From a virus, in the IMG/VR virus record IMGVR_UViG_3300030329_002799, positions 1 to 42,510 of that record: a stretch of DNA of 42,510 bases; one strand, written 5' to 3'. A model generated the notes under the pieces. The model ran no database searches. It was given only the letters and a program-made list of their open reading frames with translations, and was not told where the DNA came from. Numbering within the stretch: position 1 is the stretch's first letter; each line of letters opens with the position of its first letter. This document shows, in pieces, positions 1 through 42,510 of this stretch. The position numbers and the translations under genes are program-made.

Positions 1-886
1 GTTCCGATCTGAAGGCTCTGGCAACTGGCGCTGCATGTGGTATCAGCGGGCGAGCGGCGGAGCACTGGCTATCGCTGACAACAGCGTGGATTCGGATGCC
101 TATGTCGATGGATCTATCGACACGGCGCACCTCGCGGCAGATGCTGTCACGGGGGCTAAGATCGCAGACGACGCGCTGGACAGCGAGCACTACACGGACG
201 GAAGTATTGACGCGGCTCACTTGGCTTCGTCAGCCGTGACGACCGCCAAAATAAATGCGGACGCTGTGACCGGAGCTAAGATTGCCGACGACGCACTAGA
301 CTCAGAGCATTACACGGACGGGTCAATTGATACGGCCCATATTGCTGATAATCAAGTTACCCTTGCGAAGCTCAGTGATGGGACACAAGGCGGCATTCTC
401 TACTACGCAAGTGGCGGTGCCCCAACAGAATTGTCCGCAGGCACCAGTGGGTACTACCTGAAAACACAGGGGGCCAGTGCGAACCCCGTATGGGCCGCTG
501 TCGCGAGTGGCGGGAAGATCGACCAAGTGTCGTTTACGTCCGGGGCTACCGGCTCAACGACTTCCACGAGTTACGCAGATGTCTCTGGCGGCGAGGTGGA
601 TATCACCACCGATAAGGGCGGCCTGATGGCGTGGTACTTCCTCAGTGGATATAACAGCAGCACGTCAGGGAACACCTACATCGCGTTGCAATTGGACACG
701 GCCACCGAGGTCGCCCAGTCGCAGGTGACGCAGAACCTCTCGAATCAGGATTACGTGTACTCTGGGTTCCATGCGTGGACGAGCGTGAGCGATGCAGCCC
801 ATGAAATTAATATCAGGATGAAAGTCAGCGCAGGGACGTTCACAATTCGCGGGGGAGCGATCCTCGTCATGGAGTTCGATGACTAA
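1..886 (+). CDS. Tail fibre protein, 5'-truncated copy
   Basis: This is the 3' part of the tail fibre gene whose intact copy lies at 39332-40546. The frame enters at base 2. Only about 295 C-terminal residues are present here, including the decapeptide-repeat stalk and the C-terminal head. The stop codon overlaps the next start as TAATG at 884-888. The truncation is the contig edge, not a mutation. Confidence 0.93.
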   Translation, partial: FRSEGSGNWRCMWYQRASGGALAIADNSVDSDAYVDGSIDTAHLAADAVTGAKIADDALDSEHYTDGSIDAAHLASSAVTTAKINADAVTGAKIADDALDSEHYTDGSIDTAHIADNQVTLAKLSDGTQGGILYYASGGAPTELSAGTSGYYLKTQGASANPVWAAVASGGKIDQVSFTSGATGSTTSTSYADVSGGEVDITTDKGGLMAWYFLSGYNSSTSGNTYIALQLDTATEVAQSQVTQNLSNQDYVYSGFHAWTSVSDAAHEINIRMKVSAGTFTIRGGAILVMEFDD

Positions 887-1173
887 TGGCTGTAACAACT
901 GATGCCACCATACGACCTGATCAACTCGAAACCGAACTGGCCGATGCTGGCATCGACGTGAGTCACGGTATCGGCACCAGCGCGGCAAATACCGGGACGA
1001 TCTATACCTACGATGCGAATGGGAAAATCGTGGATCTCCCGGATGAGGCGCAGAGCGTGGTCAATAGTCACGACCCGCAGCCCATCGTGGATCCCCGGAT
1101 CGAAGTTATTGATGGGATGGATTCCATATCAGATGCAGATAAGGCAGCGCTCAAGTCGCTGATCACCGGATAG
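886..1173 (+). CDS. Hypothetical 95-aa protein after tail fibre
   Basis: This small acidic soluble protein follows the tail fibre gene with a TAATG overlap, so it is probably translated by coupling. It has no signal peptide, membrane segment or cysteine motif. The sequence reads like a small phage structural or fibre-associated protein (VTTDATIRPDQLETELADAG near the start, NGKIVDLPDEAQSV in the middle). I do not recognise a named family. Its place at the end of the tail module suggests a virion or fibre-assembly role, which is inference only. Confidence 0.75.
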   Translation: MAVTTDATIRPDQLETELADAGIDVSHGIGTSAANTGTIYTYDANGKIVDLPDEAQSVVNSHDPQPIVDPRIEVIDGMDSISDADKAALKSLITG

Positions 1174-1183
1174 GAGCCTTGCA

Positions 1184-1285
1184 ATGCCACGAGTCGGACG
1201 CAAGCATTACCCGTACACGAAGGCTGGAAAGAAGGCGGCGCGTAAGGCGCGAAACACGATGCGCCGCAAAAAGCGCAAGAAATGA
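1184..1285 (+). CDS. 33-aa highly basic small protein
   Basis: The ORF reads MPRVGRKHYPYTKAGKKAAR and ends in RRKKRKK, so more than a third of its residues are Lys or Arg. A GGAG ribosome site lies about 7 bases upstream (1173-1176), and the stop overlaps the next start as ATGA at 1282-1285. Short basic proteins of the form MP-VG-K-YPYT-G are common beside tail and lysis genes in marine and podovirus-like phages, with no known function. It could bind DNA or condense it in the capsid. Spacing, coupling and the family-like N terminus make it convincing despite its length. Confidence 0.7.
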   Translation: MPRVGRKHYPYTKAGKKAARKARNTMRRKKRKK

Positions 1286-2031
1286 ACGGGCTGCTCAGTC
1301 ACAAGCTGCCGATCAGTCTCCTCGTATCGAACGGGGGGATTCTGGTAGGACTTGTGATTGGGGCCGTCAACTTCTACAACCAATTTGAGAACAACACCAA
1401 CGCGATCCACCACCTCACCGAGCAGATGGGCGGGATCGAAGAACGGATCGCTACGGCGAACCTTGACGGTATGTCGGACCAGTTTCGATACCTCGACGAA
1501 CGGATCAATCAGGAGATCGCGGATCTTGGCTACAAGGTCGATGAACTCCGACGCGATGCCGATCACAAGGCGGACACACTAAAGACTGATGCCACGTATG
1601 CCAGTGAGCGACTCGCGGCCTTAGAGATAAGAGCGCAGCAGCAGGATGAAAGCATCAGCAATCAGAACTGGTCGGGCGAGGATCTGCAACGACAGGTCAG
1701 CCAGTTGGTGGCCGATGTCCAGTCGATGCAGAACAGCGTTCATGATGTGGAGGAACTGACCCGTGAGATTAACTACGTCAAGGAGCGCCTGTCAGCGCTC
1801 GACGTGCTGGTCAGCCAGCCTGCCGATCTGGATACCAGTTGGCTGGAGAACGAGATTCAGGTGATCTCCCGACGGCTGACGGATACCGAGAACCTGATCA
1901 GCGAAGTGAACAGCCGCACAAGCATTCAGTCCGAGGACTTGTACCGACTGGTTGAGGGCTTGGAAGAGCGCCTCTCCCTGCTGGAGCGTGTCGGGAACCA
2001 TAAAAAACTACTGGAGAAAGCACGGCGATGA
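1282..2031 (+). CDS. Membrane-anchored coiled-coil protein (249 aa)
   Basis: One hydrophobic segment near residues 10-30 (ISLLVSNGGILVGLVIGAVNF) is followed by about 215 residues rich in Glu, Gln, Arg and Leu heptads with no globular motif, so a single-pass anchor with a long rod is expected. It begins in an ATGA overlap with the 33-aa gene. It shares its first residues (KLPI-L) and its architecture with the protein at 2087-2416, suggesting the pair arose by duplication. Next to the endolysin, a spanin-like or envelope-tethering role is possible. No lipobox is visible, and the function is not assigned. Confidence 0.8.
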   Translation: MNGLLSHKLPISLLVSNGGILVGLVIGAVNFYNQFENNTNAIHHLTEQMGGIEERIATANLDGMSDQFRYLDERINQEIADLGYKVDELRRDADHKADTLKTDATYASERLAALEIRAQQQDESISNQNWSGEDLQRQVSQLVADVQSMQNSVHDVEELTREINYVKERLSALDVLVSQPADLDTSWLENEIQVISRRLTDTENLISEVNSRTSIQSEDLYRLVEGLEERLSLLERVGNHKKLLEKARR

Positions 2032-2043
2032 TAGATTCGTTGT

Positions 2044-2079
2044 GCGGTCTCCCGGAAGTTAGGGCGACCGGGGGACCGC
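2044..2079 (+). promoter_or_regulatory. 12-bp hairpin just upstream of a start codon
   Basis: GCGGTCTCCCGG (2044-2055) pairs with CCGGGGGACCGC (2068-2079) across a 12-nt loop, with one U-G wobble. It ends 7 bases before the ATG at 2087 and occupies the place where a ribosome site should be. No T-tract follows, so it is not a usual intrinsic terminator. It may set the relative expression of the two coiled-coil membrane proteins. Confidence 0.6.
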
Positions 2080-2086
2080 CCCTCCT

Positions 2087-2416
2087 ATGGACCGCCTGAC
2101 CGACGCCAAGCTCCCGATTGGACTGGTGGCCGTCATCGTCGGTCAGGCGATGGGGCTGGCCGTCTGGATTAACACCTTGCAGGGTGAAGCGTCCAGTGCG
2201 CTATCCAGTGCGAGTGCGGCACAGGCGCGGGTTACGGAACTCGAAGATCGACTCGCTGCCACCGAAACCCGGCTGGCGATTCTGAACGACCAGCAGAAGC
2301 AGATTAACGCGGAGCATATGCAGATCGGGGATTCGTTCCAGAAGATCTGGGATGAACTCGACAAGCGCTCACCGGCCCCGGTCCCCACCGGCACCCAGCG
2401 CAGTTACGGCTATTGA
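2087..2416 (+). CDS. Small membrane-anchored coiled-coil protein (109 aa)
   Basis: Residues 8-29 (KLPIGLVAVIVGQAMGLAVW) form one membrane segment. It is followed by an alanine-rich then Glu/Gln-rich coiled coil (about 33-90) and a Pro-rich tail. The layout matches the 249-aa protein upstream in miniature. The stop overlaps the TTG start of the next gene. Position before the endolysin suggests a lysis accessory or inner-membrane spanin-like role, but no family is certain. Its start is unusual: a strong hairpin replaces any ribosome-binding site. Confidence 0.75.
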   Translation: MDRLTDAKLPIGLVAVIVGQAMGLAVWINTLQGEASSALSSASAAQARVTELEDRLAATETRLAILNDQQKQINAEHMQIGDSFQKIWDELDKRSPAPVPTGTQRSYGY

Positions 2417-2613
2417 GCGTCCGGTGCCATGCGTGCTCTGCAAGTGAGCCTACGACACGTGCGGCTTTCCGAAAGCAGTGGGTACGCCATACCCAAGACC
2501 AGCGGCTCTGGTGGAGCTGTCCGACCTGTGATCAAGAAGCGTATCGGCGAGCGCGGGAGCGGCGAGGCAGAACCTCGTTCTTCCTCAAGCACCCAGAAAG
2601 GGACTCACAATGA
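2413..2613 (+). CDS. Small CxxC...CxxC zinc-knuckle protein (66 aa)
   Basis: The TTG start overlaps the previous stop by 4 bases, and the TGA stop overlaps the endolysin ATG as ATGA (2610-2613). Two CxxC pairs, CHAC near residue 5 and CPTC near residue 36, are separated by 27 residues containing WVRHTQDQRLWW, an arrangement expected to bind one zinc. The protein is Arg-rich and probably nucleic acid-binding. A competing ORF from ATG 2429 lacks this pattern and overruns the endolysin start, so I prefer this frame. Confidence 0.7.
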   Translation: MSVRCHACSASEPTTRAAFRKQWVRHTQDQRLWWSCPTCDQEAYRRARERRGRTSFFLKHPERDSQ

Positions 2614-3542
2614 TTCCACCGCTTGACGGCATTATCCGGGTTACGGATGTCTTCGGCACCGCACGTGGCACCTACAGTCACGGGGGCATTGACCTCGGGC
2701 TGACCAACGACTATGTGCATCGTAAGCCCATCCGATCTCCCGAGGCTGCTGAAGTGGTAGCGATCTTTGATGGGGGCTACCCCTATGGGAACGCGGTGGC
2801 GATCAAGGGCGCGTCAGGGGTCTGGCGGTTTATGCACATGGACGAGCCACCACCGGTAGCGGTCGGGCAGACCGTGCCAGCGGGTGGCGTGCTAGGTCTG
2901 GTAGGAAGCACCGGGAACTCTACGGGTCCACATCTCCATATGGACGTAGCTCCTGAGGGTGAGATCTACGACTTCAAGATCTCCGGGGAACGTGTGGATC
3001 CGCTCAAGCTATACGCCGATGCGTATGCCACAGCCGTGGGCTATGACAGCGAAGTCTTCCGTTCGCAGATTACGATGGAGTCTGGCTGGGACCCCAACAT
3101 CTCCAGCTTTGCGGATGCTGAGGGCGTGGCCCAGATCATCCCGCGGTGGCATCCCGCCATGCGCGGCAAGACCTTTGATCCGTTTGCCAGCCTTGACTAT
3201 GCCGCCAACCTGATGGCCGCGCACATTGCCTTCCGCGATGGTGACTATCGGGAGGCGTTGGCCGATTACAATACCGGGCGGAATAGCTCCGGGGACTTTC
3301 GCAACGAGGGCTACCACTACGCCGAGATCATCCTGAGAGGAAAAGATGTTATGGCAACAACCAGCGAGCTAGAGCTACTCCGTGCAGATCGGGACCGCAA
3401 CCACGCCCAGAAACTGGGAGCGCTCCATCACTTGGGGGTTACCATTGAGTTGCTGAACCGGATCGACCCCTCGGCGTTTGCGAGCGACGAAGACCGGGCC
3501 GCACACGATGACGCGCAGAAGTACTATCACGACCCGAAATGA
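2610..3542 (+). CDS. Bifunctional endolysin: M23 endopeptidase + SLT transglycosylase
   Basis: This 310-aa lysis enzyme has two peptidoglycan-cutting domains. Residues 1-130 are a LytM/M23 zinc peptidase with ligands H24 and D28 (HGGID) and the H108-L-H110 pair. Residues about 145-245 are a lytic transglycosylase of the SLT type, with catalytic Glu157 in the ESGWDPN motif, GVAQIIP (172-178) and ALADYNTG (217-224). The last 60 residues are charged and helical. No signal peptide is visible, so export should depend on a holin. It starts in an ATGA overlap. The two catalytic domains cut peptide cross-links and glycan strands respectively. The right-hand copy is truncated by the window edge. Confidence 0.93.
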   Translation: MIPPLDGIIRVTDVFGTARGTYSHGGIDLGLTNDYVHRKPIRSPEAAEVVAIFDGGYPYGNAVAIKGASGVWRFMHMDEPPPVAVGQTVPAGGVLGLVGSTGNSTGPHLHMDVAPEGEIYDFKISGERVDPLKLYADAYATAVGYDSEVFRSQITMESGWDPNISSFADAEGVAQIIPRWHPAMRGKTFDPFASLDYAANLMAAHIAFRDGDYREALADYNTGRNSSGDFRNEGYHYAEIILRGKDVMATTSELELLRADRDRNHAQKLGALHHLGVTIELLNRIDPSAFASDEDRAAHDDAQKYYHDPK

Positions 3543-3712
3543 GTGCCTCCTTGACACAGCGTCAGCTACGCCGTCTCGCCGTATTGCGCGTGATGGTGGA
3601 TCTCGGGGTGATAGGTGGTCCAAATGACGCCGCAAGACGTTACACTGGGAAACGGTTCAAACTTAAAAGGACTGGGAAACTATGGCGAGCAAATGGGTCT
3701 CACGAAAACTAG
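3539..3712 (+). CDS. Possible 57-aa basic protein overlapping the holin
   Basis: ATG 3539 overlaps the endolysin stop as ATGA. The ORF encodes MSASLTQRQLRRLAVLRVMV and a basic C terminus (RRYTGKRFKLKRTGKLWR). It overlaps the holin candidate by 31 bases in another frame. The coupled start and basic composition support it. The long overlap and lack of a recognisable family argue for caution; part of it may be leader for the holin. Confidence 0.4.
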   Translation: MSASLTQRQLRRLAVLRVMVDLGVIGGPNDAARRYTGKRFKLKRTGKLWRANGSHEN

Positions 3713-3855
3713 TTGTTGCGGTGACCGCTGTCATTGCGGAGGTCGTGGTCGGACTGGGCGGATCCCCAGAGCTAGCCAGCGAACTTAGCTTGGCAATCGC
3801 CGGGATCGCTAGCGCCTACTTGATTGGGCAAAGCGCTGTAGACGCCCGTAAGTAA
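3682..3855 (+). CDS. Holin-like two-segment membrane protein (57 aa)
   Basis: ATG 3682 has AAAAGGA 10 bases upstream. The protein has a basic N terminus (MASKWVSRKL), a first hydrophobic span (about 10-27), a short turn with GSPE, a second span (about 36-50), and ends SAVDARK. Small two-helix proteins of this form (-SRKL...AYL-GQS-VDA) are common directly after phage endolysins and are usually taken as holins that open the inner membrane to the endolysin. Length and position fit. The hole-forming function is inferred. Confidence 0.72.
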   Translation: MASKWVSRKLVVAVTAVIAEVVVGLGGSPELASELSLAIAGIASAYLIGQSAVDARK

Positions 3856-3893
3856 CCGATATCGTCAGGGGAGGTCGATAACGGAGGTTATCT

Positions 3894-5228
3894 ATGGCTG
3901 GACCACCACGCTGGACCCCTGAAGAAGTCGAAGTCCTCAGCAACCCAGACACAGACTCGTTTGATGTCTGGAAGGCGCTCACTGGCAACCCGAACAAACG
4001 GTCGTTCGAGGCGTGGAAGCAGCGCCGGTATGCGATGGGGTTCAGAGCGCTCATGCGGAAGCACAATGAGCGGGGCCGCAAGCAGAGCTATTCCCTGAGG
4101 TCGCGTCGCTCAGAGGAGAACGAAGAGAACGCGGACCAGCAACTCGCACTGGCGAACGAGGAGATCGAGCGCCTGCGTGCCCAGCTTTCCGATGTCAAGG
4201 CGGATCGCCGCCGTGCCCGAGAGTCGGAAGCATGGGCCGATATCGTCACTGCCGCCGTGCATGACTCGATCCCCCGGCTCCCGCGCATCCGCTCATCGGA
4301 CCTTGCGCTGCCTACCCCGGACACGTCGAACAGCGAACAGGAACTGATCTTGGTCCTGTCGGACCTTCAGATCGGGAGCCACGTCTCCTCAGAGGAGACC
4401 GGGGGGCTGGCGAGCTTTTCGTTCGAGGTCTACGAGCAGCAAGTCAAGCTCTTGGAAGAGGCGGTTGCGTCGATTAAACTCCGGCAGCTTTCCCATGTCC
4501 CGATCAAGCGGCTCAATGTCTTCGGGCTGGGGGACTTCATTGACGGGGACGCGATCTTCGAGGGACACCCGTGGGAAGTAGACCGGCACCTTGTGGATCA
4601 GATCACGGAAGGTTCACAGGTACTGGCGAAGTGTCTGGCTCGACTCTCGGGCATGTTCGATGAGGTGGTGGTCAAGGCCATCCCCGGTAACCACGGACGG
4701 CTGGGGAAGAAGCGGGAAGCCGCGCCGATAGGCCGGAACGCCGACCTGCTGTTCGCCCGGTTCCTCGACCTGCAACTCCAGCAGCATGACAAGATCCGGG
4801 TGGATATCAGCCCGTCGTGGTGGATGCTGGTGCAGCGGATGAACACACGGTTCCTGCTCGTGCATGGCGAGGACGTGCGCTCATGGATGTCCATTCCGTA
4901 CTACGGGTTCGAGCGGGCAGAGCGCCGCTGGTTCGGATTGATCCAACTGCATCTCCCCGAGGACGTGGTGGGCGCGGCGTTCCACTGGCTGGTCGCCGGA
5001 CATCACCATACCCCGGCCTGCCTCAGCACGACGCAGGGTGGGAAGATCCTGCTCAATGGCTCATGGCCGGGAGGCTCCGCGTTTGCGGCGAAAGCCCTGC
5101 AAGCCTCGAACGCTCCGAGCCAATGGCTGCTGGCCCTGCACCCGGAACGAGGCGTCACCAGCATGTGGGCCTTGGACCTCAGTGTGGAGGAAACTGACCG
5201 GAAATACGTGGAAATCGACTCGGCTTAA
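3894..5228 (+). CDS. Calcineurin-like metallophosphoesterase with N-terminal Myb/SANT-like domain
   Basis: This 444-aa protein has a strong ribosome site (GGAGG) 7 bases before ATG. Residues 1-60 (WTPEEVEVLSNP... WKQRRYAMGF) look like a Myb/SANT-type DNA-binding helix bundle, followed by a coiled coil (75-115). The metallophosphatase core follows: motif I SDLQIG with D157, GD 213-214 within GLGDFIDGD, GNHGR (265-269), H324 in LLVHGE, and GHHHT (369-373). These are the dinuclear metal ligands of the SbcD/Mre11-like superfamily. A DNA nuclease or phosphatase acting on phage or host DNA is likely. It sits alone between the lysis cassette and the leftward early block. Confidence 0.85.
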   Translation: MAGPPRWTPEEVEVLSNPDTDSFDVWKALTGNPNKRSFEAWKQRRYAMGFRALMRKHNERGRKQSYSLRSRRSEENEENADQQLALANEEIERLRAQLSDVKADRRRARESEAWADIVTAAVHDSIPRLPRIRSSDLALPTPDTSNSEQELILVLSDLQIGSHVSSEETGGLASFSFEVYEQQVKLLEEAVASIKLRQLSHVPIKRLNVFGLGDFIDGDAIFEGHPWEVDRHLVDQITEGSQVLAKCLARLSGMFDEVVVKAIPGNHGRLGKKREAAPIGRNADLLFARFLDLQLQQHDKIRVDISPSWWMLVQRMNTRFLLVHGEDVRSWMSIPYYGFERAERRWFGLIQLHLPEDVVGAAFHWLVAGHHHTPACLSTTQGGKILLNGSWPGGSAFAAKALQASNAPSQWLLALHPERGVTSMWALDLSVEETDRKYVEIDSA

Positions 5229-5271
5229 CATAAACGACCGCTCAGGATGGACGAGGAGCGGAGGTAGGCGG

Positions 5272-5556
5272 TCAGTCGTACATGATCAGCGGAGGCGGAC
5301 TGCCGTGGAGGTCGTCTGACCACCCCATCAGGCTCCCGAGGCAGTTGAACTCGAAGTGTTCCACCGCCTCGTCTTCGACCATGCCATCGGACATCAGGGC
5401 GGCGATGCAGGAGTCGTAGCGGTAGACCAGTTGGACCTGATCGTCCTCCTTGTAAAACACGTAGCCCGTAATAGCCGAATCGAACCCATCCATCTTCAGG
5501 GCGCGGAGGCCCATCTCCTCCAGCGCGGCAAGGATCCCCTTCCCGCTTCGCTTCAT
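5272..5556 (-). CDS. Conserved phage protein, 94 aa
   Basis: It contains LAALEEMGLRALKMDGFDSA, then D-C-IAALMSDGMVEDEAVEHFEFN, and ends near PPLIMYD. This order (a small alpha/beta protein with a D-GM---EA-E-F-FN core) is typical of a widespread short phage protein of unknown function. I chose ATG 5556 because the stop of the upstream micro-ORF overlaps it as ATGA and AAGGAG lies 11 bases upstream. In-frame GTG 5586 and ATG 5565 are alternatives. It is the last gene of the leftward early block and converges on the metallophosphoesterase gene. Confidence 0.8.
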   Translation of the reverse strand: MKRSGKGILAALEEMGLRALKMDGFDSAITGYVFYKEDDQVQLVYRYDSCIAALMSDGMVEDEAVEHFEFNCLGSLMGWSDDLHGSPPPLIMYD

Positions 5557-5663
5557 ATCCGCCATCGCTCCTTGAGCTTGACCCACGCATCGAAGGCCAG
5601 TCCTGCCACCATGAGTGGAGGAGCGAGAATAAGGATGAGCAAAAACCCTGCAACCTCACGCAT
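5553..5663 (-). CDS. 36-aa single-span membrane peptide
   Basis: ATG 5663 opens MREVAGFLLILILAPPLMVA, a clear membrane span. It is followed by a charged tail (DAWVKLKERWRI) and a TGA that overlaps the next start as ATGA. The sequence coding the tail also supplies the AAGGAG ribosome site of the downstream gene. Hydrophobic-then-basic composition and precise coupling support a real gene. The function is unknown; such peptides in early phage regions often modulate envelope proteins. Confidence 0.6.
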   Translation of the reverse strand: MREVAGFLLILILAPPLMVAGLAFDAWVKLKERWRI

Positions 5664-5800
5664 CTGTACATGGTACGCTTCTGCATCAGACCGTGCTGGA
5701 TTTTCCAGTACGTACATCAAACCTAGTCAGTCATTGGTGTTTCGTTGGATTCGGATACTAACGACGTAGATTGATCGTCTGACCTTTACCCATGTTGTGG

Positions 5801-5839
5801 CTGTAGCCCTCGCCCTTACCGGCGGGGGCTACAGTTTTT
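5801..5839 (+). terminator. Intrinsic terminator, rightward
   Basis: CTGTAGCCCTCGCC (5801-5814) and GGCGGGGGCTACAG (5821-5834) form a 14-bp stem with one G-U pair and loop CTTACC, followed by TTTTT (5835-5839). It would stop rightward transcription. The only sizeable rightward gene upstream is the metallophosphoesterase, so it probably ends lysis-region readthrough before the leftward early genes. The loop matches the CTTACC loop of the leader hairpins in the accessory operon. Confidence 0.8.
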
Positions 5840-5920
5840 CTACGGAGAACTCACTATTACCACAAGAGACCAACTCCTGTTCCTCGCCGTCGCGTTCCTC
5901 TGGTTGCTGGTCGCCAGTGG

Positions 5921-6274
5921 CTAGACCTCGCAGGCACTCCAGCCACAGGCCGGACATTCCATGCACCCGGAGGCCGCTCGTGTAGCGCCGCCGCAGTTGG
6001 GGCAGGTGAGGTGGAGGGCGGTCATTGCGTCCCTGACCGAGCGAACCTCGGCGGCGAGACCACCGGATGCTTCTACGGTCTTGATGCGGTGCTGCTGGAG
6101 CTTGGAGAGTTTGTCCCGTCCGACCTTGATGTCCAATTCGGCGTACCTTCCTGATGGGGTGCAGATAAAGAGGTCCAGCACACCTGCGATGCTGCCGTTG
6201 TAGGACGTAACGAGGCATCCGGCCTTGCGGAGAGCCACCATAACACGACGCTTGAGATTGGTGTGACTGCCCAT
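5921..6274 (-). CDS. VRR-NUC-type nuclease with C-terminal zinc ribbon (117 aa)
   Basis: Residues 5-85 match the VRR-NUC fold of the PD-(D/E)xK nucleases: SIAGVLDLFI with D34, then AELDIK with D48 and K50, then LSKLQQHRI with Q60. Phage members are usually structure-specific nucleases or junction resolvases. The C terminus adds CPNC (91-94) and CPAC (107-110), a likely zinc ribbon for DNA binding that most small VRR-NUC proteins lack. It follows the helicase gene after a 91-bp gap that holds a GTATACA motif. No good ribosome site is visible before ATG 6274. Confidence 0.85.
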   Translation of the reverse strand: MGSHTNLKRRVMVALRKAGCLVTSYNGSIAGVLDLFICTPSGRYAELDIKVGRDKLSKLQQHRIKTVEASGGLAAEVRSVRDAMTALHLTCPNCGGATRAASGCMECPACGWSACEV

Positions 6275-6365
6275 TACAAACAGAACGACCCCCGTCGTAG
6301 GACGGAGGCCGTGCTGCCGTTTGAAAGTATGGAGTGTGTGATGGCTCCACGCAGAGTATACACAA

Positions 6366-8030
6366 CTAGAGACCCATACTGAGCCGGGGGACGGTTGGTG
6401 ATAGGACTACCAGTTCTTCACGGGCGCGAGTCATCATCACATATCCAAGCCGCACGACGGCATCAAGTCCGGCAACTCCCTGTTCCATGTGGTCGCGCCA
6501 TGCAGCGGAAGAGAGGTCGGGGAAGGTGTAGACGACATCAGCCTGCCCACCCTTCACACTGTGCCCGGTGCCCACGATGATCTTCGGGGTCTCCCGAAGG
6601 GCCGCAGGGCCACTGCGTTGCAGGACATAGGTGATGTATCCGATGCCCCGGCTGTACTTGGACAGTACGTTGAGCCTGTACCAGTCAAGGTCGATGTCGT
6701 AGATCGCTCGCATGGCCTCCGGCTTGAACAGAGGTTCCAGTTCTTCACGCATCCGAACTGTCTGCCGAGCCCTACTAGGGTCTCCAGCGTTTGCCGTGAG
6801 CGTGGTCCGAACGCCACGCCCACTGAACACACTGTCTTCGCCACGAGCTTGTAGGATCCCCGCCCATCGAGCGACATCGCCCCACGTCCAGAGCCGAGCC
6901 TCGTCGCCCCAGTAGTCCGGGCTAGGCCGGGTGAACGCATTTACCCGGTCGAGGATGCTGGTCTCCCCACGCTGGGCCTGCCCGAGCGGATTCCATGCGC
7001 CGTTCGACCGGCGGTAGGGGTTGTGGAACGGGATGCCCCGGTTGCGGAGTTCCCCCACCAGCGGGTTGAGCATGTAGGAGCAGGAGGCCAGCACCATACT
7101 GGTGCGTCCGGCGGCGGCGTTGGCGATGATCTCATCGAGCACTTCCCACGGCCCCGGCAACCCGACCCCGGACTTCCATGTCGCGCCGAGGTGCCGCACC
7201 TGCCCATCCGCATCACGTGGCTGGTACTCCCGGTCATCGCACATCGGCGCGGAGTGTGTCCGCAGCCAGCGCTCGGCATACTGATGCACCATGCGGGGCA
7301 TTCGGTAGGTGCCCCCGGTGCCGAGGAGCCGCTGACGCTCAGGGGCCAGTGGATCCAACAATTCCTTGGGGCTTGCGCCGAGGAACCCGTAGAGACACTG
7401 GGCGGGATCCCCGACCACCACCAGTCGCTCCACGGACTCGGCCCAGAGCCGCACGAGCTTCCACTGGAGCGGGGTCAGGTCTTGGGCCTCGTCAACCATG
7501 AGGATGCGGGGGTCCGTTGGTGGCGTGAGGAGTTCGTCATATCCCTGCACCAAGAGGTCGGTAAAGTCCACGCTATTGGTCTGGTCCTTATAGTCCTCCC
7601 AGCGTTCGGCAAATGCCTTGGTCATCGACCACGCCGGATGCTCCGGGGGGAGCAAGGCAGATCGGGCGGTGCCGTACATCGCCAGCATGGAGCCAACCTC
7701 GGTGTCCGAAAGGCCATCCTCCAGCGAGGCCATCGGCTTGCCGATGCGCCATGCCGGGGGCACGCCGCTCTCGTTCCAGTCCTTGGCAAGCGGACCAGTC
7801 TCGGCTATCGCAGGCTGGTCAAACGCATGGAAGCACACGCTGTGTAGCGTGCCCACTGACCCGCGAGGCATGTCCAGTCGTCCGGCCAACTCCACCGCCG
7901 CCGCTCGTGTGAACGAGGTCAGCAGGAAGTCAGCGGGATCGTAGGCTTCGTCGCACCACTTCTCGACCTGCCGCTTGATAAACGTCGTCTTGCCCGCCCC
8001 GGGCGGTCCCACCACACGGTACTCGTTCAT
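6366..8030 (-). CDS. UvrD/PcrA-like superfamily 1 DNA helicase
   Basis: This 554-aa protein carries the SF1 motifs in order: Walker A GPPGAGKTT (8-16), Ia LTSFTRAAAVEL (37-48), TLHS (61-64), Walker B VDEAQD (179-184), motif III VVVGDPAQCLYGFLGAS (204-220), motif V TGHSVKGGQADVV, and VI MMTRAREELVVL near the C terminus. It is shorter than cellular UvrD (about 720 aa), as phage forms often are. The role would be unwinding DNA in replication or recombination. Its ATG is 2 bases after the stop of the XRE regulator gene, so the two are one operon. Confidence 0.93.
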   Translation of the reverse strand: MNEYRVVGPPGAGKTTFIKRQVEKWCDEAYDPADFLLTSFTRAAAVELAGRLDMPRGSVGTLHSVCFHAFDQPAIAETGPLAKDWNESGVPPAWRIGKPMASLEDGLSDTEVGSMLAMYGTARSALLPPEHPAWSMTKAFAERWEDYKDQTNSVDFTDLLVQGYDELLTPPTDPRILMVDEAQDLTPLQWKLVRLWAESVERLVVVGDPAQCLYGFLGASPKELLDPLAPERQRLLGTGGTYRMPRMVHQYAERWLRTHSAPMCDDREYQPRDADGQVRHLGATWKSGVGLPGPWEVLDEIIANAAAGRTSMVLASCSYMLNPLVGELRNRGIPFHNPYRRSNGAWNPLGQAQRGETSILDRVNAFTRPSPDYWGDEARLWTWGDVARWAGILQARGEDSVFSGRGVRTTLTANAGDPSRARQTVRMREELEPLFKPEAMRAIYDIDLDWYRLNVLSKYSRGIGYITYVLQRSGPAALRETPKIIVGTGHSVKGGQADVVYTFPDLSSAAWRDHMEQGVAGLDAVVRLGYVMMTRAREELVVLSPTVPRLSMGL

Positions 8031-8032
8031 GG

Positions 8033-8302
8033 CTAGTCATAACCACGGTAGGCATCGTCTTCTTCGGCTGTGCCCACGCCCTGCCACACGACACCCGGGA
8101 ACAGGTCGTTCACACCACAGTTATAGAGGCGTGACATCTTGACGGCGATCTCCCATGCGGGGGTCACCGTGCCGGTCTCGATGTTGGAGAGCAGGTAGCG
8201 GGGGAGGTCCAGTTGTTCCGCAGCCTCGGCCTGCTTGAGGTCGGATGTCCTCCGCCACACAGCGGCTGAATTAGCGGTCTTTACTACAGTAGGGGGTCTC
8301 AA
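8033..8302 (-). CDS. XRE-family HTH transcription regulator
   Basis: An 89-aa protein if it starts at TTG 8302, chosen because AGAGAGG lies 9 bases upstream. GTG 8332 would add ten residues but would start inside the operator repeats with no ribosome site. The helix-turn-helix reads LKQAEAAEQLDLPRYLLSNI followed by ETGTVTPAWEIAVKMSRLYN, the usual XRE/Cro pattern. It is transcribed divergently from 8404. The spacer contains 11-bp direct repeats that are good candidates for its own operator, giving an autoregulated early switch. No integrase was found, so it need not be a lysogeny repressor. Confidence 0.85.
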   Translation of the reverse strand: MRPPTVVKTANSAAVWRRTSDLKQAEAAEQLDLPRYLLSNIETGTVTPAWEIAVKMSRLYNCGVNDLFPGVVWQGVGTAEEDDAYRGYD

Positions 8303-8320
8303 GGCAGTCGTCCTCTCTAA

Positions 8321-8354
8321 TCGTGTAGACACGGGGAATACACGGAGTATACAG
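8321..8354. promoter_or_regulatory. Direct-repeat operator and divergent promoter region
   Basis: On the + strand CGGGGAATACA (8332-8342) is followed directly by CGGAGTATACA (8343-8353), and a weaker unit CGTGTAGACA precedes it. The 11-bp period puts the units on the same DNA face. TAGACA (8326-8331) and TATACA (8348-8353), spaced by 16 bp, could be -35 and -10 boxes of the rightward gene at 8404. A regulator bound to the repeats would cover them. GTATACA recurs at 6356 and 9661, upstream of two other early genes. Confidence 0.55.
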
Positions 8355-8403
8355 GATGTGCTACCCTTGCCTCACGCAGAATTTGGCAGCGCATGGAGTA
8401 ACA

Positions 8404-8808
8404 ATGCCTATTGACCAAAAAGCGTGGACGGATTACGCCGAGCTAGCCCAACGCAAACGTGTGCTGGAGCATGAGCTTCGGGAAGTCCGCGCCCAGATGA
8501 ATACGACACAGGAGCCACTGCTTGACCACTTGGCCGAGCAGGGTGTCCGGTCGATAAAGCTCGACGACGGGTCTTCGGTGTACATCCACCGGGCCGTGTA
8601 CGTCGGCGCGAAAGACACCGACTACGACCGGGCGTGCACGGCGTTTGCCGATGCAGGGCTGGGAGAGTTTGTCCTACGACGCTTCAATACCAACACCGTG
8701 AGTGCGTGGTATCGCGAGGCAACAGCAGAGGGGTCAAGCATTCCACGCGCATTGGAGGATGTGCTGGATGTGAACGAGCGCATAACATTGAGAGTTCGGT
8801 CTTCATAG
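8404..8808 (+). CDS. Conserved early phage protein (134 aa)
   Basis: ATG 8404 is preferred to in-frame ATG 8356 because GGAG lies 5 bases upstream and the earlier start would sit at the promoter. The protein has an N-terminal helical hairpin (YAELAQRKRVLEHELREVRA), then a domain with GVRSIKLDDGSSVYIHRAVY, GLGEFVLRRFNTNTVSAWYR and an ITLRVRS end. Proteins with this order are common in phage replication or recombination modules, but I know no proven activity. It is the first gene of the rightward early operon and probably responds directly to the XRE regulator. Confidence 0.75.
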   Translation: MPIDQKAWTDYAELAQRKRVLEHELREVRAQMNTTQEPLLDHLAEQGVRSIKLDDGSSVYIHRAVYVGAKDTDYDRACTAFADAGLGEFVLRRFNTNTVSAWYREATAEGSSIPRALEDVLDVNERITLRVRSS

Positions 8809-8827
8809 ACCACAAGGAGCACGGATC

Positions 8828-9520
8828 ATGGCGAAAGAATTAGCGACCATTAAGGAATATGCGGTGATCAAGAGTGATGCCGCCCAAGTCCTGTCCGAGT
8901 CTCTGAGCGAGGGCGAGAGCCTTGGGTTCGGTGACTTGGCCCGGATCAAAACGCCAGCCGGTGGCGGCAAGGCGTGGGAGTTACCGAGCGGAGATGTAAG
9001 CAAAGCGTGGGAGGGAGTCCTCCTCCTGCGTCACCCGGTGCGAGCGTACTGGCCGACGAGTATCGACGACACTGGTGGCGGCGAGCCGCCCGACTGCTCG
9101 TCACTGGACAGCGTGACCGGGGTTGGGAACCCCGGTGGGGCGTGCGCGGAGTGCCCCATGAATGAGTGGGGATCGGCTGGGGACGGTCGGCGCGGGAAAG
9201 CCTGCCGCCAGATCACTCGGCTATTCTTCCTGCTCTCTGACAGCCTGTTGCCCGTGCTGTACCCGGCCCCGCCGTCAGCGTTCCAGTTGGCGAAGTCCTA
9301 CGTGGTCCGACTGGCCGCGCAGGGAGTGCCGTACCACCGGGTAATCACGCGGGTCTCGCTGGATGCCACCACCAATCAGGCTGGGGTCGCGTATAGCCGC
9401 CCGGTACTGGAGGCGGTTGGCCTGATTCCTGAGAAGGAAGTTCCGGCGATCACGGAGTACCGTGAAGGTATTCTGCCGGTCCTGTCAGGGATGACCCTCG
9501 ACGCTGACGAAGCGATCTAG
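8828..9520 (+). CDS. Conserved phage protein with four-Cys zinc site, possible ssDNA-binding (230 aa)
   Basis: AAGGAGC lies 8 bases before ATG. After a beta-rich start (FGDLARIKTPAGGGKAWELP), the sequence has PPDC (C90), CAECP (C106, C109) and GKAC (C126), likely a zinc site. It continues with a strand-rich region (LPVLYPAPPSAFQLAKSYVV, RVITRVSL) resembling OB-fold proteins. This cysteine pattern recurs in phage early proteins near primases. A single-strand DNA-binding role would fill a gap, since no other SSB is present. That role is inference from context. An intrinsic terminator follows 10 bases downstream. Confidence 0.7.
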   Translation: MAKELATIKEYAVIKSDAAQVLSESLSEGESLGFGDLARIKTPAGGGKAWELPSGDVSKAWEGVLLLRHPVRAYWPTSIDDTGGGEPPDCSSLDSVTGVGNPGGACAECPMNEWGSAGDGRRGKACRQITRLFFLLSDSLLPVLYPAPPSAFQLAKSYVVRLAAQGVPYHRVITRVSLDATTNQAGVAYSRPVLEAVGLIPEKEVPAITEYREGILPVLSGMTLDADEAI

Positions 9521-9529
9521 AGGTCCATG

Positions 9530-9586
9530 AGGGTGTGTGCGCTGAAAAAGCCTTATATAGCCCCCCAGCGCACACACCCTATTTTT
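9530..9586 (+). terminator. Intrinsic terminator with 15-bp stem
   Basis: AGGGTGTGTGCGCTG (9530-9544) and CAGCGCACACACCCT (9566-9580) pair perfectly around a 21-nt loop, followed by ATTTTT (9581-9586). It stops or attenuates transcription from the first early operon before the primase gene, which therefore probably has its own promoter. Confidence 0.88.
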
Positions 9587-9592
9587 GTCGAT

Positions 9593-9667
9593 GTAAACCG
9601 TAAACCCGTAAACTTTAGCCAAACAACAGAGTATCTTCGGGATACACCACAACCGTAACCGTATACA
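9593..9667. repeat. Short tandem repeats before primase; possible origin or operator
   Basis: GTAAACC, GTAAACCC and GTAAAC follow head to tail at 9593-9613, and CCGTAA-CCGTAT lies at 9653-9664, ending in GTATACA (9661-9667). The stretch is A-rich, has no ORF, and lies between a terminator and the primase-polymerase gene. Iteron-like repeats at this place are typical of origins served by the adjacent primase, but they could equally bind a regulator. GTATACA links it to the operator region at 8347. Confidence 0.4.
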
Positions 9668-9670
9668 TTT

Positions 9671-11152
9671 ATGAAGCCCTTACCAAACGAACGACTCGAG
9701 CAAGCCCTCAGCTACGCTCGACGGGGATGGAGCGTGGTCCCGGCCCATCATCTGCGGCGGGACGGCGACTGCTCCTGCGGACGACCGGCCTGCGGCAACC
9801 CCGGCAAGCATCCCCGCATCTCGTGGACCGCGCATCAGACGCAGGCGGCAGACGAGGCCACCATCCAGACGTGGTGGTCGCGGTGGTCGGAGGCCAACGT
9901 CGCGATTGTGACCGGCGCAATCTCTGGACTGGCCGTCTTGGATATCGACGTGGCCCACGGTGGTGATGAGAGTCTGCACGTGCTGGAAATGGCCCACGGC
10001 AAGCTACCCGAGACCCCGATGGTGCTGACCGGCGGGGGAGGCCGCCACTATTACTTCGCCCACCCGATGGACCGGGCGATCAAAGGCGGGTCCGGCTTCG
10101 CTGCCGGAGTGGACCTTCGGGCTGACGGCGGTATCGTGATCGCCCCGCCCAGTGTCCATGCCAGTGGCCGGTCCTATGAATGGGAAGCGTCGAGCGACAT
10201 CACCGATGTCCCGCTGGCTCCCGTGCCGCCGCTCGTCTCATGGTTGGTCGAACAGCGACCCCACGTACTGGGCGAAGACGTAAATACGAAGAGTGCGTCT
10301 TTTGAGATTGAGTCGGCGCTGGACCGACCCATCCCCGAGGGTGAGCGTAATGGCACGCTGGCCCAGATCGCTGGGTACTTCGCTGGGCGAGGGGACAGTG
10401 AGAGTGTGTGCACCGCCATGCTCACCTCCATCAACCTGCGGCTCTGCCAACCTCCGTTGCCTGATGCGGAGGTTAGGGACATTGCCCGGTCGATCTGCCG
10501 ACGTGAGCAGCGGAAGGCGCAGGCCCAAGAAGCGCTGGCCCAGCAAGCGGAGTCGTTGTCAGAAGACGCGGAAGTCGCTGAGGATGACCGGCTGTTGCTT
10601 GCCCGTGAGCTATGGGCCAGCCTCGGCGTGGAATCCATCTCCGACTGGGTGGTCCTACATGCCACCGATGAAATCGAATACGTGCTTGAGACCCCGAGCG
10701 ACGAGATCCACCTTGGGGCAAGCCTGATCTCTCAGCGGCCCATACAGGCGCGGCTGCTGGACTACGGGCGCATTTGGATGACCCCGGTGGCCGCGAAGGA
10801 GTGGCCGAGCAAGGCGCTCCTGTTGAGGAGACTGGCCCGCGAAGTGATCATCGACAGCACGACACGGATCTCTGATCGAATCACCGAGTGGATGGAAGCC
10901 TATCTTGAGGGTCGCCATCCGGCAGAAGAGGTGCCGAGCGAGAGCCGGAAAGATTATTTGCGATCAGGGCCAATTCTTGTGGGAGGCCGGTTGCACCTGC
11001 GACCGAACAAGCTGGCCGAGTATGTCAACAGTGCGCTCGGAGAGCGCGTCAACACGCAGCAGGTGCGAAAGCTGCTGCGGCAAAGTGGGTGGGAGCCAGT
11101 GATCCTCAAGGCTGGGGATAGCACCACTCGTGCTTGGAGGGGACCAGCGTGA
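9671..11152 (+). CDS. Bifunctional primase-polymerase (Prim-Pol + PriCT)
   Basis: This 493-aa replication protein begins with an archaeo-eukaryotic-type Prim-Pol domain: ALSYARRGWSVVP (12-24), a CxC---C insert (C34, C36, C41), the catalytic LDID with D91 and D93, GGGGRHYYF (121-129), and GVDLRADGGIVIAPPSVHASG (146-166). Residues 221-280 match the primase C-terminal domain 1 (PEGERNGTLAQIAGYF ... DIARSICRRE). The last 200 residues have no helicase motor and end in a winged-helix-like region. It can be expected to prime and extend DNA. No Shine-Dalgarno is seen before ATG 9671, so its mRNA may be leaderless or start nearby. Confidence 0.9.
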   Translation: MKPLPNERLEQALSYARRGWSVVPAHHLRRDGDCSCGRPACGNPGKHPRISWTAHQTQAADEATIQTWWSRWSEANVAIVTGAISGLAVLDIDVAHGGDESLHVLEMAHGKLPETPMVLTGGGGRHYYFAHPMDRAIKGGSGFAAGVDLRADGGIVIAPPSVHASGRSYEWEASSDITDVPLAPVPPLVSWLVEQRPHVLGEDVNTKSASFEIESALDRPIPEGERNGTLAQIAGYFAGRGDSESVCTAMLTSINLRLCQPPLPDAEVRDIARSICRREQRKAQAQEALAQQAESLSEDAEVAEDDRLLLARELWASLGVESISDWVVLHATDEIEYVLETPSDEIHLGASLISQRPIQARLLDYGRIWMTPVAAKEWPSKALLLRRLAREVIIDSTTRISDRITEWMEAYLEGRHPAEEVPSESRKDYLRSGPILVGGRLHLRPNKLAEYVNSALGERVNTQQVRKLLRQSGWEPVILKAGDSTTRAWRGPA

Positions 11153-11244
11153 TGAAGGTACTCGTGGTGGTGGGTCTTGTGGCTTTGTTCCTGTGGTCGG
11201 CGTCTGTCGTGGCCCTGCACATTACATACGGGGTTGACGAATGA
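11152..11244 (+). CDS. 30-aa single-span membrane peptide
   Basis: ATG 11152 overlaps the primase stop (TGATG) and the TGA stop overlaps the helicase start (ATGA, 11241-11244). The product MKVLVVVGLVALFLWSASVV plus ALHITYGVDE is one membrane helix with a short acidic tail. Coupling on both sides makes it very likely to be translated. It resembles the 36-aa peptide at 5553-5663 in size and design. The function is unknown; it could anchor the replication machinery or interfere with a host membrane protein. Confidence 0.65.
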   Translation: MKVLVVVGLVALFLWSASVVALHITYGVDE

Positions 11245-12647
11245 CCCCCCGAATGTGGAAACACCAGCGGGAGGCATTGTCGTTTATCGACCAGCGGCTA
11301 ACCTCGGTCCCCGGATCAGGGGTCGGGGTGTGGGCAGGTATGGGCGCAGGAAAAAGTCGGATCTGCTTGGAAGCGATCCGCAAGTATGCCCTCAAGCGTG
11401 TCCTTATCCTTGCCCCAAAAAGTGTGACCGAGCATGTCTGGGCTGACCAAGTGGAGGCATGGGCACCCGAGTACACCTGCCTGAGCTTGGGGTCGGGGTC
11501 CGTGGATGCTCGATGCAAGAAGATCCAGAAGCACGCCGACACCGAGCGGCTGATCGTGGTTCTGAACTATGAGGCCGTCTATCGCAAGCAAGCGATCAAG
11601 GTGCTGGGGAGTCTGAAGTGGGATGGGCTGGTATTGGACGAGGCACACCGCATCAGCAGGCCCGGAGGAAAAACGAGTCGTACGGTTCGCCGGTTGGCCG
11701 AATGGATCCCGTTTAGACTCGCCCTAAGTGGAACCCCCATCTCAGGGAGTCAGGGACCGCTTGGCATCTGGGCCATTGCAGCGGCGATTGATCCCCGTGT
11801 TTTTCAAACGTCGTTTTCAGCGTTCCGTGCCGCTTATACCACCCCGACGAGGTGGGGTGACCATGACGGCGCGAGCGCCGGAAAGGGTGGCGCGGTCACC
11901 CCGTGGAAATTCCATAACCTTCAGGATTTACAGGACCGCATGGCCTCCTTTAGCTGGCGCGTGGAAACCGACGACGTACTGGATCTTCCTGAAGAGACGG
12001 ACGTGGTTCGGAGTGCCAAGCTCGAACCTGCGGCTCGACGGCTCTACCAAGAATTGGAGAACGATTTAATCACCGATCTTGACGAGGGGAGCGTGACGTT
12101 GAGTAACGCCCTCGTCAGGCTGCTCAGGCTCCAGCAACTCACGGGGGGGTCGTTGCGTCCTGATGGTAAAGACGACTACGTAGAAGTCTCAACCGCTAAG
12201 GCCGCATTGCTGGCCGATGTCATCGAGGATTTTCCGCTAAAGAAGAGCCTCGTCGTTGTCTGCCGGTTCCACCACGACATGGATGTGGTGGAGCGCGTGG
12301 CGATCAAGGCGGGTCGTCGGTGCTATGAGCTATCAGGACGTAAGAACGAACTCCGGCAGTGGAAAAGCATGAGTACCGCAGGGCACGGCCCCGTGCTCGC
12401 CATGCAGATCCAGAGCGGGGGCATTGGGATCTCCTTGGTGGAGTCCGACACGATGCTCTGGTACAGTCCCGACTTTAGCCTGACCTCTTACGACCAGTCG
12501 CGAGCGAGGATCCGTCGTCCGGGCCAGCGTCACCCCGTGACCTTCGTCCACCTGACAATCCAGAACAGCGTGGACCAGTACATTTACGCCGCGCTTCGGG
12601 ATCGAACGGACCTCGTGGAAACGACCCTAGAAGCCCTCCGGCGCTAA
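11241..12647 (+). CDS. SNF2-type superfamily 2 helicase
   Basis: This 468-aa ATPase has motif I GMGAGKSR (33-40), Ia LILAPKSVTEHVW, DEAH (133-136), motif III LALSGTPI, and a second RecA domain with MQIQSGGIGISLVESD, DQSRARIRRPGQRHPV (motif VI) and the SNF2-like VDQYIYAALRDR end. Phage SNF2-family helicases accompany primases or replace replicative helicases. As the Prim-Pol here has no motor domain, this protein and the UvrD-like one are the only unwinding enzymes seen. It starts in an ATGA overlap and ends at a bidirectional terminator. Confidence 0.9.
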   Translation: MTPRMWKHQREALSFIDQRLTSVPGSGVGVWAGMGAGKSRICLEAIRKYALKRVLILAPKSVTEHVWADQVEAWAPEYTCLSLGSGSVDARCKKIQKHADTERLIVVLNYEAVYRKQAIKVLGSLKWDGLVLDEAHRISRPGGKTSRTVRRLAEWIPFRLALSGTPISGSQGPLGIWAIAAAIDPRVFQTSFSAFRAAYTTPTRWGDHDGASAGKGGAVTPWKFHNLQDLQDRMASFSWRVETDDVLDLPEETDVVRSAKLEPAARRLYQELENDLITDLDEGSVTLSNALVRLLRLQQLTGGSLRPDGKDDYVEVSTAKAALLADVIEDFPLKKSLVVVCRFHHDMDVVERVAIKAGRRCYELSGRKNELRQWKSMSTAGHGPVLAMQIQSGGIGISLVESDTMLWYSPDFSLTSYDQSRARIRRPGQRHPVTFVHLTIQNSVDQYIYAALRDRTDLVETTLEALRR

Positions 12648-12650
12648 GGG

Positions 12651-12694
12651 CAAAAAAAAGGGCAGCACCGGAGATCCGGTGCCGCCCTTTGTTT
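12651..12694. terminator. Bidirectional intrinsic terminator
   Basis: AAGGGCAGCACCGG (12658-12671) pairs with CCGGTGCCGCCCTT (12676-12689) around loop AGAT, with one A-C mismatch. Leftward transcripts end in eight U (from A8 at 12652-12659). Rightward ones meet CCCTTTGTTTATT. It separates the converging replication operon (+) and accessory operon (-). Confidence 0.88.
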
Positions 12695-12995
12695 ATTCCC
12701 AAGGCATCGCCTCGTCGCCCTCGCAGGTGCGAAGACTCGTCAGGTACACCCGCGCCGTCCCCCCACAACTCGGGTTCGCCGAGTTGGAGTCGTTGGCCGG
12801 TGTCACCACCACATCCCATCGCCCATGCGACATCGACGCATCGGTAATGACCACCTTGAGCCAGAGGTTCCCGCTGCCCCGCCACGGGAGCAGGAACTCT
12901 TGCTCAGATTCAACGAGTGCCGCGACCTGCATAAAGCTCAGGGGAGCCGTGGCCTCCGGCACGTCGTTCTTGGTTATAAAGGTATCGGTCGCCAT
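12693..12995 (-). CDS. Hypothetical 100-aa protein
   Basis: ATG 12995 has GGAGGG 5 bases upstream and lies 1 base after the stop of the RlpA-like gene, so I chose it over ATG 13055. The protein is soluble and probably beta-rich (GNLWLKVVITDASMSHGRWD), with two Cys near the C terminus (C76 and C90). I recognise no family. As the last gene before the terminator and coupled to a secreted protein gene, it may act with it, but it has no signal peptide. Confidence 0.78.
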   Translation of the reverse strand: MATDTFITKNDVPEATAPLSFMQVAALVESEQEFLLPWRGSGNLWLKVVITDASMSHGRWDVVVTPANDSNSANPSCGGTARVYLTSLRTCEGDEAMPWE

Positions 12996-12996
12996 G

Positions 12997-13563
12997 TTAT
13001 CCCTCCGGTGTGAGCGCCCGTAACGGGGGTCGCTCAGTAGTGGTCCCGTACCCATGCTGGGGACAGAACCGTGGTAAATCCTCGCGGAGCCTGTAAATGA
13101 TGGGCTGAACGCCCCAGTCCCGCGCTGTGAACCCCAAATAATTGACCAGTGGTTGGGTCATGTCGATGTCCCACGGGGCATACGGCCCACGGTCAATGAC
13201 CCTCGCCAGCACGACCGTCACGCCGCGCTGATCAGGAGTCGGCACTTGAATCTCCATCCATGACCCCAGTGGGGCCGTTCGATGGGCCACCCCGAAGGTG
13301 CGACCACGGTGGAGGCCACTCCACAGGGAGCGGCGATCCGACCAGTCACAGTGCCAGTAGTGCGAGGTCTGGGTGTAGGGGAACCAGTACCCACGGCACT
13401 GGTCCTCTACGTAGACCCCACAATCCCAGCGACTCGGATCCCCGTATACCGAAGCATACGAATGGACCCACCCTGCATCGGGGGCGTGCCCCGACGTGGC
13501 AAAGGCCGTGACGACCAGTGCCAGCGACAGGACGACGCGCTTGGCCCAGTGCTTGAGGCTCAT
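12997..13563 (-). CDS. Secreted RlpA-like double-psi beta-barrel protein
   Basis: A 188-aa protein with a basic-then-hydrophobic signal sequence (MSLKHWAKRVVLSLALVVTA, cleavage near residues 22-27). The RlpA-like barrel follows: ASVYG, TFGVAHRTAPLGS with H94, ARVIDRGPYAPWDIDMTQ with D124, and LGFTARDWGVQPIIYRL. In bacterial RlpA the equivalent His and Asp are needed for lytic transglycosylase activity on peptidoglycan. Four Cys (48, 56, 72, 167) could form disulfides after export. Being outside the lysis cassette and in the early accessory operon, it may remodel the cell wall or block superinfection rather than lyse the host. Confidence 0.8.
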   Translation of the reverse strand: MSLKHWAKRVVLSLALVVTAFATSGHAPDAGWVHSYASVYGDPSRWDCGVYVEDQCRGYWFPYTQTSHYWHCDWSDRRSLWSGLHRGRTFGVAHRTAPLGSWMEIQVPTPDQRGVTVVLARVIDRGPYAPWDIDMTQPLVNYLGFTARDWGVQPIIYRLREDLPRFCPQHGYGTTTERPPLRALTPEG

Positions 13564-13733
13564 GGGGTCACCCCCATACGGCGCAGGATCTCACGAGCCT
13601 CCCGCGCGTGCGCTTGGTACGTCTCTAGGGTGATATCCCACGGCGGGGTCGTATCCACTGCCGCCAGTCGGCGCAGCAGGTCCACGGCCTCGCGTAAGAC
13701 CTCGCCGTCGGGTCCAAGATCAATGTCAGTCAC
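13560..13733 (-). CDS. Hypothetical 57-aa protein
   Basis: The most plausible start is GTG 13733, with AAAGGA 9 bases upstream. The stop overlaps the RlpA-like gene start as ATGA. The product is mostly helical and charged (GEVLREAVDLLRRLAAVDTT, QAHAREAREILRRMG). The conserved leader-module ATG (13753) here opens only a 7-codon peptide, MRKDIAP, whose TGA overlaps the GTG (GTGA), so the module start may feed this gene by coupling. GTG 13760 is a longer in-frame alternative. The family is unknown. Confidence 0.65.
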   Translation of the reverse strand: MTDIDLGPDGEVLREAVDLLRRLAAVDTTPPWDITLETYQAHAREAREILRRMGVTP

Positions 13734-13753
13734 GGTGCTATATCCTTTCTCAT

Positions 13754-13850
13754 CACACACCCCCTTAGGGGACTATCAGCGGGAAAATCCCGCACTGCCC
13801 TTGATACGATCTCCGGCATGGGGAGCGAAGCTGGGAATCACCCCAGCCCC
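13754..13850 (-). repeat. Start-associated leader module A (type I)
   Basis: In transcript sense: hairpin 1 GCTGGG/CCCAGC (13830-13847), GCTCCCCATG, a diverged hairpin 2 region, hairpin 3 GCGGGA/TCCCGC (13779-13793), then CCCCTAAGGGGG and TGTGTGATG. It lies between the 109-aa and 57-aa genes. Hairpin 2 is lost here while hairpin 3 and the start box are kept. Confidence 0.75.
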
Positions 13851-13866
13851 GCCCCGTGCTAGGCGC

Positions 13867-14196
13867 TTACGCGCTTTGCCTGAAGCCCATCTTCTGCCAC
13901 AGCTTTTCACCACTGAGCGTCGGGGTCTTGATGTCCCCTGCCTCCGGTGGTCCGGCCTTACGTTCTATAAGCTCGCCGCCCTTACGGACAAAATCCGTGA
14001 CGTAGGCGAAGCTAGCCTCGAACATTTCCCGAGCCTCAGACTCTTTAGCAAATAGCTCTGTCTCTACCCACGTCGCTCCCGACTTGCGGAGCTTGTACTG
14101 GATCACCGCAAACTTCGCGTCCGCAAAGCCGCGACACCCGTTGGTAAAAACCCTGTCGTCCTTAGACGAGTAGCTACTTCTATGTCCTCGATCCAT
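13867..14196 (-). CDS. Hypothetical 109-aa basic protein
   Basis: ATG 14196 is the conserved module start (AGGGGGTGTGTG-ATG). The protein begins MDRGHRSSYSSKDDRVFTNG, has a central helical part (ATWVETELFAKESEAREMFE) and ends basic. No known motif is visible. Its gene is bounded by leader modules on both sides, suggesting it behaves as an independent cassette. Confidence 0.72.
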   Translation of the reverse strand: MDRGHRSSYSSKDDRVFTNGCRGFADAKFAVIQYKLRKSGATWVETELFAKESEAREMFEASFAYVTDFVRKGGELIERKAGPPEAGDIKTPTLSGEKLWQKMGFRQSA

Positions 14197-14291
14197 CACA
14201 CACCCCCTTAGGGATGAACTCAGCGGGAAAACCCCGCACTGCCCAGCCGGTAAGGGCTGGGCATGGGGAGCGAAGCTGGGAATCACCCAGC
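14197..14291 (-). repeat. Start-associated leader module B (type I)
   Basis: Hairpin 1 GCTGGG/CCCAGC (14275-14291), CCCCATG, hairpin 2 GCCCAGCC/GGCTGGGC with loop CTTACC in transcript sense (14241-14262), hairpin 3 GCGGG/CCCGC (14223-14237), then CCCTAAGGGGG and TGTGTGATG. Confidence 0.82.
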
Positions 14292-14305
14292 CTCGCCCCT
14301 GTGGT

Positions 14306-14458
14306 CTATGGTAGGACCACCCACATTCCGACCACGAACAGCACCGCGAACAGGGCGATCATCGCCCCGTCCGTGAGCCAGTCCCTCGTGGTGCCGTGGG
14401 CTGGGGGAAGCCCCCAGATCTTGACCGTGTGGATCTTCTCAAACCTCACGGGCTTCAT
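14306..14458 (-). CDS. 50-aa membrane protein with C-terminal anchor
   Basis: ATG 14458 lies inside the end of the upstream gene (20-bp overlap) with GGGAG about 10 bases before it. The first 32 residues are soluble and basic (MKPVRFEKIHTVKIWGLPPA...). The last 18 are a membrane span (MIALFAVLFVVGMWVVLP), giving a tail-anchored or N-in topology. Coupling and the clean hydrophobic end support it. The function is unknown. Confidence 0.65.
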   Translation of the reverse strand: MKPVRFEKIHTVKIWGLPPAHGTTRDWLTDGAMIALFAVLFVVGMWVVLP

Positions 14459-14798
14459 CGGGCCACCACTCCCTTTCCTGCTGCGAGATACGGGCCATCG
14501 CCTCCGGCACCTCGTCGGCCCGTAGGAATGCCTTCACGTCGCGGAGCAGGTCGTGATACTCGTTGAGCATGACGCTCACCTTGTCCGACGCTTGCCCCAG
14601 TTCCTCGGCTGTTACCTTGAGCTTGGAACCGGCTTCGATGGCCAGTTGCGCGAACTCGCGCAACTGGTCGTTCTCATCCGTGATCTCCAAGACCCTCTCG
14701 ACCAGCCGGTGCTGATCGGGGGAGAGCCCCTCGTCATCCGTCGCTCGCCGTTGCTCCAGCTTGGATCGACTCCACGCTGGCTTGAGCGGTTGAACCAT
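14439..14798 (-). CDS. Hypothetical 119-aa helical protein
   Basis: ATG 14798 is preceded by AGGAGG and the GTGTGTG start box. The protein is almost entirely helical and acidic (VERVLEITDENDQLREFAQL, then SDKVSVMLNEYHDLLRDVKA), suggesting a coiled-coil or adaptor protein. No domain is recognised. It is the first of a coupled pair with the small membrane protein downstream, which could recruit it to the membrane. Confidence 0.72.
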   Translation of the reverse strand: MVQPLKPAWSRSKLEQRRATDDEGLSPDQHRLVERVLEITDENDQLREFAQLAIEAGSKLKVTAEELGQASDKVSVMLNEYHDLLRDVKAFLRADEVPEAMARISQQEREWWPDEAREV

Positions 14799-14933
14799 CA
14801 CACACCTCCTGTGCGTCCAGTCGGGCTACGTGCCCTCCTGGGTTTATAATACACGACTCATTAGCCGTGTAGGGGCCGAAGCCCGAACCACGGGCGGGGT
14901 ATCACCCCCGCCCGCAGCATCTCTACTCGCGGA
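14799..14933 (-). repeat. Degenerate leader module C
   Basis: This keeps the start box (AGGAGGTGTGTGATG) and a hairpin 1 (GGGCGGGG/CCCCGCCC, 14892-14913) but has other middle elements: GGGC-TTCG-GCCC (14873-14884) and CCAG-GAG-GGC paired to GCC-CGA-CTGG (14817-14841). A TATTAT/ATTATA box (about 14846-14852) between them is a possible -10 promoter element with no clear -35. Confidence 0.5.
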
Positions 14934-16112
14934 CTACCACTGGAACTTGCAGTGGGGACAAGTGGTCACCTCACGCTTGTTCGGGTCTACCGCTGGCAAA
15001 GGCTCCGGCTTCTGAATCGAGAACACCGTGATCGGGTCATAGTCCCGAGCCGCTGTTTGCAACGTTCCAGTTACCGCCAAGCGCTTTCTCGTCTCCGGTG
15101 TGAACGACGATCCGTGAATAATCGTGGCTCCTCTGGCCGTTGCGTGAGCATTGACCATTGGATCCGACGACCATGACACGGCGTTCTCGCCGTAGATGTT
15201 ATCGCTGACGACCTTGAGCGCATCCTCATCACGCACCCAATCCAACGTGGATTTGAGATGCGTGCTGTTTTGTGCGTCCTCGGCCAGCAGCGCCACGCCA
15301 TCCATCGCCGCAGACTCGACAACCTTGCCGAGTAACTGCGCGAGGTAGGCCGGTGTCACCATGTCGCGAGACATGGGCAGCGGTACTTTCTGCTGAACAT
15401 CCAGCGAGAACGGAAACTCGGACGTACTGATGTCGCAGACGGGGACACCAAGCTCGTACAACCACGGCTCGGGTTCCTCGTACAGCAGCACCGTCGTCTT
15501 ACGACTGGTTTTGCTCATCCCAGTCTCCGTCAACACCTCCGTCGGCACGGTGACGGTGGCTTGGTGAGCCACGGTCGGAGCTTCCACCTCAAGCGCATTG
15601 ATTGAGACGGTTAACCCTGACGGCTTCACGCGCAAGAGCCAGTCCTGAATCGTCGGCAGATCACCTTTCGGCATATCTATCAGCGACTCAATCCGCGTGC
15701 CAACAAACGGCGTCCGCTTGGTGCGAACAGTCCGCTTGCCGCCCTTGAAGACCACCTCAGTTTTCCCCGTCTGGATCACGGTTTCACGCGCACAGGCAAA
15801 GAAGTACTTGTCACCCGCATTGAAGCGGCCAGCAACACTTGGTGCCTGACGTTTCCCCGTCCGTCCAAACAGCGTCCACACGTCTTCAACATCGCGGAAC
15901 CCTGCCCCGTCATCGGTGTACACCACCCGTATCCCTCGCGGTTTTGGTTGGTGCGACAACTCGATCTGAAGGTGCGTCGGCCTTGGCCGATCATCGTACC
16001 CACGGTACTCGTCGAGAACATTGGCGACCGGCTCTAGGAAAAGCCGGTACTTCGCCTGCCCTCCCACGAGGTCACGTAGACCTTCGACGTTGACAGCAAA
16101 CATATCACTCAT
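14934..16112 (-). CDS. GHKL-type ATPase (MutL/Hsp90/RIIA-like), 392 aa
   Basis: The N-terminal third has the Bergerat ATP-binding motifs: N box EPVANVLDEY (27-36, with Asn31), G1 YTDDGAGF (65-72, with D67/D68), and G2 GRFNAGDKYFF (95-105). The middle has a beta-rich transducer-like region, and the end is a half zinc site (CPHC). Phage GHKL proteins include T4 RIIA-like proteins, which protect against host exclusion systems, and MORC/MutL-like proteins. In an accessory operon with an ArdC homologue, counter-defence is a fair inference. The start is the conserved module ATG; a longer GTG start one codon earlier is less likely. Confidence 0.82.
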   Translation of the reverse strand: MSDMFAVNVEGLRDLVGGQAKYRLFLEPVANVLDEYRGYDDRPRPTHLQIELSHQPKPRGIRVVYTDDGAGFRDVEDVWTLFGRTGKRQAPSVAGRFNAGDKYFFACARETVIQTGKTEVVFKGGKRTVRTKRTPFVGTRIESLIDMPKGDLPTIQDWLLRVKPSGLTVSINALEVEAPTVAHQATVTVPTEVLTETGMSKTSRKTTVLLYEEPEPWLYELGVPVCDISTSEFPFSLDVQQKVPLPMSRDMVTPAYLAQLLGKVVESAAMDGVALLAEDAQNSTHLKSTLDWVRDEDALKVVSDNIYGENAVSWSSDPMVNAHATARGATIIHGSSFTPETRKRLAVTGTLQTAARDYDPITVFSIQKPEPLPAVDPNKREVTTCPHCKFQW

Positions 16113-16216
16113 CACACACCCCCTAAGGGTAAGAATCTCAGCGGGAACGATCCCGCACTGCCCAGCCGGTAAGGGCTGGGCATGGGGAGCGGCTGGGGAA
16201 ACTCAATCCCCCAGCC
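16113..16216 (-). repeat. Start-associated leader module D (type I)
   Basis: Hairpin 1 GGCTGGGG/CCCCAGCC (16191-16216), CCCCATG, hairpin 2 GCCCAGCC/GGCTGGGC (16160-16181), hairpin 3 GCGGGA/TCCCGC (16141-16156), and AGGGGGTGTGTGATG. An ATG at the foot of hairpin 2 opens a 23-codon frame whose TGA overlaps the GHKL ATPase start (TGATG). Confidence 0.85.
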
Positions 16217-16228
16217 GATCAAGGCTAG

Positions 16229-16513
16229 TTAGCCGCGCACTAAATCCCACTCACAGCTAGGGCAGTAGCCTAACTGCCCCCAATCTTGTCCGAACTCGGA
16301 CGGGGTGCACCCGCTATGAGTGCGACGTTGGATCGTGTTGACCGGATGTACCGTAGCCCCCTCCACTGGGGAGTCCGTGCCATCGGTTTCTGCTGCCCAC
16401 GCTTGCTGTTCGCGCTCCAGATAGGCACGGGCGCTAGCCTCGCTGGGCCAGTCGGCGGCATCGTCAATCCTACGGGTACCGTCGCTGTGGAGAATCGCGT
16501 ATCTATTACTCAT
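16229..16513 (-). CDS. Hypothetical 94-aa protein with C-terminal CxxC
   Basis: The module ATG 16513 starts MSNRYAILHSDGTRRIDDAA, followed by a helix (SEASARAYLEREQQAWAAET). The C-terminal third contains HSGC (C69) and CPSC (C84, C87), a possible zinc site. Small proteins of this kind with an N-terminal beta strand and Cys-rich tail are frequent in phage accessory regions. No function is assigned. Confidence 0.72.
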   Translation of the reverse strand: MSNRYAILHSDGTRRIDDAADWPSEASARAYLEREQQAWAAETDGTDSPVEGATVHPVNTIQRRTHSGCTPSEFGQDWGQLGYCPSCEWDLVRG

Positions 16514-16613
16514 CACACACCCCCCTTAGGGGACTATCAGCGGGAACGATCCCGCACTGCCCAGCCGGTAAAGACTGGGCATGGGGAGCCGTGCTGGGAG
16601 TAACCCAGCACGG
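16514..16613 (-). repeat. Start-associated leader module E (type I)
   Basis: Hairpin 1 is a perfect 10-bp stem CCGTGCTGGG/CCCAGCACGG (16589-16613). Hairpin 2 is GCCCAGTC/GGCTGGGC (16559-16580), where C-to-T keeps pairing as U-G. Hairpin 3 is GCGGGA/TCCCGC (16540-16555). It ends in CCCCTAAGGGGGTGTGTGATG. Hairpin 1 differs from copy to copy while remaining paired. Confidence 0.85.
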
Positions 16614-16627
16614 CCCCTCGACGGCTT

Positions 16628-17620
16628 CTAGAGGCCCTCGTGGTCGAGAATCATACGGATGGCTTTATCCGCTAATTTCAGCGACTCATGCAGCAACTGC
16701 GGCGAGCCTTTGAACGCTTCCAACCATCCTTCAAGGTAGGCGGCGGAGTTGTCGTAGTCAGGCGTGAACCCAACATGGGCGGCACATATCGCGCCGACCA
16801 ACTCAGCCACCAATTCCTCTTTGGAATAGTCGATTTTGTTCGTGGTCGAGTACCCCTTAAGGCCACGGTTAAGCAAGTCATCGTGACCGGTCGAATGCCC
16901 GAGTTCGTGAAACAGCGTCGAGACCCAATTGGCGGTAACTTTTAGCCGCTCATCGTGACAAGCATCAGGCTTCGGCATTACAACCCGACCCCGATCCTCA
17001 CGAGTCCCAGAACTAAACCCCATGTAACACGGGCTTTCGTTCGGGCCAAAATCCTTCTCAACATAGCCCACACGGGCCTTCCGACAATATGCCTCACGAA
17101 TAGCATCAGCCTCAGCCGAACGTTCGACTTCGGGCCGGTCGTCCTGATCCGTTGCCAATGCTGGCAACGTACCTTCAGGCCAGTCAGCTTGCTCAACGTT
17201 GAAAACATTGAGCAGTCGATACCCGTAAAATCTCACGATCTTTTGCCCATGCTCATCGCGTACGGGCTTCCCATCCTCGCCACGTTCAAACACTGGTTTC
17301 GCTTGGATCACTTGGGTAGACTTTTCACCCTTGCGAACTTGTCCGCCAGCATCTTGAATATGTCCGTATCCGGCCCAACGAGGATCAGAGAATCCGTTCA
17401 ACATTCCCATGAGTTGGAGAAACAATGCGTTACCCATTGCGTAGGACTTGCGGGTTGTTTCTGACTTCGACCACGGGTTATGCGGTCGATTGTCTCCGGT
17501 ATACCGTTGGGTAATGCCGGACTGCCACGGCAGTAGGCCACCATCGCTGATTTTCTGAACGAGTTTTTCGGTCACGTCACTAAGAATTTCAGCGTTGGTT
17601 TTCTTTTTCTTACGTGCCAT
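16628..17620 (-). CDS. ArdC-like antirestriction protein (ssDNA-binding + zincin domain)
   Basis: This 330-aa protein has the ArdC/TraC-type N-terminal domain (residues 10-150: LPWQSGITQR, NPWSKSETTRKSYAMGNALF, GYGHIQDAGGQVRKGEKSTQ, FYGYRLLNVFNVEQ). The C-terminal zincin-like domain has HELGH (238-242) and a likely third ligand E273 in EELVAELVGA. ArdC proteins protect incoming DNA from restriction and bind single strands; the metallopeptidase-like domain supports that activity. Length and domain order match the family. It starts at the module ATG. In a phage accessory operon an anti-defence role is the expected one. Confidence 0.9.
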   Translation of the reverse strand: MARKKKKTNAEILSDVTEKLVQKISDGGLLPWQSGITQRYTGDNRPHNPWSKSETTRKSYAMGNALFLQLMGMLNGFSDPRWAGYGHIQDAGGQVRKGEKSTQVIQAKPVFERGEDGKPVRDEHGQKIVRFYGYRLLNVFNVEQADWPEGTLPALATDQDDRPEVERSAEADAIREAYCRKARVGYVEKDFGPNESPCYMGFSSGTREDRGRVVMPKPDACHDERLKVTANWVSTLFHELGHSTGHDDLLNRGLKGYSTTNKIDYSKEELVAELVGAICAAHVGFTPDYDNSAAYLEGWLEAFKGSPQLLHESLKLADKAIRMILDHEGL

Positions 17621-17718
17621 CACACACTTCCAAAATTGATCCGACTGCCTGCCCAGCAGGTACAGTTCTGCTCAGAGGCTGGCATGGGTCGGCAGTGGCT
17701 CAGTAAAGAGCCACTGCC
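17621..17718 (-). repeat. Start-associated leader module F (type II)
   Basis: Hairpin 1 GGCAGTGGCTC/GAGCCACTGCC (17691-17718), CCCATG, hairpin 2 (17647-17683, arms GCCAGCCTCTGAGCAG and CTGCTGGGCAGGC in transcript sense, loop AACTGTAC), then GGAAGTGTGTGATG. The ATG at the foot of hairpin 2 opens a 21-codon frame ending TGATG at the ArdC start. Confidence 0.85.
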
Positions 17719-17727
17719 AAACGTTGG

Positions 17728-17958
17728 CTAGTCAAACTGGCTAGGCGTACCGGAAGCCTTGCGGTACTTCTTGAATGCCGCCCGAAGTTTTTCTAGGCGG
17801 TCGTTTTGTATCTCTTGAGACTCACCTAGAACGAGTCCGTTGACCATTGCGACGGTAATCTTTTCAGCTTCGTCGATAATGTTGCTGGCATCAGCCATGA
17901 ATGCTTCGACACGTTCGTGGTACGTGTTCGTCGCCATGCTAAGAACCATTTTCGCCAT
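17728..17958 (-). CDS. Hypothetical 76-aa helical protein
   Basis: ATG 17958 follows the module box GGAGTGTGTGAG. The product (MAKMVLSMATNTYHERVEAF ... RLEKLRAAFKKYRKASGTPS) is mainly helical with a basic C terminus. The in-frame ATG 18018 is the foot of hairpin 2. If used, it would fuse a 20-residue leader to this protein, the only module copy where the frames join. The family is not recognised. Confidence 0.65.
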   Translation of the reverse strand: MAKMVLSMATNTYHERVEAFMADASNIIDEAEKITVAMVNGLVLGESQEIQNDRLEKLRAAFKKYRKASGTPSQFD

Positions 17959-18049
17959 CTCACACACTCCGATCCGACTGCCAGCCCAGCAGATACAGTT
18001 CTGCTCAGAGGCTGGCATGGGTCCGCCAGTGGCTGCAAGGCCACTGGCG
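17959..18049 (-). repeat. Start-associated leader module G (type II)
   Basis: Hairpin 1 is a perfect 10-bp stem CGCCAGTGGC/GCCACTGGCG (18024-18049). Then come GACCCATG, hairpin 2 (17980-18016; GCCAGCC pairs fully with GGCTGGC), and GGAGTGTGTGAGATG. Confidence 0.85.
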
Positions 18050-18057
18050 AAGCTTGG

Positions 18058-18132
18058 CTATTCGCCGTGTTGTAACTGGTACTGCTCATCAATCAAGCGA
18101 TCAATCTTTTCTTGTAGATGATCGCGTGACAT
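18058..18132 (-). CDS. Possible 24-aa peptide
   Basis: ATG 18132 encodes MSRDHLQEKIDRLIDEQYQL followed by QHGE, a charged amphipathic helix. It ends 8 bp before leader module G, in the position a gene occupies between modules elsewhere in the operon. The in-frame codons upstream also read as protein-like (YALYIVEE) but offer no standard start. The ribosome site is weak (GAAGAA). It could be a real micro-gene or the remnant of a longer one. Confidence 0.45.
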   Translation of the reverse strand: MSRDHLQEKIDRLIDEQYQLQHGE

Positions 18133-18194
18133 TTCTTCAACGATGTACAGGGCATAATCTGTACGTCAAGCGTTTTGGCTACGATTTTTACCCC

Positions 18195-18428
18195 CTACGC
18201 CAACGATAGATTGGCATTGGTTCGCATTTCGTTCAACGCGCAATCGGAGTGCATCACCGAATATTCAACGGTGATCGTCCGGCCTACTGTCCGGTTGCCG
18301 TTGATACTGATAACTTCGGCGACCTCGGCTAGCTCGTCGCGTTCGTAGTCAAGCGTCTCGCCGCACGTCCCGCATTCGGTCGCATCAAGATATTTGGCGT
18401 CGGTCTTGTCGCTGTGTACGTTGGACAT
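18195..18428 (-). CDS. Hypothetical 77-aa protein with zinc-type cysteines
   Basis: AAGGAGAGG lies just upstream of ATG 18428, so unlike its neighbours this gene has a conventional ribosome site. CGTC near residue 19 and HSDC near residue 60 could form one zinc site around a beta-rich core (AEVISINGNRTVGRTITVEY). The family is unknown. Confidence 0.72.
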   Translation of the reverse strand: MSNVHSDKTDAKYLDATECGTCGETLDYERDELAEVAEVISINGNRTVGRTITVEYSVMHSDCALNEMRTNANLSLA

Positions 18429-18543
18429 TTGCCCTCTCCTTTGCCTTTCGGCGATATCTGAAAGTTAATCGACTGCCAGCCCAGCAGAACATCTCTGCTC
18501 ATAGGCTCGCATGGGTCCGCCAGTGGCTGTAAGGCCACTGGCG
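18429..18543 (-). repeat. Leader module H (type II, start box replaced)
   Basis: Hairpin 1 is CGCCAGTGGC/GCCACTGGCG (18518-18543) and hairpin 2 spans 18475-18510, both as in modules G and I. The GTGTGTG box is absent, replaced by a longer spacer with an ordinary AAGGAGAGG site. Hairpin 2 has a G-G mismatch near its foot, so this copy is decaying or specialised. Confidence 0.78.
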
Positions 18544-18551
18544 AAGCTTGG

Positions 18552-19088
18552 CTAGACTGCCGCCACAACCACGTCGCCATCAACGGTGGTAATGGTGGTG
18601 TTTCCATGATCATTAACGTGTAGCACGTGACCACATTCGGATACGATCCGACCGTCGGTCAGCTTCACATGTGCATCGTGTTGGAACGCACATTCAATGT
18701 GAAACTCGTGCAACATCCAGCCATAGGTATTGTTGCCATCAACGAAGCCAGCGAATACCAGATACGGATTGTCCGTGTTGGCTTCGTTGATGTGATCAAC
18801 CACTTCGTCAATCAGTTCCGAAATCGCTTGGTATGCGTCGCCAACGTAGTACACACCAAACTTTTCTTGAAGATCCTGCATCTCATTCCAATCGGTAGCC
18901 TCACCATCCCGAACGGTCTTGATCGCTTTTCGAGCCTCAAGAATCGTGTCGTAGGCCGGTCCTACCAGAATGGTTGTACCATTTTGCAGCGTCGTTGCGG
19001 CGAGGTCTTCAAGATAGCCTACGAGTTCTTCCAGAAGATCGGCGTCGTTATATACGTCACTGGTAACCGGTCCTAATTCAATTTTCAT
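18552..19088 (-). CDS. Hypothetical 178-aa acidic protein
   Basis: The module ATG 19088 opens MKIELGPVTSDVYNDADLLE. The protein is acidic and helical in its first 125 residues (ELVGYLEDLAATTL, SELIDEVVDHINEANTDN). Its second part is beta-rich and His-rich (YGWMLHEFHIECAFQHDAHV, CGHVLHVND), where H and C could bind metal. I recognise no family. Net negative charge and location would suit a DNA-mimic inhibitor, but nothing proves this. Confidence 0.72.
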   Translation of the reverse strand: MKIELGPVTSDVYNDADLLEELVGYLEDLAATTLQNGTTILVGPAYDTILEARKAIKTVRDGEATDWNEMQDLQEKFGVYYVGDAYQAISELIDEVVDHINEANTDNPYLVFAGFVDGNNTYGWMLHEFHIECAFQHDAHVKLTDGRIVSECGHVLHVNDHGNTTITTVDGDVVVAAV

Positions 19089-19183
19089 TTCACACAACTC
19101 CATGAAACGCTACTGCCAGCCCAGCAGAACCTATCTGCTCAGAGGCTGGCATGGGTCCGCCAGTGGCTGCAAGGCCACTGGCG
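19089..19183 (-). repeat. Start-associated leader module I (type II)
   Basis: Hairpin 1 CGCCAGTGGC/GCCACTGGCG (19158-19183), GACCCATG, and hairpin 2 (19115-19150), whose apical loop differs by one base from modules F, G and J. It ends in GTTGTGTGAAATG. The one-base loop change shifts the internal reading frame but keeps the stem, pointing to selection on RNA structure. Confidence 0.83.
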
Positions 19184-19191
19184 AACAATGG

Positions 19192-19419
19192 TTATCCGTA
19201 GATTTCGCGGTCACGAAACAGGCAGTTGTCTATTTCACCCTGCACATACTTGGCGAAATGCTCATCGGTTAACTCACCAATTTCCAAGCCGTATACCTTG
19301 GCAATAGTCTTGATACCTTCACGGTCTATGATCACATCATCCACCCATGTTTTTACTTCGTAGCGTTCGTTGGGATGACCATAGCCTTTGTCGTCATGTA
19401 GTCGCTTGAACTTTGCCAT
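19192..19419 (-). CDS. Hypothetical 75-aa protein, first gene of accessory operon
   Basis: ATG 19419 follows GGAGTGTGTGAA. The product is MAKFKRLHDDKGYGHPNERY, then a mixed helix/strand core (TIAKVYGLEIGELTDEHFAK) ending REIYG. It is the most promoter-proximal gene of the leftward accessory operon, preceded by leader J with the tRNA-like element. No family is recognised. Confidence 0.72.
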   Translation of the reverse strand: MAKFKRLHDDKGYGHPNERYEVKTWVDDVIIDREGIKTIAKVYGLEIGELTDEHFAKYVQGEIDNCLFRDREIYG

Positions 19420-19482
19420 TTCACACACTCCAATTGATCCGACTGCCTGCCCAGCAGATACAGTTCTGCTCAGAGGCTGGCA
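19420..19482 (-). repeat. Start-associated leader module J (type II), hairpin 2 and start box
   Basis: Hairpin 2 spans 19445-19481 and matches module F, including an A-A mismatch in the lower stem. The start box is GGAGTGTGTGAAATG. Where other modules carry hairpin 1, this copy has the branched tRNA-like element at 19483-19537. Confidence 0.83.
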
Positions 19483-19537
19483 TGGGAATGCTTGCTGGAG
19501 TTGAACCAGATAACCGCACCAGTTGCGGCAAGCATTC
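19483..19537 (-). ncRNA. tRNA-like element lacking an anticodon arm (candidate)
   Basis: On the minus strand, GAATGCTTG and CAAGCATTC (9 bp, extendable to 10) enclose two hairpins. One is D-arm-like: CCGC/GCGG with loop AACTGGT holding the GG pair. The other is T-arm-like: CTGG/CCAG with loop TTCAACT, where the string GGTTCAACTCC fits the tRNA T-arm consensus. CCA follows the acceptor strand directly (19485-19483). Reading it as 8-bp acceptor plus 4-bp T-stem gives the standard 12-bp stack. There is no anticodon arm. The CCA also belongs to the CCCATG shared by all modules, so it may be fortuitous. Alternatives are a remnant tRNA attachment site or a chance branched hairpin. Confidence 0.45.
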
Positions 19538-19539
19538 AA

Positions 19540-19557
19540 GCGAGGCTGAAGCCTCGC
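19540..19557. other. 7-bp hairpin at head of accessory operon
   Basis: GCGAGGC (19540-19546) pairs with GCCTCGC (19551-19557) around TGAA (TTCA on the minus strand). It lies 2 bases upstream of the tRNA-like element on the minus strand and has no T-tract, so it is probably part of the leader RNA rather than a terminator. Confidence 0.5.
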
Positions 19558-20354
19558 AGTTTGTGTGTCATGTGATGATGATGAAATCGGGAATAGCGCC
19601 AGCCTTGTCAGTCCGTTACTCGGTTCCGATTTATTTGTCACTGCTGCCACTTTGACCTACTCGTTCTGGCTTCGGGCTGGTCACCGCGTTTTCGCTAGTG
19701 ATCATTGGACTTCGTATTGGGTACCGCCATCACATCCCTACTGGCGACTATCGCAAATTTGGGAACCCATCCGCTCCGAGCCTCTGACATAGGCATGGCA
19801 CAGGGGGGGGAAGGTAAAGGATCTAAGCTATATATTCACACTCCTACACTATTCAAACGATGGGTACATCGTACCCATGTGGGCTGCTGGAAGTCTAGTG
19901 ACGCAAGTAGCTAGGGACGTAGTAACGATGGTTTTAGGCTATTTGAATCGAGTCAGACGGCCTAAAAGAATCTAAAAGAATATTTTCTAGGATCGCTGGA
20001 AAATGTACGTGAGACCCGTCGCGACGATTGAGGCTGAAATAGTTGGTTCACGTGGTCGGTCGCGCGACGAATTCTCAGCGTGGCGGCACTAGCCTGTAAG
20101 CGATGGTCTAGGCATTTGGTGGTGGCTGGATCGCGGTCGAGACCGTCAAGCAAGGTGACGGTCGCCACCCTGCCGCATGGTTATGTTAAGTAGGATTTTC
20201 GTCAAGCAGCTTGACGGAGGTTTGACGCGCCGACCGTCTGACCAGTGTAAGAGTATTCCCCGTCTCGAAAAAAAACCAAAAAAAGAGGGGGGTCTTGTTG
20301 CTTCGTCCCTCAAATCGTCAATAATGGGTTTGACGCGCATATAAAGGACGGAAT
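19558..20354. promoter_or_regulatory. Non-coding control region between divergent operons
   Basis: About 800 bp without a convincing gene; short ORFs here lack ribosome sites and neighbours. It holds a palindrome ATGGGTAC/GTACCCAT (19860-19878), an inverted pair TTTTAGGC/GCCTAAAA (19932-19967), a tandem CTAAAAGAAT pair (19962-19981), and an A-rich tract (20267-20285). A cluster of TGACG/CGTCA motifs lies at 20144-20338, including the inverted repeat CGTCAAG/CTTGACG (20200-20216) and two copies of TTTGACGCGC (20221-20230, 20329-20338). Promoters for both operons should lie here, and the terminase binding or packaging site is likely near its right end. No clear sigma-70 promoter could be fixed. 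Confidence 0.55.
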
Positions 20355-21032
20355 ATGACCGACGCATTGGCGACAGTTGACCACGCCGAGCAGGGATGGG
20401 CGGGTGTGGCCTCGAAGGATCAGGCGTTATTGCAGGTCTTGGCCGACGAAGCGGATGAAATGTTCAGTGATGGCCGGGATGTGTACGAGCGGGCCTGCCA
20501 GTTGTTGGCGATGGGCCGTCCGTATCGGCGGTTGTACCGCGAGATGAGTCCGGCGCAGCCCTTGAACCGGCATGGGGGCAAGACGGCGAAGATGTTTGCG
20601 CGGCTCTGGAACGCCCCGGGGACACGGGACTACATCATGGACCTGCGGCGGCGGACCCAGCGGGATATGGTGCAATTCCTCGACGAGAACGCGCCCTTGA
20701 TGCACGATGTGTTGGAGCGGGCCTTGCAGGGAGACGAAGATGTTACGAAAATGCAGGTCGATGTGGCCTTTAAGATGTTCCACCAGCGGTACGGGCGACC
20801 GACGCAGCGGATAGCGCATGAGCACAGTGGCGGCATCACCCACGAGCACCTCCAAGACTCCGAGCAGTCCCTTGTTGCGGCATTTGCCGCCGTCAGTGAA
20901 GACCCCCAGCCCATTATTGATACGGAAGCTGTCGCGGTGGAATCTGGCGAACCAGTGGCTGGAGCGGAACCGGGTGCCGGACATGCCGCCGTTCATCCCG
21001 AGTCCCGAGCACTGGCCGGTGATTCTGGATGA
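20355..21032 (+). CDS. Terminase small subunit (225 aa)
   Basis: AAAGGA lies 7 bases before ATG 20355. The N-terminal half contains a helix-rich segment (YERACQLLAMGRPYRRLYRE) suited to DNA recognition. The middle holds the oligomerisation-like helices (MQVDVAFKMFHQRYGRPTQR), which recur in phage small terminases of the form ...K--L-RYG-P-Q. The last 60 residues are acidic and Ala/Glu-rich. It is directly followed by the large subunit with an overlap, the standard order. It should bind the packaging site, perhaps among the TGACG repeats just upstream, and load the motor. Confidence 0.78.
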   Translation: MTDALATVDHAEQGWAGVASKDQALLQVLADEADEMFSDGRDVYERACQLLAMGRPYRRLYREMSPAQPLNRHGGKTAKMFARLWNAPGTRDYIMDLRRRTQRDMVQFLDENAPLMHDVLERALQGDEDVTKMQVDVAFKMFHQRYGRPTQRIAHEHSGGITHEHLQDSEQSLVAAFAAVSEDPQPIIDTEAVAVESGEPVAGAEPGAGHAAVHPESRALAGDSG

Positions 21033-22317
21033 GGGGCGGGAGCGGCTGGTCGCCGGGGGTGAAGGCTCCGGGAAAAGCCGGGTCGGGGCGCAGGAACTCT
21101 TTGGGATGGCCGAGCCGGGGGAGTTGTACTGGCTAGGCGGCGAGACCTACGACGATACGTTGCGGGAGTTCGAGTACCTCGTCCACCTGTTTGAATCGGT
21201 CGGGGCGATTGAGAGTTCGCGGGGGCCGACCAAGGATGGCTGGGAGATTGATCTGAAAGCGCCGTTCAAGGGGACGCGGATCCGGCCACGCCTCGCCTCG
21301 GACGTGCGGAAGATTGCGTCATACGCGCCGAAAGGCATCCTGATCTGCGAGGCGGCGAAAGTTGCGGAGGAAGCGTTTCAGCGCTTCCGGGGCCGCATCC
21401 GTCGTGGGCAGCACGGGTGGGCCTTGTTTACCGGAACTTTTGAAGGGAGCCTGCACTGGTACGCGGACCAGTTCACGGCATGGCAGGTGCCGGGGGCGGG
21501 CGGCGCGAGCTACAGTATCCCGTCATGGGCGAATCTGGTGTCGTTCCCCGAGGGGGCGAAGGACTCAGAGATCCAGACCCTGCGGGCCTCGATGCCCAGT
21601 GCCCGGTTCATGGAGCGCCATGCGGGAACCCCGGTGCCTCCGGCCACGCTGGTGCATCCCGAGTTTGATCCGAAGGTCCATGTGGGCGACCACCCGTTTA
21701 CAGCGGCTCGCCGACCGGGGGACGGGATGCCGCCGGAGCGCTGGCCGGTGGAACTGGCGATAGACCCCGGCGGGTTGGTGTACGCGGTGTACGCGATCCA
21801 GCGGGATGGAGACATGATCTATATTCGGGACGAGGTGTATGCCACGCCGCCGCAGTCAGTGGCCGAGCGCGTGATCGCCGAGTGCCGGACCCGCCCGTGG
21901 TGGAAGAACGTGACCGGCGGGGTGATCGACATCGCCGGATCGCAGCACAATGGCAACCACAGCCAGATCGACATCTGGTCGGCCCGGACGGGGATCGGCC
22001 TGCGCCGCGCCTACTGGCGGGTGAATGAGGGCATTGACCGCATGAGTACCTACCTGCGGGATCCGGCAGGGGAGGCCAATGGTGAGACGGATCCCCGGGC
22101 GCTGACGAAGATCCTGATCGACCGGAAGTGCCAGTCGCTGGTACGAGAATTCCGGCTCTACCGCCGCCCGGACGTGAAACCGGGACGTGCGATCAGAGAA
22201 TTACCCATAGATGCACATAATCATGGCATAAAAGCGATAAGCTATTGGTTATTGATGTCATTCGGACCAACTGCACGTATGCGACAACGGGCACACGATC
22301 TCGTCTGGAGCGGATAA
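20974..22317 (+). CDS. Terminase large subunit
   Basis: The packaging ATPase-nuclease. Walker A is VAGGEGSGKS, about 26-35 residues after the start. A Walker B-like GILICEA and the coupling motif FTGTFEGS follow. The nuclease domain has AIDPGG and VIDIAG aspartates and DAHNHGIKAISYW near the end. Length is about 447 aa. I chose GTG 20974 (GGAG 9 bases upstream); ATG 20983 is close behind. The frame is open back to ATG 20818, but that stretch is Ser/Pro/Thr-rich and overlaps the small subunit by 215 bases, so it is probably a shadow. Confidence 0.9.
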   Translation: MPDMPPFIPSPEHWPVILDEGRERLVAGGEGSGKSRVGAQELFGMAEPGELYWLGGETYDDTLREFEYLVHLFESVGAIESSRGPTKDGWEIDLKAPFKGTRIRPRLASDVRKIASYAPKGILICEAAKVAEEAFQRFRGRIRRGQHGWALFTGTFEGSLHWYADQFTAWQVPGAGGASYSIPSWANLVSFPEGAKDSEIQTLRASMPSARFMERHAGTPVPPATLVHPEFDPKVHVGDHPFTAARRPGDGMPPERWPVELAIDPGGLVYAVYAIQRDGDMIYIRDEVYATPPQSVAERVIAECRTRPWWKNVTGGVIDIAGSQHNGNHSQIDIWSARTGIGLRRAYWRVNEGIDRMSTYLRDPAGEANGETDPRALTKILIDRKCQSLVREFRLYRRPDVKPGRAIRELPIDAHNHGIKAISYWLLMSFGPTARMRQRAHDLVWSG

Positions 22318-22320
22318 GAC

Positions 22321-24150
22321 ATGGCGTGGGAACCCACACAAGATTACGTCCTTGATCTCAAGGGAGATCTTGAAGGCCGGTATCAGGGCCGCAATGACCG
22401 CATTGACAGTTGGCGCAGCATGTTGCGGGACGACGTGGACATTCAGGTGCCCGAGGCGTATCGCACGACCACACAGGACATTCGACTGGGCCTGCCCCGG
22501 ATCTGGGTGCGGCGCACGGTGGGCGTCCTCACCTCGGAAGACTTCCGGGTCAAGGTGCCGACCCCGCCGGATCCGACGGATGCTGATGTACGGAACGCCG
22601 CATCACGCGAGCGGTTCCTGTCAGCCCTCTGGGGACAGATCGAACGCCAGCAACACATGACGCTATACCACGACCTCGCACATTTCATTGCCGCTGACGG
22701 GCAGGGCTGGCTCAAGCTGGTCTACCGCCCGGATGCGTGGCACACGATGCCCGAGGTGCAGGATCTCTTTGAGGAACGCTCGGATGTCGAAGACCTGACC
22801 GCTGACGAGCAGCGCGAGTATGTCCGCCGGGTGGCGGCATGGAAGCGCGGGGCACCCTCGCCGTTTGCGATCCGGGTGCCGGACCCGACCACGATCTATC
22901 CCCTCTGGGGCGAGTTCGGGCTGGATGCGGTGCTCGAAGTCTCGGAGCGACCGTGGATGCAGGTCCAGCGGATGGGTACCAAGCTGGGGGGCCTGCCACA
23001 GACCACGGACGACAGTAACGACGAGCCGGATCTGGTCAACGTGGTCGAATACTGGGACAAGTACTGCCAGAAGGTCTTGGTGGAAATCAAGGGCGAGTGG
23101 CACGAACTCCCGATGCACAAGCACAACTATGGCTTCGTCCCGTATTTCCATGCACCGGGGTGGAGTGAACCTTCGACCGACCCCGCCGAGCAGCACCTGT
23201 CGGTGCTGACGCCGCTGGAAGGTCAGATCTCGTGGTTATACACGATGCTGACCGCCAAGGGGAACCGGGCATGGCGGACGGGCTACCCGACATACCAGAC
23301 GGATGGGTTCGTCTCCGACCTCGACAGCGAGGACGGCTCACCGAAACCCTTTGAACTAGAGATCGGGAAGGTCCACCCGCTGATGCCGGGGGCCGATAAG
23401 GGGATCTTCGAGGTGCCCTTACCGAATTACAGCGATGACTTTGAGCAACTGTTCGGCGTCCTTGCGGCGGCGAGCGAATCGTCCCAGATGTCCGATGCAG
23501 CGACCGGAGGGGGCGCGTTTGCCGGAGAAAGCGGGTATTTCCGCTCCTTGCAGGCGCAGTTATCGCGGGTGCCATTTGACCAGTTGGGCGAGAGCTTGGC
23601 CCGGTCGATTGGCGATTGCATGGCCCGGATCCTTGAACTGGTGGAAAACCGGGTGCGGGATGTGGTGCCGGTGCGCTACAGCGATAAGAATGTCCGCGAG
23701 TGGATCTCGATTGGTCCCGAGCAGATTGATGGCTACTACGATGTCGAGGTGGTGGTCCGCAGTGGTGACCCGATGAATCAGGTTGCCCTTGAAAACCACT
23801 ACATGAATGTCTGGCGCGGTGGCTTTATGCCGCAGCGCACGGCGCTGGAACGTGCCGGGGTCGAAGGCCCCGAAGAAATGATCGACGAACTGGCGTGGGA
23901 GAAGATCCTCGCCAGTCCCGAAGTACAGGGCTGGATGCTCGAATACACGCTGGCCCGTATGGGCCGCTTGCCGCGACCAACGCCGCAACCGCTGCTTGGT
24001 CCTGATGGGCAACCGATGATGAGCGCTGCCGAGGGTGGAGCCGCGTTTGGCGGGAGACCCGCCGGACAGCCGTCACAACCCGGCGTGGGCCAACCCGTAC
24101 AGGGTCCGGCCAACCAGCCGGGGCCGCAACAGGTTGAGGTGGGCCGCTAA
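22321..24150 (+). CDS. Portal protein (609 aa)
   Basis: It follows TerL by 3 bases and has the length of SPP1-type portals extended at both ends. The sequence starts with helices (MAWEPTQDYVLDLKGDLEGR), has an alpha/beta wing with VRRTVGVLTSEDFRVKVPTP and DPTTIYPLWGEFG, and the clip/crown helices (FEQLFGVLAAASESSQMSDA, YFRSLQAQLSRVPFDQLGES). The C terminus is Pro/Gln/Gly-rich, possibly disordered. The portal ring at the capsid vertex is the DNA channel and terminase docking site. It ends in a TAATG overlap. Confidence 0.85.
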   Translation: MAWEPTQDYVLDLKGDLEGRYQGRNDRIDSWRSMLRDDVDIQVPEAYRTTTQDIRLGLPRIWVRRTVGVLTSEDFRVKVPTPPDPTDADVRNAASRERFLSALWGQIERQQHMTLYHDLAHFIAADGQGWLKLVYRPDAWHTMPEVQDLFEERSDVEDLTADEQREYVRRVAAWKRGAPSPFAIRVPDPTTIYPLWGEFGLDAVLEVSERPWMQVQRMGTKLGGLPQTTDDSNDEPDLVNVVEYWDKYCQKVLVEIKGEWHELPMHKHNYGFVPYFHAPGWSEPSTDPAEQHLSVLTPLEGQISWLYTMLTAKGNRAWRTGYPTYQTDGFVSDLDSEDGSPKPFELEIGKVHPLMPGADKGIFEVPLPNYSDDFEQLFGVLAAASESSQMSDAATGGGAFAGESGYFRSLQAQLSRVPFDQLGESLARSIGDCMARILELVENRVRDVVPVRYSDKNVREWISIGPEQIDGYYDVEVVVRSGDPMNQVALENHYMNVWRGGFMPQRTALERAGVEGPEEMIDELAWEKILASPEVQGWMLEYTLARMGRLPRPTPQPLLGPDGQPMMSAAEGGAAFGGRPAGQPSQPGVGQPVQGPANQPGPQQVEVGR

Positions 24151-24536
24151 TGGCGCTTGAGAATCCGTTCCTGTTACCGCGCAAGCTCGATGGCTCCGTA
24201 CCTGACCCCACGCATCAGCGGGGGTGGGCGGATCAGGACGATCCGACCCGGCTTTCACGGTTTTCAATGGTCGGAGAGCGTATGATTGTCAAGGCCCTAG
24301 CCGGATTAAGTGCATTTGCCGACGAGCAGTACGGGACTGACCAGATCCCCCTGACCGAGGCCGAGGAACTGATGATGGAAGCAAGCAAGGGAACCAGCGA
24401 TCTTGAGGCCGAGGCCGGGATCTTTGGGGTGGATCAGGTGATGGAGAACCGCATGGAGACCTTGAAACAGGGACTGGCTCCGCATCGCCCCCCTGAAATG
24501 GCTCCCTTAGAAGAGGAGTTGCCCCGTGGCCTCTGA
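24150..24536 (+). CDS. Hypothetical 128-aa protein after portal
   Basis: It starts in TAATG with the portal gene and overlaps the next gene by 11 bases. The protein is acidic with a helical middle (VGERMIVKALAGLSAFADEQ; LTEAEELMMEASKGTSDLEA) and a Pro-rich end. No named family is evident. Close coupling to the portal suggests a small head or connector accessory protein. Confidence 0.75.
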   Translation: MALENPFLLPRKLDGSVPDPTHQRGWADQDDPTRLSRFSMVGERMIVKALAGLSAFADEQYGTDQIPLTEAEELMMEASKGTSDLEAEAGIFGVDQVMENRMETLKQGLAPHRPPEMAPLEEELPRGL

Positions 24537-27180
24537 CAAGAAGTACACGGTCTTGGTCCCTGATCAAAACCTCAAGAACATAGAGTTTGATCTCACCAGC
24601 ATGACCCGCGCAGACATCGACTTGCTGTTCAACCAGTTGCAGACCCTCCATACGATGTTTCAGGAAACGATACAAGCCGGGGTGGGGTATGACCTTGAAA
24701 GGTTACGGGTACACGTAGATGCGTTGAGCCGGTTCGGGCATAGTATGCCTCGGCGAGAGCGGGGGACTATCGGGGAGGTTCTTACACCAGAGTCTGTGCT
24801 GGGCGTGTCTATTCTTACACCAGAGCGATTACAAGAGGTTCCGCGAACAGGCTCAGGATTTGCCTTTCAGACCGATCCTCCATCGTCAATACCATCCCCT
24901 GAACCCGGGCCTGCCTACGAGTCTGAGCTTAGGGATAAATGGGCGCGGGCCGCGTCGAGGATCAAGACGGGGTATAACAGCGCACTTCAGGCGATGGCTA
25001 ATATGGTGGGGGACAAGAAGATCGGACCCGCTGGCGATGCACGGGACGCGCGGCGCGACGATACGATACTAGCCCTCCGTGCGAAAGGCGAGTCTGACGA
25101 CGAATCGGTAGCTGCGGGTCTCCCCTCGGCCCCCGGCATTGAAACTGGTCGGGGGATCGCAGGGTCGGAGCAGTACAAAAGAATTGATAAATGGATCAAC
25201 GACTATGACATGCTCAAGCAAGAGGATAAGGATGCCCTGTACAACGAGGTGTACGTGGCCCTGCGGGATGCGCGGGAGCGGGTTAGTCAGGGTCTTACAG
25301 CGGCGTACGTAGACGAAGCAGGTATCCAGCACAGGTCTGTGGATGACATTGTGGGGGACGTCGGAGTGCGGCTCACGGCCTTCAAGAAGGAAGCCGAGGC
25401 CGCTCCGACAGTGGAAAGCATCCGGGCGAACGAGTTCGCGGAGGGCTTCAAGCAGAGAGTCGCTGACACCATAAGCCGCAGGGGTGGGACATATGAGGCG
25501 TCAGCGATTCCGGGCATCGTAGAGGACGCGGCCCGAGCTACCGCCGAGGCCCTAGTGGGCCTGCCTGATACGCCTGAAGGGGCTGTCGCCACAGACCTGA
25601 TGGACGTTCAACTAATTATGAGCATTGCTCAAGACTATCTGAGTAAAAAGGGCGGTCTTGATGAAGACGCCGCAGGCCGGATAGCAGAAAACCTTGGGCT
25701 GGTCCTCAAAGATCCCGGCGCCTATACGGTTGACCGTAAGCCTGAAGACACGCAGGCGCTTACCCGAGAGTGGACGGCAGTCTTTCTCGACAGACTCACG
25801 CAGGTGGAGACACAGGCGGATAGAGACTACCCCGGAGGGTTGGCGGCACTCAAGGGAAATCCTCAAGCGGTACTGGACCTAGTAACTCGGGCTGCGGATG
25901 ATGCGAACTCGATGACGGTGCTGCCTGAGGGGGTGGATATTACGGCCGTCAGTAACACCGCCCTAATCGAGCGAGAGGCTGGCCGCTTGCTTGCTGGAGG
26001 TCTCGACCCGGAGACGCAAGCCGCTATTCATGAGCGATATGGGGCACCTCCGGGGGCGACCGAGGCGGCGGGCAAGCGACAAGTCTTTACGCAAGACCAG
26101 ACGATCCGAACGGCGTGGATGGAGGCTTTTTCAGCGGACTTCAACGCTCGCATTGAAAGGGCCGGTCGTACGTCTGGCGAGCGAGCGGAACTCCGAAACA
26201 ACCCTGCACAGGTGGAGGGTCTTGCCAAGCTTGCTGCGTCAACGGCCAGTTCCATGATCAGGGGGTCTAGCCCGGAATACCGAAACCTCACAGACGCTGA
26301 CATGATGAACATGGACTACTTTCTCCGCGAGGTGGGTGCCCAGCTTAATGCGGGGTTGACCCCGGAGATGCAGGAGAGATTGCAGGCATCGTATGGCCTT
26401 GAGTCTTCGGTAAAGGCGTCAGATTCCCGCTTGGATGCCGCGAGAGCCGTCAAGGATGGGTTGGCCGCAAGGATTGGTGACGGCACCGATCCCATGACGG
26501 CGCAGGAGGCCGAACGGATCTTCGGGTACGTGACCAACACCCTGCGACAACTGGACGACGATGGTCGCCCGCTGGATCGGGAGCGTTCCGCGCAGGAAGT
26601 CGAGCTACTGCGCGGGTTTGAAGGGCTTACGGTAGACCAAGCCCAGAGACACGCCGCGTCCATTATTGATACCCGTGCGGCCATCCGCGAGGCCGAGCGC
26701 GAAAAAGAAAACCTGATGTTTACGCGAGCGCAGGGACTGGAAGCTGCGGAAGAAGCGCGAACCCGATATGGCCGCGAAGAGCAGATGGGGGTTCGCACAG
26801 ACATTCGCGACATGCAGCAGCGCCAGCAGGAGCAGACCACCGGGATTCATCGAGCCGTGGCTGCGGCCCAGCAACAGATGGCTTCCGAGTACTTAGGACA
26901 AGCCCCGATGTTTGGCCCGGTGACCCCGGGAGCCAAGATCGGTGGAGCTAATATCTATGAGCAACTGGCGGGCAGTCGGGGCATTGTAGATCCCGGCTAC
27001 CTAGAGTACGGGAGCGCGGTGCCAAGCCTGCCGCAGGCCTCGGACATGCAGGCGTTCCACGAAGCACTGGCGAGCGCACGAGCGAAACTGGCCTACGGGA
27101 CAGAGGCAGAAGCAATGGCTGGGCTTCCCGAGTACACTCCAGAACCCGGTGTCTCCGCACCGGGGTCAATCAGGCGCTAG
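24526..27180 (+). CDS. Large helical virion protein (884 aa), candidate internal or ejection protein
   Basis: GAGGAG lies 8 bases before GTG 24526. The protein is long, helical, rich in Ala, Glu and Arg, with no cysteines or membrane spans that I can see. Repeated helical blocks occur (LEDAAGRIAENLGLVLKDPG-like; AQEAERIFGYVTNTLRQLDD; AEREKENLMFTRAQGLEAAE). It lies between portal and scaffold where no tail genes are expected. The composition resembles podovirus internal core proteins released into the host with DNA. This is inference; no catalytic motif is seen. Confidence 0.7.
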   Translation: MASDKKYTVLVPDQNLKNIEFDLTSMTRADIDLLFNQLQTLHTMFQETIQAGVGYDLERLRVHVDALSRFGHSMPRRERGTIGEVLTPESVLGVSILTPERLQEVPRTGSGFAFQTDPPSSIPSPEPGPAYESELRDKWARAASRIKTGYNSALQAMANMVGDKKIGPAGDARDARRDDTILALRAKGESDDESVAAGLPSAPGIETGRGIAGSEQYKRIDKWINDYDMLKQEDKDALYNEVYVALRDARERVSQGLTAAYVDEAGIQHRSVDDIVGDVGVRLTAFKKEAEAAPTVESIRANEFAEGFKQRVADTISRRGGTYEASAIPGIVEDAARATAEALVGLPDTPEGAVATDLMDVQLIMSIAQDYLSKKGGLDEDAAGRIAENLGLVLKDPGAYTVDRKPEDTQALTREWTAVFLDRLTQVETQADRDYPGGLAALKGNPQAVLDLVTRAADDANSMTVLPEGVDITAVSNTALIEREAGRLLAGGLDPETQAAIHERYGAPPGATEAAGKRQVFTQDQTIRTAWMEAFSADFNARIERAGRTSGERAELRNNPAQVEGLAKLAASTASSMIRGSSPEYRNLTDADMMNMDYFLREVGAQLNAGLTPEMQERLQASYGLESSVKASDSRLDAARAVKDGLAARIGDGTDPMTAQEAERIFGYVTNTLRQLDDDGRPLDRERSAQEVELLRGFEGLTVDQAQRHAASIIDTRAAIREAEREKENLMFTRAQGLEAAEEARTRYGREEQMGVRTDIRDMQQRQQEQTTGIHRAVAAAQQQMASEYLGQAPMFGPVTPGAKIGGANIYEQLAGSRGIVDPGYLEYGSAVPSLPQASDMQAFHEALASARAKLAYGTEAEAMAGLPEYTPEPGVSAPGSIRR

Positions 27181-27218
27181 AATGGCACTGGGCACTGTAG
27201 GCAAAGGACCGAGGTAAC

Positions 27219-28502
27219 GTGGAACCAGATACGGCCATAGCCCCCACAGGGTTAACAAAAAAGCAACTCGCCGACTGGGATTATTTCAACCATCTGTACC
27301 GGCATAATCTTCGCGCCAACCAAATTGGCGAGGCGGACAAGTGGAGACAGCGCCGGGATGCCATTGCTCCACGTGCCCCTGTCGCACAGACCCCGTTAGC
27401 CGGTGCGCCCACAGGTTTTGACACAAGCATTATTGCCCCTTCTCCCACTCAGCTATTCTCCGAAGCCATTAACAACCGTCAACAGGCACCGCCCGCTGGA
27501 GGCGGAGGGTCATCCAGTAGCACCTCGGTAGCTAACAAACCACCTGAATGGGTGGCCCCTACGGCGCGAGAGAACCTGTCCTACCTGATCCAGCAGCCAC
27601 AGCTTGTGCCTTCGGATCGACGGGCAGCGGCGACGGCAAGAGACGGGCAATCTATATGGGGGCAGAAGTACGAGACGCGCAAACTCTTCCTCGACACTTA
27701 TGGCGAAGACTTTGAGCGTGTGTGGAAAGAGCAGCACGAGGCAGGGTTGCCACCGACACCGACACCGATAGCAACAACAGCAACGGAGACAGCACAGACA
27801 CCGGGTGGTGAGACAGCCGAGCAGAGAGAAGCACGGGAGAGGCGTCAGAACGCGGAGTCTAGGGCACGTGCAGCCAGCGGGGGACCACCACCCGTAGTGG
27901 ATGCGCCGGTACATACCGGGTCGCCCACACCATATGCGCCGTCTTCCGTCGGGGGACAGGAACAGGAAGCCTTTAACGCGGCTATCGAAGAAATCGCGAC
28001 CAAGCTCGCGACCACTGAAGATGAGATGCGAAAGACGCAGGCCGTGATGGTGGGCTTGGATCAGGCCCGGATAGACACCGAGCAGCAACAGGCCGCCGCC
28101 GCCCAGCAGCTTCAGGCGCTGGACATACTTTCTGACCCGCGTACAAGTTTCTTTGAGCAGTTCTCACGAGCGCCGCGAGGCACCCCGATCCAGATTGGAC
28201 CGGAACTCTCAGCCGTGATGCGCGGACAGACGATCCCTGCATATGGCGAGATACGTCACTACACGCCGGGGCAACCCCAGCTTGAAACGATTGCCAACGA
28301 CCCCGAGTCCATCCGCCGAGCCTTTGAAGGGGCAGTGGGGCGACTCACCACGGAGAGTATCCAGAATCTCTCCCCACGGGCGATAGACCAACTGAGCGTA
28401 CTGGGACAGATCGGCGGGTACTTCCCGACCGACGTGTTCCGCGCACGGGAAGCCGCCATTCCCAAGCAGCCACGCCTCGTCCGTAGTCTGCAACTCGGAT
28501 AA
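27219..28502 (+). CDS. Virion-associated protein (427 aa), function unknown
   Basis: GAGG sits 5 bases before GTG 27219. The first 230 residues are low-complexity, rich in Pro, Ala and Thr (e.g. PPTPTPIATTATETAQTPGG), and probably disordered. The second half has a coiled coil (EEIATKLATTEDEMRKTQAV ... RIDTEQQQAAAAQQLQALDI) and a compact C terminus. Placed between two very large proteins of the head module, it may be the middle component of an internal core or ejection complex, like the three-protein sets of podoviruses. Confidence 0.68.
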   Translation: MEPDTAIAPTGLTKKQLADWDYFNHLYRHNLRANQIGEADKWRQRRDAIAPRAPVAQTPLAGAPTGFDTSIIAPSPTQLFSEAINNRQQAPPAGGGGSSSSTSVANKPPEWVAPTARENLSYLIQQPQLVPSDRRAAATARDGQSIWGQKYETRKLFLDTYGEDFERVWKEQHEAGLPPTPTPIATTATETAQTPGGETAEQREARERRQNAESRARAASGGPPPVVDAPVHTGSPTPYAPSSVGGQEQEAFNAAIEEIATKLATTEDEMRKTQAVMVGLDQARIDTEQQQAAAAQQLQALDILSDPRTSFFEQFSRAPRGTPIQIGPELSAVMRGQTIPAYGEIRHYTPGQPQLETIANDPESIRRAFEGAVGRLTTESIQNLSPRAIDQLSVLGQIGGYFPTDVFRAREAAIPKQPRLVRSLQLG

Positions 28503-28505
28503 CCG

Positions 28506-31500
28506 ATGGCCACACTGGGCCGTCGCTCTCTCCGGCCTCGACGGGGATCTGTCGCGACCCGCTCTGCGTTTAGCCAGCTTCAGTCGGACCTGTTCACCCG
28601 TAAAACTGACCGCCAGATGCGGAACATGGAGAGCGAGTCGTTTAATCGAGCGGCGACGGCTGAAATCGAGCGGTTGCAGGCCAATCCTCGCTACCAGCAG
28701 CACGAGAAAGACGACGAACCGGGCATCTACAAGGTGCCGGGAGTCAAGGGCTTCTGGGAAGGCACAGGGACCGCGCTGGGTGGCGCACTGGACATACTGG
28801 GCAAGCCCGCAGCAATCCTGCCGGGAACAATACAGGCCGTACAGGAAGGCCGACCCTTCTGGGAAGGGATTGGCGATGCCCTGTGGGGCGACAAGCAAGA
28901 TCTCAACTTTGCGACCGTTTTTGAAAAAGCCGGGTGGGAGCATGAAGGTTCCAGAAATGTCATGGGCTTCGCACTGGACGTGGTACTGGACCCGCTGAAC
29001 CTCTTCGCCATCGCCAAGGTGCGGTCCCTGACGGGCAAGGTCATCGAAGGCGTGCAGGGGCCGATTGCAGCCGTCCCCATACGCGGGAAAACGGTGGGCC
29101 AGCGCATGGATGCGTTTTCCGAGCCAGTGCAGCGACGGTTTGCCAAGCTTTTTAGCCCCCGCATCGGTCTCGGGCAGGGCGACACCTACTGGGAACTGCG
29201 TCGGCGGCATCGGAACAATCCAGAACAGTTAAAGATTGTCGAAGAGATGATCGAGCATGATCGGGTCTGGAAAAACTTCTCGTCGGACAAGGACAAGCTC
29301 GCCGCGTCAGAGTTTTACGAAGTCCTGCACGGGGAGCGCAAGGCATGGGCCTTGCGGGATCAAGGGCGGATGGGCCGGGAGGCGGCGACCGAGGCTGAGG
29401 CGACCCGGATCGCGGACGACTTCCTCGCGACGATCCAGACCGATGATGACTTGGCCCGTGCTATTGGGAACGTCCTGCATCGGTTCCGGCACGATCTTGA
29501 CGAGGTGGCGGGCATGAAGAAGCCAGCGGCCCTGCGGACACGGAAAGAGACTGGCGAGATCATTGACGCGGCGACCGGGGAAGTCCATGTTCCGCGACCA
29601 GAGACTGAATCCATGCGGTACGACATTGGCGCGTCTGCATTGGAGACGCTGGGGCGAGAGGGGCGGGTAACCATCGGCGGCGAGGTTATTGAAATGGGCG
29701 TAGCCGGTCGCGAAGGCTTCTCCATTAACGGGTTGGGCAGCATTGCGAAGACGGTGCAGTTACTGTACGGAGCGCAGGCGAACACATGGCGAGCCGGTAG
29801 CAAGCATTTGCCGCTCTTGCAGGCCCGAGGGCGCATCCGGGAGCTTTCCGAGCAACTCTGGGGCAACTTTCATGCGACCGAGAGTTTCTACTACCCCAAG
29901 TTCATGCCGGACATGCAGGTACTAAACAATCTAGAGAAGTCAGGCACGAAGGCAGCGCGGGTGCAAAAAAGCCAGCGGGCACTGGCCTCGAAGTCGGGCC
30001 GGGACGCGCCGGTGGAAATGGACTTCCGGGTAGCGTACATCCACGATATCGCCGCTCGACGACAGGGGTTTGAGGCCCAGAAGATCATCTCAACCAAAAT
30101 GCTCCGGGGACTTGCGCCGACAGGCCGCGCAGCGCCCTTTCTGTTCAAGGAGTTGCGGGAGAAGCAGGTGGACCTTCAGCGGCGATACGGCAAACTGCTC
30201 GCCGGGGAAGGCAACCTGCAAACCGGCAACGAGGTGGAAAACGTCCTGCGGGAATGGGTGGCCTCAGCGCCCGACGCTACGCGGTCGATTGACGAGCAAA
30301 TCGACGAGTTTCTTAACCAGTTGGGGGTGCTGCCCGAAGCGTCGATGGACATGCGCTGGAAGACTACCCCGCGACAGCAACGCCGCCTTGACGAAGCGAG
30401 TGAAGCCCGCGAACGGCTCGCAGGACTGCGGATGCAGGTTGACCGGAGTGCCCGTGACCCGCAGGGGCGGTTTGTATCGGCGCGGGTCACCGCAGCCGAC
30501 GAAGCGGCGCTTGCGAAGGGCGAGAGCATTGAGAAAGGGTTGGCCTCCTACCACGACTGGGCACAGAAGGTGCGACAGGATCTGCGGGATGTCTTGGAAA
30601 GCACTCCGCGTGACGGCGAGGGGGTCTTCACCCGGGGCGAAGGGCACAGCCTGTTGAGCGGGACGGAAGCCGGGGCTGCACTGGACGACGCGCTCAAGGA
30701 AGCGGGGCAACTTGTTGGCGGCACGGACCAGTCCTCGTGGATTCTTCCTGATGTGGTGGCTGGCTCGCTGAACAAGTTCAACGATCCGTATGAATTGACC
30801 GGCTTCCTGCGGACAGTGGATGCGTTTAATAACTTCTGGAAACCCACCGTGACCGTGTTCCCGCTGTTCGTGTCCTTCTTTACGAGAAACGCCATCGGAC
30901 TGGTCCAGAACCTCGCCCTGAGCGGGATGGGGCCGCAGGCGATTACCAGCGGCACGATGCGGTCCATGGGCATCATGCGAAAAGGGATGTTTAACGAGTA
31001 CGGGCGTGTGTCAGGAACGCTGAACGCTGAAGGCCATCGAAAGGTCGCTGCGCGGCACTTTAACGTGGAACCGGAGCAGGTCACGGAGCAGATGCTCCGT
31101 GATGTGAAGCCTGCGTACGATTTCAGTCAGCCCGAGTTGTTGCGGGAAGCACAAAAGCACGGGGGGATGCAGGTCGGATCAAGAGACCTTGCCCCGCTGG
31201 ACGTAGGCGCTCCGGGGCGAGAAGGGCTGGCGAGTGAAGCCGCCGCGTCCATGCGTGGAGAAGCCGTCTTCGCTGGAGGCACTCGACCGAGAGCCGGGGC
31301 CGGGGTTGAAGAGTTCCGTGGACCCACCGGGGGCGTGCGGGCGACAGGCCGCAAGTTCTGGAGTGCGCTGACCAACGACGATGCTATTCGACTTACGCCA
31401 ATGGAGCGCACCAAGGCGGTGATCGCAAACTACGACCAAGGCTTAAAAGAGCGCCACGGGTTCAACCTGTTCGGGTACGGGACATCGTTCAACCAGTACA

Positions 31501-32720
31501 TGGACAACAACGCACGGCTGGCGCACATTATGTGGCGGCTTGAGCATGGCGACACGATTGCCGAGGCGTCACGCAGTGCGGCCAAGTTCATCGGGGACTA
31601 CACCGAGCTTGGTCGAGCGACCAACGAACTCGCGTCGGTGATCCCGTTCTTCCGGTGGACCCGGTTCAACGTGCCCCTGCAAGTCGAAGGACTCCTGACC
31701 CGGCCATACGTAGGGTCAAAACTGGCGGCGGTTACCGGGGATAGCGCGGAAGAGCAGCAGTTACTGTCAGAGGGAGCCACCCTCCCCGACTGGGTGCTGG
31801 ACCGGCACCATATCGTGATGGGGAAGACTAAGGAAGGGCGCATCCAGATTATTCGGGGGCTGGGCCTGCCGATTGAAGACCTCAACAAGCTCTTCGCCCG
31901 GACGGGGGAGGAGACGTTCCGAAACATCCTGAGTGAAGCGACCCCGATCCTGCGGATGCCTATTGAGCGCATCTCGAACCAGTCGTTCTTTACCGGTGAG
32001 GCCATTGAGGATGACGATGACCTCTACGGGTTCTACCGGCGCGGGTATGCGTGGGCGACTGCGCCGGGAGTCTCGCAGACCCTCAACCAGTGGTTGCAGA
32101 TCGAACGGATCGAGAACCCTGACACGGGCCGGATCAGCTACCGGTCTGGCAACCCGATGGCGATGTATGTCTGGTCCAGTTTCTTCGGTCGGTTCTCGCA
32201 AACCGGGGACAAGTTCATTCAGGCCGTGGAGAGCCGGGACGAGGTGGGGTGGGGCATGGGTCTGAACCTCCTGACCGGGGTCAAGAACTCGGAAGTGTAC
32301 CCGGATCGTCCTGAGACCACCGGGTTTAACGAAGTGATCAATGCCTCCCCGTACCTGCGAAACCTGCACGACCAGTACATGCAGATCCCGCTGTACCCGC
32401 AGTTTAACGACATTGACATGAGCCGAACTGCACAGCGTGGCGCGGCGAGCATCAATAGCTTCCGCCGCACCCTGTCAATGGCTGTGGGGCGCAAGGTTTC
32501 GTGGCACGAAGCGGCCAAGCGATGGGGAGAGATCAGTCAATCGCACCGTGACGAGGAACTCGCGGCTCGAATGGTTAAGGACAAGAAGTGGAAGCAAGAA
32601 GGCCGGAAGAAGCGGAAGGCATTTCGAGAGCGTTACCCCGCCTACGCGGTGGCCCTTGACCAGAACCTGACGGACTTTGAGAAAAGTATTGCCCTTGACT
32701 CTGACGCGCTGCCGTCGTAA
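28506..32720 (+). CDS. Very large virion protein (1404 aa), candidate internal or ejection protein
   Basis: The largest gene of the phage. An N-terminal basic arm (MATLGRRSLRPRRGSVATRS) precedes a segment with GALDILGKPAAILPGTIQAV and FALDVVLDPLNLFAIAKVRS, recalling the LDP-T/N motif of large phage virion proteins. The central part is helical. Around residues 770-800 (VTVFPLFVSFFTRNAIGLVQ) a hydrophobic stretch could insert in membrane. The C-terminal region is again basic. Size, position and membrane-active patch suggest a core protein that crosses the envelope during infection. No lysozyme or protease motif is evident. Confidence 0.72.
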   Translation: MATLGRRSLRPRRGSVATRSAFSQLQSDLFTRKTDRQMRNMESESFNRAATAEIERLQANPRYQQHEKDDEPGIYKVPGVKGFWEGTGTALGGALDILGKPAAILPGTIQAVQEGRPFWEGIGDALWGDKQDLNFATVFEKAGWEHEGSRNVMGFALDVVLDPLNLFAIAKVRSLTGKVIEGVQGPIAAVPIRGKTVGQRMDAFSEPVQRRFAKLFSPRIGLGQGDTYWELRRRHRNNPEQLKIVEEMIEHDRVWKNFSSDKDKLAASEFYEVLHGERKAWALRDQGRMGREAATEAEATRIADDFLATIQTDDDLARAIGNVLHRFRHDLDEVAGMKKPAALRTRKETGEIIDAATGEVHVPRPETESMRYDIGASALETLGREGRVTIGGEVIEMGVAGREGFSINGLGSIAKTVQLLYGAQANTWRAGSKHLPLLQARGRIRELSEQLWGNFHATESFYYPKFMPDMQVLNNLEKSGTKAARVQKSQRALASKSGRDAPVEMDFRVAYIHDIAARRQGFEAQKIISTKMLRGLAPTGRAAPFLFKELREKQVDLQRRYGKLLAGEGNLQTGNEVENVLREWVASAPDATRSIDEQIDEFLNQLGVLPEASMDMRWKTTPRQQRRLDEASEARERLAGLRMQVDRSARDPQGRFVSARVTAADEAALAKGESIEKGLASYHDWAQKVRQDLRDVLESTPRDGEGVFTRGEGHSLLSGTEAGAALDDALKEAGQLVGGTDQSSWILPDVVAGSLNKFNDPYELTGFLRTVDAFNNFWKPTVTVFPLFVSFFTRNAIGLVQNLALSGMGPQAITSGTMRSMGIMRKGMFNEYGRVSGTLNAEGHRKVAARHFNVEPEQVTEQMLRDVKPAYDFSQPELLREAQKHGGMQVGSRDLAPLDVGAPGREGLASEAAASMRGEAVFAGGTRPRAGAGVEEFRGPTGGVRATGRKFWSALTNDDAIRLTPMERTKAVIANYDQGLKERHGFNLFGYGTSFNQYMDNNARLAHIMWRLEHGDTIAEASRSAAKFIGDYTELGRATNELASVIPFFRWTRFNVPLQVEGLLTRPYVGSKLAAVTGDSAEEQQLLSEGATLPDWVLDRHHIVMGKTKEGRIQIIRGLGLPIEDLNKLFARTGEETFRNILSEATPILRMPIERISNQSFFTGEAIEDDDDLYGFYRRGYAWATAPGVSQTLNQWLQIERIENPDTGRISYRSGNPMAMYVWSSFFGRFSQTGDKFIQAVESRDEVGWGMGLNLLTGVKNSEVYPDRPETTGFNEVINASPYLRNLHDQYMQIPLYPQFNDIDMSRTAQRGAASINSFRRTLSMAVGRKVSWHEAAKRWGEISQSHRDEELAARMVKDKKWKQEGRKKRKAFRERYPAYAVALDQNLTDFEKSIALDSDALPS

Positions 32721-32762
32721 AGGGTTACACTAGGGACGTAACCGACTATCAAAGGGGTCACT

Positions 32763-33644
32763 ATGGCTGAGGACACTGCACCTCAGACTTCAGCGGCTTT
32801 TGGAGTCCCGGCAGCGAAGGTAGAAGAAGCAAAGGATCTCGACCTCGAAGCGATTGGCCTTGAGCCAGTGGCTCCCGAGGACGCCCCTGTAGCAGAAGCT
32901 CCCGCCCCGGCTTCAGAGGAACCACCGCAGGAGGCTGTTCCGGCAGTTGAGGAGCCACGCGCTGACGACACACCTCCCGAAGTGGAGGCTGAACCTTCTG
33001 GACCCGTGAGCCGCGAGGATCTGAACAGGATGCTTGAGGAACGCGAACGGGAGTGGCAGCGGCGCAAGGATCAGGAAGTGCATCGAGAGCGGGCACGCTT
33101 GCAGGGGGAATTGGACACGCTACGGGCGCAGCAGGAGCAAGAACGGCTCCTGTCAATGGACCCAACAGATCTCCATGACCACGTTCACCAGCAGGCGCAG
33201 CAAGCCTCGCAGCCTTCGCTAGATCAAGTCACGCATGAGGTCACACGTCGCATTTACAGCGAGGATGTCCTCGCGCCGATTCGCTCACTGCCTAAATTCA
33301 GTGGACTGTCGGACGAAGACTTCCAAGCGACGGTGCGGCAGGCGATTGTTTCGCAGGACCGACCGGTCTCCGATGTCATTAACTGGTTGTACGATCAGGC
33401 ATATGACGCAGGGAAGGCGGCTGTTGGTACAGCCTCTGACGCTGCACGGCAGGCAGAGTCGGCCTCGAACATTAAGGCACAGAGTGCCCCGGCAGACGCC
33501 GGGGGACAGGTGCCGCGACCGGCCTCCTACGAACAACTCCGGGATCGGTACAACGATGATGAGGATGCGTTCAACGACCTCTCCGCCATTGAAAAGGCGG
33601 CGAAGTCTGAGGGCGTAGACCTCAGGAAATCTATCTTTGGATAA
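32763..33644 (+). CDS. Capsid scaffolding protein (293 aa)
   Basis: AAGGGG precedes ATG 32763. The N-terminal 80 residues are acidic and Pro/Ala/Glu-rich. A charged coiled coil follows (LEEREREWQRRKDQEVHRER, LDTLRAQQEQERLLS), then a compact helical end. Composition and position directly before the major capsid gene are those of scaffold proteins that template the procapsid and leave before DNA entry. No protease gene is seen, so scaffold exit may not need cleavage. A TACACT box 32 bases upstream may be a -10 element. Confidence 0.82.
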   Translation: MAEDTAPQTSAAFGVPAAKVEEAKDLDLEAIGLEPVAPEDAPVAEAPAPASEEPPQEAVPAVEEPRADDTPPEVEAEPSGPVSREDLNRMLEEREREWQRRKDQEVHRERARLQGELDTLRAQQEQERLLSMDPTDLHDHVHQQAQQASQPSLDQVTHEVTRRIYSEDVLAPIRSLPKFSGLSDEDFQATVRQAIVSQDRPVSDVINWLYDQAYDAGKAAVGTASDAARQAESASNIKAQSAPADAGGQVPRPASYEQLRDRYNDDEDAFNDLSAIEKAAKSEGVDLRKSIFG

Positions 33645-33665
33645 TCAGGAAGGTTGAGTCTTTAG

Positions 33666-34535
33666 ATGGCCATTAATTTAGCCAGTAACTTAACCGCGAT
33701 TGCCAATAACTTTATTCTGGCTGCGAAGCTTACGGAGCGTGACAGCACTGTCATGCGCCCGTTGGTTCGTGTCATTCCCATGAAGAAGGGCGTCAACCAG
33801 ATTGACCTCCCGAAGTTCGGCACAGTCTCTGTGGCTGCGTTGACTGACGGTGTAGATCTGGCAACCCCGACTTCCTTCACGCCAAGCTCCACAACGTTCA
33901 CCGCCTCCGAGCGAGGTGCCATGATCGTTATTACGGACAAGGCGATGCGGGAATCACAGGATATGGTTGGGCAACTCGCGTCACGAGAGCTTGGACGGGC
34001 TTGGGGTTACGACCAAGACACCCAATTGTTCTCAAACTTTGACTCCTTCTCCGCCTCCATTGGGGCTGCGGGGACAGAGATCACAGCCAAGTACATCCTT
34101 GCCGGTCACGCGCTCTTGCATGGCAACAGCACGCAGCCGATTCCAACGGATGGCAAGGTCAGCGCGGTGCTGCACTCTTTTCAGGCGTATGAGCTTCAAT
34201 CGAACCTCACCCTGCCCGGAACGAGCAACGTCCCAACTGATCTGCAAAACGACCTCATCAAGCGGCTCTTCGTAGCTCGCATCTTTGAGGTTGACGTATT
34301 CCAGTCCAAGGACATCACGGTTGATGGTTCAGACGACGCCAAGGGCGCGATGTTCCATCAGGACGCGATTGTTCTGGTCGAGCAGCAGGCCATGCGGGTC
34401 CGCCAGCAGCGCGATGAGTCGTTGCGGGCTACCGAGTTCGTGCTGGTCGGTGACTGGGGTCACGGAATCTGGGAAAACGAGTGGGGAGTCGAATTGCTAT
34501 TTGACGCCGCCACACCATCCGGTACCACCCACTAG
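33666..34535 (+). CDS. Major capsid protein (289 aa)
   Basis: It follows scaffold and precedes head-completion genes. The fold pattern is of the HK97 type in its small form: an N-terminal arm with basic residues (ILAAKLTERDSTVMRPLVRV), E-loop-like strands, a spine helix (MRESQDMVGQLASRELGRAW), and the beta-rich P/A domains (VARIFEVDVFQSKDITVDGS; FHQDAIVLVEQQAMRVRQQR). Length is similar to other capsid proteins that use a separate scaffold. There is no sign of an N-terminal delta domain. Confidence 0.85.
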   Translation: MAINLASNLTAIANNFILAAKLTERDSTVMRPLVRVIPMKKGVNQIDLPKFGTVSVAALTDGVDLATPTSFTPSSTTFTASERGAMIVITDKAMRESQDMVGQLASRELGRAWGYDQDTQLFSNFDSFSASIGAAGTEITAKYILAGHALLHGNSTQPIPTDGKVSAVLHSFQAYELQSNLTLPGTSNVPTDLQNDLIKRLFVARIFEVDVFQSKDITVDGSDDAKGAMFHQDAIVLVEQQAMRVRQQRDESLRATEFVLVGDWGHGIWENEWGVELLFDAATPSGTTH

Positions 34536-34554
34536 GTTAGGAGGTATATAACCT

Positions 34555-34860
34555 ATGTCTATTGGGGCACCTACATATCGTGACGCGAACATCGAAACGC
34601 TGTCCGGGGGTAAAACCCTGACCGTCAACGATGCGTGGCACCAAACTCTCGATCCGGGGGGCGCAGGTCGCACAGTCGTGCTACCAGCGGAAGCCTCTGG
34701 TCTAGAGGTCTATCTCAGTAACGCCGCAGACGCATCAGAGGACATCACTGTTAACAACGATGGTGGCTCTGGCATTGTCACGGTTTCGCAGAACGAGGAT
34801 TGCTATTTGGCCTGTGATGGCACAAATTGGAATGCCGTACTGTCGAAGGGCGCTACTTAG
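34555..34860 (+). CDS. Beta-rich 101-aa head decoration or fibre-like protein
   Basis: AGGAGG lies 10 bases before ATG 34555. The sequence (GGKTLTVNDAWHQTLDPGGA, TVVLPAEASGLEVYLSNAAD, DGGSGIVTVSQNEDCYLACD) is a beta-sandwich-like string of strands with Gly/Asn turns, found in small phage decoration or fibre-base proteins. Placed directly after the capsid gene with a strong ribosome site, it is probably a capsid decoration protein made in high amount. Confidence 0.75.
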   Translation: MSIGAPTYRDANIETLSGGKTLTVNDAWHQTLDPGGAGRTVVLPAEASGLEVYLSNAADASEDITVNNDGGSGIVTVSQNEDCYLACDGTNWNAVLSKGAT

Positions 34861-34873
34861 TAGCGACGGTTCT

Positions 34874-34895
34874 GGGGTGGGCTTCGGCCCACCCC
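34874..34895 (+). terminator. UUCG hairpin after capsid genes (attenuator or terminator)
   Basis: GGGGTGGGC (34874-34882) pairs perfectly with GCCCACCCC (34887-34895) around TTCG, a very stable tetraloop. No T-tract follows (CTTACC), so it is probably a partial terminator or an RNA 3'-end stabiliser that keeps capsid mRNA high relative to downstream genes. Confidence 0.6.
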
Positions 34896-34908
34896 TTACC
34901 GAACATCT

Positions 34909-35253
34909 ATGGCTAAACGAAACACGGGCATCACCCATGTGCCGACACCCAGTGCCGATGATCGTGGCGAGGTCCGCAGCTTTCGCAAGCGGATGAAGAA
35001 TGGCCGCGACATCTTGGTGATCGGCACCGACTCCAAGGAAGCCGAAGACATCATTGGTAGTCGCAACGAAGACATCGAATCGAACGAACGCAGACACGGA
35101 TACTGGCACCCCGATGTCCGTGACAACGCCGACGAGATCGAGATCCCGCAGGATCACATCACGAGGCCGGGTGCCGAGGCCCCGCCCTCGCGAGAGACTG
35201 GCACCGGACGTAGTATCTTTATGGTGCCCGCCTTACCGTGGAAAGATAACTAA
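34909..35253 (+). CDS. Hypothetical 114-aa protein
   Basis: It starts at ATG 34909 just after the UUCG hairpin with no clear Shine-Dalgarno. The product is charged and probably partly disordered (MAKRNTGITHVPTPSADDRG, DIIGSRNEDIESNERRHGYW, PGAEAPPSRETGTGRSIFMV). The stop overlaps the next start (TAATG). It sits in the head-completion region. No family is recognised. Confidence 0.75.
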   Translation: MAKRNTGITHVPTPSADDRGEVRSFRKRMKNGRDILVIGTDSKEAEDIIGSRNEDIESNERRHGYWHPDVRDNADEIEIPQDHITRPGAEAPPSRETGTGRSIFMVPALPWKDN

Positions 35254-35633
35254 TGCCTGCACGACGACCGATTCCGAACTCGCGGAGTGGCTTTTCGGGT
35301 GTCCAACTCATTGGCGTACCGGACGAGATGGTGCGGATGGTCGATCCGGGGGGTGATGCGGTATCCAACATCCGGGTCAGCTACGTCGAAGAAGCACTGC
35401 GCTTGGGGTTTCGCCACCCCCGTGATGGTGAACTCAACGAGGACGGCACCTTTGCCGATGGCCGCCAGAAACAGGTGTTGCCGCCACAGGTGGCCCATCT
35501 GGTAGATCTTGACGACGACGAGCTAGAGGATGCGAAGATAGAGATGCCTGCGAACCGTTGCTTTGTCTGCGGCTTCGAGGCCAAATCTGAACGGGGTTTG
35601 AAGACCCACCGCAAGCGGAAGCATAATATCTAA
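35253..35633 (+). CDS. 126-aa protein with C-terminal C2H2 zinc finger
   Basis: The last 24 residues, CFVCGFEAKSERGLKTHRKR then KHNI, fit the C-x2-C-x12-H-x4-H pattern of a classical C2H2 finger, including Phe and Leu at core positions. The N-terminal 100 residues are soluble and mixed (SGFSGVQLIGVPDEMVRMVD). The gene overlaps both neighbours (TAATG). A finger in a head-to-tail module protein is unusual; it could bind DNA in the head neck or stabilise the C terminus. Head-completion position is inferred from order. Confidence 0.78.
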   Translation: MPARRPIPNSRSGFSGVQLIGVPDEMVRMVDPGGDAVSNIRVSYVEEALRLGFRHPRDGELNEDGTFADGRQKQVLPPQVAHLVDLDDDELEDAKIEMPANRCFVCGFEAKSERGLKTHRKRKHNI

Positions 35634-36925
35634 TGGCGACCACCACGCTGAAAGCGATCCGGCAGGAAGTTGCCGCACGACTGGGCAGCTATGCCTCCGG
35701 CACGGCGACTGGTGGCACCACGTCTACGGTTGTGATCAATAACGATGCCGAGTTTATCGGCGATACGAATACGCCGTCGCCAGACCTGTATGAAGCCTCG
35801 TGGGTCTTGCCTACGAGTGGTGATAACGCCGGAGTCGTGCGCCGGGTGAAAGACGATGGCTTTGCTCCAAATACCGGAACCCTGACCGTGGTGCCGGTAT
35901 GGAGCAATGCGATGGCAAACACCAATACGTTCGAGGTCCACGGCACCCTGCACCCGGATCGCATTAAAGAGGCGATCAACCGGGCGCTTCGCAAAATGCA
36001 CTTCCTCCACACCTTCGCGCTGACCCTAGTCACGGACGGTGACATGGAGACCAGTGGCGTGGGGTCGTGGACGGCGAGCAATGCGTCACTGGCGAAGACC
36101 ACGAGCGCCGCGCAGGTGATCTCCGGGGCACAGGGGATGTCGGTCACGACGACCTCAGCCAACGGGTACGCCGGGAGTACCGCGATCCCTGTTGAAGAAG
36201 GCCAGAACTACTACGCACAGGTCAGCTTTAAGAACGTGGCCGCAGCCACCACCCCCAAGCTGGTGGCCTACGATGCCACCGGGTCAGCCGAGATTGACTC
36301 CACCACATGGACCGAGGGCGGCGACGGGACACTCCGACTGGCATTCAGAGTGCCGGATGATTGCCGCAGCTTAGTTCTCCGGCTCCAAGTGGTCGAGAAC
36401 TCCAAGGTGGTCTACTACGACGAAGCGATCCTGCTACAGCAGGGGCGGCGGTCGTATCCGCTACCGACGTTTGTCTTGAACCCTGAATCAGAAATCCACG
36501 AGGTCTACACACTGGCGTACCAGAGCGTACGAACTTCCAGTGACCAGTCGCGTCCGATGCACCGTGAGTACGAGGTCTGGCCGAACTGGGATCATCTCGC
36601 AGATCCCTTGGGTCCATCCGGGCAGCAATACTCGATCATCCTCGCCGGGGGCGGCACCACCGCTCGTCCGGTCTGGGTGCAGATGTGGCGGCGCTTTGAT
36701 GAACTGAGTGCGGACTCTGACACGACCTCGGCGGCACTGGATTGGGCAGCGGCTGGCGGATTGATGGAGTGCTACAAGATCTTGCGCTCCAGTGCGCCCG
36801 CTGCGGATGTCACGATCTGGGATGACCGCTTGAGCGAGGCACGGTCGAATTTCATTGCCATGAACCAACGGTACGTCCCTCGTAAGGCAATTCGAGTTCG
36901 TGCCGGACATTTAGAGAAGATGTGA
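35633..36925 (+). CDS. Head-tail adaptor with inserted carbohydrate-binding-like domain (430 aa)
   Basis: The N-terminal 130 residues (LKAIRQEVAARLGSYASGTA ... HPDRIKEAINRALRKMHFLH) and the C-terminal 180 form the helical bundle typical of tail tubular A/adaptor proteins (IKEAINRAL, then WDDRLSEARSNFIAMNQRYV). Between them residues about 135-280 (DGDMETSGVGSWTASNASLA ... VVENSKVVYYDEAIL) read as a jelly-roll carbohydrate-binding module (D-D-E-G--W ... VYYDE). The adaptor ring joins portal and tail; the insert would face outward and could touch host sugars. Confidence 0.75.
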   Translation: MATTTLKAIRQEVAARLGSYASGTATGGTTSTVVINNDAEFIGDTNTPSPDLYEASWVLPTSGDNAGVVRRVKDDGFAPNTGTLTVVPVWSNAMANTNTFEVHGTLHPDRIKEAINRALRKMHFLHTFALTLVTDGDMETSGVGSWTASNASLAKTTSAAQVISGAQGMSVTTTSANGYAGSTAIPVEEGQNYYAQVSFKNVAAATTPKLVAYDATGSAEIDSTTWTEGGDGTLRLAFRVPDDCRSLVLRLQVVENSKVVYYDEAILLQQGRRSYPLPTFVLNPESEIHEVYTLAYQSVRTSSDQSRPMHREYEVWPNWDHLADPLGPSGQQYSIILAGGGTTARPVWVQMWRRFDELSADSDTTSAALDWAAAGGLMECYKILRSSAPAADVTIWDDRLSEARSNFIAMNQRYVPRKAIRVRAGHLEKM

Positions 36926-36926
36926 G

Positions 36927-39332
36927 ATGCCGCGCAACGAGTCGCGGTTTGACATTACGTTTGGTGGCACCGGATACCAACTCGCCCGCACCGGGCCACG
37001 CACCCCGGACACGGCAGTCCCGCGACCGTTCTATGCCGAGACCCGCGAACAGTACGCGGCGGCTCGAACGGCGACCGGGGCGCAGGGGTACGCGAATTGG
37101 GATCCTCAGCGCGAGTACCCGTGGCATATCGCCGATACGACGCTTGGCTATGGCGCACGGGTCTGGGAACAGGGACGGTTCTATTACGCCACCGACATTG
37201 ATGCGCGAGTGCCGAATGAGATCAAGCTTGGACCCCTCGTTAATAGTGGATCTATCACCGGAGAAGACCGCATCCACGATGTGTTCATGCGGACTATTGG
37301 ATCCACCGACACGATGTTCGCCTGTATGGGGCGGTATATTAAATACTGGACCGATCCATCCAGCCCGGACAACACGAGCAAGGATCTGGGTACGGGGATC
37401 CGGGCGCGGTCGGCAGCCACTTATCAAGGAACCAATAGCTCAAGTCCACTAACGTACGTGGCGACCGAGGTCACCTCGGGCGGGATGCCGCAGCCCTACC
37501 AGACCTTTACCGGGGCCGGGAACACCTCGACATGGGCGCAGGACACCCAGATCACGACAGCCACCCCGCTCTCCGCGCTGTTCTCGGATAACGGGACATT
37601 CACCGAGGACGCTACCGCTGCGTTCACCCTGACCTTAAATAGTCTGGTCGCGGCTGATGACAAGGTATATGTCCGTGGCGATGAGCCGTTCGAGGGCATC
37701 AAGGTGGATATCAACGCGGACAATGACAACGCCACCACCCTGACCGTGAAGTACTACAACGGTTCGACCTACACCACCGTCTCCAGCTTGAGTGACGGGA
37801 CATCCAGCAGCAGCAAGTCGTTCAAGCAGGACGGCAGCATCACATGGACCCTCCCGACCGACTGGGCCGTGGATGAGATCAACGGGTCCGCCGGGTATCA
37901 CGTGGAACTGACATGGAATAACAACTTCGACTCATCGGTTAGCACGACGGACATCACCCTGATCCAGCGCAATACCGCGCATCAGTTCGCTGTCCTCAAT
38001 CGCACGCTCTATCGCATCGCGAAGACCGCACAGGGCTTCAAGCTCTCCTCGACCACCAATGGTGGCGCGGATGCGACATGGGCCGGGATCGCGACGGTCT
38101 CGGATCTAAACAATCCGGTGACCAACATGCTGGTCGCTGGTGGTCGCCTCTTCATCACCTTGGAGTCCGGGCTACGCGCACTGGCTGCCGCCGGGGACGC
38201 TGTGGCCGAAGAGATCTGGCCGCATACGCTGGAAGTCAGCGATGCGGACAACGGCGTCGGAGCTACGAACTGGCGGGGCAACCTGTGGTTGCCGCTGCGC
38301 CGGGGTCTCTACCATGTCTTTGAAGATAACGGCGTGCTGTTCTTCGATTCCCGGCGAGGCCCGCAGAAGCGGGAGATGCTGGGGAATGACAGCCCGGTGC
38401 GTGGGCGGATCACTGCCGTCACAGGCGATGACTTCTATCTCTACGCGGTGATGCAGAACGAATCCGGCAACTCCTACCTCCTGAGTTACGACTACGAAGC
38501 CAATGCGTGGTTCCCGCTGTCCGACCTTGGGGAGATCACCTCGCGCAAGATGTGGATCTCTGACGTGGGTCATGCGAACAATCCGACGCTGTACCTCAGT
38601 GCCGGGGATGATCTGCGCTATATCACCCTGCCGCGCTCCTCACCGAACCCCCTGCACGACAGCAACTGCCGGTTCGCGACCAGTGGCGAGTTCTATCCGG
38701 GGCAGCATCACGCGGACTTCCCCCGAGAGATCAAGTCCTACCTGACAGTGCATGTCGGTGCGGAGAAGCTGGCCTCGGGACAGACGATCAAATACGAATA
38801 CCGCCTGACCGATGATGCGAGCTACACCACGCTGGATACCTTTAGTTCGGACCCCGGTGGGCAGGCGGCGTTTGCTTCCAGTGTCAATGCCCGGTTCATC
38901 GAACCGAAGATCACCCTCGCGACGAGCGATGCCACGACCACGCCGGTGATGCGGTTTGTGCAGACCCGGTACGCCGTCCGCTTTCCGTACAAGCGACTCT
39001 TTAGTTTCGCGGTGCATCTGGCGGATTATCAGGCGACCCGGAGTGGGCGGCGCATTCAGTCCGCCGCCACGCTGGAATCGAACCTGCTCACCACGGTCTC
39101 CAGTAGTACGCCGGTCGAACTGGTCTCGCCAACGGGCACGAGCTTCGATGTGCTGCCAACGGCTGGCGAGAAGTTCGTGGTCATGGACGCAGCAGACAAG
39201 CCGGTCGAGTGGGGATTCTTGGTTGAAGCGGTGGAGCATCAATCGACAGTTCTGGGCACATGGGCGCGTGCTTCCGCTTATACTTGGTCTGGACTCAGTG
39301 CCCTCTCTTGGGGAACGGTAGCAACAGTCTAA
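36927..39332 (+). CDS. Tail tubular or propeller-like structural protein (801 aa)
   Basis: ATG 36927 is one base after the adaptor stop. The protein is beta-rich throughout with many GG, DG and NG turns. Blade-like repeats occur in the middle (AHQFAVLNRTLYRIAKTAQG, NMLVAGGRLFITLESGLRAL, YLYAVMQNESGNSYLLSYDY, DDLRYITL). The length equals that of T7 tail tubular protein B (about 794 aa), and its position after the adaptor and before the fibre fits the tail nozzle. Sequence similarity to T7 is not evident to me. It ends with TAATG into the fibre gene. Confidence 0.72.
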   Translation: MPRNESRFDITFGGTGYQLARTGPRTPDTAVPRPFYAETREQYAAARTATGAQGYANWDPQREYPWHIADTTLGYGARVWEQGRFYYATDIDARVPNEIKLGPLVNSGSITGEDRIHDVFMRTIGSTDTMFACMGRYIKYWTDPSSPDNTSKDLGTGIRARSAATYQGTNSSSPLTYVATEVTSGGMPQPYQTFTGAGNTSTWAQDTQITTATPLSALFSDNGTFTEDATAAFTLTLNSLVAADDKVYVRGDEPFEGIKVDINADNDNATTLTVKYYNGSTYTTVSSLSDGTSSSSKSFKQDGSITWTLPTDWAVDEINGSAGYHVELTWNNNFDSSVSTTDITLIQRNTAHQFAVLNRTLYRIAKTAQGFKLSSTTNGGADATWAGIATVSDLNNPVTNMLVAGGRLFITLESGLRALAAAGDAVAEEIWPHTLEVSDADNGVGATNWRGNLWLPLRRGLYHVFEDNGVLFFDSRRGPQKREMLGNDSPVRGRITAVTGDDFYLYAVMQNESGNSYLLSYDYEANAWFPLSDLGEITSRKMWISDVGHANNPTLYLSAGDDLRYITLPRSSPNPLHDSNCRFATSGEFYPGQHHADFPREIKSYLTVHVGAEKLASGQTIKYEYRLTDDASYTTLDTFSSDPGGQAAFASSVNARFIEPKITLATSDATTTPVMRFVQTRYAVRFPYKRLFSFAVHLADYQATRSGRRIQSAATLESNLLTTVSSSTPVELVSPTGTSFDVLPTAGEKFVVMDAADKPVEWGFLVEAVEHQSTVLGTWARASAYTWSGLSALSWGTVATV

Positions 39333-40546
39333 TGGCAACTTCAACAACGACACTTGGCTTACGAAAACCGGCAACGACGGATACCGTCGATGTCTCCACA
39401 GATCTCAACACGCCGTACGACACGATAGACGACCAGTTTCAGAAGGGCAGCGATGTCGCCTCGGCCACCAGTATTACGGTGCCCGACGAAGGCTACTTCG
39501 ACATTACCGGGACCACGACCACGGCGGGGTTCAGCACCGTCAACGCAGGCATCATGAAGATGGTGCAATTCGACGGGGTGCTTCAACTCACGCACAACTC
39601 CACGTCCTTTAACTTACCGACCGGGGCGAATATCACCACGGCGGCAGGGGACCGGGCGCTGTTCCGATCTGAAGGCTCTGGCAACTGGCGCTGCATGTGG
39701 TATCAGCGGGCGAGCGGCGGAGCACTGGCTATCGCTGACAACAGCGTGGATTCGGATGCCTATGTCGATGGATCTATCGACACGGCGCACCTCGCGGCAG
39801 ATGCTGTCACGGGGGCTAAGATCGCAGACGACGCGCTGGACAGCGAGCACTACACGGACGGAAGTATTGACGCGGCTCACTTGGCTTCGTCAGCCGTGAC
39901 GACCGCCAAAATAAATGCGGACGCTGTGACCGGAGCTAAGATTGCCGACGACGCACTAGACTCAGAGCATTACACGGACGGGTCAATTGATACGGCCCAT
40001 ATTGCTGATAATCAAGTTACCCTTGCGAAGCTCAGTGATGGGACACAAGGCGGCATTCTCTACTACGCAAGTGGCGGTGCCCCAACAGAATTGTCCGCAG
40101 GCACCAGTGGGTACTACCTGAAAACACAGGGGGCCAGTGCGAACCCCGTATGGGCCGCTGTCGCGAGTGGCGGGAAGATCGACCAAGTGTCGTTTACGTC
40201 CGGGGCTACCGGCTCAACGACTTCCACGAGTTACGCAGATGTCTCTGGCGGCGAGGTGGATATCACCACCGATAAGGGCGGCCTGATGGCGTGGTACTTC
40301 CTCAGTGGATATAACAGCAGCACGTCAGGGAACACCTACATCGCGTTGCAATTGGACACGGCCACCGAGGTCGCCCAGTCGCAGGTGACGCAGAACCTCT
40401 CGAATCAGGATTACGTGTACTCTGGGTTCCATGCGTGGACGAGCGTGAGCGATGCAGCCCATGAAATTAATATCAGGATGAAAGTCAGCGCAGGGACGTT
40501 CACAATTCGCGGGGGAGCGATCCTCGTCATGGAGTTCGATGACTAA
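39332..40546 (+). CDS. Tail fibre protein with decapeptide-repeat stalk (404 aa)
   Basis: The start is ATG 39332, overlapping the previous stop; an in-frame start at 39260 lies inside the upstream gene and is rejected. The N terminus (LGLRKPATTDTVDVSTDLNT) is the anchor seen in many environmental phage fibres. Residues 70-125 form a beta domain. Residues 141-240 are ten consecutive decapeptides on one register: SDAYVDGSID, TAHLAADAVT, GAKIADDALD, SEHYTDGSID and so on, expected to make a trimeric stalk. The C-terminal 160 residues are a beta-rich head, probably the receptor-binding part. The repeats are identical in protein but use different codons. Confidence 0.85.
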   Translation: MATSTTTLGLRKPATTDTVDVSTDLNTPYDTIDDQFQKGSDVASATSITVPDEGYFDITGTTTTAGFSTVNAGIMKMVQFDGVLQLTHNSTSFNLPTGANITTAAGDRALFRSEGSGNWRCMWYQRASGGALAIADNSVDSDAYVDGSIDTAHLAADAVTGAKIADDALDSEHYTDGSIDAAHLASSAVTTAKINADAVTGAKIADDALDSEHYTDGSIDTAHIADNQVTLAKLSDGTQGGILYYASGGAPTELSAGTSGYYLKTQGASANPVWAAVASGGKIDQVSFTSGATGSTTSTSYADVSGGEVDITTDKGGLMAWYFLSGYNSSTSGNTYIALQLDTATEVAQSQVTQNLSNQDYVYSGFHAWTSVSDAAHEINIRMKVSAGTFTIRGGAILVMEFDD

Positions 40547-40833
40547 TGGCTGTAACAACTGATGCCACCATACGACCTGATCAACTCGAAACCGAACTGG
40601 CCGATGCTGGCATCGACGTGAGTCACGGTATCGGCACCAGCGCGGCAAATACCGGGACGATCTATACCTACGATGCGAATGGGAAAATCGTGGATCTCCC
40701 GGATGAGGCGCAGAGCGTGGTCAATAGTCACGACCCGCAGCCCATCGTGGATCCCCGGATCGAAGTTATTGATGGGATGGATTCCATATCAGATGCAGAT
40801 AAGGCAGCGCTCAAGTCGCTGATCACCGGATAG
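40546..40833 (+). CDS. Hypothetical 95-aa protein (right repeat copy)
   Basis: Identical to the gene at 886-1173, coupled to the tail fibre gene by TAATG. Same gene on the circular map, not a paralogue. Confidence 0.75.
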   Translation: MAVTTDATIRPDQLETELADAGIDVSHGIGTSAANTGTIYTYDANGKIVDLPDEAQSVVNSHDPQPIVDPRIEVIDGMDSISDADKAALKSLITG

Positions 40834-40843
40834 GAGCCTTGCA

Positions 40844-40945
40844 ATGCCACGAGTCGGACGCAAGCATTACCCGTACACGAAGGCTGGAAAGAAGGCGGCG
40901 CGTAAGGCGCGAAACACGATGCGCCGCAAAAAGCGCAAGAAATGA
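40844..40945 (+). CDS. 33-aa basic protein (right repeat copy)
   Basis: Identical to 1184-1285, with the same GGAG site and ATGA overlap with the next gene. Confidence 0.7.
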   Translation: MPRVGRKHYPYTKAGKKAARKARNTMRRKKRKK

Positions 40946-41691
40946 ACGGGCTGCTCAGTCACAAGCTGCCGATCAGTCTCCTCGTATCGAACGGGGGGAT
41001 TCTGGTAGGACTTGTGATTGGGGCCGTCAACTTCTACAACCAATTTGAGAACAACACCAACGCGATCCACCACCTCACCGAGCAGATGGGCGGGATCGAA
41101 GAACGGATCGCTACGGCGAACCTTGACGGTATGTCGGACCAGTTTCGATACCTCGACGAACGGATCAATCAGGAGATCGCGGATCTTGGCTACAAGGTCG
41201 ATGAACTCCGACGCGATGCCGATCACAAGGCGGACACACTAAAGACTGATGCCACGTATGCCAGTGAGCGACTCGCGGCCTTAGAGATAAGAGCGCAGCA
41301 GCAGGATGAAAGCATCAGCAATCAGAACTGGTCGGGCGAGGATCTGCAACGACAGGTCAGCCAGTTGGTGGCCGATGTCCAGTCGATGCAGAACAGCGTT
41401 CATGATGTGGAGGAACTGACCCGTGAGATTAACTACGTCAAGGAGCGCCTGTCAGCGCTCGACGTGCTGGTCAGCCAGCCTGCCGATCTGGATACCAGTT
41501 GGCTGGAGAACGAGATTCAGGTGATCTCCCGACGGCTGACGGATACCGAGAACCTGATCAGCGAAGTGAACAGCCGCACAAGCATTCAGTCCGAGGACTT
41601 GTACCGACTGGTTGAGGGCTTGGAAGAGCGCCTCTCCCTGCTGGAGCGTGTCGGGAACCATAAAAAACTACTGGAGAAAGCACGGCGATGA
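40942..41691 (+). CDS. Membrane-anchored coiled-coil protein (right repeat copy)
   Basis: Identical to 1282-2031: one membrane span near the N terminus, then a long coiled coil. Confidence 0.8.
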   Translation: MNGLLSHKLPISLLVSNGGILVGLVIGAVNFYNQFENNTNAIHHLTEQMGGIEERIATANLDGMSDQFRYLDERINQEIADLGYKVDELRRDADHKADTLKTDATYASERLAALEIRAQQQDESISNQNWSGEDLQRQVSQLVADVQSMQNSVHDVEELTREINYVKERLSALDVLVSQPADLDTSWLENEIQVISRRLTDTENLISEVNSRTSIQSEDLYRLVEGLEERLSLLERVGNHKKLLEKARR

Positions 41692-41746
41692 TAGATTCGT
41701 TGTGCGGTCTCCCGGAAGTTAGGGCGACCGGGGGACCGCCCCTCCT

Positions 41747-42076
41747 ATGGACCGCCTGACCGACGCCAAGCTCCCGATTGGACTGGTGGCCGTCATCGTC
41801 GGTCAGGCGATGGGGCTGGCCGTCTGGATTAACACCTTGCAGGGTGAAGCGTCCAGTGCGCTATCCAGTGCGAGTGCGGCACAGGCGCGGGTTACGGAAC
41901 TCGAAGATCGACTCGCTGCCACCGAAACCCGGCTGGCGATTCTGAACGACCAGCAGAAGCAGATTAACGCGGAGCATATGCAGATCGGGGATTCGTTCCA
42001 GAAGATCTGGGATGAACTCGACAAGCGCTCACCGGCCCCGGTCCCCACCGGCACCCAGCGCAGTTACGGCTATTGA
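41747..42076 (+). CDS. Small membrane coiled-coil protein (right repeat copy)
   Basis: Identical to 2087-2416, and again preceded by the 12-bp hairpin (41704-41739). Confidence 0.75.
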   Translation: MDRLTDAKLPIGLVAVIVGQAMGLAVWINTLQGEASSALSSASAAQARVTELEDRLAATETRLAILNDQQKQINAEHMQIGDSFQKIWDELDKRSPAPVPTGTQRSYGY

Positions 42077-42273
42077 GCGTCCGGTGCCATGCGTGCTCTG
42101 CAAGTGAGCCTACGACACGTGCGGCTTTCCGAAAGCAGTGGGTACGCCATACCCAAGACCAGCGGCTCTGGTGGAGCTGTCCGACCTGTGATCAAGAAGC
42201 GTATCGGCGAGCGCGGGAGCGGCGAGGCAGAACCTCGTTCTTCCTCAAGCACCCAGAAAGGGACTCACAATGA
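42073..42273 (+). CDS. CxxC zinc-knuckle protein (right repeat copy)
   Basis: Identical to 2413-2613, with the TTG start overlapping the previous stop. Confidence 0.7.
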   Translation: MSVRCHACSASEPTTRAAFRKQWVRHTQDQRLWWSCPTCDQEAYRRARERRGRTSFFLKHPERDSQ

Positions 42274-42510
42274 TTCCACCGCTTGACGGCATTATCCGGG
42301 TTACGGATGTCTTCGGCACCGCACGTGGCACCTACAGTCACGGGGGCATTGACCTCGGGCTGACCAACGACTATGTGCATCGTAAGCCCATCCGATCTCC
42401 CGAGGCTGCTGAAGTGGTGGCGATCTTTGATGGGGGCTACCCCTATGGGAACGCGGTGGCGATCAAGGGCGCGTCAGGGGTCTGGCGGTTTATGCACATG
42501 GACGAGCCAC
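42270..42510 (+). CDS. Endolysin, 3'-truncated copy
   Basis: The first 80 codons of the endolysin, cut by the window edge inside the M23 domain after the HGGID zinc-ligand motif. It carries the silent G at 42419. The intact gene is at 2610-3542. Confidence 0.93.
   Translation, partial: MIPPLDGIIRVTDVFGTARGTYSHGGIDLGLTNDYVHRKPIRSPEAAEVVAIFDGGYPYGNAVAIKGASGVWRFMHMDEP

Follow-up and report, generated by a model that had tools for sequence, protein, structure and literature searches.

Why the gaps between unrelated small genes of a phage should carry the same folded element is the question raised by this locus. In the window, i.e., the whole stretch of 42,510 nucleotides that was analyzed, we found nine related multi-hairpin leaders (A, B, and D to J) on the minus strand of an uncultured phage, between 13.75 and 19.56 kb and in a single predicted accessory operon. 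They follow a common plan of hairpin 1, CCCATG, hairpin 2 and start site, are about 100 nt in size with two to four hairpins each, and are all sense-oriented and located directly 5' of a start codon. The modules occupy the whole gap from stop to start codon, with hairpin 1, which is strong and GC-rich, beginning a few bases past the upstream stop codon. Both the repeats and their position are demonstrated at the level of sequence. Fold z-scores of the leaders ranged from -2.3 to -6.6, and the modules would presumably fold in the cell as well. The genes behind the modules are unrelated to each other, and one of them is an anti-restriction gene.

The leaders fall into two sub-families, type I (A, B, D, and E) and type II (F, G, H, I, and J). 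Covariance models made from the leaders recovered exactly nine sites genome-wide and no others; the training copies score 80-109 bits against these models, and J was still matched when left out of the type II model (51 bits, E 6e-10). The type II model also matches D weakly (25.7 bits, E 0.0015), and the two types are therefore related; their hairpin 2 sequences differ by a paired C/G insertion. A preliminary description had proposed one shared design for at least nine minus-strand gaps. The nine related leaders are indeed present at these places, while A, H, and J deviate from the design, and J cannot be termed intercistronic, as it stands at the head of the operon. The membership of both types was upheld, except that A lacks the GCCCAGCC/GGCTGGGC arms ascribed to type I and hairpin 1 of J is a branched structure.

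Type I begins with module A (13754-13855), which contains hairpin 1, CCCATG, a degenerate hairpin 2, hairpin 3, a mini-hairpin CCCC-UAA-GGGG over the Shine-Dalgarno (SD) sequence, and TGTGTG. It precedes the ATG at 13753, a reading frame of seven codons whose TGA overlaps the GTG of a 57-aa ORF (13560-13733). Module B (14197-14299, with hairpin 2 at 14240-14263) is the leader of a 109-aa gene (13867-14196), module D (16113-16219) of a 392-aa gene (14934-16112), and module E (16514-16617) of a 94-aa gene (16229-16513). Both arms of hairpin 1 are rewritten in D, and the 5' GGGG is absent. Leader C (14799-14933), located before a 119-aa gene (14439-14798), has only the start motif SD-TGTGTG-ATG (AGGAGGTGTGTGATG); its hairpins are different from and unrelated to those of the nine modules.

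Type II begins with module F (17621-17727), in which hairpin 1 carries a C-G to G-C flip and a 2-bp insertion. F is the leader of the anti-restriction gene (16628-17620), which encodes an ArdC-type protein with ArdcN and MPTase-PolyVal domains (PF08401, 2.2e-19; PF18818, 1.5e-19) and also matches phrog_7245 (4.9e-43). Module G (17959-18058) precedes a 76-aa gene (17728-17958) and module I (19089-19191) a 178-aa gene (18552-19088). Module H (18429-18551), the leader of a 77-aa gene (18195-18428), has kept the hairpins, but its 3' part is replaced and lacks TGTGTG. Module J (19420-19537), placed here by its type II hairpin 2, precedes the gene that opens the operon (19192-19419), and the outer stem of its branched hairpin 1 is GAATGCTTGC/GCAAGCATTC.

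Hairpin 1 is well supported as a structure, judged from the pattern of substitutions. Across the copies, both members of a pair were substituted together with pairing retained in four cases and a G-U change arose in one, and no pair was broken. Six stem substitutions separate B from E, and these make up three whole pairs with pairing retained (position probability approximately 0.001), while F and G differ by one further double change. Hairpin 1 of E and F had been described as changed on both arms, and this was borne out by the three paired doubles of E relative to B and by the C-G/G-C flip of F. For the six sequence classes of hairpin 1, the pairing of arms with their own partners was the best of 720 assignments, in a test where the arms had been picked as pairing arms. 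All four one-sided stem changes that retain pairing (in hairpin 1 of A, hairpin 2 of E, hairpin 3 of B, and a second copy of H described below) give G-U pairs in the strand that is transcribed, an indication of RNA. Since a single phage population supplied all copies, the covariation rests on few events, and paired changes could also arise without selection by DNA template switching at quasi-palindromes. The broader claim of retained pairing is true of hairpin 1 but fails for hairpin 2, where F, J, and H have mismatches.

The SD sequence followed by TGTGTG precedes nine of the ten operon starts, with H as the exception. The sequence GTGTGTGATG occurs in seven copies compared to 0.06 expected, and six of the copies are at starts of this operon. 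TGTGTG was previously regarded as a fixed part of the module; this did not stand, as hairpins and motif are separable, C having the motif alone and H the hairpins alone. Complementarity to the anti-SD is demonstrated for A, B, D, E, and leader C (-10.6 to -12.4 kcal/mol), which rank with the strongest among all tested starts, whereas the type II sites are of ordinary strength (-4.0 to -8.7). Type I modules contain one more small hairpin, their fourth, with the sequence CCC(C)-U(A/U)A-GGG(G), which pairs the G-run of the SD sequence with a predicted energy of -6 to -9 kcal/mol. The ordinary type II SD strength and leader C, which manages with none of the module hairpins, count against the explanation preferred below.

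We consider it the best explanation, with a probability of roughly 0.45, that the modules are cis-acting RNA leaders that insulate, stabilize or process each cistron. Of the three functions previously proposed, the ribosome-recruiting leader and the RNase-processing site appear to fit best. The accessory genes would share a polycistronic transcript, in which each module would form the 5' leader of its own cistron. Hairpin 1 would serve as a structural insulator or stabilizer and as a probable processing point, its shape being important and its sequence free, while hairpin 2, just behind CCCAUG, may be recognized by an RNase of the host or by an RNA-binding protein. The final approximately 20 nt would present an SD sequence at fixed spacing (GGGGG or GGAG, UGUGUG, AUG), which the small hairpin may hide in type I. 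Unrelated genes would in this way be expressed as independent units under a common stability or translation rule. It is more doubtful that the modules make up a new class of phage RNA element, a per-gene multi-hairpin leader recognized by a single factor, either an RNase or an RNA-binding protein. If they do, a gene acquired with its leader would join the same post-transcriptional programme. The accessory operon is partly anti-defence, and if new genes enter shared expression by carrying a leader this would be a simple rule for integrating accessory or anti-defence genes.

Hairpin 2 is kept mainly in sequence, to judge from the copies at hand: together with CCCATG it is conserved even where the stem is imperfect. 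F and J have a common A.A mismatch, F has in addition lost one terminal pair, and a G.G mismatch is present in H, giving three unpaired events in type II. In A hairpin 2 is largely lost, as both inner arms are replaced and UGCC/GGCA is left. The type II imperfections and the loss in A count against cis-acting RNA leaders as the explanation. Sequence conservation in spite of an imperfect stem is what would be expected of a translational operator, where one phage or host protein binds CCCAUG/hairpin 2 of every leader and switches the set jointly, and the SD sequence of type I, being predicted as occluded, would require opening. However, no candidate regulator was identified, hairpin 2 is mostly missing in A, and recent copying among the modules could account for the conservation. 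We regard an operator as unlikely, although it is the strongest of the alternatives.

Somewhat less probable still is that the modules are homologous seams, kept because accessory genes are gained, lost or reordered when one module recombines with another. The support is circumstantial and consists of mosaic copies, substitutions in H, and blocks of different GC3. Module G combines hairpin 1 of H/I with the hairpin 2 loop of F/J, and F and J have their 3' half in common. GC3 is 0.56-0.57 in the ardC and type II genes compared to 0.70 in type I genes and 0.72 in core genes, so the blocks have a different history. That the modules span from stop to start codon would also suit a seam. The sole relative found was a near-identical phage contig inside a metagenome bin (MAG). 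Eight differences from the window were found in the operon stretch compared, three of them clustered within 10 nt in module H, where the one located in a stem keeps a G.U pair. Gene order and content of this contig are, however, identical to those of the window, no gene gain or loss was observed at any module, and no distant relative was found that could reveal a swap. Seams also require identical sequence, whereas in hairpin 1 it is the structure that is conserved and the sequence is free. T4-type mobile cassettes reportedly consist of a promoter and a stem-loop and were proposed by Arbiol et al. (2010) to mediate shuffling. The modules resemble them in having stem-loops that separate small accessory phage genes, but shuffling was not observed and no sigma-70-like promoter of the E. 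coli type was seen in any module; the promoter type of the host may differ from this. An inserted cassette at the N-runs of the MAG contig (module G and ardC) was considered and rejected; the N-runs were taken as scaffolding artefacts because the two gaps are longer than the window sequence there by a similar amount, approximately 300 bases.

A search with a covariance model of the nine copies had been suggested in the preliminary description. Outside the window, the searches of isolate phages, viral contigs and Gemmatimonadota genomes described here gave no relative except the MAG contig. Scans of viral contigs with exact patterns for the type I and type II cores gave unrelated chance matches only. 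A gapped hairpin 2 pattern gave at least 120 stretches, none module-like on the checked features among the matches listed, and covariance models R1/R2 gave no strong match on approximately 80 of these. Searches of viral contigs with ArdC, the helicase and the 392-aa protein found no relative, and TerL found one (83% TerL identity) on a 5.3 kb contig, L010, that ends short of the operon. Against isolate phages, BLASTN of the modules gave short chance matches only and three accessory proteins had no match. No module was present in 100 Gemmatimonadota genomes beyond the MAG. Rfam covariance models gave no matches at the gathering threshold or at E up to 1.

A strong GC-rich hairpin right behind each stop codon could suggest transcription elements located between genes, namely intrinsic terminators, attenuators or antitermination RNAs similar to put. 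The put RNA of HK022 is approximately 70 nt with two nearly abutting stem-loops in a phage early transcript (PMC9378689), and the modules, with two nearly abutting hairpins in approximately 70-100 nt, have a similar outline. We find this improbable. No sense-strand module hairpin is followed by a U-run, and terminator-like sites in the operon region are at chance level (8 compared to 6.3 expected). Put works once per operon across kilobases, which would make nine copies needless; compared in outline, put sites are two per genome and long-range, whereas there are nine modules, one per gene and abutting the start codon.

Even less credible is a role as inverted repeats at the DNA level, operators or sites occupied by a DNA-binding protein, as suggested for ESAS and stoperators. 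Perfect inverted repeats double as DNA palindromes, and the inverted repeats of ESAS resemble DNA sites (PMC3203893). However, hairpin 1 varies in sequence with pairing retained, so there is no common DNA site; changes on one side that are tolerated give G-U in the sense strand, and every copy faces the same way ahead of a start codon. Debris of mobile elements (integron attC sites) or short leader ORFs from CCCATG, which small unrelated genes parted by imperfect inverted repeats and an ATG inside every CCCATG might suggest, can be dismissed as very improbable, since the attC core pair RYYYAAC/GTTRRRY is missing from eight of nine modules, with one self-complementary match only in J, and the putative leader ORFs agree in neither length, frame nor sequence and have no clear SD upstream.

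Among known elements, the RNase III sites of T7, where cuts at five sites in the early precursor of approximately 7,000 nt give mono- and dicistronic mRNAs (PMC4858673), are likewise structured gaps that separate phage cistrons; the likeness is one of position, in a putative common transcript here. Cluster EG Microbacterium phages have inverted repeats of 14-22 bp upstream of starts and cluster O has 17-bp repeats (PMC7302621; PMC4351075). These are also recurrent dyads in short intergenic gaps, some of them recombining, but they are short, near-invariant DNA palindromes and, unlike the modules, have no RNA hairpin of variable sequence. Closest to the modules among known repeats are SAS and ESAS, which are carried by mycobacteriophages of cluster K and Microbacterium phages of cluster EF (PMC3203893; PMC7302621; PMC11373665), although here the element appears to be folded RNA. 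ESAS is a 17-bp imperfect inverted repeat with SigA-like promoters inside, and its RNA pairing is reportedly unsupported (PMC3203893; PMC11373665), whereas the modules are approximately 100 nt and multi-hairpin, with a hairpin 1 that covaries and no sigma-70-like promoter seen. The analogy to cluster K start-associated sequences drawn earlier therefore extends to position and separable motifs but not to membership: the 13-bp SAS consensus GGGATAGGAGCCC/GGGAAAGGACCCC with up to three mismatches gave 16/9 matches compared to 15.9/17.0 expected, none at operon starts. The function of phage start-associated repeats has been unsettled since 2011; pairing kept despite sequence change, together with the separation of motif and hairpins between C and H, makes an RNA-level hypothesis directly testable. 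As in SAS, many small non-structural genes that are unrelated to each other have a motif in one orientation at their ribosome site and, as in SAS and ESAS, the start motif and the upstream inverted-repeat motif occur jointly or singly.

Related leaders of about 100-125 nt precede nine start codons (A, B, and D-J) of an operon on the minus strand (13754-19557). In the RNA an upstream stop codon is followed by hairpin 1, CCCAUG, hairpin 2 and then SD-UGUGUG-AUG, SD being the Shine-Dalgarno site. In the type I leaders (A, B, D, and E) hairpin 2 is additionally followed by a hairpin 3 and by a mini-hairpin that covers the SD. Fold z-scores of the leaders were -2.3 to -6.6 relative to dinucleotide shuffles. 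Covariance models were built from type I (R1) and from type II with J left out (R2), and these matched the nine leader sites and nowhere else in the genome, which bears out the nine related multi-hairpin leaders of the preliminary description. The training copies scored 80-109 bits with their own models, and J, not included in R2, scored 51 bits (E 6e-10). Leader D was matched by R2 at 25.7 bits (E 0.0015), and the two types are therefore distantly related. No Rfam family matched the leaders.

Several details of that description had to be revised. Hairpins and start motif had been seen as one design but are separable, since leader C has the AGGAGGTGTGTGATG start motif with different hairpins, and module H has the hairpins with a different SD region. 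The inner arms given for hairpin 2 of type I are lost in A. Module J lies at the front of the operon and not between two cistrons, and it has a branched hairpin 1 with the outer stem GAATGCTTGC/GCAAGCATTC.

Pairing was said to be kept through sequence changes. This held for hairpin 1, where no broken pair was found in the copies compared, but not for hairpin 2. Hairpin 1 of B and that of E differ by six stem substitutions, which fall into three complete pairs with none left over, and pairing is retained in each; if six of the 28 paired sites are substituted, the probability that they make up three whole pairs by chance is about 0.001, pairing retention not counted. A C-G pair is flipped to G-C between F and G, and A-U is changed to G-U between A and B. 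For the six distinct hairpin-1 arm classes each arm paired best with its own partner (top of 720 assignments), a result favored by the arms having been picked as pairing arms. Hairpin 2 differs between type I and type II by an extra C in one arm and G in the other. Within type II an A.A mismatch is common to F and J, the terminal A-U pair is also lost in F, and H has a G.G mismatch. Hairpin 1 is thus conserved as a shape with free sequence, whereas in hairpin 2 it is mostly the sequence that is conserved, owing either to recognition or to recent origin or homogenization of the copies.

The one-sided changes that leave a pair intact number four, and every one of them gives G-U in the transcribed strand and would give A-C in the other; the operon-sense RNA is therefore a likelier object of selection than the DNA. 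The pairing evidence comes from few events in a single population of the phage, and paired changes can also arise without selection, through template switching at quasi-palindromes in the DNA.

The anti-SD pairing of leaders A, B, D, E, and C was found to be -10.6 to -12.4 kcal/mol, and only two of the 26 other starts tested were comparable (-11.5 and -10.2 kcal/mol). Type II leaders had ordinary anti-SD pairing (-4.0 to -8.7 kcal/mol). In type I the G-run is predicted to be covered by a hairpin, CCC(C)-U(A/U)A-GGG(G), at -6 to -9 kcal/mol. Seven copies of GTGTGTGATG are present in the genome compared to 0.06 expected, six of them at operon starts. The seventh, an extra GGAGTGTGTGATGG at 6334-6343 on the plus strand, precedes a 13-codon ORF and falls within the beginning of an ORF on the minus strand.

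With at most moderate confidence we favor the modules being cis-acting RNA leaders, as judged from sequence. Hairpin 1 would be a structural insulator or stabilizer and a likely processing point; in phage T7, RNase III cuts the early transcript at positions between cistrons (PMC4858673). Hairpin 2 would be the likely recognition element, with a standard-spaced start site behind it. The main alternative is that the modules are a shared translational operator. Tests at the modules for intrinsic terminators, for attC sites, and for leader peptides gave no support to any of these.

The closest known kind of element is the start-associated and extended start-associated sequences (SAS/ESAS) of cluster K (PMC3203893) and EF phages (PMC7302621), and the likeness to cluster K noted previously holds for position and for architecture, a start motif joined to an inverted-repeat motif upstream of it, either of which can occur without the other. 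In this genome the consensus sequences of SAS do not rise above chance. Departures within ESAS are reported not to support RNA pairing (Pope et al., PMC3203893), whereas hairpin 1 here has pairing support. SigA-like promoters were later found inside ESAS (PMC11373665), whereas no sigma-70-like promoter was seen in the modules. The modules therefore occupy the same place as SAS/ESAS, with membership not established, and we class them as repeated start-associated elements in structured-RNA form.

Similar leaders were found neither in 50,697 isolate-phage records nor among the matches listed from viral-contig scans. The large terminase subunit TerL (20818-22317, divergent from the operon) shares only about 27% identity with the isolate phages that match it best, and most of these are Microbacterium phages; among them is AnnaSerena, which belongs to cluster EF and carries SAS/ESAS motifs (PMC7302621). 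The one close relative found with TerL, the viral contig L010 (5.3 kb), stops short of the operon. A near-identical phage (L012) is present in DEAG01000018.1, a contig binned with the Gemmatimonadales MAG UBA2988; binning does not prove this host, and a scan of 100 further Gemmatimonadota genomes gave no modules.

The MAG copy differs from the window by eight substitutions in the operon stretch compared, three of them within 10 nt at hairpin 2 of module H (18489-18505; L012 7353-7369), and the only one of the three that falls in a stem retains a G-U pair. This clustering suggests that patches were converted between modules or that hypermutation acted locally. Modules are mosaics, as in G with hairpin 1 of the H and I kind and the hairpin-2 loop of F and J, which fits copying or conversion between modules. 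The GC3 of ArdC and the type II genes is 0.56-0.57, whereas type I genes have 0.70 and core genes 0.72, indicating that each module type goes with a gene block of its own origin. Genes gained or lost at a module were not seen. In the divergent intergenic region the MAG version carries an imperfect tandem duplication of ~320 bp (80%; L012 8794-9095 and 9113-9424) with an N-run at the junction, and the window a single copy (19930-20241), reflecting either a deletion across the direct repeats or a difference between the assemblies.

The last 2,850 bases of the 42,510-base record repeat the first 2,850 with one mismatch (1-2850 and 39661-42510). This overlap reflects a circular map or a direct terminal repeat, and closing the map there leaves about 39,660 bases. 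The operon runs leftward from ~19.42 to 13.0 kb, divergent from and upstream of the terminase genes, and most of its products are small proteins with no family match. It includes an ArdC-type anti-restriction protein of 330 aa (PF08401 and PF18818 matches) and a 392-aa protein (14934-16112, minus strand) without family match, for which the only distant match was in a 485-kb uncultured phage; its DDGAGF and GRFNAGDKYF motifs are reminiscent of GHKL ATPases. A 7-codon ORF (13730-13753, minus strand) follows module A, and its TGA shares bases with the GTG of a 57-aa ORF, an overlap that may couple the start. The minus strand at 18059-18190, between the genes of H and G, holds a 24-codon ORF (MSRDHLQEKIDRLIDEQYQLQHGE) ending exactly at module G, which may be an unannotated small gene. 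Outside the operon, a terminator-like palindrome, GTGTGTGCGCTG...CAGCGCACACACCC, followed by TATTTTT, is located at 9525-9590.
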